64,000 bases of DNA from Pyronema omphalodes. Taxonomy: Eukaryota > Ascomycota > Pezizomycetes > Pezizales > Pyronemataceae. Shown here one piece after another: positions 1-64,000 of this stretch; the first letter of the stretch is position 1; every line of letters begins with the position of its first letter. The stretch covers positions 1 through 64,000 of the forward strand of contig JAJJXM010000078.1 in the NCBI GenBank assembly GCA_024516155.1. Reading direction: 5' to 3'. The notes beneath the pieces were generated by a model. The model made no database searches and was not told where the DNA came from. It saw only the letters and a list, made by a program, of their open reading frames with translations. The position numbers and the translations under genes were made by a program.

Positions 1-1196
1 TAGTCACCCTTCCATTTCACGAGGTACTGCAAGCGACCTCGTCTAACCCGGCTGTCAAGGATTTCGTCGACGAACCATTCCTCTTCACCATCAACAACAA
101 CAGGCAGGGGAGGCGGTAGTATTTGTCCAGGCAAAGGATCCGACTGGGCAGGGTTGAGTAGTGATACTGGAAATGTCCGGTGATGGTTCATGGTGCCGGG
201 AATATCAAGTTCGTATGCATGTGTGCCAATGGCTCTGACAACACGATACGGGCCGAGGTGCTTGTTTTCCAACTTCCGTGATGGGCGTTCGGTGCGCAGG
301 TTGCGAGCGTCTAACCAGACAAGATCGTTGGGTTTAAACAGAGGGGCTGGTACACGTGACCGGTCAGCCGCTTCTGTATATCGTGCCTGGGCGTACTTCA
401 TTTCCGATCGCAGAACGTCATGAATGTGTGACATTCTTTCTGCTACTAGTTTAGCGTTGACTTCATCTGGGTTATCGGTTCTGATATTGAGTTTGAAGGA
501 GCACTTCGGGTGCCTGCCGTAGATCGCAAAGAACGGGGAGAGGGTAGTCGTATCGGATACTTGGTTGTTTGCTGCAAACTCTGCTAGGGACAAGTACTTT
601 TTCCAGTCGTCCTGTAGGTAGGAGACGTAAGCTCGCAGATACTGTTCAGTGACGGCGTTTATGCGTTCTGTTTGACCGTCTGTCTGGGGGTGGAATGCTG
701 TGCTTGTTGCCGTTTCGATGCCCAGACAGGATGCAAGATATTTCCAGAAGTTGGCGATGAACTGTGGTCCTCGATCGGAGATAAGCACATCTGGCAGGCC
801 ATGCAATCGGAAAATGTTATCCACGAAGAGCTGAGCAAACGCTTGAGCTGTGATGGTCGTATGGCAAGGGATCAAGTGCCGTTGCTTCGTCAGTCGACAT
901 ACAACTGCACAAATTGCATCGTATCCATCGGATGGAGGAAGGCCAGTGATGAAGTCTACCGAAACGCTTTGCCAAGGTTGATGTGGGACGGGCAGAGGTT
1001 TGAGGGTACCAAAGGGAGCGTGTCTTGTGGCTTTAGTACGTTTGCAGGTATGACAATTGCGTACAAACCGTTCGACATCAGTCCGCATTGATGGCCAGTA
1101 GTAGTTCCTGGAGAGAAGTTCGTAGGTCTTGGCGCGTCCTGGATGTCCCATGGTAGGGGGGTCGTGGTGATCTTGGATGAGGAGGAGTCGGAGAGC
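1..1196 (-). CDS. Element D pol, integrase and chromodomain part (partial at window edge)
   Basis: About 398 codons are open on the minus strand from 1196 to the window edge. They begin with the integrase zinc finger (HHDPPTMGHP, then NCHTCKRTK) and continue through the core with VDFITGLP, ISDRGPQF and TDGQTERINA, which carry the D,D,E residues. The end is EEEWFVDEILDSR and LQYLVKWKGD, the start of a chromodomain. The reading continues directly from the RNase H part at 10071, across solo LTR A. No start codon belongs to this piece. It is the best preserved part of D, yet the element upstream is disrupted, so it is not expressed as a whole polyprotein. Confidence 0.85.
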
Positions 1197-1201
1197 ATCA
1201 T
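1197..1201. repeat. Target-site duplication of solo LTR A, left copy (ATCAT)
   Basis: ATCAT directly precedes TGTCACACCC and recurs at 10066-10070 directly after the LTR end. Both copies lie in D pol. Confidence 0.85.
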
Positions 1202-1331
1202 TGTCACACCCTATATTGTGTGAGTATAGAATAGGTAACATGTATAACATTTAGAGAACATGGCAAACTCGACAGGAGAATGAATAATAAGGTTAGTATC
1301 CCGGGCCGGAACCCCCCTGAGGAGCTCCAGC
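1202..1331 (+). repeat. Solo LTR A, first part (J family)
   Basis: The first 130 bp of an LTR that begins TGTCACACCCT and matches the J LTRs (reverse complement near 19905-20032). It is interrupted after 1331 by element B and resumes at 8836. Together the two parts give about 1360 bp, against 1409 bp for the J LTRs, and they are more diverged than the J pair is from itself. No internal region of this copy remains, so it is a solo LTR left by LTR-LTR recombination. Confidence 0.85.
1327..1331. repeat. Target-site duplication of element B, left copy (CCAGC)
   Basis: CCAGC at 1327-1331 is repeated at 8831-8835, flanking element B exactly. Confidence 0.9.
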
Positions 1332-2335
1332 TGTTAAGGGCGCCACGCAGATATCGATATCTGAGGTAGGCGACACACAAAGGTACGTCTATTCTTTCGT
1401 TGGTACCTATCGAGGTAGGCTGGCTGTTTTCTTGGTAGCGTGGCCGGTTGGGAGGGGGAAGTGATAGGTGGTGATGGAAGGGGTTAGGGTTGGAGGCTCT
1501 GGGGTTTTGCGTGATCTCGTTCAGCACACGGACAGACAATCTTGGAGTGGTCAAAGTAAGTTGGGGTGAAAGGTAATTGATTGCGTGAAGACTAACTACA
1601 GCGTTCCTCCCTTCTCCTTATATACATTAATCTCCTCCTTTTCCTCGTAACCCGAGGGGCTCATGCCCAGCAGTCCGACCCCCGGAGCTTCCCATAATTC
1701 CCGTAAGTCTTCACGCCCCTTTGTTTCCCATACTAACTAACTAACTAATAATAATAATTACAAACATATACCTGCTAAATAATCGCGTATCCTTTTTCTG
1801 GTTTCTTCCTATTTCTCCTCGCCTTCCGAAACGCGCGCCTCGCTTTCCTAATCCTACGCGAGCTCTCGCGCAGCTCCGTATTCGATCCACCTTCGCGCGT
1901 CACCTTCCCGTCGCTCCCTCCTCCGCTCCTTGCCGAAACTTCTCCCGTCTCTTTTCCCCAGCTCGGCCGAGCTCCACCGAGCTCCACCGAGCTCCACCGA
2001 GCTGTGTTACCTTCCTCGCCGTATCCTCCAGAGCTCTCCATAGCTCACCGAAGCTGTACCGAAGCTTCGCCGAGCTCCGTCCTGCTTCATCTCGCTTTCC
2101 TTCGTCCCACCTCGTTCCACCTCTTCCCCGACGACCTTCTTGTTCCTTTTTCCTCCTTGACCCCGCGACCTTCTTGTTCCTTTTTCCTCCTTGTCCCCCG
2201 TGGTCTTCTTGTTCCTTTGTTATTCTCGTCGTCCCGTGGTAGCCAAGTACCACACCGTTACCGTAATTCCCAACGCCCATGTGATTGCTGACGCAACCAT
2301 AGCTCCTATCAACATGTCATTGTTGATTCTTGACA
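1332..2335 (-). repeat. Element B 3' LTR
   Basis: 1004 bp. On the minus strand its first 116 nt encode the end of ORF3, including the membrane segment. A short run of repeated CTAA and TAA units lies at about 1733-1760. It is identical to 7827-8830 apart from one base I could see. Confidence 0.93.
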
Positions 2336-2996
2336 TTAGCCCCCTTTCCAGGGCCGAGGCTCCGACGAGGCTTCTTGGGTCTGATAGGTGAGTGGGTTCC
2401 TGAATTCGTCGGTGGTTGGGAATGGGTTGGGGACCCGGGGTTAGAGGATAGTAGGGTGACCGGGGCTCTGGTTCGGGAGGTCGTTCCGTATCGAGGGCCT
2501 GCGTTGGTTGAAGTTCCCTCTGAGAAGAGGATGCAGGGAGGTTGGGTTTTCTGGGTTCTTCTGGGTTGGGTAGCGTCGTGTGGGTTTCGTCGTAATTGGT
2601 GAGTTCGGGGATTCTCGTGGGGATTCGGCATCGTGAGGAGTGTTGGGTTAGGTTGACGAGGAATCCGCATTGATGGCAGATGCGTCTTCCTTGTTGCCAT
2701 CGTCGGCAGGCTTTTCGGGGGTTAAGTCGTTGGGTTCGGATGACTTCGTCGAGTTCGGGGGAATGCGTTTCACCACAGTAGCAGTGGTCCATCGGGTATC
2801 CGTTTTCTCCGGGAGGATTATAGGGGTTTTTCTGATTTTTTTGTTCTTGGTGAGTAGTACACTGGTCTTCGCGACAGAAGGTCCAGTGCAGGTTTTCGTG
2901 GGGTATATCGAAGAAAGGTAGGGGAAAGGTCAGATCGTGGTTCCGGACCATCGTCTCTTCCGAGGAGGTGTACTCCTGCGGGGAATCGTTTCTCAT
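2220..2996 (-). CDS. Element B ORF3: Cys/His-rich protein with C-terminal membrane segment
   Basis: 258 aa from ATG at 2996, two nt after the pol stop codon, so translation may be coupled to pol termination. I do not recognise the family. The N-terminal half carries conserved residues C41, C46, H49, C72, C74, H78, C97 and a CCHC finger C107-x2-C110-x8-H119-x3-C123. Residues about 135-205 are Pro-rich and look disordered. Residues about 229-251 (DMLIGAMVASAITW onward) are a hydrophobic membrane helix followed by a short basic tail. There is no signal peptide, so a tail-anchored topology fits. Codons from 2335 onward lie inside the 3' LTR. The ORF in C at 44419 has the same Cys/His spacing. The position after pol is that of env-like genes, but no homology to an envelope protein is claimed. 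Confidence 0.8.
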   Translation of the reverse strand: MRNDSPQEYTSSEETMVRNHDLTFPLPFFDIPHENLHWTFCREDQCTTHQEQKNQKNPYNPPGENGYPMDHCYCGETHSPELDEVIRTQRLNPRKACRRWQQGRRICHQCGFLVNLTQHSSRCRIPTRIPELTNYDETHTTLPNPEEPRKPNLPASSSQRELQPTQALDTERPPEPEPRSPYYPLTPGPQPIPNHRRIQEPTHLSDPRSLVGASALERGLMSRINNDMLIGAMVASAITWALGITVTVWYLATTGRRE

Positions 2997-2998
2997 TG

Positions 2999-5900
2999 CT
3001 AATTTTTTGGTGCTGGTTTTCGGGGGTATTTCCGGTGGAAGTCCTGGATGGCTTCTGGGGAGTTGTCGAAGTTGCCGGAGGGATACCAGGTCTTATCCTC
3101 GTCGTGGAATCCCTTCCACTTGACCTTATACTGTAGTTGTTTTCGGTAGTAACGGGAGTCAATTATTTCTTCGACTTCCCACTCTTGTTGTCCATCCACG
3201 ATGATCGCCGGAGGAGGAAGTTTGGTGTGTCCGGGGATGGGGGAATACTTTGTTGTGGTGGGTTCTAAGAGGGAGAGGTGAAAGACGGGGTGGATTTTTA
3301 CGCTGGGGGGAAGTTCGAGTTTATATGCTTTTGTTCCTATTTTTTCAAGGATGGTGTAGGGCCCTAAAAGTTTGTAGTCCAATTTATTCGAAGGGCGGGT
3401 TGTTTTTATGAACTTCCTTTTTAGCCATACCTTATCTCCTTTTCTCAAAATGGGGTCGGGTTTCCTTTTCCTATTTGCCTGTTCCGCTTGTTCTGCCTGT
3501 GCCCATTGTATTTCTGTACGTAGTTGATTTTGTAGATTATTTAAGGAGGTAACATAATCTGATACATCGGGGGTGGGGGTTTTTTCTGTACTAAGGTCCG
3601 GTTGAAATCTCGGCTGATATCCATAGTTTGCGTAGAACGGAGTAATTCCTAAGGTTTCGGATTTGGTATTGTTGTAACAAAACTCGGCGATAGGCAATAG
3701 TGTTTTCCAGTTATCTTGCTGGTAATTACAATATGCTCGTAAATATTGTTCCAGCGTAGCATTTGTTCTTTCTGTCTGCCCATCCGTTTCGGGATGAAAT
3801 GCTGTACTGAGGTTCCGAGTTGTTCCCATGGCTTCCATTATTTGTTTCCAAAATTTCGAGGTAAACAACGACCCTCGGTCGGATACGATACTGTTGGGGA
3901 GGCCATGGGCTCGTACTATGTGGGTGATAAATCCTTCGGCTAAGTCTTTCGGACCCATCGTGTCGTTGCATGCAACAAAGTGGGCCATCTTGGTGAGTCG
4001 ATCCACTATGACCCACAACGAATTACTTCCTTCCGTTTCAGGTAATCCGGTGATAAAGTCCATGGATATGGAGTCCCATGGTCTCGTTGGTAGTTGCAAT
4101 GGTTTGAGGAGTCCGAAGGGGGCATGGCGGATTGGTTTTATTCGTTTGCACGTATCACAGTTGTCTACGTACCTCTGTACGTATTGACGCTGTTGTGGCC
4201 AGTAGTATTTTCTGGAGAGGAGCTCAAGTGTTCGAGCTCGCCCTGGATGACCCGCGACGAGTGCGTCGTGGTGATCGTGGAGGATCTGCAGACGGAGTTC
4301 GTCATCTTGAGGTATCCAGATGCGTCCCTCGTATGTTAATAACCCGTTCCGTTCCTCGCACAGTCCTAGTGCTACCTTGTTATCTTGTCGTTCGCCGCTT
4401 CGTAATTTCTTCAGGACGTCTCTTATTTCTGGATCGGTCGTCATTTTTGTTTTTATTAGTTTTATTATATCCCCATCTTTTTTAATGTTTACTACCTCGG
4501 TGGTATTGACAACCAAAGTTTGTTCCGGGAGTAAAATGCGGTCCTTGTTTTGTCGATGTTTCGCCTCCCCTTCCCAGGGCGAGTCTCCTGACTCGCGGGA
4601 AAGGATGTCCGGTTTTCCAGCCAATTTGCCCGGTCTATACACGATGCGGAAGTCATAATTGGCAAGTACTTCTCCCCACCGTGCCTGGCGTAAATTGAGA
4701 TCTTTTTTTGTTTGCCAATACTCTAGGTTTTTGTGGTCTGTCAGTATTTTGATTTGTTGTTGGGTACTTTTGCAGTAAGTTGCCCATTTTTGTAGACTTT
4801 CCACAATTGCGAGCAATTCTTTGTCATGTATGTCATAATTTCGTTCGGCATCTTTTAACTTTCGGGAGAAGTATCCAAGTGGATGTAGCACACCGTCCGA
4901 GTCTGGTTGGGAGCAGACCGCACCGATAGCGTAATCGGATGCGTCTGTTTCTAGGGTAATGGGTTGGCTGGGTTCGAAATGGCGTAAGATGGGTTGGGTT
5001 ATCATGGCGAGTTTAATGTTGTCGAACGCTTGTTGTGCCGCATCGTCCCAGACAAAAGGTGTATCTTTTCGGATAAGTTTCGTGAGCGGTGTGGTAATTT
5101 TGCTGAAATCTCGTATGAACCTTCTATAGAAATTCGCAAAGCCAAGGAAGCTTTGGATTCCTTTTACGTTCGTTGGCTCTTTCCATTCTTTTACCGCTCT
5201 GACTTTTTCCGGGTCCATCGAGATTCCTTCTGGGGCGATGATGTATCCGAGGTATTCCGTTTTGTGTGTGTGAAATTCACACTTTGTTGCTTTTAGTTTG
5301 AGGCGTACGTCTTGGATTCGTGTTAGGATTAATCGTACATGGTCACGATGTTGTTGCAGATTGTCGGAGTAAATTAAAATATCATCTAGGTATGCGATAC
5401 AAAATATGTCGAGATAGTCGCTGAGTACTTCATTCATCCAACGCTGGAATGATGCCGGTGCATTGGTCAATCCGAAAGGCATTACTAGATATTCATAGAG
5501 ACCGTATTTCGTCCGAAAAGCGGTTTTCCATTCATCCCCCTTGGCTATCCGCAAGTTGTGATAGGCGTCTCTTACATCTAACTTGGTGTAAATCTTTGCT
5601 TTTGATAGTCGATCCAAGGCTTCTCCAATCAATGGGAGCGGAGTCCGGTCTTTGATGGTTATGGCATTAAGCCCCCGGTAGTCCACGCATAAGCGGAGCC
5701 CCCCGTCTTTCTTTTTTACAAAATGGATTGGGGCCCCCGCCGGGGAGGTTGAGCTTCTGATCCAACCCTTTTCCAAGCTACTATCGATATATTCTTTTAA
5801 TGCTTGAAGTCGGTTTTCGTCAAGGGCTCGCAATGGTTCGAACGGCGGTGATTTATTTTCAAGTAAGGGGATTTGGTGGTCTTGGCGTCGATGTGGCGGT

Positions 5901-6574
5901 AGGACGGTTTTGTTGTTGTCTCTGAACACTGCTAGATGGTCGTGATATTCCCGCGGTACGATTTTTTCTGGAGTTTGTTGTGCCGGGGAGGTGGCTTTCT
6001 CGGCGTCTTCCTTGTCCTCTGGTACGTTATTATAACGTTCGTTTGACTCATTTGTGAAGAATATCTCCTCGTACGCGGAAGAAAGTTCGCTCAGCGAGTC
6101 TTCCTGGTCCTCGTGGCTTTTGTTTCCTTTGCCTTGTGTTGTTTGTTGGTATTGTCGTATTGCTGCTTCTTCGGGAATAGTTCTGGCGTGTGGGGATTGT
6201 TCCAAGCAGTATTTTGCACATTTCTCGGAATCGAACGTTACTCTTCCTTCCTTCCAATCAATGTTTGGATTGTGCTTTTTTAACCATGGTAATCCCATTA
6301 TTATCGGTGAGTTTCCAATAGTGATGCAGTGGAGTTTTATGTCTTCGTGATGATTGTTGATGGTTAACTTAACGGTGGTGTCGTGGGTCACTGGCCCACT
6401 TGCAATTTCTCTTCCGTCAACTGTGAGGACTCTTCTTGGGATTATTTTTTTATTTAGGGGCAGTTTGATTTGGTACGCGTAATCTTGGTCAATGAAATTT
6501 TCTGTAGCCCCGCAGTCGACCATGGCGGTGGTATGATGTGTTTTGTTATTTTTTCCTTGAATAGTGACCTCCAA
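2999..6574 (-). CDS. pol: Element B pol polyprotein (protease, RT, RNase H, integrase, chromodomain)
   Basis: Numbering from 6574, the intact frame shows protease (VDCGATENF, residue ~18), RT with active site YLDD (~395), RNase H (LETDASDYAIG, ~540), an integrase zinc finger (HHDALVAGHP then CDTCKRIK), integrase core (MDFITGLPE, VSDRGSLF, TDGQTERTNA) and a C-terminal chromodomain (WEVEEIIDSRYYRKQLQYKV). The frame is open upstream to the gag end, without an ATG. It is in the -1 frame relative to gag, so it should be made as a Gag-Pol fusion by a slip at GGGAAAA near the gag stop. All catalytic residues I checked are present. Confidence 0.95.
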   Translation of the reverse strand: MEVTIQGKNNKTHHTTAMVDCGATENFIDQDYAYQIKLPLNKKIIPRRVLTVDGREIASGPVTHDTTVKLTINNHHEDIKLHCITIGNSPIIMGLPWLKKHNPNIDWKEGRVTFDSEKCAKYCLEQSPHARTIPEEAAIRQYQQTTQGKGNKSHEDQEDSLSELSSAYEEIFFTNESNERYNNVPEDKEDAEKATSPAQQTPEKIVPREYHDHLAVFRDNNKTVLPPHRRQDHQIPLLENKSPPFEPLRALDENRLQALKEYIDSSLEKGWIRSSTSPAGAPIHFVKKKDGGLRLCVDYRGLNAITIKDRTPLPLIGEALDRLSKAKIYTKLDVRDAYHNLRIAKGDEWKTAFRTKYGLYEYLVMPFGLTNAPASFQRWMNEVLSDYLDIFCIAYLDDILIYSDNLQQHRDHVRLILTRIQDVRLKLKATKCEFHTHKTEYLGYIIAPEGISMDPEKVRAVKEWKEPTNVKGIQSFLGFANFYRRFIRDFSKITTPLTKLIRKDTPFVWDDAAQQAFDNIKLAMITQPILRHFEPSQPITLETDASDYAIGAVCSQPDSDGVLHPLGYFSRKLKDAERNYDIHDKELLAIVESLQKWATYCKSTQQQIKILTDHKNLEYWQTKKDLNLRQARWGEVLANYDFRIVYRPGKLAGKPDILSRESGDSPWEGEAKHRQNKDRILLPEQTLVVNTTEVVNIKKDGDIIKLIKTKMTTDPEIRDVLKKLRSGERQDNKVALGLCEERNGLLTYEGRIWIPQDDELRLQILHDHHDALVAGHPGRARTLELLSRKYYWPQQRQYVQRYVDNCDTCKRIKPIRHAPFGLLKPLQLPTRPWDSISMDFITGLPETEGSNSLWVIVDRLTKMAHFVACNDTMGPKDLAEGFITHIVRAHGLPNSIVSDRGSLFTSKFWKQIMEAMGTTRNLSTAFHPETDGQTERTNATLEQYLRAYCNYQQDNWKTLLPIAEFCYNNTKSETLGITPFYANYGYQPRFQPDLSTEKTPTPDVSDYVTSLNNLQNQLRTEIQWAQAEQAEQANRKRKPDPILRKGDKVWLKRKFIKTTRPSNKLDYKLLGPYTILEKIGTKAYKLELPPSVKIHPVFHLSLLEPTTTKYSPIPGHTKLPPPAIIVDGQQEWEVEEIIDSRYYRKQLQYKVKWKGFHDEDKTWYPSGNFDNSPEAIQDFHRKYPRKPAPKN

Positions 6575-6681
6575 GATAATTTTTTCGTCACGTTGGTATC
6601 GTCCTATGCTTGATATTATGAGGGGGCGATCGGGGGGTTTTGGTTCGATGTTCTTTTTCCCCAGGAGCGGCGTCGGACTTC

Positions 6682-7758
6682 TTACTCCTGGGGATCCTCT
6701 TTTCCCGACTCGTCTTCTTGTGTCTCTTCGCTCAGCATTGCTTCAGCTGCACGGTAGGTTCTTCTCGGAGGATAAGGTTTTTTGTTAGGGCAGCGAGCGG
6801 AAAAATGTCCTGTCTTTCCGCAGTTGAAACACTCATTGTTTCGTCTTCTCTTTTCTTCTTCCATTCGGTCTTTTCCTCTTGTTCTTCGGGTTGCATCTAA
6901 TTCCATCGGTGTAGGGTCGGACATGTGGTTTTCATACGTGCGGGGGTGGCTGACATGGGTATCACGGAATTCCCGGTAGTATTGGTTGTCGTTTCGAGTT
7001 CGAAGGGTTCGGAAATTGAACAATGTATTGTCGAGGGCAATAGATTTGTTTACGTAGTCCGTGATATTGCGTGGTCTGTCATCTAACAGGGCGAGTTGTC
7101 GTTGTACTTCCATGTTCAACCCGTCATGGAACTGATCAATATACATTGAGTCGTTATAATCCAAATCCGCCATTAGTCTTTGGAAATCGGCCCAATAGGC
7201 AGCAGCAGAGCGGTTTCCTTGCTTAATGTTTTTGAATTTTCGTCGTGCTACTTCCTTGCTATCGGCTTCTCCGAAGGCTCTACCAATAGCTGTCTTGAAA
7301 TCTTTCCAGGTTTCATACTTACTTACGCCCTCCTCTTTCATTGATGGTTCGATCCATGCCCAGGCGTTTCCCCTACACCTGGCACTGGCATAATTGACTT
7401 TTTTCGCATCCCTATCGAATTTGCTCGGTTCACAGTTGAACTTGAGCTCACATTGGATAAGGAACGCTCTTAACTTGGCTCTTTCGCCGTAATAGAGCTC
7501 GGGGTCTTCGATCTTAGGTTGACTAGACGGGGGAGGTTGATACAACTGTTGCAAAAGGGTTTGCAGTTGATCGGTCGTCATCTGGACGGGGGGAAGGGAG
7601 GCTCCCGAAGTTCCGTGAGGGGTCGTCATTCCGGAGTTATCTTCTTCGTTCGTTGTTGGGGACTGGGGTCTCGAAGGTTGTTCTGGCGTCACTGGGCTGG
7701 CTGGTCTGGCGTACTCGCTGATAGCTTCGCCGAGATCTTGTAACTGGAAGGGATCCAG
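6682..7758 (-). CDS. gag: Element B gag
   Basis: About 358 aa: a capsid-type retrotransposon gag domain (around ELYYGERAKLRAFLIQCELK) and one CCHC knuckle CFNCGKTGHFSARC near the C-terminus. No ATG lies between the 5' LTR and the conserved N-terminus. The likely start is CTG at 7758 in the context ACC-CTG-G, because the sequence from DPFQLQ onward is conserved with C, where the same position is GTG. The first in-frame ATG would drop about 45 conserved residues. The frame is open upstream to 7821. The end, TCG GGA AAA GAG, contains the frameshift heptamer. Confidence 0.85.
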   Translation of the reverse strand: MDPFQLQDLGEAISEYARPASPVTPEQPSRPQSPTTNEEDNSGMTTPHGTSGASLPPVQMTTDQLQTLLQQLYQPPPSSQPKIEDPELYYGERAKLRAFLIQCELKFNCEPSKFDRDAKKVNYASARCRGNAWAWIEPSMKEEGVSKYETWKDFKTAIGRAFGEADSKEVARRKFKNIKQGNRSAAAYWADFQRLMADLDYNDSMYIDQFHDGLNMEVQRQLALLDDRPRNITDYVNKSIALDNTLFNFRTLRTRNDNQYYREFRDTHVSHPRTYENHMSDPTPMELDATRRTRGKDRMEEEKRRRNNECFNCGKTGHFSARCPNKKPYPPRRTYRAAEAMLSEETQEDESGKEDPQE

Positions 7759-7815
7759 GGTTTTTTTTTTGTTTGGACGGTCGTTCGTTGGGTGTGTCGG
7801 GTACCTCGGGGGGAG

Positions 7816-7825
7816 ACGCAATCAA
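7816..7825 (-). promoter_or_regulatory. Element B primer site, complementary to LTR R region
   Basis: Just inside the 5' LTR the minus strand reads TTGATTGCGT. Its complement ACGCAATCAA occurs in the LTR at 8072-8081 (minus strand), 32 bp after the TATA box. This fits self-priming by the 5' end of the transcript, as known for Tf1, and there is no TGG-type tRNA site. Confidence 0.75.
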
Positions 7826-7826
7826 A

Positions 7827-8830
7827 TGTTAAGGGCGCCACGCAGATATCGATATCTGAGGTAGGCGACACACAAAGGTACGTCTATTCTTTCGTTGGTA
7901 CCTATCGAGGTAGGCTGGCTGTTTTCTTGGTAGCGTGGCCGGTTGGGAGGGGGAAGTGATAGGTGGTGATGGAAGGGGTTAGGGTTGGAGGCTCTGGGGT
8001 TTTGCGTGATCTCGTTCAGCACACGGACAGACAATCTTGGAGTGGTCAAAGTAAGTTGGGGTGAAAGGTAATTGATTGCGTGAAGACTAACTACAGCGTT
8101 CCTCCCTTCTCCTTATATACATTAATCTCCTCCTTTTCCTCGTAACCCGAGGGGCTCATGCCCAGCAGTCCGACCCCCGGAGCTTCCCATAATTCCCGTA
8201 AGTCTTCACGCCCCTTTGTTTCCCATACTAACTAACTAACTAATAATAATAATTACAAACATATACCTGCTAAATAATCGCGTATCCTTTTTCTGGTTTC
8301 TTCCTATTTCTCCTCGCCTTCCGAAACGCGCGCCTCGCTTTCCTAATCCTACGCGAGCTCTCGCGCAGCTCCGTATTCGATCCACCTTCGCGCGTCACCT
8401 TCCCGTCGCTCCCTCCTCCGCTCCTTGCCGAAACTTCTCCCGTCTCTTTTCCCCAGCTCGGCCGAGCTCCACCGAGCTCCACCGAGCTCCACCGAGCTGT
8501 GTTACCTTCCTCGCCGTATCCTCCGGAGCTCTCCATAGCTCACCGAAGCTGTACCGAAGCTTCGCCGAGCTCCGTCCTGCTTCATCTCGCTTTCCTTCGT
8601 CCCACCTCGTTCCACCTCTTCCCCGACGACCTTCTTGTTCCTTTTTCCTCCTTGACCCCGCGACCTTCTTGTTCCTTTTTCCTCCTTGTCCCCCGTGGTC
8701 TTCTTGTTCCTTTGTTATTCTCGTCGTCCCGTGGTAGCCAAGTACCACACCGTTACCGTAATTCCCAACGCCCATGTGATTGCTGACGCAACCATAGCTC
8801 CTATCAACATGTCATTGTTGATTCTTGACA
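7827..8830 (-). repeat. Element B 5' LTR
   Basis: 1004 bp, TG...CA in element orientation. It contains the promoter: TATATAA on the minus strand at 8113-8119, then the putative transcript start near 8081. Confidence 0.93.
8113..8119 (-). promoter_or_regulatory. Element B TATA box
   Basis: TATATAA on the minus strand (GTATATAAGG context), 32 bp upstream of the ACGCAATCAA segment that pairs with the primer site. Confidence 0.65.
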
Positions 8831-8835
8831 CCAGC
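8831..8835. repeat. Target-site duplication of element B, right copy (CCAGC)
   Basis: Matches 1327-1331. Confidence 0.9.
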
Positions 8836-10065
8836 TAGCCACGTCACGTGATTCGTGACTTTCCGAAAGGACCTCACGAGGATCCCGGCCCGAGGCGTCG
8901 CTACCTGTTATTCACTGTCAGTTTGGGAGGATCACAGATGGATGGGAACGAGGAACAACTTACCTCATGGGTGTCGACTTACCCATGAGAAAACTACAGA
9001 CGACGCTGATGGAGACAGAAGACGACGGCGAAAGGACACCTCCTTATACTTGAGGTTGTGTTCCACCAAGCACGGCTACCAGAGGGCTTGCAAGAGAAGG
9101 GAATTCTCAGGACAGTGCAAGGCAGACGAATAGGATCATCCGAGGTCTGAGTTGGGCGGATAGTCGGCCAAGGAACAAGGCAGAGTCTAGTCAGCCAACA
9201 GGAGTGGAGCTCAGGACAAGGGTCAAGATTGCGTTAGCATGAGACGACGTCCTGCAGCAAGGAACACCACTCAGGGAAACTGTTGGATGGAACTGATTTG
9301 ACGCGACCTTAGGCCAATGACTACCAACTGCAAGATAAGACGGCGTTTGCGTACACACCAGGGTGTGGCTGCGCGCAAGTGCGCGCAGGTGGGGCTGTTA
9401 TGACATCACACAGGAATGTGACGGGGCAGTGCACTCCGGTAAGGCATAGTCTGCCTTATGATGTCAGATTCCTTCACTCGCAATCGAGATTCTCTATGGA
9501 GATCTATGATCAAGACGACTCATAAGATATATGACTCACATGTCATTATCAGAGGAGTCATTGCATTATGCGCTCAAGTGGAGTCACCCTTCACTAGGCG
9601 CTTAACCCCAATACCTGATTGGAAAGTGTGGTAGCACGGCGAGGAATGTCAAGGATCAATCTGAAACGAGGGTCATCATGCAAGTGAGCAATTAATATAA
9701 TTGCGCATGCAGCATGATGCGAGCCATCAGCAGATTTGTCAAAGAATTGACTCACGTCTTATCTCCTAAGCTTAGTTTGGAAGTTGGTTCCCCTGGGAAG
9801 TCTGGGCGAACTTGTAGACGAAAGTCTATAAAAGACCCTAAGTCTTCCCACCGTCTCCTCTAGCATCAGCAACTTGATCTCTTGTTACGACATTACTATT
9901 CTACACCAAATACCTCAGGACGAGACCCTTAAGTTTATTCGGCCTGTGATCGATTAGTTGAACTTCCTAGCTCTTGGGAAAATCTATTAGTTATCTATCT
10001 TGCGAACGAAGCGTTAACTGATCGGATAAACCTCTGTATTGAAAGCCTCAATACCCAGGTTCACA
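8836..10065 (+). repeat. Solo LTR A, second part
   Basis: Continuation of the J-family LTR after element B, ending CCCAGGTTCACA. It contains a TATA-like CTATAAAAG near 9826 and the CCCTTAAGTTTATT segment near 9927 that corresponds to the putative primer region of J. The stretch carries no coding capacity that I can support. Confidence 0.85.
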
Positions 10066-10070
10066 ATCAT
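10066..10070. repeat. Target-site duplication of solo LTR A, right copy (ATCAT)
   Basis: Matches 1197-1201. The D pol reading crosses the site as VPDYD then ALRLLL. Confidence 0.85.
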
Positions 10071-11189
10071 AGTCGGGGACGTATTGGCAGCCACGGTACA
10101 TGAGTCGTCCCTGTTGTTTTGAGCAATCGGCAAGTGATATGTCTTTTGAATGTTGGACTCCATCATCAAGCATTTGCAGGACATGCTCCGGGAATGGGTC
10201 TGCCTTGTAACCTTCAGTGAACAACGTTTCGAGCGAGGGATATTTCTCCTTTGGTGGGTTTTCGGCAGCAAGTTGAAGATTCTCAGGTAAGTTGTAGGGT
10301 TTTAAGACAGCTTGTTGGTTGGCTAACAGTCGTTCATCCCCTTCCTTTGGCAGGTCTCCAGACCTTCGAGTCAAGGCATCGGGTTTACCACCTGCAGTAC
10401 CGGGCCGGTAGATAATCTTGAAGTTGAAGCGTGACAAAAATTCAGACCACCGGGCCTGACGACGGTTCAGAAGCTTGGTAGTCATGAAATATTCGAGATT
10501 TTTATGATCAGTGAGAACCTGGATGGGGAATGCTGACCCCTCAAGGTGAGGACGCCATTCTTCGAAGCAGCGGACAATTGCCATCAATTCCTTATCATAG
10601 ATCTCGTAGTTGCATTCCGCTGGTGAATGCTTCTTGGAGAAGAAGGCAACTGGGTGCAATATACCATCATCATCGTACTGTGATAAAACACCGGCAGAAA
10701 CGTAGTCTGAGGCATCGGTTTCCACTATAACGTCGCGATCATAGTCGAAGTGTCCCAGGAGTGGTGCGGTCGTAAAAGAGGTTCTTAACAAATCAAAGGC
10801 CTTCTGTTGGTCCGGACCCCAGATGAATGGGATGGGTTTCCCGTTCTCCTTCTTGGTAAGACTGGTAAGGGGGGCCACGACTTTCGAGTAATCGCGGATG
10901 AATCGTCGGTAGAAGTTTGCAAATCCAAGGAATTCCTGTACATCCTTGAGGTTGCAAGGGTTTTGCCATTTTACCACTGTTTCTACCTTTTTCGGATCCA
11001 TCTTGATACCGTCCCGTCCAACCAATAACCCAAGATACTTGACTTCTGTTTGGTGAAACTTGCATTTTTCTGGTTTTAGGTGGAGGCCAGCACTCTTCAA
11101 GGCTTCAAGAATCTAGCGAACATGTTTCCTGTGCTCGTCCAGGTTTTCGGAATATATCAGGATACCGTCGGGTATGCGGTACAGAAGAG
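10071..11189 (-). pseudogene. Element D pol, RT C-terminal part and RNase H
   Basis: From 11100 to 10071 the frame is open: RT thumb and connection ([17 protein letters not shown]), RNase H ([22 protein letters not shown] segment, [10 protein letters not shown]) and the linker to the integrase zinc finger. Upstream, at about 11175, the expected YLDD active site reads TAC-C-GAC-GGT: two bases are missing and the second Asp has become Gly. An in-frame TAG follows about 60 nt later (HVR then stop). The segment joins 18553-18623 after removal of element F. Confidence 0.85.
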
Positions 11190-11194
11190 GTCGA
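11190..11194. repeat. Target-site duplication of element F, left copy (GTCGA)
   Basis: GTCGA, repeated at 18548-18552. Confidence 0.88.
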
Positions 11195-12290
11195 TGTAAC
11201 GGCGAACAAGGGAGAGATAGCTGACGGAGAACCTGAGGGCTCTTCTCAATTATTCACTCTCGAGTTCAATGGATATAACCTTATAATAACTTCAACATTA
11301 GAAACTCTTAAGCTGTGTCAAGCATCAACTTAGAGACTTTCTGTGTTTAGAAGTTTAAGGAAATAAACAAAGATTTCAAGGGACAAAGAGATCCAAAGAC
11401 GGGAACGAGGACGAGGACGTAAACAAAGATTTCGACAAAGTATTTGAATTTGTAAATAAACAAATAACTGTGTAAGGAGAAAAGACAAACAAAATAAACA
11501 AACAAAGAAACAATCCTCTTATATACAATTTTTCCTCCTTACACGCCGAGCCACTACTTGCAGATTTTTCCCGAGAAAATAACTAAGTAAACAACGCGGT
11601 CGCGGTTACGCGTTCTAGACGCGCTAACACGTTCGTACCAAATTCGCGTGTTTGCGTGCACAGCCTCGTCGCGCGCTCGTTAGCGTATCTCGCGTGCGCG
11701 ATAGCGTAACCCTAAGCGTAGTCACGCGCGCGCTTCTGTAACCCTAATCGTGCGCGTGTCCGTAACCCTAACCCTAGCTGTGCGGGTACGGTCACAAACC
11801 TAACCCTAGTTTGTGTGCGTGCGGGTGCAACCCTAACCCTAGTCACGTCAATCCAGATCAGCTGCGATTGGGAAGATGGTGCAATACTGATAAGGTCACA
11901 TGACTAGATCTTATCTTATCGATAAGATGATCGTGCCCTAGCCCTAGTCACGTGTGCGCACATTAGTAGACCAGTGCGCGTGCATACTGATCTACTACTG
12001 ATTAGAACACGTGACCGATCTTATCTAATCGGATAAGATGATCGGTAGACCGTAGGTATGGAATTTCCGAAAAGGGATCCGAGCTGACCCCTAACCCTGG
12101 GGTTAGGTCACGTGACCTTTTTGACAATTTGGGAATTGAGCGTAACCCTAACCAGGCGAGTGACGAGTGATGATCGAAGACCGAAGGATAATAGAAATAA
12201 ATAAACAAACGAGTGCTGGATAATGAAGCGAATGATAATAGGTGAATGAATAACGAGGAGGGGGAAGGTAATAATTCTCGAGCCGTGACA
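11195..12290 (-). repeat. Element F 3' LTR (shortened)
   Basis: 1096 bp against 1140 bp in the partner; the main difference is loss of two 21-bp units near 11700. It carries TTAGGG-type units, CACGTG sites and paired GATAAG motifs like the other LTRs of this family. Confidence 0.92.
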
Positions 12291-12329
12291 GGATCCCCCT
12301 TCTTGGACTGAGCTCCGGCGAAGTAACTT

Positions 12330-15300
12330 CTAAGATAAGTAGGGGAGGGGTCCCGGTTTATCGGGGTACTTTTTATGAAAGTCGTCAACGGCTTTACTGT
12401 CGGAATGGAGTTCGTCGGGTTCCCAATCGGGCATATCGTATCCAACCCATTTAACCATATACTGGAGTTTCTTCCGGTGAATTCGGGAGTCGAGGATAGC
12501 TTCGATGAAGTATTCGTCTTCACCGTCGATTTCCACCGGGGGTGGTGGGTCTGATTGTTGACCGGGGTAGGGGTCATTCGCAGCGGGTTCCAATAGGGAA
12601 ACATGTTGAACGTTGTGGCATTTCATTGTCGGAGGTAGTTCTAATCGATAGGCATAGGGGGATACTTTGGCGATAATCTTGAGGGGTCCGTAACGTTTGT
12701 TGTCTAATTTCCGGGAGGGTCGACGGGTTTTCCAATTGCGGGCATTCATCCATACCAGATCTCCGGGCTGATAATTCGGTGACGGGAGTCGATGTTTATC
12801 GGCATTCTCTTGATAACGTAGATTAGCTCTATTGATTTCAGCTCGTAAATGGTTATGGATTTCGGCGAGGGTTTTCGAAGTTGTGAGGGCCCGTCGATCG
12901 TTTACATCGTTCGTAGCTGCTGGGAGTAAATCGAATTGGCAACGGGGGTCGAATCCTTTATTAGCAAAGAACGGGGAAGTTCCCGTTGTCTCGGATGCTT
13001 GGTTATTCGCAGCGAATTCTGCTAATGGTAACCAGTCAGCCCAATCGTCTTGAAGATAGTTGACGTGGGCTCGGAGGTATTGTTCCATAATAGCGTTCAA
13101 TCGTTCTGTTTGACCGTCCGTTTGGGGATGGAATGCCGTAGATAATCGAGGCTCGATTCCCAAACGTCGACAGAGATTCTTCCAAAACAAAGCGGCGAAT
13201 TGGGGTCCTCGATCAGAGATAATGGTAAGGGGGAGTACATGCAATCGAAAGATGTGGGTAATAAACAAAGACGATAATTCCTTTGCGTCGATGTCTGTTT
13301 GACAGGGAATCAGATGTCGTTCTTTGGTTAATCTGTCCACAACTACCCAAATTGCATCACACCCATTGGACCACGGTAATCCTGTTACGAAGTCCATTGA
13401 TATGTCCTGCCAGGGTCTTTCTGGAATAGGTAGTGGGCGTAGGATACCAAACGGGGCGTGTCTGGTAGGTTTCGAACGTTGTCAGGTATGACAATTTCGA
13501 ATATATCTTTCCACGTCTGTCCTCATCTGGGGCCACGTGTAGGTTCTTGAGAGGTATTCTAATGTTTTAGATCTACCTGGGTGTCCAGCCGTAGGAGAGT
13601 CGTGGTGTTGTTGCATCAGGTGTAATCGTAGAGGTTCTTAATTCGGGACCCATAAACATCCCCGGTAGAGTAAACGGTTATTGTTTACTGTACATTCAGC
13701 TAATGTAATGTCTTTACAATAACGAGTGTTATTGTTTAGCATTTCAATAACCTTAGTAGGGAATGGGTCTTTCTCGTAGGCTTCCGTGAAGAGCTGGGAT
13801 AAGGTGGGGTTTGTTTGTTGTGGGTCCAGTATTACGGTTTGTTGCGAATTCGTTATTGTTTGTTGATTACTGGGGGTAACAGCCGCAACGTGAAGGATAT
13901 TCTCTGGCTTAATGATCGTTGTGTGGTTCTCTAGGGAGCGTTCATCCCCCTCTTTAGGCAGATCTCCGGATCGACGAGTCAGTGCGTCTGGTTTACCGCC
14001 TGCGGTACCGGGGCGGTAAACAATCTTAAAATTAAACTGAGACAAGAACTGGGACCAACGGGCTTGACGGCGGTTCAAGAGCTTTGTCGAAGTGAAATAT
14101 TCCAGATACTTATGATCTGACAGTACTCGAATGGGGTTAATAACAGATTGTGATTCGGGACGCCATTCTTCGAAGGCCCGTACGATAGCCATGAGTTCTT
14201 TATCGTATATCTCATAATTACATTCGGCGGGGGAGTGTTTCTTTGAGAAGTAAGCAATAGGATGTAAGATCCCTTCGTCATCATATTGAGAAAGAACTCC
14301 GGCAGAGACATAATCGGAAGCATCGGTTTCGATAATAACATCCCGGTCTGGGTCGAAACGAGCCAAAACGGTGGCGGATGTAAATGTCGATTTCAATTCC
14401 TCAAAGGCCTGTTGTTGGGATTCCGACCAGACGAAGGGAACTCCTTTACGTGTGAGTAACGTGAGAGGTTGGACTATTTTTGAATAGTTCTTAACGAAAC
14501 GTCGATAAAAATTTGCAAAACCCAAAAACGCTCTAACATCTTTGAGGTTTCGGGGAGATTCCCAATCTCGAACTGCAGTAATCTTTTCAGGGTCCATCTT
14601 TATTCCTTCTGTACTGATGATGAGGCCTAAGTACTTTACTTCCTTCTGATGGAACTCGCATTTCTCTGGTTTGAGATGTAACCCTGCTTTTTCGAATGCT
14701 TCGAGGATCAATTTAACATGTTGTTCGTGTTCTTCGAGGTTATCCGAATAGATCAGGGTGTCATCCAAATAGGCAGTACAGAATCGATCAAGGTAAGGTG
14801 CCAATACGTCGTTAATGAAGTTCTGAAACGTTGCAGGGGCATTGGTAAGCCCGAAGGGCATGACCAATGATTCGAATAATCCGTACCGGGTACGAAAGGC
14901 GGTTTTCCATTCTTCCCCATTTGCCATACGTATTAAGTTATACGCTCCCCTAATGTCGAGCTTAGTGAACCACTTAGCTCTTGAAAGGTTCATTAAGGTA
15001 TCCTGCATCAGGGGAAGAGGGTAGCGATTCTTGATCGTTCCGGCGTTGATTCCACGATAATGGACCACCAAACGCAATGAACCATCGCCTTTCTTTACGA
15101 AAAGCATGGGAGCAGCCGCTGGGGATGAAGAGGCACGGATGAAACCTTTGGTGAGGTTTTCATCTAACCAACGTTTCAATTCCTCCAACTCTGGACGTGA
15201 TAGGGAGTAAAGGGGGCCGAAGGGAGGCTGAAAACCATCGACGAGTGATATCTTGTGATCCGACGGTCGATGGGGCGGTAACTTATCGGCATTGACTTTC

Positions 15301-16178
15301 TCGAAGATTCCCAAGTACTGGTGGTATTCGGGTGGTACAATAGTCTTAAGATCCGGTTCCTCTTTCTCTGCTTGAAGAGCTGTGGTGATTTCATTCAAAG
15401 ATAAGGAGAATTGTTCGACTTTTCCGTAACGGTTGTTGGCATTGTTTACGATTCGTCGAAACGTCGTAGCTGAAATAGCACAGATCTTATTCTGTTGTTT
15501 CGGAGCAATACCCTGAACAGGGGTGGGTGTTAACGTGGTTCGGTGGGGGAGGCAGTTCGGTGATGAGAATTTGATATCGTTGTCGGCGAAGTTTATTGTA
15601 ACATCGTGTTTACGAAGCCATGGGATTCCTAAAACGAGGGGATAATGACCAAGCCGAGTAACGTAGGCAGTTAGTAATTCATGATGGTCTCCTATTGTAC
15701 ATTCGACTCCAACGTATTCGGTGATGTCTCCTGATGAAATGGGTCGACCATCAATTACTTCAACCATTTTGGGGTTTTTCAATTGATAACGGGGGAAGTT
15801 GTGTTGGCGTGCGAAGTCTTCGTTCATGAAGGAAATTCCTGTGCATCCGCAGTCTACGAGAGCATGAGTATCGATTTTGGTATTGTGTTCAGTTAGTGTA
15901 CATGGCACGACCAAATGATTCCCATCCAATTCGTTTTCTTGTTTACTTGACAAAGAACTAGCGGATACATAAACGATTTCCTGAGATGAAACGAAAGACG
16001 AGGTAGGGGCTGGTCCAACGACAGAGCCAACAGGCTGTTGATGGACTACTCTTTTCCCTGGTCGACGTCCGGGTTTGTTGGGATATCCAAAACCTCGGCG
16101 GCGGCTAGGCGAATCTTGCGGGAGTTGTTTGCTGCCAACGTAGAACATTCGTTCTTGAAGTGATCGGCTGATCCACAA
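12330..16178 (-). pseudogene. pol: Element F pol with two nonsense codons
   Basis: Same architecture as G pol: protease (VDCGCTGISF), RT with YLDD (AYLDDTLIYSD), RNase H, integrase zinc finger, core and chromodomain (FIEAILDSRIHRKKLQYMVK). Two in-frame stops break it: TAA at 13638-13640 (TAC in G) just before the integrase zinc finger, and TGA at 13482-13484 replacing the Cys codon TGC within the zinc finger (NCHT-stop). In RT, LRLVVDYRG of G is LRLVVHYRG here. The frame is -1 relative to gag, with GGGAAAA just before the gag stop. 12291-12329 is the short spacer and polypurine region before the 3' LTR. Confidence 0.9.
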
Positions 16179-17164
16179 TAAAGACAGAGTCCCTTAGCCA
16201 TTCGTTCATCACGACGGCGTTGGTTCTGAGCCTTTTGGGAAGCTGATAGGTCCATGGGGGCCGATCCGTAATTACCACTATTGGTATTCGTTGGGTGGGA
16301 CGCCGGGCGAGACGGCGTGGAGCTGGAACGACTGGGGACCGAAGGAACATGCCGCTTTGTCGTGTTTGAATGAGCTCGAATTCTTTAATCTAGCTTCATA
16401 CAGAGGTCCACAAATTTGGTGAAGTTCTGAGGTTCTTCGGCTTGGTAAACAAGACTGGTCTGAAGGTCTCGAGAGAGCCCACGCTTCAGAGCAGCCTTCT
16501 TTGCGTTTTCATCGTAGTTCAAGATAGCCATTAATCGTTGGAACTCTGCGTAATATTGGCTAAACTCACGGTTGCCCTGTTGAAGTTTATCCAATTCCGT
16601 AGACGCAGTACCAACTTGATCAGGATCTCCGAAGGCAGCTTCCAGAATTGTAATGAGAGCCTCAACGTCCTTAAGCTTAATCTTATCTGTAAGGACGTAG
16701 GGTTGAATTTGATTCTGAGCATTGTCTTTGAGATATCCGTAAGTATAACGTAGCTTATGTTGATAATCGGTAAAACGGGAGGAGTCTCCGGCGAGCTTGG
16801 ATCTGACCTTCGAGATGAAGTTCAGGAGTTCCTTGCGTTCACCAGAGAACTCAGGTGGGTGAGGTAATTCGATAGGACGGGTATTCGGAAGGGGACCGTT
16901 CTTCGTAAGGGCTTGTAGGAGTCGAACGGAGGCGTTGGCGCTTTCGAGATCCCTTTCCAAGTCGGTAATTCGTTGAGCGTAGAGGGAGTTGTCCTTTCGA
17001 GCTTCTGTGAGTTCGACTCGGAGGTCGTCTCTAAGTTGACAGTCTCGTTCGTATTCCTTTACGGCGTTGCGGACCAATTTGATCTTTGTGGGGTCCTGTT
17101 CGACCTCCAACCTTTCGGCTTCGTTGAGGTACAGGGCCATGACGACCTTGTCATTTTGGTCCAT
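16046..17164 (-). pseudogene. gag: Element F gag with one nonsense codon
   Basis: ATG at 17164. It contains a coiled-coil-like N-terminus, a retrotransposon gag domain and a CCHC knuckle (CLYCGSADHFKNEC). It is collinear with the 372-aa gag of G, but TAC has become TAA at 16385-16387 (MKLD then stop), truncating the protein at 259 aa before the zinc knuckle. Confidence 0.9.
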
Positions 17165-17173
17165 TTCGAGGGA

Positions 17174-17344
17174 TTAACGGATGTGCCGGATGTTGGTTTC
17201 GTCGTTATATTGAATTCGAGTTGCTGCGTATTCGTTTCCAAGTTGTCGAGCAATTTCGATTTCGTCGAGGACGACGGGGTTTTCGAGGGAACGGAAAATC
17301 GGTAATAGATTGATGAATTCGTAGAACCAGAGGTTGTGAAGCAT
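17174..17344 (-). CDS. Element F ORF0 (56 aa, unknown)
   Basis: ATG at 17344, TAA nine nt before the gag ATG. Protein begins MLHNLWFYEFINLLPIF and contains DEIEIARQLGNEY. The G copy at 56422 has the same length. Three of the five base differences I counted are synonymous; the others change W to R and L to I near the C-terminus. Related small ORFs sit in the same place in D and K. Function unknown. Confidence 0.55.
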   Translation of the reverse strand: MLHNLWFYEFINLLPIFRSLENPVVLDEIEIARQLGNEYAATRIQYNDETNIRHIR

Positions 17345-17394
17345 GTAAAGCTTGTTGTAATCGAGAGTTGACGGTAGAGCCGGCAGGTCTTGAT

Positions 17395-17405
17395 TACACA
17401 GTTAT
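17395..17405 (-). promoter_or_regulatory. Element F primer site
   Basis: ATAACTGTGTA on the minus strand two nt inside the 5' LTR. It pairs with the LTR segment at 17677-17687 with one G-U pair, since this LTR reads ataactgtgca; the 3' LTR copy would pair fully. Confidence 0.65.
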
Positions 17406-17407
17406 GT

Positions 17408-18547
17408 TGTAACGGCGAACAAGGGAGAGATAGCTGACGGAGAACCTGAGGGCTCTTCTCAATTATTCACTCTTGAGTTCAATGGATATAACCTTATAAT
17501 AACTTCAACGTTAGAAACTCTTAAGCTGTGTCAAGCATCAACTTAGAGACTTTCTGTGTTTAGAAGTTTAAGGAAATAAACAAAGATTTCAAGGGACAAA
17601 GAGATCCAAAGACGGGAACGAGGACGAGGACGTAAACAAAGATTTCGACAAAGTATTTGAATTTGTAAATAAACAAATAACTGTGCAAGGAAAAAAGAAA
17701 AACAAAATAAACAAACAAAGAAACAATCCTCTTATATACAATTTTTCCTCCTTACACGCCGAGCCACTACTTGCAGATTTTTCCCGAGAAATAACTAAGT
17801 AAACAACGCGGTCGCGGTTGCGCGTTCTAGAGGCGCTAACGCGTTCGTACCAAATTAACGTGTTTGCGTGCACAGCCTCGTCGCGCGCTCGTTAGCGTAT
17901 CTCGCGTGCGCGATAGCGTAACTCGCGTGCGCGGTAGCGTACTTCGCGTGCGCGCTAGCGTAACCCTACGCGTAGTCACGCGCGGGCTTCTGTAACCCTA
18001 ATCGTGCGCGTGCGTCCGTAACCCTAACCCTAGCTGTGCGCGTACGGTCACAAACCTAACCCTAGTTTGTGTGCGTGCGGGTGCAACCCTAACCCTAGTC
18101 ACGTGAATCCAGATCAGCTGCGATTGGGAAGATGGTGCAATACTGATAAGGTCACATGACTAGATCTTATCTTATCGATAAGATGATCGTGCCCTAGCCC
18201 TAGTCACGTGTGCGCACATTAGTAGACCAGTGCGCGTGCATACTGATCTACTACTGATTAGAACACGTGACCAATCTTATCTAATCGGATAAGATGATCG
18301 GTAGACCGTGGGTATGGAATTTCCGAAAAGGGATCCGAGCAGACCCCTAACCCTGGGGATAGGTCACGTGACCTTTTTGACAATATGGGAATTGAGCGTA
18401 ACCCTAACCCAGGCGAGTGACGAGTGATGATCAAAGACCGAAGGATAATAGAAATAAATAAACAAACGAGTGCTGGATAATGAAGCGAATGATAATAGGT
18501 GAATGAATGACGAGGAGGGGGAAGGTAATAATCCTCGAGCCGTGACA
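17408..18547 (-). repeat. Element F 5' LTR
   Basis: 1140 bp, with four 21-bp tandem units (near 17890-17965), TTAGGG-type units, CACGTG and GATA motifs, and a TATATAA promoter element near 17735. Confidence 0.92.
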
Positions 18548-18552
18548 GTCGA
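18548..18552. repeat. Target-site duplication of element F, right copy (GTCGA)
   Basis: Matches 11190-11194. Confidence 0.88.
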
Positions 18553-18623
18553 GGTATGGTCGAAGAACATCATTGATAAATGCCTGGAAATCAGCCGGGG
18601 CATTCGTAAGTCCGAAAGGCATA
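18553..18623 (-). pseudogene. Element D RT fragment between F and J
   Basis: Translates to MPFGLTNAPADFQAFIND and RPYLD, the RT palm segment just before the YLDD motif. It is stranded between the F and J insertions, which lie only 76 bp apart in D. Confidence 0.85.
18619..18623. repeat. Target-site duplication of element J, left copy (GCATA)
   Basis: GCATA, repeated at 27586-27590. Confidence 0.88.
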
Positions 18624-20032
18624 TGTGAACCTGGGCACAGCTTCGACTATGCAGAGGCTTATCCGATTGTATCTCTAGTGCTTCGTTCTCAGTGTTGACA
18701 GACACTTCGTTCCCAAGAACAGACAGACACTTCGTTCCCAAGAACTAATAGAGCTTATCCAAAGATAAAGCTAGGAAGAGAATTAATCGATCACAGGCGG
18801 AATAAACTTAAGGGTTGTCTTCGGAGGTATTTGTTGGTGTAAATAGGTATCGTCGCGTAGAGGATCAAATGGTTGATGATGGAGGAGAGAGAGGGAAGAC
18901 AAAGGCTCTTTTATAGACTTTCGTCTACAAGTTCGCCCAGAGATCCTAGGGAACCAATTTCCAAACTGAGCCTAGGAGATAAGACACGAGTCGTTTCTGA
19001 GACGCATCTGCTGATAGATTGCATCATACGAAGTGCGTAATCATATTGATTACTTGCTTGCATGATGCTTGCTATCGTCAGACTAATCCTTGACATTCCT
19101 CTCTGTACTACCACACCTTCCAATCAGGTGTCAGGGTTATGAGTCATATGGGAGGGCAACTCCGCTTGACTGCATAATGCATGAACTCCTCTGACAAATA
19201 ACATGTGAGTCATTTATCTTGTGAGTCGTGCTATCATAGATCTCCCTAGAGAATCTCGATTGCAAATGGAGGAATCTGACATCATAAGGCACCCATGCCC
19301 TACCGGAGTGGATCACTCCGACACATTCCTGTGTGATGTCATTATGGCTCCACCTGCGCGCACTTGCGCGCAGCCACACCCTGGTGTGGATGCAAACGCC
19401 GAGCTGTTCCTTGGTTGGTAGTCAATAGCCTAAGGGCGCGTCATATCGGTTCCACCAAACAGTTTCCTTGAGAGGGTTGCATGCTTATGGACGTCGTCTC
19501 ATGCCTTAGCAATCTTGACCCTTGTCCATAGCCCCACTCCTGTTTGCCGACTAGACTCTGCCTTGTCTTCCTGGCTGACCATTCACCCAACTAAGTAACA
19601 CCGGATGATTTCGTCGCACCGCTCTGCACATCCTTGGAACTCTCTTCCGATGCAGACCCCTTTGTAGCCGTGAACTTCCGAACACTCCTCAAGTATAAGG
19701 AGGTGTCCTTTCGTCCTCGCCTTCTTTCTCCATCAGCGTCGTTCGTAGTTGCTCAAGGGTAAGTCGACACCCATGAGGTAAGTTTTCCCCAATCTCTTCT
19801 CTTCTGAATCCTCCCAAACTGACATTGAATAATAGTTGCGACGCCTCGGGCCGGGATCCTCGTGAGGTCCTATCGGAAAGTCACGAATCACGTGACGTGG
19901 CTTGTCGGAGCTCCTCTGGGGGTTCCGGCCCGGGATACTAATCTGACTATTCATTCTCTGTCGAGTTTGCCATATTCTCCATTGCGTTATATATGATACC
20001 AATTCTATCCTCACACATTTTAGGGTGTGACA
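18624..20032 (-). repeat. Element J 3' LTR
   Basis: 1409 bp, closely matching 26177-27585 with a few substitutions. It contains several CACGTG-type and short palindromic sequences and no supported coding sequence. Confidence 0.92.
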
Positions 20033-20203
20033 CCACCTCTCCCCTGTTCAAGCTTCGTCCCGAAGCTCGTAGTTCATCTTTCTGTGATCGCACCACGCCG
20101 TAGCCTAGTGACTTAAGTGATCAATTTTGGATGTAGTCCTCCAGCCCCTACATCCTACTACCAACTCTACCTGATGAAAACCACATGGGAAAAACATCAA
20201 GCA

Positions 20204-23200
20204 TTAGTCTTTGAGTCGGTAGTCCCTCGGAGAATCAGGATACTTGAGATGGAAATCTCTTAGCTTCTCCTGACCTCCTACTGAAAAGTTGTCGAAGGGT
20301 TCTGCCGTCCAGTCTTTCTTGTTGGGCCACCCTAGCCATTTGACGAGGTAAAGTACTCTGCTGCCTGATTTATAGCTGCTCATAATTTCGTCTATGTCGT
20401 ACTCCTCGCTTCTCTCAACATCGTCTGCTTCCCGAAGAATTTTGTTTGGGTCTGGTGGAGCTCTGGTTCCAGTGTGGAAGGGCTCCAGTAGGGAAGTGTG
20501 GAAGACATTGTGAATCTTCCATCTTCTTGGTAGTGTGAGACGTATTGCTGTTGGGGATATGACCTTTTCGATTTGGAATGGACCATGTAATTTGTGATCC
20601 AATTTGTGTGATGGGCGTCTTGTTTTTATGTGTCGTCCATCGAGCATAACCAAGTCTCCAACTTGGTAAGTAGGGGCCTCCTTTCGCTGAAGGTCTGCAT
20701 ACTTCTTCATTCTTCCTTGTGCCTTCTGTAATGCTGACCTAGCACCTTCATGCACTGTATGCATCCAATGAGCGTATGCTTTGCTGGCAGGGTTTTGCAC
20801 AGCTGTGAGAATGGGATTGCTGGCAATGGGGTTGTAACCGTAATTTGCGTAAAAAGGTGATAGTCCTGTAGCGCTGGTTACTGAGTTGTTGTAAGCAAAC
20901 TCAGCCATTGGCAATAGATCAACCCAATCATTCATCTCATGATTGACAAAGGAGCGGAGGTATGCTTCAATTGTCTGGTTAAGTCGTTCCGTCTGTCCAT
21001 CTGTTTGAGGGTGGAACGCTGTGGACATTCTAGGTTTGATTGCTAGTGTCCCCAGAAATGCTTTCCAGGTGGTGCTTGTAAACCTGGAGTCTCTGTCCGA
21101 CACAATATCCGTAGGTAACCCTTGTAACTTCCAAATTTCTTTCGCAAAGATTCTAACAAGGTCTGCAGTTGTCTTGCCGTCTCTTTGCAGTGGTATGAAG
21201 TGGGCCATCTTAGAGAATCTGTCAACTATTACCCATAGTTGATCGCATCCATTGGATTCTGGTAGGTCGGTGATAAAGTCCATGGCGATTGATTGCCATG
21301 GGGCATAGGGTAGTTCCAAAGGTTGAAGTAATCCGTACTTGAGGTGCCGTGCCTTTTTGTCTTTTTGACATTCCATACAACTCTTTACATAAGTCATTAT
21401 TTGTTCTTCCATTCTTGGCCACCAAAAGTTCCTTCGTATTAATTCAATTGTTTTGTCCTGTCCGAAGTGACCTGCAATTTTCGAGTCATGTTCAGATTCC
21501 AGAACTGTCTTTACCAAATCCTTTGGTACCCATAGTTTTTCCTTTCGATAGACTATGCCATTATCTATCGTCAATGGTTCCTTAATTTTCTTTGTTGCCT
21601 CCACGTAAATCTCATCCAGCTTACCAGCTTCCTTTACCATCTTCAAGAATTCTTCTGACCATTTAATAAAAGGAATAGAGGAGAGACGTGCTGAAGAAAT
21701 AATAAATGATGTTCCTTCTCCAGCACTGCTGATTGACGAAATGGATGCAAAATGACTCTTATGCAGGATCGTCGTAATCGGCTGATCTTCACCTCCCCCC
21801 TTTTCAGGTCGGAACTCCGGACGCCTAGATAGAGCATCAGGTTTCCCATTTTTAACCCCAGGTCTATAAAAAATCTTAAAGTCAACGCCAGCAAGCTCTT
21901 GAGCCCATCTAGCTTGACGTCGATTCAGTACTTTTGTTGTTGTAAAGTACTCAAGGTTTTGGTGGTCGCTGTAAACTTGGACAGTGTGCATTGCTCCCTC
22001 AAGATATCGTCTCCATACTTTAAATGAGTCCACAATAGCCAACAGCTCTTTGTCATGGATCTCATAGTTAATCTCAGCAGGAGTGAATTTTCTTGAGTGG
22101 AAAGCAATGGGGTGCAACTTTCCATCTTCCCCCTTCTGGGATAGAACTGCGCCTAAAGCAAAATCTGAAGCATCTGTTTCAACAATGCAAACCTGTCTTG
22201 GGTCAAAATGACTTAAGATTGGTGCAGTAGTGAAACGACTTTTGAGCTCATCAAATGCTAGTTCCATAGCAACAGTCCATTCCCATTTCTTCGCATCGCC
22301 CTTTGTTGATTCTGTGAGAGGTCGACATATTTTGGAGAAGTCCTTGATGAATCTGCGATAGAAGTTTGCGAATCCAAGAAAGCCCTGTGTTTCTTTCAAG
22401 GATTTTGGGGGTTCCCATACCAGGACTGTTTGTACCTTGTCCTTTGCCATTTCAATGCCATTTTCGCTGATAATATAACCCAGAAATTCCACTCTGTTTT
22501 GTCCCCAAACACATTTTTCCGGAGAGATAACCAGCCCATTTTCTTCCAATCTTTTTAACACTTCCTTCACCAATTTGTCGTGTTCTTCCTCTGTCTCAGC
22601 ATATATGAGAACATCATCAATATACGCAATTACTCTCTGATCCAACATGTCTCTAAAGATATGATTCATCATATCTTGAAATGTGGCTGGGGCATTGCTC
22701 AAGCCAAAAGGCATAACCGAAAATTCATATAATCCATATCGGCATCAAAAGGCCGTTTTCCATTCATCTCCTTCTTTTATTCTGATGAGATGATATCCAT
22801 TCTTGAGGTCCATTTTCGTAAATATTTTTGCTCCTCTAACTCTGTCTTGTAATTCTGACATGAGTGGGAGTGGGTACCGGTTGGCAATTGTAATTTTGTT
22901 GATGCCCCGGTAATCAACACATAACCGTAGACCTCTGCCATGAGGCTTTGGGACAAAGAGAATAGGAGCTGCTGCTGGTGACTTGGAGGGTCTGATTTTA
23001 CCGGTACGCAGCATATCCTTCAACCATTCTCTAAGTGTCTCTAGCTCAACTTCGTTAAGAGCATAGACAGGTCCCCAAGGAGGCTTTTCGCCTTCGACTA
23101 AGTCAATCGCATGGTCGTAGGGTTTGTGATCAGGAAGCCTATCTGCAGCTTCCTTTGTCATAATGTTGATCCAGCCGCGGAATTTCTCTGGGACTTGCTG

Positions 23201-23812
23201 AAGGGCCTCAGATAATTCCTCTTTGGTGGATACAGATGAGATGTGGCCTAAGACTAAGGCTTCTGGATGGTCGAGGACATGTTTATCGACCTTGAGTGAG
23301 AAGGCACTGGCTTGTGCCTTTGTACATTTTTCTTTGCAACGTGAGGATGTAAAGGAGATTTTGTCTTGATCTCCCCAAAGGTTGCAGGGCTGATGTAGTG
23401 CCATCCACCAATAAGGCAGGATAGCATCGCAGTCACTATCTAGTGGAGCGACTTCGAAAGATTCTGCAGCAAAGTGTTTCTTATGCTGCAATATAAAGGG
23501 AACCGTAAAGACTTCACCTGCTCCAGCAACTATTTCATTGTTAAAGTTGCGGATTTGTAAAGGGGTGTCTCTCTTAACGGTTGGGATTTTGTATTTTTGG
23601 ACAAAGGCTTTGTCCAGGAGCGCAGCAGTAGATCCTGTATCAAGAAGGACTCTAACTGTGCGTTGTTGATTCTTGGACCAGTTGAGAACCATGTTGATAA
23701 TTGGTCTTGGTCCATGGTGAGGAGGAGTGGGAGCTGATTCCTGGGTAACCGGAATAGCTGCTCCATTGTCTTTTCGTCGACTCTTAGTCCTGGTCGACAG
23801 AAGGCTGTCCAT
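20204..23812 (-). pseudogene. pol: Element J pol, interrupted by one TGA
   Basis: One continuous frame apart from TGA at 22745-22747, where related RTs read TAFRxxYGL and here CGA has probably become TGA. Domains: protease (LLDTGSTAALLD), RT with YIDD (AYIDDVLIYAE), RNase H (VETDASDFALGAV), integrase zinc finger (CMECQKDKK), core (MDFITDLPE, VSDRDSRF, TDGQTERLNQ) and a divergent chromodomain (EYDIDEIMSSYKSG, YLVKWLGW). The frame is -1 relative to gag and open back to the gag stop. The slip could occur at GAT-TTT-TAG, where the Phe tRNA can re-pair on TTT. Confidence 0.9.
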
Positions 23813-23895
23813 TGATTTCCTTTTTATTCCTGCGCATTTCCCTATTACTGCGTCTTCATATCCATCCTCCTCGGGTGACGCTTCCCTAGAGGACT

Positions 23896-26067
23896 CTAAA
23901 AATCCGAATCAATGACTTCCTCATCCTCCATTTCCCAAATCCTTGGTTGTGCATCAGACATATGAGTGTCTTCCTCATCTTGCCTTACTGCAGCAGTCTT
24001 CGCCTTCTTGGCTTCCTTGGGCTTTTCTTGTTCATGCCCTTCTTCATGATCTTCATTATCCCGCTTCCTCTTTCCTGAAGAAGCTACCTTTCCATCCTTT
24101 GCCAGGTCGGTTCCCCCAACTGTCTTCCTTGCATAGCAGTCGTACATTCTATGACCAGCACGACCACATCGCCAACATTCAGCCTTATCTTTCTTGTGTT
24201 TGTCGATTTCGGCTTGGGGTACTCCTTGCAAAGCCTCCCTTCCTGAGGCATAAACCGCCGGCTTATCTGACTTCCTGTCCTTTTTCCCAGCAAATTCCTT
24301 CTTAGATCCCTTATCCTTAACCTTTCGGTCCTTCTGCTGCACCTCACGTGGGCGAGCAGCTTCCCTTTCTTTCCCTTTATCCTTGCGTTCCCCACGCACT
24401 TCTAAGGTCTTTTTCTTTGTATACCCCAATTCTTCATTTAAGCCTTCCACAACATGTGCAGCTTCTTTGACTGCATGAATCAGGGCAACATCATCATTGG
24501 GAACCTCTCCACACCGTTGGTAAACCATCTTCTTGATAGCTGGTGTCATAGCCTCCCATATCACATTCCTAAACATAGGGCCCAGTGCTCCAACGCGCAT
24601 ATTCAGATCCTCCAACTTAGTGATATAATCATCGATATCACCATCGTATTGTAGTTCTGTAATGCGTTTGACGTCCTTCTGAGCCTCCCTCTTATCCTCG
24701 AACCTTGCCTCAAATGCACTGGAAAATGCAGCCCAAGTATCCTTCAATTTTTGTTTCTGAATAGACTTCCTGCGCTCCTGGTGCCATGCTAAAGCCTTGT
24801 GGGTGAATAGACTACCAACCCACTCAACCTGCGCATCTTCATCAGGCCAGGATGTGGCATAGGTTTCCACGTAATCCTGTACTGACATCCACCAGGCTCT
24901 AAGCAGAGTCTTGTCCTTTCCTGAGAAAAATTGAGGTGCCTTGAGTTCTGGCATCTTGGGTCTCTTTGGTGCATCTCTGGGTCCTTGGATCTTGTCGATA
25001 ATGGAAGTGAGGAATCTTGTTGCATCCTCCTCAGCTTCTCTTTCTTCTCTAGTCTTTTGGCGAGGGGGCCTTTCTGGCTGTCTGGGTCTTCCTTGACCAT
25101 CATCGGAGGGCTCAGGAGGGGGAATGGTAACCCTTCTTCTTGGAGGGCCATTGCCTCGTCCTCCATTTCCTCCTGCTGCTGGTGGGGGTGTGTCGTTTCT
25201 GGAGGGTGGTAGATTTGTGTCTACTGCCACCTGAAAAATGCTTGGGGAGACAGTTCTGCGTTGGGGTTCGTCCTGTACCGCATCCGCAAGTGACTGTGCA
25301 TCGATAGGTTGATTATTGGCTGTCATGTCCATGACCCTTTGAATGACCTTATCGATAATCTCCTTCTTCTCATTTTCCCTCTCTGTCTCGTACTCCAAAA
25401 GCCTTCGTTGCTGTTCTTGCTCATTGTGGGCTAAAAGACGGATTTGCTCGTCCCTTTGTTGGTCAGCCTGGTTCTTTGTGGCTGCCCAGCCTTCAACACC
25501 GAAGTTCCATCCTTGTTGATGGTTGGAGAATCCTTGGAGGTAATCATTGATGATTTGTACACCAATGTTGAGTTGTTGAACAGCCTGATGGTTGGCTGTT
25601 TGCTTTTCTTGAGCGTCCGTGGCTAGTTCACCAAGGGCGTTCCAAACCTGAGAACTGAATTCATTGCTTGACTGGATGAGTCTAACAATGGCTGTTTGGT
25701 TGAGTTCTCTGTCGATGTCGCCTTGTCGAATAACAACCTCGTAGGCATTTTGCATAATGCCTGACATTTCTTGGTACAGATTCTTGACGTTTTGCATATC
25801 GGTCTGTACAGAAACTCCTTCTTTCTTCAGGGCTTCAATCAATGCCTGCACATCTTGTTCAGTTGTCTCCATCCTGTCCACCATCTTGACGAACCATTCT
25901 GGAAGCTGGTCCCTGCTGACAGTGGTTCCCTGGCGAACTACAGCTTTACCAGCTGCAGAGAGTTGGTCCCATGATTGAGGGCGATGGACTTCCACCATAT
26001 CTCCCATGGAAACATCGTCATCGTGACGGGCTGCCGGGGATGCAGTGATTCTGCGGTAGGAGGACAT
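23896..26067 (-). CDS. gag: Element J gag (723 aa)
   Basis: ATG at 26067, 109 nt inside the 5' LTR. It is about twice the length of the other gags here. The N-terminal ~280 residues are Gln/Glu-rich and look coiled-coil. A Pro/Arg-rich stretch (~300-360) follows, then the capsid-type domain (~390-540, PQFFSGKDKTLLRAWWMSV), a Lys-rich basic region and a CCHC knuckle CWRCGRAGHRMYDC. The protein should form the virus-like particle and bind the element RNA. No lesions seen. Confidence 0.93.
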   Translation of the reverse strand: MSSYRRITASPAARHDDDVSMGDMVEVHRPQSWDQLSAAGKAVVRQGTTVSRDQLPEWFVKMVDRMETTEQDVQALIEALKKEGVSVQTDMQNVKNLYQEMSGIMQNAYEVVIRQGDIDRELNQTAIVRLIQSSNEFSSQVWNALGELATDAQEKQTANHQAVQQLNIGVQIINDYLQGFSNHQQGWNFGVEGWAATKNQADQQRDEQIRLLAHNEQEQQRRLLEYETERENEKKEIIDKVIQRVMDMTANNQPIDAQSLADAVQDEPQRRTVSPSIFQVAVDTNLPPSRNDTPPPAAGGNGGRGNGPPRRRVTIPPPEPSDDGQGRPRQPERPPRQKTREEREAEEDATRFLTSIIDKIQGPRDAPKRPKMPELKAPQFFSGKDKTLLRAWWMSVQDYVETYATSWPDEDAQVEWVGSLFTHKALAWHQERRKSIQKQKLKDTWAAFSSAFEARFEDKREAQKDVKRITELQYDGDIDDYITKLEDLNMRVGALGPMFRNVIWEAMTPAIKKMVYQRCGEVPNDDVALIHAVKEAAHVVEGLNEELGYTKKKTLEVRGERKDKGKEREAARPREVQQKDRKVKDKGSKKEFAGKKDRKSDKPAVYASGREALQGVPQAEIDKHKKDKAECWRCGRAGHRMYDCYARKTVGGTDLAKDGKVASSGKRKRDNEDHEEGHEQEKPKEAKKAKTAAVRQDEEDTHMSDAQPRIWEMEDEEVIDSDF

Positions 26068-26162
26068 TGCTGAGTAGTAGGTGCTTTGTGAAATTGATCT
26101 TGCTTGCCCTAGAAGAGGGTCTTTTCGTTATCGTATCGATTAATAAACTTGGTAGCTTGTAG

Positions 26163-26174
26163 CCTTAAGCTTAT
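26163..26174 (-). promoter_or_regulatory. Element J candidate primer site
   Basis: ATAAGCTTAAGG on the minus strand, two nt inside the 5' LTR. It can pair over 12 positions (one G-U) with CCTTAAGTTTAT of the LTR at 26355-26366. That segment lies about 100 bp after the TATA-like CTATAAAAG, farther than in the other elements, and it is partly palindromic, so the case is weaker. Confidence 0.45.
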
Positions 26175-26176
26175 AG

Positions 26177-27585
26177 TGTGAACCTGGGCACAGCTTCGAC
26201 TATGCAGAGGCTTATCCGATTGTATCTCTAGTGCTTCGTTCTCAGTGTTGACAGACACTTCGTTTCCAAGAACTGACAGACACTTCGTTCCCAAGAACTA
26301 ATAGAGCTTATCCAAAGATAAAGCTAGGAAGAGAATTAATCGATCACAGGCGGAATAAACTTAAGGGTTGTCTTCGGAGGTATTTGTTGGTGTAAATAGG
26401 TATCGTCGCGAAGAGGATCAAATGGTTGATGATGGAGGAGAGAGAGGGAAGACAAAGGCTCTTTTATAGACTTTCGTCTACAAGTTCGCCCAGACTTCCT
26501 AGGGAACCAATTTCCAAACTGAGCCTAGGAGATAAGACAAGAGTCGTTTCTGAGACGCATCTGCTGATAGATTGCATCATACGAAGTGCGTAATCATATT
26601 GATTACTTGCTTGCATGATGCTTGCTATCGTCAGACTAATCCTTGACATTCCTCTCTGTACTACCACACCTTCCAATCAGGTGTCAGGGTTATGAGTCAT
26701 ATGGGAGGGCAACTCCGCTTGACTGCATAATGCATGAACTCCTCTGACAAATAACATGTGAGTCATTTATCTTGTGAGTCGTGCTATCATAGATCTCCCT
26801 AGAGAATCTCGATTGCAAATGGAGGAATCTGACATCATAAGGCACCCATGCCCTACCGGAGTGGATCACTCCGACACATTCCTGTGTGATGTCATTATGG
26901 CTCCACCTGCGCGCACTTGCGCGCAGCCACACCCTGGTGTGGATGCAAACGCCGAGCTGTTCCTTGGTTGGTAGTCAATAGCCTAAGGGCGCGTCATATC
27001 GGTTCCACCAAACAGTTTCCTTGAGAGGGTTGCATGCTTATGGACGTCGTCTCATGCCTTAGCAATCTTGACCCTTGTCCATAGCCCCACTCCTGTTTGC
27101 CGACTAGACTCTGCCTTGTCTTCCTGGCTGACCATTCACCCAACTAAGTAACACCGGATGATTTCGTCGCACCGCTCTGCACATCCTTGGAACTCTCTTC
27201 CGATGCAGACCCCTTTGTAGCCGTGAACTTCCGAACACTCCTCAAGTATAAGGAGGTGTCCTTTCGTCCTCGCCTTCTTTCTCCATCAGCGTCGTTCGTA
27301 GTTGCTCAAGGGTAAGTCGACACCCATGAGGTAAGTGTTCCCCAATCTCTTCTCTTCTGAATCCTCCCAAACTAACATTGAATAATAGTTGCGACGCCTC
27401 GGGCCGGGATCCTCGTGAGGTCCTATCGGAAAGTCACGAATCACGTGACGTGGCTTGTCGGAGCTCCTCTGGGGGTTCCGGCCCGGGATACTAATCTGAC
27501 TATTCATTCTCTGTCGAGTTTGCCATATTCTCCATTGCGTTATATATGATACCAATTCTATCCTCACACATTTTAGGGTGTGACA
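26177..27585 (-). repeat. Element J 5' LTR
   Basis: 1409 bp, TGTCACACCC to GGTTCACA in element orientation; promoter-like CTATAAAAG on the minus strand near 26465. Confidence 0.92.
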
Positions 27586-27590
27586 GCATA
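27586..27590. repeat. Target-site duplication of element J, right copy (GCATA)
   Basis: Matches 18619-18623. Confidence 0.88.
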
Positions 27591-28790
27591 GCAAAGGACT
27601 CGAAAAGACCATAACCAGTGCGAAATGCAGTTTTCCATTCCTCCCCTTCTGCCATGCGTACAAGGTTGTAAGCACCTCGAATGTCCAGTGTTGTGAAGTA
27701 CTTGGCCTTAGACAGTTGTAGCAGGGTTTCTTGAATCAAGGGCAACGGGTATCGATTCTTGATGGTTCCTTCATTCAATCCACGATAGTCCACACAGAGA
27801 CGCAGCGAACCATCGGATTTTTTGACAAACAGGATTGGTGAGGCTGCTGGCGATGATGACCGTCGTATAAATCCTTTGGAAGGATTCTCCTCAAGCCATG
27901 CCTTGAGGGCCTCTAGTTCTGTGCGCGATAGGGAATACAGAGGTCCGAAAGGTTGTGTAAATCCTTCCTTCAACGGGATACGGTGGTCGTAGGGTCGGTG
28001 GGGTGGGAGCTTATTGGCAACAGCCTCTTCGAACAAGTCCAAGAAATCATGATACTCGGTTGGTACGATTCGTTTCAGGTCCTGAGGAGTGTTGACTTTG
28101 TTGTCGAGGGCTTTATTTAACTCATACAGAGACAGGGAAAATATCGAGAGTTTCTGTTTCTTAGCCACTTGACAGAAGGAAGATGCTGTCAGGGAGGCTA
28201 TGTGTAGTTTGGCTGGAGCCGCAGAGAGTGGGTGTAGGAAGGTTTCTGGCGGTTCTTCACTGAGGCCAGAGACAGTTGTTGGTACTGGGTTGCAGTGGGC
28301 TAGGCAGTATTGTGATCCAAACGTGATTGTTCCTGAGCTGAAGCGAATTGCAACATCATGAAGTTGCAACCAGGGGATTCCAAGAACTAGAGGGTAGTGG
28401 CCTAATTTAGTGACGAACATAGGGAGGTGTTCGCGGTGCTTGTGTATGGTGCATTGAGCAAGGGCGAGGTGGGTTATGTCACCAGAGGCAATAGGGCGGC
28501 CATCCATGACTTCCAGGGCACGGGGTTTTCGTAGGGGTTGCAGGGGGATTTGGTGATGGGGGGCGAAGTCTTCATCAACAAAGGAGATACCAGTGGCGCC
28601 ACAGTCGATTAGCGCATGGGTACGAATGTTTTTATCACCGAAGGTAAGCGTACAAGAGACAACAAGATGTTTTCCTTCCATTGACATTTCTTCTACTACT
28701 GCATTCATAATTCCAGGACCAGGTACTTTCCAACTAAATGAAGACAACAAAAGAGAGTGACCAGCAGCATAGCCATCTAGGTGCGGCTGG
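27591..28790 (-). pseudogene. Element D pol, protease and RT N-terminal part
   Basis: Open minus-strand frame from the gag end to the J insertion. It contains protease (LIDCGATGISFVDEDF), a linker and the RT fingers (LRLCVDYRGLNEGTIKNR, LDIRGAYNLVRMAEGEEW), ending GYGLFESFAM where J enters. It has no ATG at its start and lies -1 to gag, so it was expressed by frameshifting. It continues at 18623. Confidence 0.87.
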
Positions 28791-28791
28791 T

Positions 28792-29935
28792 CTAGGCATT
28801 TCTCGACTCCTCGTCAGAGAGGGGAGTCTCCAGAACCGGGTTAGGTGCAACTGCCGCAGCACGAAGGGTGGCCGGTTTATTCGGGCAGGCTACACCCATG
28901 TGACCATGTCCACCACAGTAGAGACAGCGACCTTCAGCTAGGCGAGCAGCGCGTTCCTGGTGTGTAATCTTGCGTCGATTAGCAGAGAGGTCCATGGGGG
29001 CAGGTCCGTAGTAGGGTGTGCTGGGCGGTGCAGGTCGTTGAGCGGGCGCAGGAGCGAAGGCGGGTGGGGCTGCACGGGGTGTGACGTGACTGGTGGTGCG
29101 GGAGCCAGTTCTCAACTTTCGCAGATTATCGATGGCCCGGATCTTGGAGTCCAGGTGTTGACACTGGTCGACGAAGGTGCGGAGATTGGTAGCAGGCGGT
29201 ACCCCGATACGTTTCTCAAGAATCTCAATGCACAGGCCATTGCGAAGAGCATCCATGGTAGCACGTTCATCCCAGTTAAGTTCGGAGACCAACCTAGAGA
29301 ACTCAGCATAGTAGGCCGAGAACTCCTTGTTGCCTTGTCGGAGGGCCTGGAGCTTGTGTCTGGCCGTTGCAGCTGCATCGGGATCGCCAAAGGTAGCCTG
29401 AAGGACCTTGATGACATCTTCAATATCGTCCAGGGATGCCATTTCACCATCTTCGTGGATAAAGGGGATCAGTTGTTGCATGGCACGACCTCGGAGGCGT
29501 CCCACAGCGTAGGCAACACGTTGTCTGGCAGTGGGGGTAGCGACCCTGGTCACTGAGGTGCTTGAGGCGTAGGTGGGTGACAAATGCTCGGAGTTCATCC
29601 CTGGAGCCATCATACAGAGGTGCATCAGGAAGTTTCTCCCCCTGGCCCGCAGGCTGTGGGGCAGCAAGGAGGCGGGTGATGATTTCGCGTGGTCGGGAAA
29701 GTCCGGCTTCCGCAGCATTGGCCCGAGAAGTTTCCTCTGCCAGGGTTGGTTGGTCGGGGTCAACTTCAGGTTCTGGGGAGGGATCGGGCAGGACATGGTC
29801 AGGGGCGTTGAGAACATGGCCACAGAGGTCGCGGACAAAGTTGACAGGACCAACTGTGTGGTCGAAGGCGGTGACAGTGGAAGCATCTTGGATTCTAGCC
29901 CAGAGCTGATCGGTGAAGGTTTTGTGGACCGGCAT
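28792..29935 (-). pseudogene. gag: Element D gag with a frameshift
   Basis: ATG at 29935, three nt after the ORF0 stop. The start MPVHKTFTDQLWARIQ aligns with MHVKLIDEGHWQQIVN of K. The frame changes near 29535, in a run of five G bases, and then continues through QRVAYAVGRLRGRA, the capsid region and a CCHC knuckle (CLYCGGHGHMGVAC). The slip heptamer of the family is changed here (TCG AGA AAT). An assembly error in the homopolymer cannot be excluded. Confidence 0.82.
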
Positions 29936-29938
29936 GAC

Positions 29939-30169
29939 TCAGTGGCGGGGTACTGGGACAGTGAGGGTAAACAGGATTGAGCTGGAGCTTCCGGAGGTTG
30001 ACGGTGATTGGTATTTCCACAGGATTGCTAGGTAGCCGTATTCTTTGGCAAGCTGGAGGGCGATCTGGGCGTCTTCGTAGTAGGAGGTCGGGATTCCAAA
30101 TCTGAAGAACAGGTGCTCTGGACTGGTCAAGGCAGGTTCGAATTCGCGGACCCAAGCGACTTTGTTCAT
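29939..30169 (-). CDS. Element D ORF0 (76 aa, unknown)
   Basis: ATG at 30169, the first ATG of the D leader after K is removed; TGA at 29941-29939, three nt before gag. It shares with the K copy the pattern MN..AW, AL, FGI, then YLA-x2-W-x2-Q (here EYGYLAILWKYQ), and with F/G the segment IA-x-QL-x2-EY. K inserted four nt upstream of this ATG. Function unknown. Confidence 0.55.
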   Translation of the reverse strand: MNKVAWVREFEPALTSPEHLFFRFGIPTSYYEDAQIALQLAKEYGYLAILWKYQSPSTSGSSSSILFTLTVPVPRH

Positions 30170-30172
30170 GAA

Positions 30173-30177
30173 CAATG
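30173..30177. repeat. Target-site duplication of element K, left copy (CAATG)
   Basis: CAATG, repeated at 36582-36586. Confidence 0.82.
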
Positions 30178-30706
30178 TGTCAGGGAACTAGGAACGGACG
30201 TTCAAAGAACACACTGAACACTACCGGCAAGGGGGACTAGGCGGGTTCCAGGACGGGGAACGGAAAGACAAGGACCGAAGTGCACGGCAGACGGACGGCA
30301 CACGAAACAGGGACAGGGACAAGGACAAGAATGACGTGGGACTGAAAGGAGAAGTCTTTATTAAGGATAAGGGAAAGACACAAGACGTTCGATGGAGAAC
30401 TCGACAACGGGGAGGCAAGCCTCCTTATGTACAAAGGGGCGGCCAGCACTCTTGCTGGGCCGTCATCCAACATCGCTACATGACAGCTTCCGTTCTCCAT
30501 CATTTCTCCTGCTTCGCCACAGCTCTCCAGCTCATGGTACGTCATCCATCATCAGTCAGTCTATCAACAACGACGGCACGGCACACACAACAACACAACG
30601 ACCACACAACACAACACGGCAAGACGACGGCACGATGTCGACAACAACAACGACAACACAATGATGACGCAACAACACAACGGCTCGTCAGCCGTGTGCC
30701 GTGACA
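30178..30706 (-). repeat. Element K 3' LTR
   Basis: 529 bp, TGTCACGGCAC to CCCTGACA in element orientation, rich in ACA/CAA simple sequence at about 30560-30660. Confidence 0.9.
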
Positions 30707-30717
30707 GTACCCCCCCG

Positions 30718-33700
30718 TTAGGCTCGAGTTCCTACGAGAGGAGAAGGTTTGTCTGGGTATAACTGGTGGAATTTCTCAGCGGCCTCAGTTTCGGATAGGT
30801 TCGTTTCCGGTTCCCAGGTTGGGGAGTCATGGCCGGTCCACTTGACGAGGTACTGCAGGTTTCCTCTTGACCAACGGCTATCCAGAATTTCATCCACGAA
30901 CCATTCTTCTTCGCCGTCTACTACTACCGGTAGGGGCGGTGGGATAATCTGACCAGGGAGGGGGTCCGAAGGGGCTGGGTTTGGTAGGGACACGGGGAAG
31001 GTCCTATGATGTTTCATTGTCTCCGGTATATCCAACTCATAGGCGTGGGATCCAATGGGCCGTATCACGGTGAAGGGGCCTAGGTGTTTGTTTTCTAGTT
31101 TCTTTGAGGGGCGGCGGGTTCTGAGGTTGCGGGCGTCCAGCCAGACCAGGTCTCCTGGTTTGAAGACCGGCGCGGGGAGTCGGGAATTGTCGGCGGCTTC
31201 TATGTGGCGGGCTGGGGCGTATTTCATTTCAGAACGTAAGACGTCATGGATGTGCGACATCCTTTCCGCTACCTCGTTCGCTTTCACTTCTTCAGGATTG
31301 TCTGTCCTGATTTCCAATTCGAAGGAGCATTTGGGGTGTCGGCCGTATACGGCGTAGAACGGGGACAGCGACGTTGTATCCGATACTTGGTTATTTGCAG
31401 CAAATTCTGCCAGTGGTGAAAAATTCTTCCAGTCGTCTTGTAGGTAACAGACGTACGCGCGGAGATATTGTTCCGTAACCGCATTGATTCTTTCTGTTTG
31501 GCCATCGGTCTGGGGGTGGAAGGCCGTGCTCGTGGCAATCTCGATACCCATGCAATTTGCCAGGTGTTTCCAAAAGTGGGCAACAAATTGCGGACCGCGG
31601 TCGGACACTACTGTGTCTGGCAGACCGTGTAGTTTGAATACGTTTTCCAGGAAGAGTTGCGCGAAGCCTTCTGTGTCTATCGTGGAGTGACAGGGCACCA
31701 AGTGTCGCTGTTTCGTGAGTCGGCAAACGATCGCACATATTGCGTCGAAGCCTTCTGATGTCGGTAGTCCAGTAACAAAGTCCACAGATATATTCTGCCA
31801 AGGGTGGTGCGGGACCGGTAGGGGTTTCAGGGTTCCATAGGGTGCGTGGCGGGTAGCTTTTGTTCTTTTACAAATGTGGCAATTTCGGACGAATTGGTCC
31901 ACAGCTTTTCTCATCGAAGGCCAGTAATAATTCCTGGCGAGGAGTTCGAAAGTCTTTGCATGGCCCGGGTGTCCCATGGTGGGGGGGTCGTGGTGATCTT
32001 GTAGTAGTTTTAATCGTAATTTGTCCAGCGCGGGGACATAGAGGCAGTCTCGGTAGTACAATCTGTTTTCCAACACGGAGCAATCGGCGAGTGATATGTC
32101 CTTACAGATTTGTGTACCGTCTTCCAGCATTCCCAACACTCGGTTTGGGAATGAATCTGTCTTGTAGCCCTCCTTAAACAGGAGGTCCACTTCGGAGGGT
32201 GCAAGTTTCATGGGTGGGGTCATGCACAATTGGAAGTTTTGTGGCTTTAGAACAGCTTGCTGATTCGCTAGTATACGTTCGTCTCCCTCTCCCGGGAGGT
32301 CGGCGGCTCGTCTCGTCAGGGCGTCCGGTTTCCCTCCCAACGTTCCCGGTCGGTAGGTGAGGACAAAGTTGAACCGAGACAGGAATTCGGACCAGCGTGC
32401 TTGTCTTCTGTTTAGTAGCTTTGTCGTCATAAAGTATTCGAGGTTCTTGTGGTCTGTCAATACTTTTATCGGGAAGGCGGAGCCCTCCAAGTGGGGACGC
32501 CATTCCTCGAAGCAACGAACTATTGCCAGTAGTTCTTTGTCATAGATCTCATAGTTGCATTCTGCCGGGGAATGCTTTTTGGAATAAAATGCGACGGGGT
32601 GTAACACGTTATCGTCGTCGTATTGTGATAAAACTCCAGCGGACACATAGTCAGATGCGTCTGTTTCTACTACAATCGGTTTCTCGTAGTCGAAGTGCTT
32701 GAGAATAGGTGCTGATGTAAATGCGTCCTTCAGTCAGTCGACGGCGCTCTGCTGATCTTTACTCCAGACAAAGGGGATTGCTTTACCATCTTTCTTTTTG
32801 GTCAGAGCCGTTAGCGGGGAGACCACTTTTGAGTAGTCCTTGATAAATCGTCGGTAGAAGTTCGCGAAACCCAGGAACTCTTGGACCTGTTTCAAATTGG
32901 TTGGTTCCTTCCAATCTCTGACTGTGGCTACTTTGGAATCCATCATGCGCGCGCCGTCGCGGCCAATGTTGTAGCCCAGGTACTGTACTTCTGCCGTAGC
33001 AAACTTACACTTCTCTGGTTTCAAGTGCAGTTTTTCTTGCTTGAGTCGTTCCAAGATCTTTCGGACGTGTGAGGTGTGATCGGGCTTTGTTTCAGAGAAT
33101 ACGAGGATATCGTCCAAGTACGCTGTACAAAACTGGTCCAGGTATGGTCTCAGGACATCATTTATGAATGCCTGGAAATCGGCAGGGGCGTTGGTGAGCC
33201 CGAAGGGCATCACTTTCGACTCGAATAGGCCGTACCTTGTGCGGAAGGCCGTCTTCCATTCTTCGCCTTCTGCCATTCTGATAAGGTTATAAGCGCTGCG
33301 GACATCCAGGGTCGTAAAATATTGAGCTTTGGAAAGATTCATCATCGTTTCCTGTATCAATGGCAGCGGGTACCGATTCTTCTCGGTACCTTCATTCAGT
33401 CTTCGGTAATCGACACATAGGCGTAGGGATCCGTCTGATTTTTTCACGAATAATATCGGCGAGGCGGCTGATGATTGGGAGCGTTGTATAAATCCTTTCT
33501 CCAAATTCTCATCCAGCCACGCTTTCAGCGTCTGCAACTCGTTGCGTGACAGCGAGTATAACGGGCCAAAGGGGGGGACGAATCCCTCTTTCAGTGGGAT
33601 CTTGTGGTCGTAGGGTCGGTGTGGGGGGAGTTCCTTCGCGTTAACCTCCTTGAATAAATCGAGGTAGTCATGGTACTCTTCGGGGATCATGTCCTTCAGT

Positions 33701-34385
33701 TCCTCATCCGTGAGGGGGGGCTTGTCTTGTAACGCGACGGTGATTTCGTCAAACGATAGCGAGAACACTGTCGGGCTTTCGTCTTCTACCATTTCTTTGA
33801 AGTCGGAGATGGTTAGACTTGAGATCGCTATTGGGGGTTCGTCCGGAGGGTCGGGGAACGAGTCTTCTAACTCCGGCATGGGGTTTGTGTCGGGCTCGTG
33901 GACAGCGGGAGGAGGGCCCGGTTCCAGGACCTCGACACCGGTTGTGCGTACAGGCAACGGGGTGCAGTTCCTTAGGCAGTATCGTGAGTCGATGCTTACA
34001 GTGTTGGAACTGAAGCTTATTGTTACGTCGTGTCTCTTCAACCAGGGGATGCCCAACACCACCGGGTAGTGACCCAACTTGGTGACGAACATGGGAAGGG
34101 TTTCCGAGTGACCATTGATGGTACACTCTACTTGGGCGAGGTGTGTGATTTTTCCTGAGGATATGGGTCGTCCGTCGATAACTTCGACCGTTCGGGCGTT
34201 GGCAGGGGGGTTAGAGGGAGTTTGTGATGGCGGGCGAAATTGCGGTCAACAAAGGCGATACCAGTGGCGCCGCAGTCAACGAGCGCTACTGTTTTCACGG
34301 AGCGGTTATTGGAAAACAAGGAGCAAGAGAGAACAAGGTGTTTGCATTCTAACTTTCCAGTAAAACTTGCGCCCGATAATAGCAA
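30718..34385 (-). pseudogene. pol: Element K pol with one frameshift and one nonsense codon
   Basis: Domains in order: protease (LVDCGATGIAFVDRNF), RT with YLDD (AYLDDILVFSE), RNase H ([12 protein letters not shown]), integrase zinc finger (HHDPPTMGHP, NCHICKRTK), core (VDFVTGLP, VSDRGPQF, TDGQTERINA) and chromodomain (FVDEILDSRWSRGNLQYLVK). The frame shifts near 34205 beside a run of six G bases (reading moves from LTPLPTP to EVIDGRP). TGA at 32734-32736 interrupts the sequence before RNase H (SAVD-stop-LKDAFTSAP). Close relative of D. Confidence 0.9.
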
Positions 34386-34438
34386 TGTATCAGCAATAAT
34401 TTTCCCACCAGCGGCAGAGCCATCTTCTTGCAGCTGGT

Positions 34439-35785
34439 TTAATCCTTTCCCGACACCTCTTCTTCATTATCCAATAATTCCACGCTCGCCACTTTAACAT
34501 TCGTCATGGCGGGGCACGACGCAGCCATGTGGCCGAGGCCACCGCAGTAGAGGCAACGTCCTTCTGACAGGCGGGTCGCGCGTTTCTGTGCTGACAGTTT
34601 CTGACGGGGTCCCTGGGCAGGGGTTTGCTTGCTGGAGGAGGCGGTGGTGGCTTGGGTAGCGGGGGTGGGGCGACTGGTGGCGGGGGTGGCGGCGGTAGTG
34701 GGTTTAACTTGGCCGCGGTTGGTACGCAGCTTGCGGAGGTTCTCAAGTGCTCTCAATTGGGAGTCCAAATTTTGGCACTGGTCAACAAATTCGTGCATCG
34801 TAGCGGTGGGAGGGGCGCCAACCAACTTTTCGTGCAACTCGAGGGACAGGCCGTTACGCAGAGCATCCATGGTGGCGGCTTCATCCCAGCCTAATTCTGC
34901 GACCAGGCGGGAGAACTCTGCATAATAGTCTGAAAATTCGCGGTTGTTTTGCCGGAGATTTTGTAGTTTGAAACGAGCCGTTGCGCGCTCGTCCGGGTCT
35001 CCAAAGGTACGCTGTAGGATTTTAATGACGTCCTCGACGTCGTTGAGGGCCCAGCGGTTGCCATTTTCCTTGATATAAGGAAGAATCTGATCCAAGGCTC
35101 GTCCGCGGAGGCGGCCCATGGCATAAGAAATCCGCTTGTGAGGGGTTGAGAAGCGTAGTTCGTCGCTCACCAACTTGATGCGAAGCAAGGAGACAAAGCG
35201 GCGGAGGTCCTCCCTGTTGGACCCATCGAAGGTCGGCGGATCCGAAATTTTGTCTCCGGTAACGCGGATGCCAGGGGAGGCGAGTAGCGCGTTGATGAGT
35301 TCACGCTGGCGGGTGAGCTCCTTCTCGTAGTAGTGAATTTCATTCATATCTGCTTGTTCCTCCGGGGTTAGGAGGATTTCGGGGTCTCGGGGGGGAAGCC
35401 TTGGAACTGGTGCGATTATAGCGGGGGCGGGGGCTGCGGCTGCGGCTGTGGTAGGGGGTGCGGCGGTTTGCGGCACTGTTTCTGGGCCATTTGGATAAAC
35501 CTGGACGGAGCCAGTCTGAATAACGACAGGGGGAATGGGGGCAGGGGTGGGAGCTTCCGGAGCGCGGGAGGCGACAGGGCTGGAGACTCGAGTGCTGTTA
35601 CGGGAGCCGGGGGTCTCCCCGAGGTCGTTTAAGAGGTAGCCCGTGGGATGGTCTTGGGCGTCTAGGATTGATTGCGCGAGTTGTTTGGTGAAAGTAAGCG
35701 GTTCATGGCCGTCAGGGAACTGGGTCATGGAGGCAGCGTTAACGATTTGCTGCCAATGTCCTTCGTCGATAAGTTTAACGTGCAT
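34439..35785 (-). CDS. gag: Element K gag
   Basis: I place the start at ATG 35785 (MHVKLIDEGHW), because this aligns with the D gag start; the upstream part of the open frame to 35875 overlaps ORF0 and is not conserved. About 448 aa: a Pro/Ala-rich linker, capsid-type domain (FDGSNREDLRRFVSLLRIK) and CCHC knuckle CLYCGGLGHMAASC. It ends TCG GGA AAG GAT TAA; the heptamer GGGAAAG (34445-34451) is a credible -1 slip site leading into pol (GLNQLQEDGSAAGG). Intact. Confidence 0.9.
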   Translation of the reverse strand: MHVKLIDEGHWQQIVNAASMTQFPDGHEPLTFTKQLAQSILDAQDHPTGYLLNDLGETPGSRNSTRVSSPVASRAPEAPTPAPIPPVVIQTGSVQVYPNGPETVPQTAAPPTTAAAAAPAPAIIAPVPRLPPRDPEILLTPEEQADMNEIHYYEKELTRQRELINALLASPGIRVTGDKISDPPTFDGSNREDLRRFVSLLRIKLVSDELRFSTPHKRISYAMGRLRGRALDQILPYIKENGNRWALNDVEDVIKILQRTFGDPDERATARFKLQNLRQNNREFSDYYAEFSRLVAELGWDEAATMDALRNGLSLELHEKLVGAPPTATMHEFVDQCQNLDSQLRALENLRKLRTNRGQVKPTTAATPATSRPTPATQATTASSSKQTPAQGPRQKLSAQKRATRLSEGRCLYCGGLGHMAASCPAMTNVKVASVELLDNEEEVSGKD

Positions 35786-36017
35786 TCTGGCGGGCTCGGA
35801 GGATTGGCTTGAGTCGGATGGTGTGGCGGACGTGCTCCTGGTAAGTGTAATCCTGGAGTTCCCAACGGACCGCAAGGTAGCAGTGATTTTCTGCTCTTTG
35901 GATGGTTCGTCGCACTGCGCCAGCGAATCGGTCGGAAATCCCGAAGGTCTCGTTTAGGGTGTGAGTTTCCAGGGCTTGTTTTAAGGCGTGTGTCCAAGCA
36001 GAACCGGTGGGGTTCAT
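35775..36017 (-). CDS. Element K ORF0 (80 aa, unknown)
   Basis: ATG at 36017, 36 nt inside the 5' LTR, TAA at 35777-35775. The gag ATG at 35785 lies inside it, so the two overlap by 11 nt. It resembles D ORF0: MN, AW, AL, FGI, then CYLAVRWELQ. The tight abutment of ORF0 and gag in D and K suggests coupled termination and reinitiation. Function unknown. Confidence 0.55.
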   Translation of the reverse strand: MNPTGSAWTHALKQALETHTLNETFGISDRFAGAVRRTIQRAENHCYLAVRWELQDYTYQEHVRHTIRLKPILRARQNAR

Positions 36018-36041
36018 GCGTGTTGGTTGAATAATTATTCG

Positions 36042-36050
36042 ATCGAACGT
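36042..36050 (-). promoter_or_regulatory. Element K primer site
   Basis: ACGTTCGAT on the minus strand next to the 5' LTR. It is complementary to ATCGAACGT of the LTR at 36260-36268, about 30 bp after a TATA-like TACATAA. D has ACGTTCTGT pairing with ACAGAACGT: both sides changed together. Confidence 0.7.
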
Positions 36051-36052
36051 AA

Positions 36053-36581
36053 TGTCAGGGAACTAGGAACGGACGTTCAAAGAACACACTGAACACTACC
36101 GGCAAGGGGGACTAGGCGGGTTCCAGGACGGGGAACGGAAAGACAAGGACCGAAGTGCACGGCAGACGGACGGCACACGAAACAGGGACAGGGACAAGGA
36201 CAAGAATGACGTGGGACTGAAAGGAGAAGTCTTTATTAAGGACAAGGGAATGACACAAGACGTTCGATGGAGAACTGGACAACGGGGAGGCAAGCCTCCT
36301 TATGTACAAAGGGGCGGCCAGCACTCTTGCTGGGCCGTCATCCAACATCGCTACATGACAGCTTCCGTTCTCCATCATTTCTCCTGCGACGCCACAGCTC
36401 TCCAGCTCATGGTACGTCATCCATCATCAGTCAGTCTATCAACAACGACGGCACGGCACACAGAACAACACAACGACAACACAACACAACACGGCAAGAC
36501 GACGGCACGATGTCGACAACAACAACGACAACACAATGATGACGCAACAACACAACGGCTCGTCAGCCGTGTGCCGTGACG
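36053..36581 (-). repeat. Element K 5' LTR
   Basis: 529 bp; holds the promoter and primer-complementary segment (36260-36268). Confidence 0.9.
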
Positions 36582-36586
36582 CAATG
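36582..36586. repeat. Target-site duplication of element K, right copy (CAATG)
   Basis: Matches 30173-30177. Confidence 0.82.
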
Positions 36587-36758
36587 ACTACAGGAGGCAG
36601 TTATCTTGACTGGCAGTGTCAGGTATTCTTCAAATTCGCAAGCGAAGATCGGAATACACAGCAGCAACTCGGCAAGAATAAAGACACTCTTGGTGGTTTG
36701 TTCTGGGGTTCAAAGTCTATGGACTGCGTAGGTTGGAGATTTGTTCGACAGAACGTAA
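36587..36758 (-). other. Element D leader between 5' LTR and ORF0
   Basis: Non-coding leader without an ATG. The primer site ACGTTCTGT lies at 36748-36756 (minus strand), adjacent to the LTR, and pairs with ACAGAACGT of the LTR at 36934-36942. Confidence 0.7.
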
Positions 36759-37280
36759 TGTAATGGGACAGGCTCGAGGGAACGTCCAAGGTACGCAGTA
36801 TTCAGGACAGAGGGCAGGAACAGGAACGTGGAGCAAGAGGAGGAGATACTGGAAGGAGGAGGGAGAGGTCAAGACGAAGAGAAGACTGGAGGAGGAGGAG
36901 TTGTCAAGGTGACTAGATTGCTAACTGGACAAGACGTTCTGTAAAGAAGAAAGAAAAGGAAACAGACAGAGCGGAGGGAGAGCCCTCCTTATATACACAA
37001 ATCCTCCTTAGAACAACCCAAACCCTAACAGGGTTTTCAACCGAGCCAAGAACCTAAACAAAGAAGCCAAGAACCTAATGCATGTGAGAACAATGTGACG
37101 CTTGTGCTGATGAAACGAACTAAGATAACTAAGACAGACAAGGAAGGAGATAAGGAAAGGATAGACTAGTGCGTTGCGGCTGCGAGGGTGGCTGAGCTGA
37201 TGCTGACATGTGATGTGGCGCAGCCCTGCGGCTGTGCCCTATGACTGTGCAGGCTAAGGCAATCCAGAATATGGGTGACA
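36759..37280 (-). repeat. Element D 5' LTR
   Basis: 522 bp, TGTCACCCATATT to CCATTACA in element orientation. TATA box (TATATAA, minus strand) at 36989-36995; primer-complementary segment 47 bp downstream. The partner LTR lies left of the window, so this boundary is judged from the TG...CA ends and the adjoining primer site. Confidence 0.75.
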
Positions 37281-37473
37281 ATGCTGGAGCCGGGACATAA
37301 CCGTTACGGAAAAGTCGAACAATTCTCCTTATCTTTGTACGAAATCACCACAGCTCTTCAACCAGAAAAAGAGGAACCGGATCTTGAGACTATTGTACCA
37401 CCCGAATATCACCAGTACTTGGGAATCTTCGAAAAAGTCAATGCCGATAAGTTACCGCCCCATCGTCCGTCGG
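37281..37473 (+). pseudogene. Remnant I: pol fragment of an F/G-type element
   Basis: From about 37302 the + strand encodes NRYGKVEQFSLSLYEITTAL through NADKLPPHRPS, matching the protease-RT linker of G pol (58337-58505) with few changes. It stops abruptly at CCGTCGG, where an F/G-type LTR starts. Everything of pol beyond this point is missing. Confidence 0.85.
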
Positions 37474-38617
37474 TGTCACGGCTCGAGAATTATTACCTTC
37501 CCCCTCCTCGTCATTCATTCACCTATTATATTCGCTTCATTATCCAGCACTCGTTTGTTTATTTATTTCTATTATCCTTCGGTCTTCGATCATCACTCGT
37601 CACTCGCCTGGGTTAGGGTTACGCTCAATTCCCCAAATTGTCAAAAAGGTCACGTGACCTACCCCCAGGGTTAGGGGTCAGCTCGGATCCCTTTTCGGGA
37701 ATTCCATACCCTACGGTCTACCGATCATCTTATCCGATTAGATAAGATCGGTCACGTGTTCTAATCAGTAGTAGATCAGTATGCACGCGCACTGGTCTAC
37801 TAATGTGGCGCACACGTGACTAGGGCTAGGGCAGCGATCATCTTATCGATAAGATAAGATCTAGTCATGTGACCTTATCAGTATTGCACCATCTTTCCAA
37901 TCGCAGCTGAGCTGGATTCACGTGACTAGGGTTAGTGTTGCACCCGCACGCACACAAACTAGGGTTAGGTTTGTGACCGTACGCGCACAGCTAGGGTTAG
38001 GGTTACGGTCGCACGCGCACGATTAGGGTTACAGAAGTGCGCGCGTGACTACGCTTAGGGTTACGCTAGCGCGCACTGCGAAGTACGCTACCGCGCACGC
38101 GAGTTACGCTATCGCACTCGCGAGATACGCTAACGAGCGCGCGACGAGGCTGTGCACGCAAACACGCTCATTTGGTACGAACGCTGTTAGCGCGTCTAGA
38201 ACGCGCAACCGCGACCGCGTTGTTTACTTAGTTATTTTTCGGGAAAAATCTGCAAGTAGTGGCTCGGCGTGTAAGGAGGAAGAATTGTATATAAGAGGAT
38301 TGTTTCTTTGTTTGTTTATTTTGTTTTTCTTTTCTCCTTACACAGTTATTTGTTTATTTACAAATTCAAATACTTTGTCGAAATCTTTGTTTACGTCCTC
38401 GTCCTCGTTCCCGTCTTTGGATCTCTTTGTCCCTTGAAATCTTTGTTTATTTCCTTAACTTCTAAACACAGAAAGTCTTTAAGTTGATGCTTGACACAGC
38501 TTAAGAGTTTCTAACGTTGAAGTTATTATAAGGTTATATCCATTGAACTCAAGAGTGAATAATTGAGAAGAGCCCTCAGGTTCTCCGTCAGCTATCTCTC
38601 CCTTGTTCGCCGTTACA
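37474..38617 (+). repeat. LTR of remnant I (F/G family)
   Basis: 1144 bp, TGTCACGGCTC to CGTTACA, + orientation. The five bases on its two sides (GTCGG, ACCAC) do not match, so it is not a simple insertion at this spot. A 3' LTR brought next to the pol fragment by an internal deletion fits best. It has the TTAGGG, GATA and CACGTG motifs, the 21-bp tandem units and the TATATAA box of the family. Confidence 0.85.
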
Positions 38618-38921
38618 ACCACCGTCCCAGGGGTTGATGCAGCCACGCTTTTACGCTTGTATCGTAATGAAATCATCAACGCAGTTAGGTAAGTAGACTC
38701 GGGGGTTACTGATGTCGAGGAGCTAGACCGTTGGGTAGCCCTCAAGGTGCACGGAGTGCCGCTCGCGCGTTTCCTGGGGGAAGGTTCCCACGGAGTGCAA
38801 AAACTCCAGGTGGAAATACAAGCAAACCATGAAAACGTAGAAGTCCTACCTAATGTCCGTCGGTTGGGTAAGGTTGAAGATATCCGTGAACGCTTCGTTC
38901 GCGGAGACACCCAAAGTTCAT
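38618..38921 (+). pseudogene. LINE ORF1, upstream part
   Basis: One frame gives VDAATLLRLYRNEIINAV, an in-frame TAA at 38690-38692, then VTDVEELDRWVALKVHGVPL through FVRGDTQSS. The start is not present. The reading continues at 46003 after C is removed (QSS then SAVVFVRSSASA). Confidence 0.8.
38917..38921. repeat. Target-site duplication of element C, left copy (TTCAT)
   Basis: TTCAT, repeated at 45998-46002. Confidence 0.88.
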
Positions 38922-39668
38922 TGTCACGAACCGCTAGGGATATGCTTCTGGGAGGGATTGTAACCACAGCTGGGCTGTGGTTCGTGGGTGTGACGCTGGG
39001 GATGGCGTACGTCATAGTTAGGGTTTAAGCGAAGAGGTGGAGCTAGGGCTAGGCGAGAGGAGTTAGGGTTAAGCGAGGGACAAGGGGGTAAGTGCGAGGT
39101 GGAACGAGGAGGGTTTCCTCGAGGTTTGGAATATGTTTTGCTTATGTTTTGTATTGTGTTTTGCTTATGTTTTGTATTATGTTTTGCTTATGTTTTGTAT
39201 TATGTTTTGGTTTATGTTTGTATTGTGTTTTAGTTAGGTTTTGGGAGTCACGGTGGAGCGAAGGGTGTCTCATGATGGATAGAATATCTGCGGGTCAGAT
39301 AAGTTGGGAAATCACATGAGCACAGGGACAAAGGTATATAAGGGGACATTTGTATTTCATTAGTCTAGTACGCAATCAATTATCTATTTACACAATCCTA
39401 TCTACACACTGCAGTTCTATCATCTAAACCGTGACCGCAAACCCTGCCCATCCCAACATACTTACCCATCCCGAATACCCACCTATCCTCCCACCCAGAT
39501 CCCCATCCGACGATTCTATCAGAGGCAACGCTGCAGGGACATCCTGTGTACAAGGTAAGTACTGCCTGAGCCCGTGACTAACTCACCTAGAAGTCCAGAG
39601 CCGAACCCGATTGCATAGCAATCCGACGGTTGTATCGCCTGTCGGCCGTGTGTAGCCGGATTTTGACA
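38922..39668 (+). repeat. Element C 5' LTR
   Basis: 747 bp. The first ~110 nt can encode a membrane segment (ARDMLLGGIVTTAGLWFVG) that in the 3' LTR lies in the ORF3 frame. TATATAA at 39335-39341; ACGCAATCAA at 39370-39379 is the likely transcript start and self-primer. ATGTTTTG-rich direct repeats lie at about 39130-39215. An intron-like GTAAGT...CTAAC...TAG lies at about 39555-39590. Confidence 0.92.
39335..39341 (+). promoter_or_regulatory. Element C TATA box
   Basis: TATATAA, 35 bp before ACGCAATCAA, the segment that pairs with the primer site. Confidence 0.65.
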
Positions 39669-39680
39669 TTTGATTGCGTC
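39669..39680 (+). promoter_or_regulatory. Element C primer site
   Basis: TTTGATTGCGTC directly follows the 5' LTR; TTGATTGCGT pairs perfectly with ACGCAATCAA of the LTR. The same primer site occurs in B. Confidence 0.75.
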
Positions 39681-39761
39681 CTCCGAACGACACCCGATAC
39701 AACTAAGGAAGCACGAAGGGCTTCAACCACAACTAAGAAAAAATAAGTAACAACCAATACC

Positions 39762-40844
39762 GTGGATCCGTTCCGATTGCAGGAGCTGAGCGAGGTTATC
39801 GAAAGGGAAGCCACCGGTCCAGCGAGCCCAGTAACCCCCGAACACCGATCCCGCCCACAGACTCCGGATTCACCGGGACCAGCACAGATTCCCGAGGACA
39901 TAGCATCCATAATGGCCTCTCAACAGGGAACGAGCGGTATGACGCCACCTTCGGTCGTGATGACCCAGGAGCAGCTTCAACAACTGTTCCAACAACTCAC
40001 CTATCGACCCTCTCCGACCAGTAATCCCAAGGTCGAGGATCCCGAACTCTATCACGGCGAGAGGACGAAGCTTCGGGCTTTCCTGACTCAGTGCGAGCTG
40101 AAGTTCAACTGTGAACCGAACAGGTTCGACAGTGATATTAAAAAAGTTAATTACGCCAGTTCGCGGTGCCGGGGAAATGCGTGGTCATGGATTGAACCCT
40201 CCATCGAGAGGGGGAGGAGCACGTACACCACCTGGGAGGCATTCAAGACTGCCGTCTCGAGAGCGTTTGGAGAGGCGGATTCAAGGGAAGTGGCGAAGAG
40301 GAAATTCAAAAATGTCCGTCAGGGAAATCGGTCCGCCGCAGCGTATTGGGCCGAGTTGCAGAGAATTATCGCGGACCTGCGTTACAACGACGAAATCTAC
40401 ATTGATCAGTTCAGCGATGGACTTCATGTGGACGTACAAAGGCAACTCGCCATCCTCGAAACCCGTCCGACGAAGATAATCGATTTCGCAAACAAAGCAA
40501 TTGCATTGGACAACCGGCTGTTCAATTTCCGGACCCTGCGAAACCGATTCGAACCTCAGTACCAGAATTTCCATCCGAGGAACGGCCACCAGGGATCGAC
40601 CTTCTCGGAACCCGAGCCGATGGAACTGGATGCCACTCGGAGGGGCAGGCCTAGGGATAGGACCGCGGAAGAGAAACGACGAAAAAACAACGAGTGTTTC
40701 AACTGCGGGAAAACGGGCCACTATGCCGCCAAATGCCCCCACAAGAAACCAATGGGGGAACGACGAACGTACCGGGCGGCAGACGCCAACATCGACGAGG
40801 AACAAGTCGAAGAAAGAGCGGGAAAAGAGGATCCCCAGGAGTAA
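39762..40844 (+). CDS. gag: Element C gag (likely GTG start)
   Basis: 360 aa from GTG at 39762 (context ACC-GTG-G). There is an in-frame TAA at 39744-39746 and no ATG anywhere in the leader; the first in-frame ATG is 39912. Because residues 2-50 (DPFRLQELSEVI, PASPVTPE) are conserved with B, they are probably translated. Capsid-type domain (ELYHGERTKLRAFLTQCELK) and CCHC knuckle CFNCGKTGHYAAKC follow. The end GCG GGA AAA GAG holds the GGGAAAA slip site (40820-40826). Confidence 0.87.
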   Translation: MDPFRLQELSEVIEREATGPASPVTPEHRSRPQTPDSPGPAQIPEDIASIMASQQGTSGMTPPSVVMTQEQLQQLFQQLTYRPSPTSNPKVEDPELYHGERTKLRAFLTQCELKFNCEPNRFDSDIKKVNYASSRCRGNAWSWIEPSIERGRSTYTTWEAFKTAVSRAFGEADSREVAKRKFKNVRQGNRSAAAYWAELQRIIADLRYNDEIYIDQFSDGLHVDVQRQLAILETRPTKIIDFANKAIALDNRLFNFRTLRNRFEPQYQNFHPRNGHQGSTFSEPEPMELDATRRGRPRDRTAEEKRRKNNECFNCGKTGHYAAKCPHKKPMGERRTYRAADANIDEEQVEERAGKEDPQE

Positions 40845-43800
40845 AAAAACAAGGTGGACTTCTGGGGACGAAGAGTTCCGCCGAACCAGACAATCCGGAA
40901 CCAGCCTACATGATATTGAGCGTAGGGCCATACCGGCGAGATGAAAAGATCATATTGAAAGTAGTAATAAAAGGAAAAGATAATCGAGAACACACCACGA
41001 CGGCCATGGTGGACTGTGGAGCGACGGAGAACTTCATCGATAAGGAATATGCGGAAAAGGTGGGGATTCCGTTGAAGAAGAAGGACGTCCCACGAAGGGT
41101 GTTGGCAGTGGACGGACGAGAGATAGCTAGTGGACCAGTCACCCACGAAGCTATGGTAAGATTACAGATCAACAACCATCAGGAGGATATTTGGCTGCAT
41201 TGTATCACGATTGGAAACTCACCTATCATTGTGGGACTTCCATGGCTCCGAACGCACAACCCCAGTATCGACTGGAACGAGGGCAGAGTTACGTTTGCCT
41301 CGGCGCGTTGCGCTAAGAGGTGCCTAGGGACCTCGACCTCACCTCACGCGACCACGGTAACGGAAAACAACGCTATTCAGCAATATCGCCTGGACACTGC
41401 GCAGGCCGCAGCCAGGGAAGAAAGAATATGCGAAGCAAGTTGGGGAGAAAGGAAGGAAACCTGGGGAAGTAGAACGAGGAAAAAGGAACAAGAAGCGGCG
41501 CCGTGGCGAAGAAGGATCGGAAAGGACCAGGAAAGAGAGGGGGAAGAGGAGCAACAAGGAAGGGTCCAAGTCGGGGCACAAGATGATCTCCTTCGAAGGG
41601 AGTTCGAGGAGGAATGGAAAGAGTCCCGGGATGCTGCACAAAACGATCCTTTTCGAATGCAGCCCGAAGGGAAAGAAGAAAAGGAGCAACGGAAACGGAC
41701 CCGGGGAACTGCACAGAACGACCCTTTTCGAATGCAGCCCGAGGAAGGGGAAGAAATAAAGGAGGAACGGAAACCGATCCGGGATGGTGCAGAAAAGGAT
41801 CCTTTTCGAATGCAGGCCGATGGAAACGAGGAAGATGGGGAAGATGAGGAGGAATCGGAAGGAAACTTTGACTGGATCGCTTACGCCGCCATGGGATCGC
41901 TACAGGACGAGCAGTATGGCTCCGTTCGGGAACCCGTATCCCAGGGTTCAGCCAAACAGCAGGAACCGACCCCGCGTTCGGCTGGTGACATTGTTCCGGT
42001 CGAATATCACGACTTCTTGCATGTATTCGACAAGGAAGAAGTGTCGGGACGACCCCCACACCGCCATCACGACCATCGGATTCCCTTGGTGAAGGGAGGG
42101 GTTCCACCATTCGAACCCCTTCGAGCATTGGACGAGGGAAGGTTGAAAACGTTAAGAGAATACTTGGACACGAGCCTGGAGAAGGGATGGATACGCCGCT
42201 CGACATCACCGGCGGGGGCCCCGATTCATTTTGTGAAGAAGAAGGATGGCACACTAAGACTCTGTGTGGATTATCGGGGGCTTAACGAGATCACAGTGAA
42301 AGATAGAACACCTCTCCCGTTGATCGGGGAAGCGTTGGATCGACTATCCAACGCAAAGATATACACGAAACTCGACGTACGGGACGCCTATCATAACCTG
42401 CGAACCGCAAAGGGGGACGAATGGAAGACCGCTTTTCGGACGAAATACGGTCTTTTTGAATATTTGGTCATGCCATTCGGTCTTACCAACGCTCCAGCAT
42501 CCTTTCAGAGGTGGATGAACGAGGTCCTCAGCGACTATCTAGACATCTTCTGTCTGGCATACCTCGACCACATCCTCATCTACTCGGATCATCTGCAGCA
42601 ACACCAACAACATGTGAGAAAGGTTTTGGAACGGGTGGATAAGGTAAAGTTGAGGCTCAAGGCCTCAAAATGCGAGTTTCACACCACGGAGATGGAGTAC
42701 TTGGGATATATCATCTCACCAACGGGGATAAGGATGGATCCGGAGAAGGTAAGAGCAGTGGCAGAATGGAGGGAACCGACAAACGTGAAGGGAATCCAGA
42801 GTTTCATAGGGTTCGCCAACTTCTATAGGAGGTTTATCCGGGATTTTAGCAAGATTACGGCGCCTCTTACGAAACTGACGAGGAAGGATGTAACATGGAA
42901 ATGGGACGACGCGGCTAAATCAGCATTCGAACAGCTGAAACGGGCAATGATTTCTGAACCTATCCTACGACATTTTGACCCCACAAAACCCTTAACCCTG
43001 GAGACAGATGCGTCGGATTACGCCATCGGAGCAGTCTGCTCGCAGCCGGACGACCAAGGCATCCTACATCCCTTGGGATATTTCTCGCGCAAACTGAAGG
43101 ACCCGGAACGAAATTACGATATACACGATAAAGAACTCCTCGCCATAGTTGAAGGGCTAAATAAATGGGGTACCTACTGCAAGAATACTCGACACAAGAT
43201 TACTATATTGACGGACCATAAAAATTTGGAATATTGGACTACAAAAAAAGACCTAAACCTACGGCAGGCAAGGTGGGCGGAAATGTTGGCAAATTACGAC
43301 TTCGCAATAACGTATCGACCCGGCAAACTGGCGGGAAAGCCCGACATCCTATCGAGAGAATCAGGAGATTCTCCTTGGGAAGGGGAGCTGAAACACAGGC
43401 AGAACAGGGAACGAGTTCTTTTGCCGCCGCAGACCTTCTTGATCAACTCTGCCGAGGTCATGGAAATACAGGTCGACGAGGAATTGTTAAAAGAAATCCA
43501 ACAGAAAACAAGGGAGGATCAGGAGATACAGGAGATATTAAGGAAATTACGAACTGGGGAGAAGACAGACCGGAAGGTGGCAATGGGGACGTCAAGGAAG
43601 CTCAGCACCGCATTCCACCCCGAGACCGACGGACAGACCGAACGCACGAACGCCACCCTCGAACAGTACCTGCGGGCGTACTGCAATTACCAGCAGGACG
43701 ACTGGGAAAAGCTACTCCCAATGGCGGAGTTTTGCTATAACAACACTCAATCCGAGACAAGAAAGGTAACCCCCTTTTTCGCGAATTATGGGTATCATCC

Positions 43801-44380
43801 GCGGTTCGCACCCAGCCTAGGGAAAATAGAAGGAGGATTCCCGGAGGTGGCGGAATACGTCTCAGCCCTCACCAACCTCCACCGGGAACTACAGGCAGAA
43901 ATCGGATATGCACAGGCTGCCCAGGCAGAACAGGCAAATCGGAAGAGACACCCGGATCCCGTACTCAGGGAGGGGGATAGGGTGTGGTTGCGGAGGAAAA
44001 ACGTGAAGACAACTCGCCCATCCAGCAAGTTGGATTACAAGCTGATGGGACCATACACCATCCTCGAGCGAGTGGGGACAAGAGCGTATAAATTGGATCT
44101 CCCCGCCAGTGTGAAAATACACCCCGTATTCCACATCTCATTGCTCGAGCTGGCTCAACCCACCCTTACACCGATCCCCGGGCACGTCCAACCTCCTCCC
44201 CCACCAATTGTTATTGAGGACGAAGAGGAATGGGAAGTGGAGGAGATAGTTGATTCCCGCTATCATCGAAACAGACTCCAGTATCGTGTACGTTGGACGG
44301 GATTCCCTGATCCCGACCGAACTTGGTACCCATCGGAGAACTTCACGAATTCCCCTGACGCTATCCGACGATTTCACTAA
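40694..44380 (+). pseudogene. pol: Element C pol, defective (YLDH, integrase deletion)
   Basis: Open frame of 1228 aa, -1 to gag and really entered near 40823. Protease (VDCGATENF, ~107); a long charged linker (~236-390) with repeats containing NDPFRMQ; RT whose active site reads YLDH (~623) instead of YLDD; RNase H (LETDASDYAIG). At about 43590 the sequence jumps in frame from KVAMG to TSRKLSTAFHP: about 190 residues present in B, covering the integrase zinc finger and the first two catalytic Asp, are gone. The Glu region (TDGQTERTNA) and chromodomain (WEVEEIVDSRYHRNRLQYRV) remain. A stop ends it 11 codons before the position expected from B. Confidence 0.9.
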
Positions 44381-44418
44381 ACCTACCCAAGAAAACCGGC
44401 CCCAAGGTTGTAAGAACC

Positions 44419-45177
44419 ATGGCTAGCCCCATAAACCCCGAGAACGACCAACACTCCGGCGGCTGGTACCGCCAGGATGCCCCACCACCGACAACCACGT
44501 ATCCCCCACACGATGCCCAACACTGGACCTTTTGTTACGACGACTACTGCGCCACACATCGACAATCGAAAGAAAACTACAACCATTTTCCAACCGCTGG
44601 GCGGGAAGGAACCAACGAATGCAACTGCGGACGGACGCATGATCCCGAGTTAGAGGCTGTGATCAGGAGGAAACATCTGGACGTTCGGAAGGCCTGTCGG
44701 GCCTGGCAGCGAGGAAAGAGGGTCTGCTACGACTGTGGGTTTCTGGTTAACATGGACGGCCATGAAGCCAGATGCGGCGCCACAGGGCCTGCCCGCTCCA
44801 CGACAACTCCCGCTCCGACACCGGATGAACCGACCCCCGTCCCGGAGAAAGACCAGCAACACCCCAACGGGGAACAGCCACCAACAGCACCCAAGCTGGC
44901 CTCGGAAACCTCGAGCGAGACTTTGATGGAGAAGAGGTACGTCCCTGTCTACCTCATGTCTCCGAACAGGGACCCCGAACGACTCGCAATAAACCTCTCT
45001 TTCTACGGACCACCCACTGGAAAAGAAGAAGTGCCACCGCCGACCCACACCCCACCGCCATTCGAGGGGTCCTCGTTGCCGGAGCACTCCAGCACTGGTT
45101 TCGGAGGAGACTCTCCCCGCCGCCAACGACTATCCGGCAGATGCCGCCGCCAGAACCGCAATCGCCGTCGGCAGTGA
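44419..45177 (+). CDS. Element C ORF3: Cys/His-rich protein, sister of B ORF3
   Basis: 252 aa from ATG at 44419. C39, C44, H47, C68, C70, H74, C93, C103, C106, H115 and C119 match the B residues with identical spacing; shared stretches include HWTFC, VIR, RKACR and CGFLVN. The C-terminal half is Pro/Thr-rich. The frame ends at TGA 45175-45177. Beyond that stop the same frame reads TSLVGVSAWRG, LLSRTARDMLLGG and a hydrophobic stretch inside the LTR, matching the end of B ORF3 (SLVGASALERG). So C has a broken version, or one that needs a frame change; a frameshift just upstream would also restore similarity. Function unknown. Confidence 0.75.
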   Translation: MASPINPENDQHSGGWYRQDAPPPTTTYPPHDAQHWTFCYDDYCATHRQSKENYNHFPTAGREGTNECNCGRTHDPELEAVIRRKHLDVRKACRAWQRGKRVCYDCGFLVNMDGHEARCGATGPARSTTTPAPTPDEPTPVPEKDQQHPNGEQPPTAPKLASETSSETLMEKRYVPVYLMSPNRDPERLAINLSFYGPPTGKEEVPPPTHTPPPFEGSSLPEHSSTGFGGDSPRRQRLSGRCRRQNRNRRRQ

Positions 45178-45250
45178 CAACCCCGACCTCGTCCCCATGG
45201 GGAACCTCAGACAAGCCTCGTCGGAGTCTCGGCCTGGAGGGGGGAGCTAC

Positions 45251-45997
45251 TGTCACGAACCGCTAGGGATATGCTTCTGGGAGGGATTGTAACCACAGCT
45301 GGGCTGTGGTTCGTGGGTGTGACGCTGGGGATGGCGTACGTCACAGTTAGGGTTGAAGCGAAGAGGTGGAGCTAGGGCTAGGGCAGAGGAGTTAGGGTTA
45401 AGCGAGGGACAAGGGGGTAAGTGCGGGGTGGAACGAGGAGGGTTTCCTCGAGGTTTGGAATATGTTTTGCTTATGTTTTGTATTGTGTTTTGCTTATGTT
45501 TTGTATTATGTTTTGCTTATGTTTTGTATTATGTTTTGGTTTATGTTTGTATTGTGTTTTAGTTAGGTTTTGGGAGTCACGGTGGAGCGAAGGGTGTCTC
45601 ATGATGGATGGAATATCTGCGGGTCAGATAAGTTGGGAAATCACATGAGCACAGGGACAAAGGTATATAAGGGGACATTTGTATTTCATTAGTCTAGTAC
45701 GCAATCAATTATCTATTTACACAATCCTATCTACACACTGCAGTTCTATCATCTAAACCGTGACCGCAAACCCAGCCCATCCCAACATACTTACCCATCC
45801 CGAATACCCACCTATCCTCCCACCCAGATCCCCATCCGACGATTCTATCAGAGGCAACGCTGCAGGGACATCCTGTGCACAAGGTAAGTACTGCCTGAGC
45901 CCATGACTAACTCACCTAGAAGTCCCGAGCCGAACCCGATTGCATAGCAATCCGACGGTTGTATCGCCTGTCGGCCGTGTGTAGCCGGATTTTGACA
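45251..45997 (+). repeat. Element C 3' LTR
   Basis: 747 bp. Its first ~120 nt continue the ORF3 frame with a membrane-like segment (GGIVTTAGLWFVGVTLGMAY), ending at a TAG near 45373. Confidence 0.92.
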
Positions 45998-46002
45998 TTC
46001 AT
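45998..46002. repeat. Target-site duplication of element C, right copy (TTCAT)
   Basis: Matches 38917-38921. Confidence 0.88.
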
Positions 46003-46607
46003 CTGCCGTAGTTTTCGTGAGGAGCTCCGCTTCCGCCCGCTCGCTAATCACCAAAGGCGTCTTGCTGGGCAGTCGCCGCCACCGGGCAGAACTCTACGTC
46101 TTCGAGGGCCCCGATAGTCAGTGCTCCGGACGCCTAAAATGGGGCCACATCCGCGAGCGCTGCTCCACGCCTGATGTGTTCCGGTGCGCTTTCTGCGCCC
46201 TCAGCCACTCCACCGCGAAGCACCCCGCGTGCTCATTCGCAGGCTGCAGCAAGCCTATGGGCTCTGCGTGCCCCCATTCTCTCCCGCTACCTAAGTGTGC
46301 TAATTGCGGGGAGGAACACTTTGCGACAGCTGGAACCTGTCCTGATCGCCTCGCCGCCATAGCGGCCGCCCGCCTCGCCCGCTCGTCCCGACTGAACCCT
46401 GTCCCCACTGACGCCCCCACCACGCGTGTAGCCTCCGCTCCGACTCCCTCCTCCCCTCCGTCCCCCTCCCCCCAGACTCAAGACCCCAGCCCCTCCACCG
46501 CCCTGGTTGTTGTGAACCCCTTCGCTGTCCTCATGGACACCGACTCCGAAATCGCCTTCTCCGCGGGGTCGACCGATCCCGTTGCGCCCACAGAACCTGA
46601 ATCATGA
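46003..46607 (+). CDS. LINE ORF1, downstream part with zinc knuckles
   Basis: Continues the upstream piece in frame (SAVVFVRSSASARSLITKGV). Cys/His clusters of the gag-like RNA-binding type follow: KWGHIRERC, CAFCALSHSTAKHPAC and CANCGEEHFATAGTC. The tail is Pro/Ser-rich and ends NPFAVLMDTD-like then PTEPES. The stop codon overlaps the ORF2 start as ATGA (46604-46607), the usual coupled arrangement of LINE ORFs. Confidence 0.83.
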
Positions 46608-49372
46608 GTACCATTCAGGTTCTACAGTTAAACTGTCGCAAGAGCGGTGAGGTTCTTACGGCGATCATGGAGAGCGGGAAAGAGTTGGGTGCGGACGTCG
46701 TGCTTGTGCAGGAGCCGCCGACGTTCCAAGGGCGGAGACACCCGGCGTATAACTTACTCTGGGGTGGTAGAGTGATGGCGGCGGTACGCAAAGACTCCGC
46801 GTGGACGTTGAGGCCTCGGGAAGATCTCGCGGTGGGGAGCGACGGAGACGTGCAGGTGTTGGATGTAATGTGTCGAGGGCACAGGCAGCTTAGGATGGTG
46901 AACGTCTACGACGCTCCTCATAACTCGGACGGAGCTCGACCTGCTAGAGATTTCAGCTGGGATCGTATCATCACCTTGGGAACGGTACTGGCGGGCGACT
47001 TCAATGCCCATAGCCGGCGGTGGAACCCCCAGTGTGACGCACCGCTCCACCACGCCTTCCTGGAGACCCTGATGGATTTCACAACCTTCATTACGTAGGT
47101 GACGGTCTCGAAACGCACCAGCAAACAGGTCAGTGGTGCTCGCGACGGAGGAGATAGCGACGGCGGTGCGAGCCACAAGGCTGGACGCGCCGGAACATGC
47201 CACCACGTCCGACCACGCTGCGTTGTCGTGGGAAGTGTCGACGGTGATAGCTCCGGAGGACTTCGAAGTCCCTACGCGGGGGTGGGCTGTTAAGGAACTG
47301 TCGGCGGATGAGGTCGGAGCGGTCTCTGCGGCGTTAGATTGGCGCCATCGAAGCGAACGCAGACTGCTCCTCACGGATCTCAGCACGGAGGAGGAGGTAG
47401 AAGATGAGGTAGTTTGGGTGTGGGAGGAACTAACATCTTTGCTGAAGGAGCGAGCAAGGAAAATTCGGCTCACCGCACGGTCGAAGCGGTGGTGGTGCAC
47501 GGAGATTCGGGAGGCTCGTACGGAGTATGGGAGGACCCGCAGGGCGGTCAAGGAAGGTCGCGCGTCGGTGGAGGAAGAACACCAGCTGCGAAACGCATAC
47601 CATTCGCTACAACGACAGAAACGACGTAGGTGCTGGGGGGACTTCCTGTCGACAGCCGACGGGGACGCTGTCTGGGCTGCGCTGAGAATGACTAAACCGC
47701 GAGCGGCGACGGTGGTCGGTCCGCTCGAGAACGAAGAGGGGCAGCGAGCGGAGGATGATCAGGATAAGCGAAGGATGCTTGCGGAAGTATCCTTTCCCCC
47801 TCCTAACCCCTTCTCGGAGTTACCACTCCCCCCGGAGCCTCCTGGAACCCTGTGGCAGTCAGTCTCGTTACAATCAGTCTCCTCCGCTCTGTCTAGGCAG
47901 AGCAACAAGAAGGCCCCAGGCGCTGATGCGCTGGGTGTCCCCATTGTCAAAGCCCTGCTCTCGTGGGATCCCGAGCGGGTCGTCGCGGTGGTCAAACATT
48001 GCCTGCGCCTGGGGTATCACCCCCGCGACTGGAAAATCGCAAAGGGAGTGTGCATCCCGAAGCCGGGAAAGCCGAGCTACTCGTGTGCCAAAAGCTTTCG
48101 GATCATCTCCTTGCTCAGCTGCTTCGGCAAGCTGGTGGAAAAAGTGGTAGCGGTGCTGCTCGCACAAGAGGCTGAGCGCACGGGGATTCTGCACGACGGG
48201 CAGTTCGGGGGGAGGACGAACAGGTCAGCGGCGGACGCGGCGGCGGTTTTGGAAGGGTTCGTCGAGGCTGCTTGGGAGGAAAAGGCTTTAGCAGGCGCTC
48301 TCTTGATGGATGTAAAGGCCGCGTTCCCTACCGTCAACAGCGTTTGCTTAACCAATAAGCTGCGTAGAGCAACCTTCGACGAGGGTCTTGTTCGCTGGGT
48401 GACAAGCTTCATGAGAGGTAGGAGAGTCGAGATTTTCCTCGCCGGGGAGGCTGGCGAGCCGATAGACACAGACACTGGGTTGCCCCAAGGCTCCCCCGTG
48501 TCCGCGATATTCTTTCTGCTGTACATAGCGGATCTGGCGAGGATGGTTGAAGCGGAGGTCGGAGGAACGCTGGGACTCTCTTTCGTCGATGACGTCACGT
48601 GGCTCGTGAAAGGCGCGTCAGCGACTGACGTCACCACCAAGTTAGACCGATGCGCGTCCCTCTGCCTCGCGTGGGGTGAAGCGAGCGCGGTAGTGTTCGA
48701 ATCAGAAAAGACGGAAGCAATCCTTTTCTCTCGCAGACGCTCTCCCCCGAACCCCGACTCCCTCACGGTGACGGTGGGAACCCACTCCATTGGGTATTCC
48801 GAAACCGCTGTTCGGTGGTTAGGTTACTGGCTGGACGCCAAACTCAATTTTAACCAGCATGGCCAGAAATGGCTCTCCCGGGCCTCGCAACAACAAGCAC
48901 AAATCGCACGCTTGTGCAAGAAATACGGGCTCCCCGCAGGCAGCACCGCTAATCTTCAACAAGCTGTGGTGCAATCCGTTGCTACCTACGGCATAGAAAT
49001 CAACGCCGCCCGCCGACCCCCCTCCCGAGACGCCGGTCACCTGTCCCGCCTCCAACTCGTCCTCAACAAGCAGGCACGGGCCATCACTGGCTGCTTCCGT
49101 ACAACCCCGCTCGGCTTCCTGGCAGCAGAAAGCGCGACGCGCCCGGCAGAATCCCTTGTGCGCGGACGAGAAGCCCGCTTTAGAGCGCGACTTCTTACCC
49201 GCCCAGCCCCCCCCCCCCCCGGCTCTAGCCCCCCGTCCCCGACCGCCGACATCGTCAGGCAACTGACTCAGCGCGCGACGACTCATTCGGGCTTCCACCA
49301 CGTCAAGAGGGTCTTCCCCCCTCTCCCCCAACAGTTCCCCGGTTCCATCGTCATCGCATCGAGGGACGAAGC
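46604..49372 (+). pseudogene. LINE ORF2, endonuclease and reverse transcriptase part
   Basis: ATG at 46604. The N-terminus is an APE-type endonuclease (VLQLNCRKSGEVL, VVLVQEPPTF, LAGDFNAHS). The frame breaks near 47070 (the similar reading moves to FHNLHYVGDGLETHQQ) and again near 47130; TAG at 47096 ends the first frame. From 47133 a long frame carries the RT: NKKAPGADALG, GFRIISLL-like KSFRIISLLSCFGKLVE, DVKAAFPTV, GLPQGSPVSAIFF and FVDDVTW (the catalytic x-DD). It ends at the copia insertion (SRDEA). Sequence is GC-rich compared with the copia element. Confidence 0.87.
49368..49372. repeat. Target-site duplication of the copia element, left copy (GAAGC)
   Basis: GAAGC, repeated at 54409-54413. 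With one copy removed the LINE reads DEATEC in frame. Confidence 0.9.
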
Positions 49373-49760
49373 TATTGGAACAGGCAAGAAGTATACAGCA
49401 TGCAAGGAGGAATATTTGCACTTTCTTTATCATGAAATCATGTACTCTGTTTTCGTCATTTTTCATTCCCTTCTTTGTTCTCGTTTGTTGCACTTCACCA
49501 TGTACTTTTCCTTATTTCCTTTTTCGTCTGTACTTCCCTTTTTTACCATTTTGTACAGATTAGGATATTGGTTGCGGACAGAGGTTCAGGTATAAGTACC
49601 TATGTCTCTTCCAGGGAAAAAGGATCATCACGAAAAATACAACACATTTTAATAACCACATCCTCCCTTGAGTCCTCTTATTCTTTTCTCACAAACCTGC
49701 GAATAATACCCTGACCGGTATTTGCTCAAACTTCCGCTCACGAACGATCACTCGCTATTA
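49373..49760 (+). repeat. Copia element 5' LTR
   Basis: 388 bp with pyrimidine-rich centre; no clear TATA box that I would assign. Confidence 0.93.
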
Positions 49761-49775
49761 GGTTATGAGCCCGGG
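49761..49775 (+). promoter_or_regulatory. Copia primer binding site (initiator tRNA-Met half)
   Basis: GGTTATGAGCCCGGG directly after the LTR is complementary to the anticodon stem-loop region of initiator tRNA-Met (CGGGCTCATAACC, anticodon CAT). Copia-type elements are known to prime from such an internal tRNA-Met fragment. Confidence 0.7.
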
Positions 49776-49835
49776 TAGTCAATAATTGTCCTAACGAGTC
49801 AACTTTACCCGCATTTCAATTGAAAATCCGAAACC

Positions 49836-52800
49836 ATGTCTACTACCGACGAAAACAAACAAGATGGAACCTCCAAAACCTCCACCTTCAGATTTGACAG
49901 TTCAGATTTTAAGATGTCATCAATTAAACTTGAAAACATCGAGATTCTAACTGGTCATGACAACTACAACATCTGGAGGGACCATATGACAATAATTTTC
50001 GATGCAATGCAAGTCTCCGAACTTGTTATCGACGGAGCAACACCAGCAGCAGATGCAGAACCGAAAGAGCTCAAAATATTCAAAACCCTGAAATCACAGT
50101 GTCTTATGGTTCTTATACAGGTGCTCTCTAAACAGATCATCCAAGTAGTTGCTAACAAGCGTGATCCCCATGCTATATGGGTATACCTCGAAAACACCTA
50201 CCACCGCGATACAGCATTCTCCTTTGTTCAGGCCATCATGTCTTTCACATCATTAGCCTCAACTTATGATTCCTCTGCTCCTATCACGGAATATCTCAAC
50301 AACTTTGAAACAGAATGGGGTCGACTATACAAACTCACCTCTGGTGCAAAATCCACGGACACCTATCGCAAACAGTTTCGTTTGTTCATGGAGGAAGACA
50401 AAGCTAAAAGGGATTTCTTGTTGGGGTTCCTTGTTAATCACCTTAGCAATGTTGTTGACAATCTTACAACAAAGGATGACCTTTCTTATTCTGATGTTGT
50501 ACTAAAACTCCATTCTCTAGGCTCTACGGACTTACAATCTGTTGCTCTGAAAGCAGATTATGCCAAGAGGCAAGGAAAGAACAACAACAACAACAACATA
50601 AAGGAATGCACTTATTGCAAAAAACATCAACTTGGAAACCCAATTGGTCATAACTGGAATGAATGTCAGCAATTAAAGGCAAGAAATAATGAAAAACGAA
50701 AAGAGAAACAACCGGAACAAGCCTATATCGCTGGAGATGAATCCTTTGCACATGCTTTAGCAACAACCAGGGTTAGTAATCCATCAGTCACCTATAACTG
50801 GATTTTTGATACAGGAGCAAGCTCACACATGACATGCCATAAAGATCACTTCGATTCCTTTTCAACGCATCGAGGAACTGTGAAGATTGGAAATTCTCAA
50901 CAACTTCAGGTTCAAGGGAAAGGGACTGTCATTCTCAAAAGCATACTCCCAGATGGGAAGATCTCTACCCTTCGTTTACATGAGGTGCTATTTGTCCCAG
51001 ATTTGGATTGTTCTTTATTTTCTTGGTTGTCTGTTCGTGGGAAAGGATATAATATGATTGATGATGGAAAAGGAATTGAGCTTAGGAAGAAACATGATGG
51101 ATCACTCATTTTGTGTGCTAATTTGGTTGGAATTTTATTTTATATTCCGGAATTCATTGAGTATGCTTACAAATCAACCTTCATGCACTGGCACTCAGCC
51201 TTCGGACATGTTGCACCACGTGCTCTTCGAAATTCAGAATACGACCTGGATGGTCACCTAATTCCCGAAGCACCTTCAAACTTTCAGTGCGAACCATGCA
51301 TGCTCTCAAAATCAACACACTCAGTACCAGCCACAGTCTTACAACGAGCAACCAGAAAACTAGAACTGATCCACTCAGACCTCTCCGGGAAGTTCCCTGT
51401 ACCCTCCTATTCCGGACATCTCTATTATATGACCATTGTGGATGATCTCACAAGGGCTACATGGGTTTATTTTTTGAAATCAAAATCTGATGCTGTCCTG
51501 ATCTTGAAGAATTTCATTGTAATGTGTGAACGACAGTACAATCTCAAAGTCATGAAACTCAGAACAGATAATGGGGGTGAGTATGTTAACACAGATTTGG
51601 AAAAATTTTTACAGAGTCTTGGGATAATTCATGAACAGACTCCACCATACTCACATGAATCTAATGGTGTTGCTGAAAGACTCAATCGTACCATCATGAA
51701 TATGGTTCGTGCAATGCTGATAAACCAGGACAAGAAATTATGGAAGGAGGCAGTGCACACTGCAATATATCTGAAGAATAGATTGCAACATTCAGCAGTG
51801 GAGAATCAGACACCATACGAGGCATTTCGTGGTGAAAAACCATCAATTCAACACCTGCAACCTTTTGGAAAAATTTGCTATGTTCACATACCAGTTGAGA
51901 AAAGACCTTCTGGTAGTAAACTATTTCCACGTGCGGAGAAATGTATTTTTGTTGGATATACTGAGAGTAAACATATTTTCAAGGTCTTTATACCCTCTAA
52001 GAAACAGATATTTACTTCAAAAGATGTTATTTTTGATACTTCTAACTCAGAAGGGGAAACTCAGGCTGCTCCAATTGATCAGAATCAACAAATCAATCAA
52101 ACACCGGCCACAACTCCTTGTTGCAATTCACCTTTCACCATGCAAGTCATCACTGAGGAATACACTCCTCCTGATGCAGAAAACTCAGCGATAGCAGAAA
52201 CATCATCAATGATAACTGAAAATGAACCAATAGATCATCTCTCAACTGTACCTGCCGAAGCATCTTCACCAACTATCACTCATGTTTCGCCAGACATTTC
52301 TAACCCCCGGCAAACTCGCTCCGGACGCATCATCAGACCTCCCATAAGATATGGTTTCGATTCTCTAGCCACATCAGAGCACTCCAAAAATTCAATAATC
52401 ACAACACAAGCCAACCAAATGCAGGAGCAGGATGAAGATCCTCCGGTTGCTACTGCACTAAAATCAGAAATTGCGCCGGATGACAACTTCCCTAAGAATG
52501 TTAAACAGGCAATGTCATGTCCAGATGCCGCAAAATGGGCTGATGCGATGGAAGATGAACTGAAATCTCTCCACCAGAATGATACTTGGGAGATTGTTGA
52601 TAAACCTGCTGACAGAAAAATTGTTAACTGTATGTGGATTTTCAGGATTAAATATCATTCCAATGGGAACCTGGAACGATACAAAGCTAGGCTTGTTGCA
52701 CGTGGTGATTCACAGGTTGCTGGAACTGATTATGATGAAATCTTTGCACCAGTTGTTAGATTTGATTCTCTCCGGCTCCTTCTTGCAATTTCAGCATCCA

Positions 52801-54008
52801 AAATGTGGAAGCCAAGGCAATTAGATGTGAAAACAGCATTTCTTTATGGCGATCTCAAGGAGGAAATTTACATGCATCTACCAGAAGGCAGCAAAATTGA
52901 TGGAAAAGTCTGCCGCTTGAAAAGATGTATTTATGGTTTAAAGCAATCACCTAGGGAATGGTATTCAAGACTTACAAATTACCTTCTCCCCTATGGATTC
53001 AGTATAGCACATTTCGATCCATGTGTACTTATTCATGACAGCAATGATCTTTTTCTGGCTATTTATGTTGACGATATTACAGTTTTTGGACCGAGCAATG
53101 AGCTAACTGATGGAATCATTTCAGCCCTCAAGACAGAATTTGAAGTCAAGGATCTTGGAATTCTAAATTGGCTACTGGGAATTAAAATTGAATTCACAGA
53201 AACAGCAATTACACTTTCACAGGAAGCTTATATTGATACGATACTTCAGAGGTTTGGCATGGCGGAATGCAATCCAGTCTCTACCCCTCTTGACTTCAAC
53301 ACACAACTTTCTGCCGGAACAGCTGACCAACAAATCCAAAATATCACCCAATACCAACAAATAATCGGCTCACTCATGTATCTAGTCACTGGTACAAGAC
53401 CTGACTTAGCCTATACGGTCACACATCTCTCTCAATTCAACTCTGCTCCAACCACCCTTCACCTTTCAGCAGCTAAACGAGTTCTCAGATATCTGAAAGG
53501 AACACGAAGTTTGAAACTGAATTATGAATATGGGAAACCACTGTACTTGGAAGGATTTTGTGATGCATCATATGGAAATTGTTTGGATACTCGAAGAAGT
53601 TTCTGGGGATATGTATTTCAACTTGGTGGGTCTACAGTCAGTTGGCGTTCCAGGAGACAGCGTTCTGTTGCAGCATCAACTACTGAAGCAGAATATATGG
53701 CTCTCTCAATGACTTCAAAACATCACCTTTGGTGTGTTCGTGCAATTACAGAACTCCTCAACCAAGAGATTCCAGCAGCAATCCGCAGCGATAATTCGGG
53801 AGCTATTGATATTGCCCAGAACCATCGACTCAATGACAGAAGCAAGCATGTAGACATGCACTATCATTCAATTAGAGAACTTATTGATGGAGGATATGTA
53901 ACAGTTATTCACATTGATGGCAAGAATAACCTAGCAGATATATGTACAAAAACAGTCTCGTTGGCAGTCAGAGAACGTCTTTGCTCAAATGTGTTTAGCA
54001 CAGTGTGA
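49836..54008 (+). CDS. Copia gag-pol polyprotein (1390 aa)
   Basis: ATG at 49836. Order: gag (LTGHDNYNIWRDHM; gag domain to ~residue 240), a degenerate knuckle CTYCKKHQLGNPIGHNWNEC, protease (WIFDTGASSHMTC), pre-integrase zinc motif (HWHSAFGHV...CEPCMLSK), integrase core (IVDDLTRATW, TDNGGEYVN, HESNGVAERLNR), RT of the Ty1/copia type (CMWIFRIKYHSNG, DVKTAFLYGDL, active site YVDD in AIYVDDITVFG) and RNase H (GFCDASYGN, TTEAEYMALS, HVDMHYHSIRE). Integrase before RT defines copia. All catalytic motifs I looked for are present and no stop interrupts the frame. Gag and Pol are one frame, so no frameshift is needed. Confidence 0.96.
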   Translation: MSTTDENKQDGTSKTSTFRFDSSDFKMSSIKLENIEILTGHDNYNIWRDHMTIIFDAMQVSELVIDGATPAADAEPKELKIFKTLKSQCLMVLIQVLSKQIIQVVANKRDPHAIWVYLENTYHRDTAFSFVQAIMSFTSLASTYDSSAPITEYLNNFETEWGRLYKLTSGAKSTDTYRKQFRLFMEEDKAKRDFLLGFLVNHLSNVVDNLTTKDDLSYSDVVLKLHSLGSTDLQSVALKADYAKRQGKNNNNNNIKECTYCKKHQLGNPIGHNWNECQQLKARNNEKRKEKQPEQAYIAGDESFAHALATTRVSNPSVTYNWIFDTGASSHMTCHKDHFDSFSTHRGTVKIGNSQQLQVQGKGTVILKSILPDGKISTLRLHEVLFVPDLDCSLFSWLSVRGKGYNMIDDGKGIELRKKHDGSLILCANLVGILFYIPEFIEYAYKSTFMHWHSAFGHVAPRALRNSEYDLDGHLIPEAPSNFQCEPCMLSKSTHSVPATVLQRATRKLELIHSDLSGKFPVPSYSGHLYYMTIVDDLTRATWVYFLKSKSDAVLILKNFIVMCERQYNLKVMKLRTDNGGEYVNTDLEKFLQSLGIIHEQTPPYSHESNGVAERLNRTIMNMVRAMLINQDKKLWKEAVHTAIYLKNRLQHSAVENQTPYEAFRGEKPSIQHLQPFGKICYVHIPVEKRPSGSKLFPRAEKCIFVGYTESKHIFKVFIPSKKQIFTSKDVIFDTSNSEGETQAAPIDQNQQINQTPATTPCCNSPFTMQVITEEYTPPDAENSAIAETSSMITENEPIDHLSTVPAEASSPTITHVSPDISNPRQTRSGRIIRPPIRYGFDSLATSEHSKNSIITTQANQMQEQDEDPPVATALKSEIAPDDNFPKNVKQAMSCPDAAKWADAMEDELKSLHQNDTWEIVDKPADRKIVNCMWIFRIKYHSNGNLERYKARLVARGDSQVAGTDYDEIFAPVVRFDSLRLLLAISASKMWKPRQLDVKTAFLYGDLKEEIYMHLPEGSKIDGKVCRLKRCIYGLKQSPREWYSRLTNYLLPYGFSIAHFDPCVLIHDSNDLFLAIYVDDITVFGPSNELTDGIISALKTEFEVKDLGILNWLLGIKIEFTETAITLSQEAYIDTILQRFGMAECNPVSTPLDFNTQLSAGTADQQIQNITQYQQIIGSLMYLVTGTRPDLAYTVTHLSQFNSAPTTLHLSAAKRVLRYLKGTRSLKLNYEYGKPLYLEGFCDASYGNCLDTRRSFWGYVFQLGGSTVSWRSRRQRSVAASTTEAEYMALSMTSKHHLWCVRAITELLNQEIPAAIRSDNSGAIDIAQNHRLNDRSKHVDMHYHSIRELIDGGYVTVIHIDGKNNLADICTKTVSLAVRERLCSNVFSTV

Positions 54009-54020
54009 AGTGAGAAGGGG

Positions 54021-54408
54021 TATTGGAACAGGCAAGAAGTATACAGCATGCAAGGAGGAATATTTGCACTTTCTTTATCATGAAATCATGTACTCTGTTT
54101 TCGTCATTTTTCATTCTCTTCTTTGTTCTCGTTTGTTGCACTTCACCATGTACTTTTCCTTATTTCCTTTTTCGTCTGTACTTCCCTTTTTTACCATTTT
54201 GTACAGATTAGGATATTGGTTGCGGACAGAGGTTCAGGTATAAGTACCTATGTCTCTTCCAGGGAAAAAGGATCATCACGAAAAATACAACACATTTTAA
54301 TAACCACATCCTCCCTTGAGTCCTCTTATTCTTTTCTCACAAACCTGCGAATAATACCCTGACCGGTATTTGCTCAAACTTCCGCTCACGAACGATCACT
54401 CGCTATTA
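54021..54408 (+). repeat. Copia element 3' LTR
   Basis: 388 bp, preceded directly by the polypurine tract AGTGAGAAGGGG. Confidence 0.93.
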
Positions 54409-54413
54409 GAAGC
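54409..54413. repeat. Target-site duplication of the copia element, right copy (GAAGC)
   Basis: Matches 49368-49372. Confidence 0.9.
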
Positions 54414-55218
54414 AACCGAGTGCGCCCAACAATGGAGAAACCTTGGCTCCGCCTGCGTCTGGACCGACGGGTCTCGCATGGAAGATGTCGCTGGTTCAGG
54501 CTTTGTTCGCTACGTGAGAGGAATCCTCACTTCCTCCTCCTTCTGCGTGGGACGTCATGCAGAGGTGTATGACGCCGAGCTTCATGCCATGCTGATGGCC
54601 CTGCGAGATTACTGGGATAATTACCATTACTCAGTAGCCCGCCCCCCCCCGCTCCTCACAATTTTCTCCGATGCACAAGCTGCGCTGCAGCGACTGCTCT
54701 CTGACGTGCCTGGCCCGGGCCAGATCTTGCAGCGCCTGATCGCGACGGAGGTCACAAAACTCCGCGCCTTCACCGGCATCGAGGTGGTCTTCCGGTGGGT
54801 GCCCGGACACAGCGACATCCTGGAAAACGAAGCCGCGGACGCGGCAGCAAAACACGGTACGGGTCACCGATGCTTGGCCCCCCCCCTCCGAGGGTGTGCA
54901 AACCCCGTCTGCTCCCCCCTCCCTTGGACGTCGCTGGCGCATGTCAATCGCGCAGTGACGGAGATCCCCAAGGCGATCGCATCGAACTGGGTACGCCAGC
55001 GTACCGACCTTAACGCATCCTACCGCCCACGAAAGAAGTAGGGCATCCGCGACTGCCTGAAAACCGTGCCGAAACACCGGGCTGCGGTATTCTACCAGAT
55101 TGCCCCCGGTCACGCGCTGATAGGCACTCACCTGGTGCGCATAAAGAAAAAAGACTCCGATCGCTGTTGGTGGTGCGATTCCGGAGAACACCAAACGCGA
55201 GGTCACCTGTTTGGTGCC
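54414..55218 (+). pseudogene. LINE ORF2, RNase H part
   Basis: Continues from 49372: TECAQQWRNLGS, then RNase H motifs VWTDGSRMEDVAGSGF, YDAELHAMLMALRDY, TIFSDAQAAL and VPGHSDILENEAADAAAK, carrying the D,E,D residues and a His. TAG at 55039-55041 interrupts the frame, after which it continues (IRDCLKTVPKHRAAVFYQ) to a C-terminal Cys/His motif CWWC-x6-H-x4-H-x3-C that is split by element G. Confidence 0.87.
55214..55218. repeat. Target-site duplication of element G, left copy (GTGCC)
   Basis: GTGCC, repeated at 62616-62620; the LINE reads LFGACDRW across the joint. Confidence 0.9.
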
Positions 55219-55803
55219 TGTCACGGCTCGAGAATTATTACCTTCCCCCTCCTCGTCATTCATTCACCTATTATCATTCGCTTCATTACCCAGCACTCGT
55301 TTGTTTATTTATTTCTGTTATCCTTCGGTCTTCGATCATCACTCGTCACTCGCCTGGGTTAGGGTTGCGCTCAATTCCCAAATTGTCAAAAAGGTCACGT
55401 GACTTATCCCCAGGGTTAGGGGTCAGCTCGGATCCCTTTTCGGAAATTCCATACCTACGGTCTACCGATCATCTTATCCGATTAGATAAGATCGGTCACG
55501 TGTTCTAATCAATAGTAGATCAGTATGCATGCGCACTGGTCTACTAATGTGCGCACTCGTGACTAGGGCTAGGGCACGATCATCTTATCGATAAGATAAG
55601 ATCTAGTCATGTGACCTTATCAGTATTGCACCATCTTTCCAATCGCAGCTGATCTGGTTTCACGTGACTAGGGTTAGGGTTGCGCCCGCACGCACACAAA
55701 CTAGGGTTAGGTTTGTGACCGTACGCGCACAGCTAGGGTTAGGGTTACGGACGCACGCGCACGATTAGGGTTACGGAAGCGCGCGCGTGACTACGCTTAG
55801 GGT

Positions 55804-55885
55804 TACGCTAGCGCGCACGCGAAGTACGCTACCGCGCACGCGAGTTACGCTATCGCGCACGCGAGATACGCTAACGAGCGCGCGA
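55804..55885 (+). repeat. 21-bp tandem repeat in element G LTR
   Basis: Four units beginning TACGCTA with CpG-rich cores (CGCGCACGCGA), period exactly 21 bp. The number of units varies: the F 3' LTR has two. Confidence 0.85.
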
Positions 55886-56027
55886 CGAGGCTGTGCACGC
55901 AAACACGCTAATTTGGTACGAACGCGTTAGCGCGTCTAGAACGCGCAACCGCGACCGCGTTGTTTACTTAGTTATTTTTCGGGAAAATTCTGCAAGCCGT
56001 GGCTCGGCGTGTAAGGAGGAAAAAATG

Positions 56028-56034
56028 TATATAA
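56028..56034 (+). promoter_or_regulatory. Element G TATA box
   Basis: TATATAA in ATGTATATAAGAGG, 51 bp before the TACACAGTTAT segment. Confidence 0.65.
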
Positions 56035-56360
56035 GAGGATTGTTTCTTTGTTTGTTTATTTTGTTTTTCTTTTCTCCTTACACAGTTATTTGTTTATTTA
56101 CAAATTCAAATACTTTGTCGAAAATCTTTGTTTACGTCCTCGTTCTCGTCCCCGTCTTTGGATCTCTTTGTCCCTTGAAATCTTTGTTTATTTCCTTAAC
56201 TTCTAAACACAGAAAGTCTTTAAGTTGATGCTAGACACAGCTTAAGAGTTTCTAACGTTGAAGTTATTATAAGGATATATCCATTGAACTCAAGAGTGAA
56301 TAATTGAGAAGAGCCCTCAGGTTCTCCGTCAGCTATCTCTCCCTTGTTCGCCGTTACAAC

Positions 56361-56371
56361 ATAACTGTGTA
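56361..56371 (+). promoter_or_regulatory. Element G primer site
   Basis: ATAACTGTGTA, two nt inside the 5' LTR, is complementary over 11 nt to TACACAGTTAT at 56079-56089. This has the length and placement of the Tf1 self-primer duplex. Confidence 0.75.
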
Positions 56372-56421
56372 ATCAAGACCTGCCGGCTCTACCGTCAACT
56401 CTCGATTACAACAAGCTTTAC

Positions 56422-56592
56422 ATGCTTCACAACCTCTGGTTCTACGAATTCATCAATCTATTACCGATCTTCCGTTCCCTCGAAAACCCCGTCGTCCTTG
56501 ACGAAATCGAAATTGCTCGACAACTCGGAAACGAATACGCAGCAACTCGAATTCAATATAACGACGAAACCAACATCTGGCACCTCCGTTAA
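56422..56592 (+). CDS. Element G ORF0 (56 aa, unknown)
   Basis: ATG at 56422, TAA at 56590-56592, nine nt before gag. Begins MLHNLWFYEFINLLPIF and contains DEIEIARQLGNEY; ends NIWHLR. Conserved in F and distantly in D and K. No recognisable domain; predicted largely helical from its pattern of charged and hydrophobic residues (inference). Confidence 0.55.
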   Translation: MLHNLWFYEFINLLPIFRSLENPVVLDEIEIARQLGNEYAATRIQYNDETNIWHLR

Positions 56593-56601
56593 TCCCTCGA
56601 A

Positions 56602-57720
56602 ATGGACCAAAACAACAAGGTCGTCGTGGCCCTGTACCTCAACGAAGCCGAAAGGTTAGAGGTCGAACAGGACCCTACGAAGATCAAATTGGTCCGTAAC
56701 GCCGTGAAAGAATACGAACGAGACTGTCAACTTAGGGACGACCTTCGAGCCGAACTCACAGAAGCTCGAAAGGACAACTCCCTTTACGCTCAACGAATTA
56801 CCGATTTGGAAAGAGATCTCGAAAGCGCCAACGCCTCCGTTCGACTCCTACAAGCCCTTACGAAGAACGGTCCCCTTCCGAATACCCGTCCCATCGAATT
56901 ACCCCACCCACCTGAGTTCTCTGGTGAACGCAAGGAACTCTTGAACTTCATCTCGAAGGTCAGATCCAAGCTCGCCGGAGACTCCTCCCGTTTTACCGAC
57001 GATCAACATAAGCTACGTTATACTTATGGATATCTCAAAGGCAACGCTCAGAATCAAATTCAACCCTACGTCCTTACAGATAAGATTAAGCTTAAGGACG
57101 TTGAGGCTCTCATTACAATTCTGGAAGCTGCCTTCGGAGACCCTGATCAAGTTGGTACTGCATCTGCGGAATTGGATAAACTTCAACAGGGCAACCGTGA
57201 GTTTAGCCAATACTACGCAGAATTCCAACGATTAATGGCCATCTTGAATTACGACGAAAACGCAAAGAAGGCTGCTCTGAAGCGTGGACTCTCTCGAGAC
57301 CTTCAGACCAGTCTTGTTTACCAAGCCGAAGAACCTCAGAACTTCACCAAATTTGTGGATCTTTGTATGAAGCTAGATTACAGAATTCGAGCTCATTCAA
57401 ACACCACAAAGCGGCACGTTTCTTCGGTCCCCAGTCGTTCCAGCTCCACGCCGTCTCGCCCGGCGTCCCACCCAACGAATACCAATAGTGGTAATTACGG
57501 ATCGGCCCCCATGGACCTATCAGCTTCCCAAAAGGCTCAGAACCAACGCCGTCGTGATGAACGAATGGCTAAGGGACTTTGTCTTTATTGTGGATCAGCC
57601 GATCATTTCAAGAACGAATGTTCTACGTTGGCAGCAAACAACTCCCGCAAGATTCGCCTAGCCGCCGCCGAGGTTTTGGATATTCCAACAAACCCCGACG
57701 TCGACCAGGGAAAAGAGTAG
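56602..57720 (+). CDS. gag: Element G gag (372 aa)
   Basis: ATG at 56602. N-terminal helical, coiled-coil-like region (residues ~10-85), capsid-type domain (PPEFSGERKELLNFISKVRS onward), a Ser/Pro/Thr linker and CCHC knuckle CLYCGSADHFKNEC. The last codons are CAG GGA AAA GAG TAG; GGGAAAA at 57708-57714 lies six nt before the stop and moves ribosomes to pol in the -1 frame (GKRVVHQQPV). Confidence 0.94.
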   Translation: MDQNNKVVVALYLNEAERLEVEQDPTKIKLVRNAVKEYERDCQLRDDLRAELTEARKDNSLYAQRITDLERDLESANASVRLLQALTKNGPLPNTRPIELPHPPEFSGERKELLNFISKVRSKLAGDSSRFTDDQHKLRYTYGYLKGNAQNQIQPYVLTDKIKLKDVEALITILEAAFGDPDQVGTASAELDKLQQGNREFSQYYAEFQRLMAILNYDENAKKAALKRGLSRDLQTSLVYQAEEPQNFTKFVDLCMKLDYRIRAHSNTTKRHVSSVPSRSSSTPSRPASHPTNTNSGNYGSAPMDLSASQKAQNQRRRDERMAKGLCLYCGSADHFKNECSTLAANNSRKIRLAAAEVLDIPTNPDVDQGKE

Positions 57721-60700
57721 TCCATCAACAGCCTGTTGGCTCTGTTGTTGGACCAGCCCCTGCCTCGTCTTTCGTTTCATCTCAGGAAATCGTTTATGTA
57801 TCCGCTAGTTCTTTGTCAAGTAAACAAGAAAACGAATTGGATGGGAATCATTTGGTCGTGCCATGTACACTAACTGAACACAACACCAAGATCGATACTC
57901 ATGCTCTCGTAGACTGCGGATGCACAGGAATTTCCTTCATGAACGAAGACTTCGCACGCCAACACAACTTCCCCCGTTATCAATTGAAAAACCCCAAAAT
58001 GGTCGAAGTAATTGATGGACGACCTATTTCATCAGGAGACATCACCGAATACGTTGAAGTCGAATGTACAATAGGAGACCATCATGAATTACTAACTGCC
58101 TACGTTACTCGGCTTGGTCATTATCCCCTCGTTTTAGGAATCCCATGGCTTCGTAAACACGATGTTACAATAAACTTCGCCGATAACGATATCAAATTCT
58201 CATCACCGAACTGCCTCCCCCACCGAACCACGTTAACACCCACCCCTGTTAAGGGTATTGCTCCGAAACAACAGAATAAGATCTGTGCCATTTCAGCTAC
58301 GACGTTTCGACGCATTGTAAACAATGCCAACAACCGTTACGGAAAAGTCGAACAATTCTCCTTATCTTTGAATGAAATCACCACAGCTCTTCAACCAGAG
58401 AAAGAGGAACCGGATCTTAAGACTATTGTACCACCCGAATATCACCAGTACTTGGGAATCTTCGAAAAGGTCAACGCCGACAAGTTACCGCCCCATCGAC
58501 CGTCGGATCACAAGATATCACTCGTCGATGGTTTTCAGCCTCCCTTCGGTCCTCTTTACTCCCTATCACGTCCAGAGTTGGAGGAATTGAAACGTTGGTT
58601 AGATGAGAACCTTACCAAAGGTTTCATCCGTGCTTCCTCGTCCCCAGCGGCCGCTCCCATTCTTTTCGTAAAGAAAGGCGATGGCTCATTACGTTTGGTG
58701 GTCGATTATCGTGGAATCAACGCCGGAACGATCAAGAATCGCTACCCTCTTCCCCTGATGCAGGATACCTTAATGAACCTTTCAAGAGCTAAGTGGTTCA
58801 CTAAGCTCGACATTAGGGGGGCGTATAACTTAATACGTATGGCAAATGGGGAAGAATGGAAAACCGCTTTTCGAACCCGGTACGGATTATTCGAATCATT
58901 GGTTATGCCTTTCGGACTTACCAATGCCCCTGCTACGTTTCAGAACTTCATTAACGACGTATTGGCACCCTACCTTGATCGATTCTGCACTGCCTATTTG
59001 GATGACACCCTGATCTATTCGGATAATCTCGAAGAACATAAACAACATGTTAAATTGATTCTCGAAGCATTCGAAAAAGCAGGGTTACATCTCAAACCAG
59101 AGAAATGCGAGTTCCACCAGAAGGAAGTAAAGTACTTAGGACTCATCATTAGTACAGAAGGTATAAAGATGGATCCTGAGAAGATTACTGCAGTTCGAGA
59201 TTGGGAATCTCCCCGGAACCTCAAAGATGTTAGAGCGTTTTTGGGATTTGCAAACTTCTATCGACGTTTCGTTAAGAACTATTCAAAAATAGTCCAACCT
59301 CTTACGTTACTCACACGTAAAGGAGTTCCTTTCGTCTGGTCAGAATCCCAACAACAGGCCTTTGAGGAATTGAAATCAACATTTACATCCGCCCCCGTTT
59401 TGGCTCGTTTCGACCCAGACCGGGATGTTATTGTCGAAACCGATGCTTCTGATTATGTCTCCGCCGGAGTTCTTTCTCAATATGATGATAAAGGAATCTT
59501 ACATCCTATTGCTTACTTCTCGAAGAAACATTCCCCCGCTGAATGTAATTATGAGATATACGATAAAGAACTCATGGCTATCGTCCGGGCCTTCGAGGAA
59601 TGGCGTCCCGAATTGCAATCTGTTATTAACCCCATCCGAGTACTGTCAGATCATAAGAATCTGGAATATTTCACTTCGACAAAGCTCTTGAACCGCCGTC
59701 AAGCCCGTTGGTCCCAGTTCTTGTCTCAGTTTAATTTTAAGATTGTTTACCGCCCCGGCACCGCAGGCGGTAAACCAGACGCACTGACTCGTCGATCCGG
59801 AGATCTGCCTAAAGAGGGGGATGAACGCTCCCTAGAAAACCACACAACGATCATTAAGCCAGAGAATATCCTTCACGCTGCGGCTGTTACCCCCAGTAAT
59901 CAACAAACAATAACGAATTCGCAACAAACCGTAATACCGGACCCACAACAAACAAACCCCACCTTATCCCAGCTCTTCACGGAAGCCTACGAGAAAGACC
60001 CATTCCCCATTAAGGTTATTGAAATGCTAAACAATAACACTCGTTATTGTAAAGACATTACATTAGCTGAATGTACGGTAAACAATAACCGTTTATTCTA
60101 CCGGGGATGTTTATGGGTCCCGAATTACGAACCCCTACGATTACACCTAATGCAACAACACCACGACTCTCCCACGGCTGGACACCCAGGTAGATCTAAA
60201 ACATTAGAATACCTCTCAAGAACCTATACGTGGCCCCAGATGAGGACAGACGTGGAAAGATATATTCGAAATTGTCATACCTGCCAACGTTCGAAACCTA
60301 CCAGACATGCCCCGTTTGGTATCCTACGTCCACTACCTATTCCAGAAAGACCTTGGCAGGACATATCAATGGATTTCGTAACAGGATTACCGTGGTCTAA
60401 TGGGTGTGATGCAATTTGGGTAGTTGTGGATAGATTAACCAAAGAACGACATCTGATTGCCTGTCGAACAGACATCGACGCAAAGGAATTATCGTCTTTG
60501 TTTATTACCCACATCTTTCGATTGCATGGACTCCCTCTTACCATTATCTCTGATCGAGGACCTCAATTCGCTGCTTTGTTTTGGAAGAATCTCTGTCGAC
60601 GTTTGGGAATCGAGCCTCGATTATCTACAGCATTCCATCCCCAGACGGACGGCCAAACAGAACGAATGAACGCCATCATGGAACAATACCTCCGAGCTCA

Positions 60701-61436
60701 CGTCAACTATCTTCAAGACGATTGGGCTGATTGGTTACCATTAGCGGAATTCGCTGCGAATAACCAAGCATCCGAGACAACGGGAACTTCCCCGTTCTTT
60801 GCTAATAAAGGATTCGACCCCCGTTGTCAATTCGATTTACTTCCAGCAGCTACGAACGATGTAAACGATCGACGGGCCCTCACAACTTCGAAAACCCTCG
60901 CCGAAATCCATAACCATTTACGAGCTGAGATCAACAGAGCTAATCTACGTTATCAAGAGAATGCCGATAAACATCGACTCCCGTCACCGAATTATCAGCC
61001 CGGAGATCTGGTATGGATGAATGCCCGTAATTGGAAAACCCGTCGACCCTCCCGGAAATTAGACAACAAACGTTACGGACCCCTCAAGATTATCGCCAAA
61101 GTATCCCCCTATGCCTATCGATTAGAACTACCTCCGACAATGAAATGTCACAACGTTCAACATGTTTCCTTATTGGAACCCGCTGCGAATGACCCCTACC
61201 CCGGTCAACAATCAGACCCACCACCCCCGGTGGAAATCGACGGTGAAGACGAATACTTCATCGAAGCTATCCTCGACTCCCGAATTCACCGGAAGAAACT
61301 TCAGTATATGGTTAAATGGGTTGGATACGATATGCCCGATTGGGAACCCGCCGAACTCCATTTCGACAGTAAAGCCGTTGACGACTTTCATAAAAAGTAT
61401 CCCGATAAACCGGGACCCCTCCCCAACTTATCTTAG
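57579..61436 (+). CDS. pol: Element G pol polyprotein (1285-codon frame)
   Basis: The frame overlaps gag and is entered near 57711 by -1 slippage. Numbered from 57579: protease (VDCGCTGISF, ~110), RT (~340-520, active site YLDD in AYLDDTLIYSD, ~470), RNase H ([12 protein letters not shown], ~619), integrase zinc finger (HHDSPTAGHP, NCHTCQRSK, ~860-905), core (MDFVTGLP ~930, ISDRGPQF ~991, TDGQTERMNA ~1022) and chromodomain (FIEAILDSRIHRKKLQYMVK, ~1225-1275). No stops, all catalytic motifs present. Confidence 0.95.
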   Translation: MSLLWISRSFQERMFYVGSKQLPQDSPSRRRGFGYSNKPRRRPGKRVVHQQPVGSVVGPAPASSFVSSQEIVYVSASSLSSKQENELDGNHLVVPCTLTEHNTKIDTHALVDCGCTGISFMNEDFARQHNFPRYQLKNPKMVEVIDGRPISSGDITEYVEVECTIGDHHELLTAYVTRLGHYPLVLGIPWLRKHDVTINFADNDIKFSSPNCLPHRTTLTPTPVKGIAPKQQNKICAISATTFRRIVNNANNRYGKVEQFSLSLNEITTALQPEKEEPDLKTIVPPEYHQYLGIFEKVNADKLPPHRPSDHKISLVDGFQPPFGPLYSLSRPELEELKRWLDENLTKGFIRASSSPAAAPILFVKKGDGSLRLVVDYRGINAGTIKNRYPLPLMQDTLMNLSRAKWFTKLDIRGAYNLIRMANGEEWKTAFRTRYGLFESLVMPFGLTNAPATFQNFINDVLAPYLDRFCTAYLDDTLIYSDNLEEHKQHVKLILEAFEKAGLHLKPEKCEFHQKEVKYLGLIISTEGIKMDPEKITAVRDWESPRNLKDVRAFLGFANFYRRFVKNYSKIVQPLTLLTRKGVPFVWSESQQQAFEELKSTFTSAPVLARFDPDRDVIVETDASDYVSAGVLSQYDDKGILHPIAYFSKKHSPAECNYEIYDKELMAIVRAFEEWRPELQSVINPIRVLSDHKNLEYFTSTKLLNRRQARWSQFLSQFNFKIVYRPGTAGGKPDALTRRSGDLPKEGDERSLENHTTIIKPENILHAAAVTPSNQQTITNSQQTVIPDPQQTNPTLSQLFTEAYEKDPFPIKVIEMLNNNTRYCKDITLAECTVNNNRLFYRGCLWVPNYEPLRLHLMQQHHDSPTAGHPGRSKTLEYLSRTYTWPQMRTDVERYIRNCHTCQRSKPTRHAPFGILRPLPIPERPWQDISMDFVTGLPWSNGCDAIWVVVDRLTKERHLIACRTDIDAKELSSLFITHIFRLHGLPLTIISDRGPQFAALFWKNLCRRLGIEPRLSTAFHPQTDGQTERMNAIMEQYLRAHVNYLQDDWADWLPLAEFAANNQASETTGTSPFFANKGFDPRCQFDLLPAATNDVNDRRALTTSKTLAEIHNHLRAEINRANLRYQENADKHRLPSPNYQPGDLVWMNARNWKTRRPSRKLDNKRYGPLKIIAKVSPYAYRLELPPTMKCHNVQHVSLLEPAANDPYPGQQSDPPPPVEIDGEDEYFIEAILDSRIHRKKLQYMVKWVGYDMPDWEPAELHFDSKAVDDFHKKYPDKPGPLPNLS

Positions 61437-61475
61437 AAGTTACTTCGCCGGAGCTCAGTCCAAGAAGGGGGATCC

Positions 61476-62615
61476 TGTCACGGCTCGAGAATTATTACCT
61501 TCCCCCTCCTCGTCATTCATTCACCTATTATCATTCGCTTCATTACCCAGCACTCGTTTGTTTATTTATTTCTGTTATCCTTCGGTCTTCGATCATCACT
61601 CGTCACTCGCCTGGGTTAGGGTTGCGCTCAATTCCCAAATTGTCAAAAAGGTCACGTGACTTATCCCCAGGGTTAGGGGTCAGCTCGGATCCCTTTTCGG
61701 AAATTCCATACCTACGGTCTACCGATCATCTTATCCGATTAGATAAGATCGGTCACGTGTTCTAATCAATAGTAGATCAGTATGCATGCGCACTGGTCTA
61801 CTAATGTGCGCACTCGTGACTAGGGCTAGGGCACGATCATCTTATCGATAAGATAAGATCTAGTCATGTGACCTTATCAGTATTGCACCATCTTTCCAAT
61901 CGCAGCTGATCTGGTTTCACGTGACTAGGGTTAGGGTTGCGCCCGCACGCACACAAACTAGGGTTAGGTTTGTGACCGTACGCGCACAGCTAGGGTTAGG
62001 GTTACGGACGCACGCGCACGATTAGGGTTACGGAAGCGCGCGCGTGACTACGCTTAGGGTTACGCTAGCGCGCACGCGAAGTACGCTACCGCGCACGCGA
62101 GTTACGCTATCGCGCACGCGAGATACGCTAACGAGCGCGCGACGAGGCTGTGCACGCAAACACGCTAGTTTGGTACGAACGCGTTAGCGCGTCTAGAACG
62201 CGCAACCGCGACCGCGTTGTTTACTTAGTTATTTTTCGGGAAAATTCTGCAAGCCGTGGCTCGGCGTGTAAGGAGGAAAAAATGTATATAAGAGGATTGT
62301 TTCTTTGTTTGTTTATTTTGTTTTTCTTTTCTCCTTACACAGTTATTTGTTTATTTACAAATTCAAATACTTTGTCGAAAATCTTTGTTTACGTCCTCGT
62401 TCTCGTCCCCGTCTTTGGATCTCTTTGTCCCTTGAAATCTTTGTTTATTTCCTTAACTTCTAAACACAGAAAGTCTTTAAGTTGATGCTAGACACAGCTT
62501 AAGAGTTTCTAACGTTGAAGTTATTATAAGGATATATCCATTGAACTCAAGAGTGAATAATTGAGAAGAGCCCTCAGGTTCTCCGTCAGCTATCTCTCCC
62601 TTGTTCGCCGTTACA
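61476..62615 (+). repeat. Element G 3' LTR
   Basis: 1140 bp, one visible difference from the 5' LTR. Confidence 0.93.
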
Positions 62616-62620
62616 GTGCC
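62616..62620. repeat. Target-site duplication of element G, right copy (GTGCC)
   Basis: Matches 55214-55218. Confidence 0.9.
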
Positions 62621-62800
62621 TGCGATCGCTGGCAACGTGAGTACGAGGTACTCGCTCACGAGGTGGAAAAAATAACCGGAAAGCCGCGGCGACGGCGGGG
62701 AAGGCTGAAGGCGGTGGAGATTTTTTCGGACGATCGGCTTACCAAAGCGATCTTGGAATACCTAGCAGCCAAGGAGGTGGGAAGGCGCTATGTAGAATGA
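62621..62800 (+). CDS. LINE ORF2, C-terminal end
   Basis: Reads CDRWQREYEVLAHEV, a basic stretch KPRRRRGR, and ends AAKEVGRRYVE with TGA at 62798-62800. It completes the LINE protein after the Cys/His motif at 55218. Confidence 0.8.
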   Translation, partial: CDRWQREYEVLAHEVEKITGKPRRRRGRLKAVEIFSDDRLTKAILEYLAAKEVGRRYVE

Positions 62801-63190
62801 GAACGGCACGGGTGGGTGAGGCCACATTGGGAGGAGACGGGGAATGAGGTGATACGGGATGCGGGGATTTTCCTTTTTTTCTTTTCGTTGGGTTAAAACG
62901 CGTATCTTTGGTTTCCTCTGTTTTTCTCGCGATGTATTTGAGCAGTCCGCTTCTAAGCGACTTTGTCTCCTTTCTTTTTTTATTTTTCTTTTCTTTCTTT
63001 TCTTTTCTTTTCTTTTCTGGGGGTGCACGGTTTGACTGGGTATTTTCTTTTTTTTTTTTTTTTTTTTTTTCCTTTTATTTTTTTTACTTTTGGGGTGTGT
63101 AACGGGGATAGGAGATAGGGGCGCCTCATTAGGTGGTCTTGGCCACGAGGACGGGATACCAGGATTTCTTTCTTCCTGCATAGGCCTTTC
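62801..63190 (+). other. Probable LINE 3' untranslated region with pyrimidine tracts
   Basis: Non-coding. It contains a TTTTC-repeat tract (about 62967-63018) and a run of 23 T bases (63048-63070) followed by further T-rich sequence to about 63090. I cannot place the LINE 3' end: there is no + strand poly(A) and no target-site duplication I can pair, because the LINE 5' end is not in the window. Confidence 0.45.
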
Positions 63191-64000
63191 ACGCCTCGAA
63201 CAGTGTATGATACAAAACAAAACAAAGCTATCGTAACATACTGGCAGGGATACGCGTCGCGTCGCATCGCATCGCGATGAACACGACAACGTGAGACGTG
63301 TATGATGTCACACCATACCACAGGAACGGAATTTCGTGATCGCACCAAGTTACAACTGCCACCCGCTCGAAGTTGACACAAATGATGAAGGTGGTAATGA
63401 AATCATGGACAGATATCGGCAGCACATTTTTGTTGTATGTCGTGATAGCTTTGTAAATCGTTTCAATGACGCATGTTCGACAACGGTACAAGAGACATGA
63501 GAACTAGAGACCAGCATGACATCTGAAGGCACACCTGATGAGACCAACGCAGCTACAATTATCCATCCTTCAGCAGTCTACAGAATAAAAAATTGTATTC
63601 ATTGCCCGGGATCAATCACGATACATATTCTATGGTCTTATATTCATAAAAACGGAAGGAATCGCCAGCTCTGTAGTCAACCACAGATACTGCGACGTAA
63701 CGGACATCTGTGCTCAATACCATGATCCTGACTCTGGACAACAAAATGTTCGTATCGCCGCACTTGATCAGTTGTTGAGGACAAATAAAGAATTGCGACA
63801 TTAGCGTTCCCGGCCGCCTATTCTCTCCTTCAGTTCCATGGCGCCCGCGAGCAGACCGCGAGACTTCATGAAGGTGTCGGAAAAGTGCTGTATTACTGCA
63901 GCGTACAATCGCAGAAGAAATCAAACGACGTCAGCGTTACGTTGGGCATGGCGGTTCAGGCGGTGGTGGTTAGAAACGAGGATCACGGTAGTTCCCAAAG
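63191..64000. other. Unassigned sequence
   Basis: No convincing coding region, LTR or RNA gene. A short CGTCG/CATCG-type repetition lies at about 63251-63276. Small open frames on both strands have no recognisable motif. It may be host intergenic DNA or older degraded repeat. Confidence 0.4.

Follow-up and report, generated by a model that had tools for sequence, protein, structure and literature searches.

Elements B and C

The window, by which we mean the whole 64-kb stretch of DNA analysed here, belongs to a genome of 60.8 Mb in 232 contigs and is crowded with long terminal repeat (LTR) elements. Element B occupies positions 1332–8830 on the reverse strand, between a 5′ LTR (7827–8830) and a 3′ LTR (1332–2335) that are 99.9% identical. 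Its gag (6682–7821, reverse strand) is an open frame with a capsid-type domain and a CCHC knuckle, and its pol (2999–6742, reverse strand) has Pfam matches to reverse transcriptase (RT), RNase H, an integrase zinc domain (score 73.5), SH3 and, at the end, a chromodomain; the rve core scored 29.2 bits, below its cut-off of 32.6. The set of RT, RNase H, integrase and chromodomain, together with the capsid domain of gag, identifies B as a Ty3/Gypsy chromovirus. Element C (38922–45999, forward strand; LTRs at 38922–39670 and 45251–45999) is a relative of B on the basis of Pfam domains and pol comparison. The pol frame of this copy (40661–44380) is open and contains RT, RNase H, SH3 and chromodomain, but lacks a counterpart of B pol residues 794–970, which make up most of the integrase, and no integrase was found in it by Pfam.

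Downstream of pol, B carries a third open reading frame, ORF3 (2220–2996, reverse strand), which encodes 258 amino acids. The frame is open over 2220–3092, and its ATG, at 2996, lies 2 nt past the pol stop codon (TAG CA ATG). Because the LTR pair spans 1332–2335 and 7827–8830, the last 116 nt of ORF3 (2220–2335, reverse strand) are LTR sequence, as the initial annotation had claimed; they encode a predicted membrane-type helix and the stop codon. In the window copy of C, ORF3 (44419–45177, forward strand) ends prematurely after 252 codons at a stop (45175–45177) upstream of the LTR at 45251, and the anchor is therefore not encoded by that copy. The LTR stretch of C had also been assigned to the ORF3 frame: the LTR does continue in this frame, and intact family members include the first 107 nt of the 3′ LTR (45251–45999, forward strand) in ORF3, but the window copy stops before the anchor.

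Predicted ORF3 protein

In the ORF3 protein, a variable linker joins a conserved Cys/His domain to a C-terminal helix. In B, the Cys/His domain covers residues 33–124 (2625–2900, reverse strand), as delimited by alignment, model confidence and low dN/dS (0.12 for B–D). The eleven Cys/His positions reported earlier are common to B and C with the spacings claimed, and beside them stand two further histidines, H33 and H37, that are invariant in 15 aligned members. The ligand positions are invariant or nearly so in these 15 members, and most are conserved at ≥90% among 49. This is the ligand set of a zinc-binding domain, and ORF3 probably binds zinc, judging by the ligand pattern.

For B ORF3, AlphaFold2 predicted the Cys/His part (approximately residues 33–125) fairly confidently (block means of 68–91, with a dip to 52 at residues 61–70), a disordered linker and a helix at residues 223–255 of 258 (core block means of 92–95), with an overall pTM of only 0.31. 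The helix is placed near the C-terminus by this prediction (a tail-anchored protein would have a single membrane helix there and be cytosolic otherwise), and most relatives with a retained tail have their hydropathy maximum 2–12 residues from the end of the protein. The data fit the earlier proposal of a tail-anchored, probably zinc-binding protein encoded after pol. The hint of an env-like gene that came with it was not supported, since the sequence reads as a charged N-terminus with the hydrophobic stretch at the extreme C-terminus.

Of 18 proteins picked for comparison (those of the five families plus 13 of the 96 database relatives described below), 17 have a net positive charge over the 40 residues that precede the conserved tail; the exception is window B (−1), which has no basic linker. 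In three distant relatives (P0047, P0049 and P0058) an apparent coil-like linker lies between the Cys/His domain and the tail, by reading. Hydrophobicity alone proves little, because LTRs without ORF3 reach Kyte–Doolittle values of 1.9–2.2 in some frame of their first 40 codons. The case for an LTR-coded tail is carried by conservation and selection.

ORF3 families and relatives

Related ORF3s occur in at least five families of the genome, B to F, which were obtained by sorting genome matches by identity. B ORF3 gave 147 genome matches (147 of 390 candidates scored) and C ORF3 gave 151 (150 of 252 candidates scored). Among the C matches listed, 39 cover residues 1–252 (window copy counted); 34 of these have no stop, and 32 of the 34 also belong to a stop-free frame of ≥347 codons; among the 32, C231 (L046) has an altered tail. 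For family E, 54 of the 78 assigned matches among those listed lie in a stop-free frame of 345–362 codons. Intact ORF3s in the genome encode 234–355 amino acids.

ORF3 of C, D, E and F is 32–58% identical to that of B, and RT of the same families is 79–89% identical (F over 212 residues only); for four near full-length RTs of other window elements, identity to B is 51–56%. In an RT tree of 15 sequences, a branch with 100/100 support separates the eight ORF3-bearing sequences from the others. Because the ORF3 bearers group in this tree and are closer to B in RT identity than other window elements are, a single gain of ORF3 would be the simplest account.

Database searches yielded 96 ORF3 relatives, all with JGI or ENA entries save for one named protein, from Pyronema domesticum. 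The tail motif is present in the last 45 residues of 49 of the 96, the others being fragments or more divergent. Three relatives (P0017, P0037 and P0042) are named ribosomal protein L32 at their source, a label that probably stems from their Cys pattern. Within the genome, ORF3 of one D copy (L028) is fused in frame with the chromodomain end of pol. The ORF3 copies L032 and L056 terminate in residues translated from the start of another LTR family (TGTCACACCCTA...); this start also occurs at 1202–1250 of the window, so that the family seems to insert into ORF3. Family G, which has no ORF3, contains a 171-codon open frame without a Cys/His domain that starts inside pol and extends into the 3′ LTR (window 61144–61659).

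The LTR edge as coding DNA

The part of ORF3 inside the LTR, stop included, measures 116 nt in B, D and F, 107 nt in C and 104 nt in E, with the terminal TGTC at codon phase 1 (one copy per family, five families). The LTR begins at codon phase 1 in every one of the 32 copies that are intact and full-length (10 from B, 11 from C, 3 from D, 5 from E and 3 from F), and in all five families ORF3 passes from the polypurine tract into the LTR in the same codon phase. The tail was identified as LTR sequence from LTR pairs within the window (B and C), LTR pairs in four copies (D), two clear pairs with 6.3-kb spacing in a set of 18 matches (F) and five pairs 6.7–6.9 kb apart among the 40 matches listed (E). 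Coding at the U3 edge, originally described for B and C, is not confined to them, as at least five families have the trait. With its anchor in U3, ORF3 shares this DNA with two other roles, so that one stretch has to be integrase end, U3 start and helix code.

Directly upstream of the polypurine tract, B ORF3 contains a putative cis element, CTCGNCGGAGNCTCGGCC (2352–2369, reverse strand), marked by low synonymous divergence; the same element lies upstream of the polypurine tract in C (45217–45234, forward strand). The tract region itself (2336–2351, reverse strand) is read as ORF3 codons L-E-R-G-L, followed by M over the LTR edge. The 18-nt element has 168 exact copies in the genome, against 0 for the reversed control. 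In ten family pairs, the 13 codons ahead of the LTR have a pS of 0.09–0.27 (approximately 11 synonymous sites each), far below the values in the Cys/His domain (0.59–0.81) and the LTR part (0.61–0.74), and dN/dS there ranges from 0.39 to 3.7 because pS is low. By these divergences, the 13 codons, which overlap the cis element and the polypurine tract, are held at synonymous sites. A looser form of the element precedes the polypurine tract of family G, for which reason the element looks older than ORF3, the gene having apparently been laid across it.

Selection on ORF3

Selection within families was estimated from 32 intact full-length copies of the 52 loci in which an ORF3 start was found (window included); being restricted to intact copies, this set is purged of nonsense and indel changes. 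Pooled over families, the LTR-coded part carries 23 synonymous and 14 non-synonymous changes (pN/pS 0.23; binomial p = 1.3 × 10−5), compared with pN/pS of 2.02 and 1.05 in its other frames, and ORF3 before the LTR has a pN/pS of 0.42. By family, pN/pS of the LTR part is 0.16 in B, 0.09 in C and 0.20 in D, and the signal is weaker in E (0.72 on 6 changes) and F (0.62 on 3) taken alone; one B locus entered the per-family calculation twice, with changes unaffected.

Between families, dN/dS of the LTR part is 0.19–0.60 in all ten pairs (0.19 for B–D and 0.23 for C–E), at pS values that place synonymous sites near saturation. A between-family frame test favoured the ORF3 frame for B–D and C–E, although for B–D frame 1 also reached p = 0.031, and for B–F frame 1 outscored the ORF3 frame.

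ORF3 is stop-free and full-length in six of the seven B copies in which pol is one uninterrupted match (window included), an outcome that does not refute the initial annotation, which frames randomly broken beside intact pol would have contradicted. In seven further B copies, which have gag but a broken pol, ORF3 is intact in three (L012, L015 and L017), has stops in three (L019, L020 and L021) and is split by an insertion in L031.

These comparisons show purifying selection on protein sequence in the Cys/His domain and, pooled over families, in the LTR-coded tail, so that the constraint anticipated for the tail holds in the ORF3 frame, more weakly in E and F alone. We are highly confident that ORF3 is a selected protein with an LTR-coded tail.

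The pol–ORF3 junction

The ORF3 ATG lies 2 (E), 5 (B), 8 (D), 14 (F) or 41 nt (C) from the first base of the pol stop codon, an offset of 2 mod 3 in all five families (one copy each). Stop and start codons thereby overlap as TAATG in E and are separated by 2 nt in B and 38 nt in C; in B and C, the last part of pol and the ORF3 frame overlap. Stop–restart translation at overlapping or close stop and start codons occurs in hypoviruses (under 5% there) and in SART1 (PMC5972666, in part). Stop–restart after the pol stop codon is our preferred, putative expression route for ORF3.

Comparison with known systems

Searches of Pfam and of the PDB by profile and by fold gave no match that assigns ORF3 a role, and known families give no explanation of it; the initial annotation had recognised no family either. 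Profile searches found no match to an Env family. An Env protein would have an N-terminal signal peptide, a large ectodomain and a membrane anchor; with its charged N-terminus and C-terminal hydropathy maximum, ORF3 does not qualify as a retroviral or errantivirus Env.

In lentiviruses, nef is a sense accessory gene that spans the polypurine tract and continues into the U3 region of the 3′ LTR, and its membrane-associated product is N-myristoylated and has no Cys/His domain. ORF3 is alike in being a sense frame that crosses the polypurine tract into the 3′ U3; it differs in having a C-terminal helix coded by U3 as its anchor, and a Cys/His domain. PDB profile searches revealed no sequence relation between the two, and ORF3 is not Nef proper, with no meaningful PDB sequence match, no PDB fold match at E ≤ 0.001 and no MG start.

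Third genes are known from other LTR elements. sORF2 of the Drosophila MDG1 group is, like ORF3, an accessory membrane protein of Ty3/Gypsy elements without Env, but it lies mostly upstream of gag; the portion of its description available to us makes no mention of LTR coding (PMC11952523). LTR elements of plants (PMC7264820, in part) and bdelloid rotifers (PMC5408684, in part) have, like ORF3 elements, an extra sense frame after pol, in third position and sometimes with membrane segments. The third frames described there are env-like or encode an esterase or exonuclease, whereas ORF3 has a Cys/His domain and an LTR-coded anchor (PMC7264820 and PMC5408684, in part). The brtn gene of Boty-like elements of Botrytis is likewise an additional gene in fungal Ty3/Gypsy elements; compared by description, it is antisense to gag–pol, whereas ORF3 lies on the gag–pol strand and crosses the LTR edge, which sets brtn apart (PMC8365987 and PMC7264820, in part). 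No printed description of ORF3 was found in the open-licence PubMed Central literature, as far as this was covered.

Proposed role of ORF3

We consider it reasonably probable that, in one Ty3/Gypsy chromovirus clade, ORF3 serves as a true accessory gene whose product is made by stop–restart, is tail-anchored and tethers particles or RNA to a membrane. In this scheme, ORF3 would be translated from full-length RNA by stop–restart at the pol stop codon, its Cys/His part would fold round zinc, and the protein would be inserted post-translationally by its tail anchor, leaving the Cys/His domain in the cytosol. It could then tether Gag particles or element RNA to the endoplasmic reticulum or nuclear envelope, and such a tether may aid assembly or nuclear entry. 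Several observations weigh against this scheme: the 38 nt between stop and start codons in C, the weaker tail signal in E and F alone, the B–F frame test, the restriction of the pN/pS counts to intact copies, the near-saturated synonymous sites between families and the lack of a basic linker in window B. Taken singly, the function itself, that of an adaptor anchored by its tail and linking particles or RNA to an internal membrane, is a plausible but tentative assignment. That ORF3 represents an undescribed retroelement protein family, namely a tail-anchored zinc protein with a U3-encoded membrane anchor, is a possibility that we advance with reserve.

ORF3 might instead be a counter-defence protein, for instance one that suppresses RNA silencing from a membrane. 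By the identities to B given above, its evolution is faster than that of RT, and the Pfam motif WCCH (PF03716) weakly matches the N-terminal motif at E ≤ 0.1 in 11 of the 49 members searched, with a best value of 0.0001; according to InterPro, a geminivirus silencing suppressor, V2, contains this motif (PMC7831499, in part). Yet WCCH comprises 25 positions, the scores of two members (17.5 and 15.8 bits) are below its curated cut-off of 22.4, and B, C, D and F tested singly gave no match, which leaves counter-defence unlikely.

About as improbable, in our estimate, is a factor for cell-to-cell transfer that would let capsids cross membranes without an envelope, perhaps at hyphal fusions. The analogy is with sORF2 of Drosophila MDG1, an accessory membrane protein with low non-synonymous rates that was proposed as such a factor and lies downstream of pol in some Lepidoptera (PMC11952523, in part); ORF3 similarly has one membrane-type helix, with the net positive stretch ahead of it in 17 of the 18 picked members. 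However, sORF2-like proteins have 63–107 amino acids, a central helix, an ectodomain of approximately 30 residues and often an MGxxxS/T start (PMC11952523, in part), whereas intact ORF3s have 234–355 amino acids and a helix at the extreme C-terminus, behind the Cys/His domain, and an MG start is absent from the 96 relatives, many of which are fragments. On the same features, ORF3 does not class as an sORF2- or FAST-like fusogen.

We also doubt that ORF3 is a C-terminal extension of Pol made by frameshifting, which would anchor the polyprotein itself. The identical frame offset from pol in five families, and the overlap of the ORF3 frame with the last part of pol in both B and C, would suit such a product. 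Against it, family E has two stops 6–7 codons upstream of the ORF3 ATG, and in five of ten intact B copies just 3 codons of open frame precede the ATG, leaving little room for frameshifting; the position of the ATG is, moreover, kept within each family.

Finally, conservation of the LTR start as a cis signal only, with ORF3 entering by accident, would explain the nucleotide-level conservation of the 13 pre-LTR codons (dN/dS up to 3.7 on approximately 11 synonymous sites) and the similar element before the polypurine tract of ORF3-less family G, but it is very improbable and appears already disfavoured by the within-family frame comparison, as this pattern stops at the LTR edge, inside which the protein is conserved at a pS of 0.61–0.74, and as the synonymous excess within families occurs in the ORF3 frame alone.

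Fungal LTR elements usually have two open reading frames, gag and pol (survey; PMC3248453, in part). A third, selected gene in at least five families would, if the reading of ORF3 as an accessory gene is correct, represent nef-like U3 coding outside vertebrate retroviruses, with an LTR edge that is integrase substrate, U3 start and membrane-helix code at once. LTR-based annotation and dating would then be treating part of a protein gene as neutral sequence. If ORF3 is indeed a tail-anchored zinc protein, these chromoviruses may be membrane-tethered without Env and possibly mobile between nuclei or cells, and the use of host membranes in their cycle becomes testable.

Complementarity near the 5′ LTR

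A separate feature was observed just inside the 5′ LTR, where a stretch complementary to 10 nt of the element's own LTR is present in B (7805–7829) and C (39668–39692), with the same 10-mer in both. Family G has a stretch in the corresponding place (56356–56380) that is complementary to 12 nt of its own LTR. The arrangement in B, C and G may correspond to that of Tf1-type self-priming elements.
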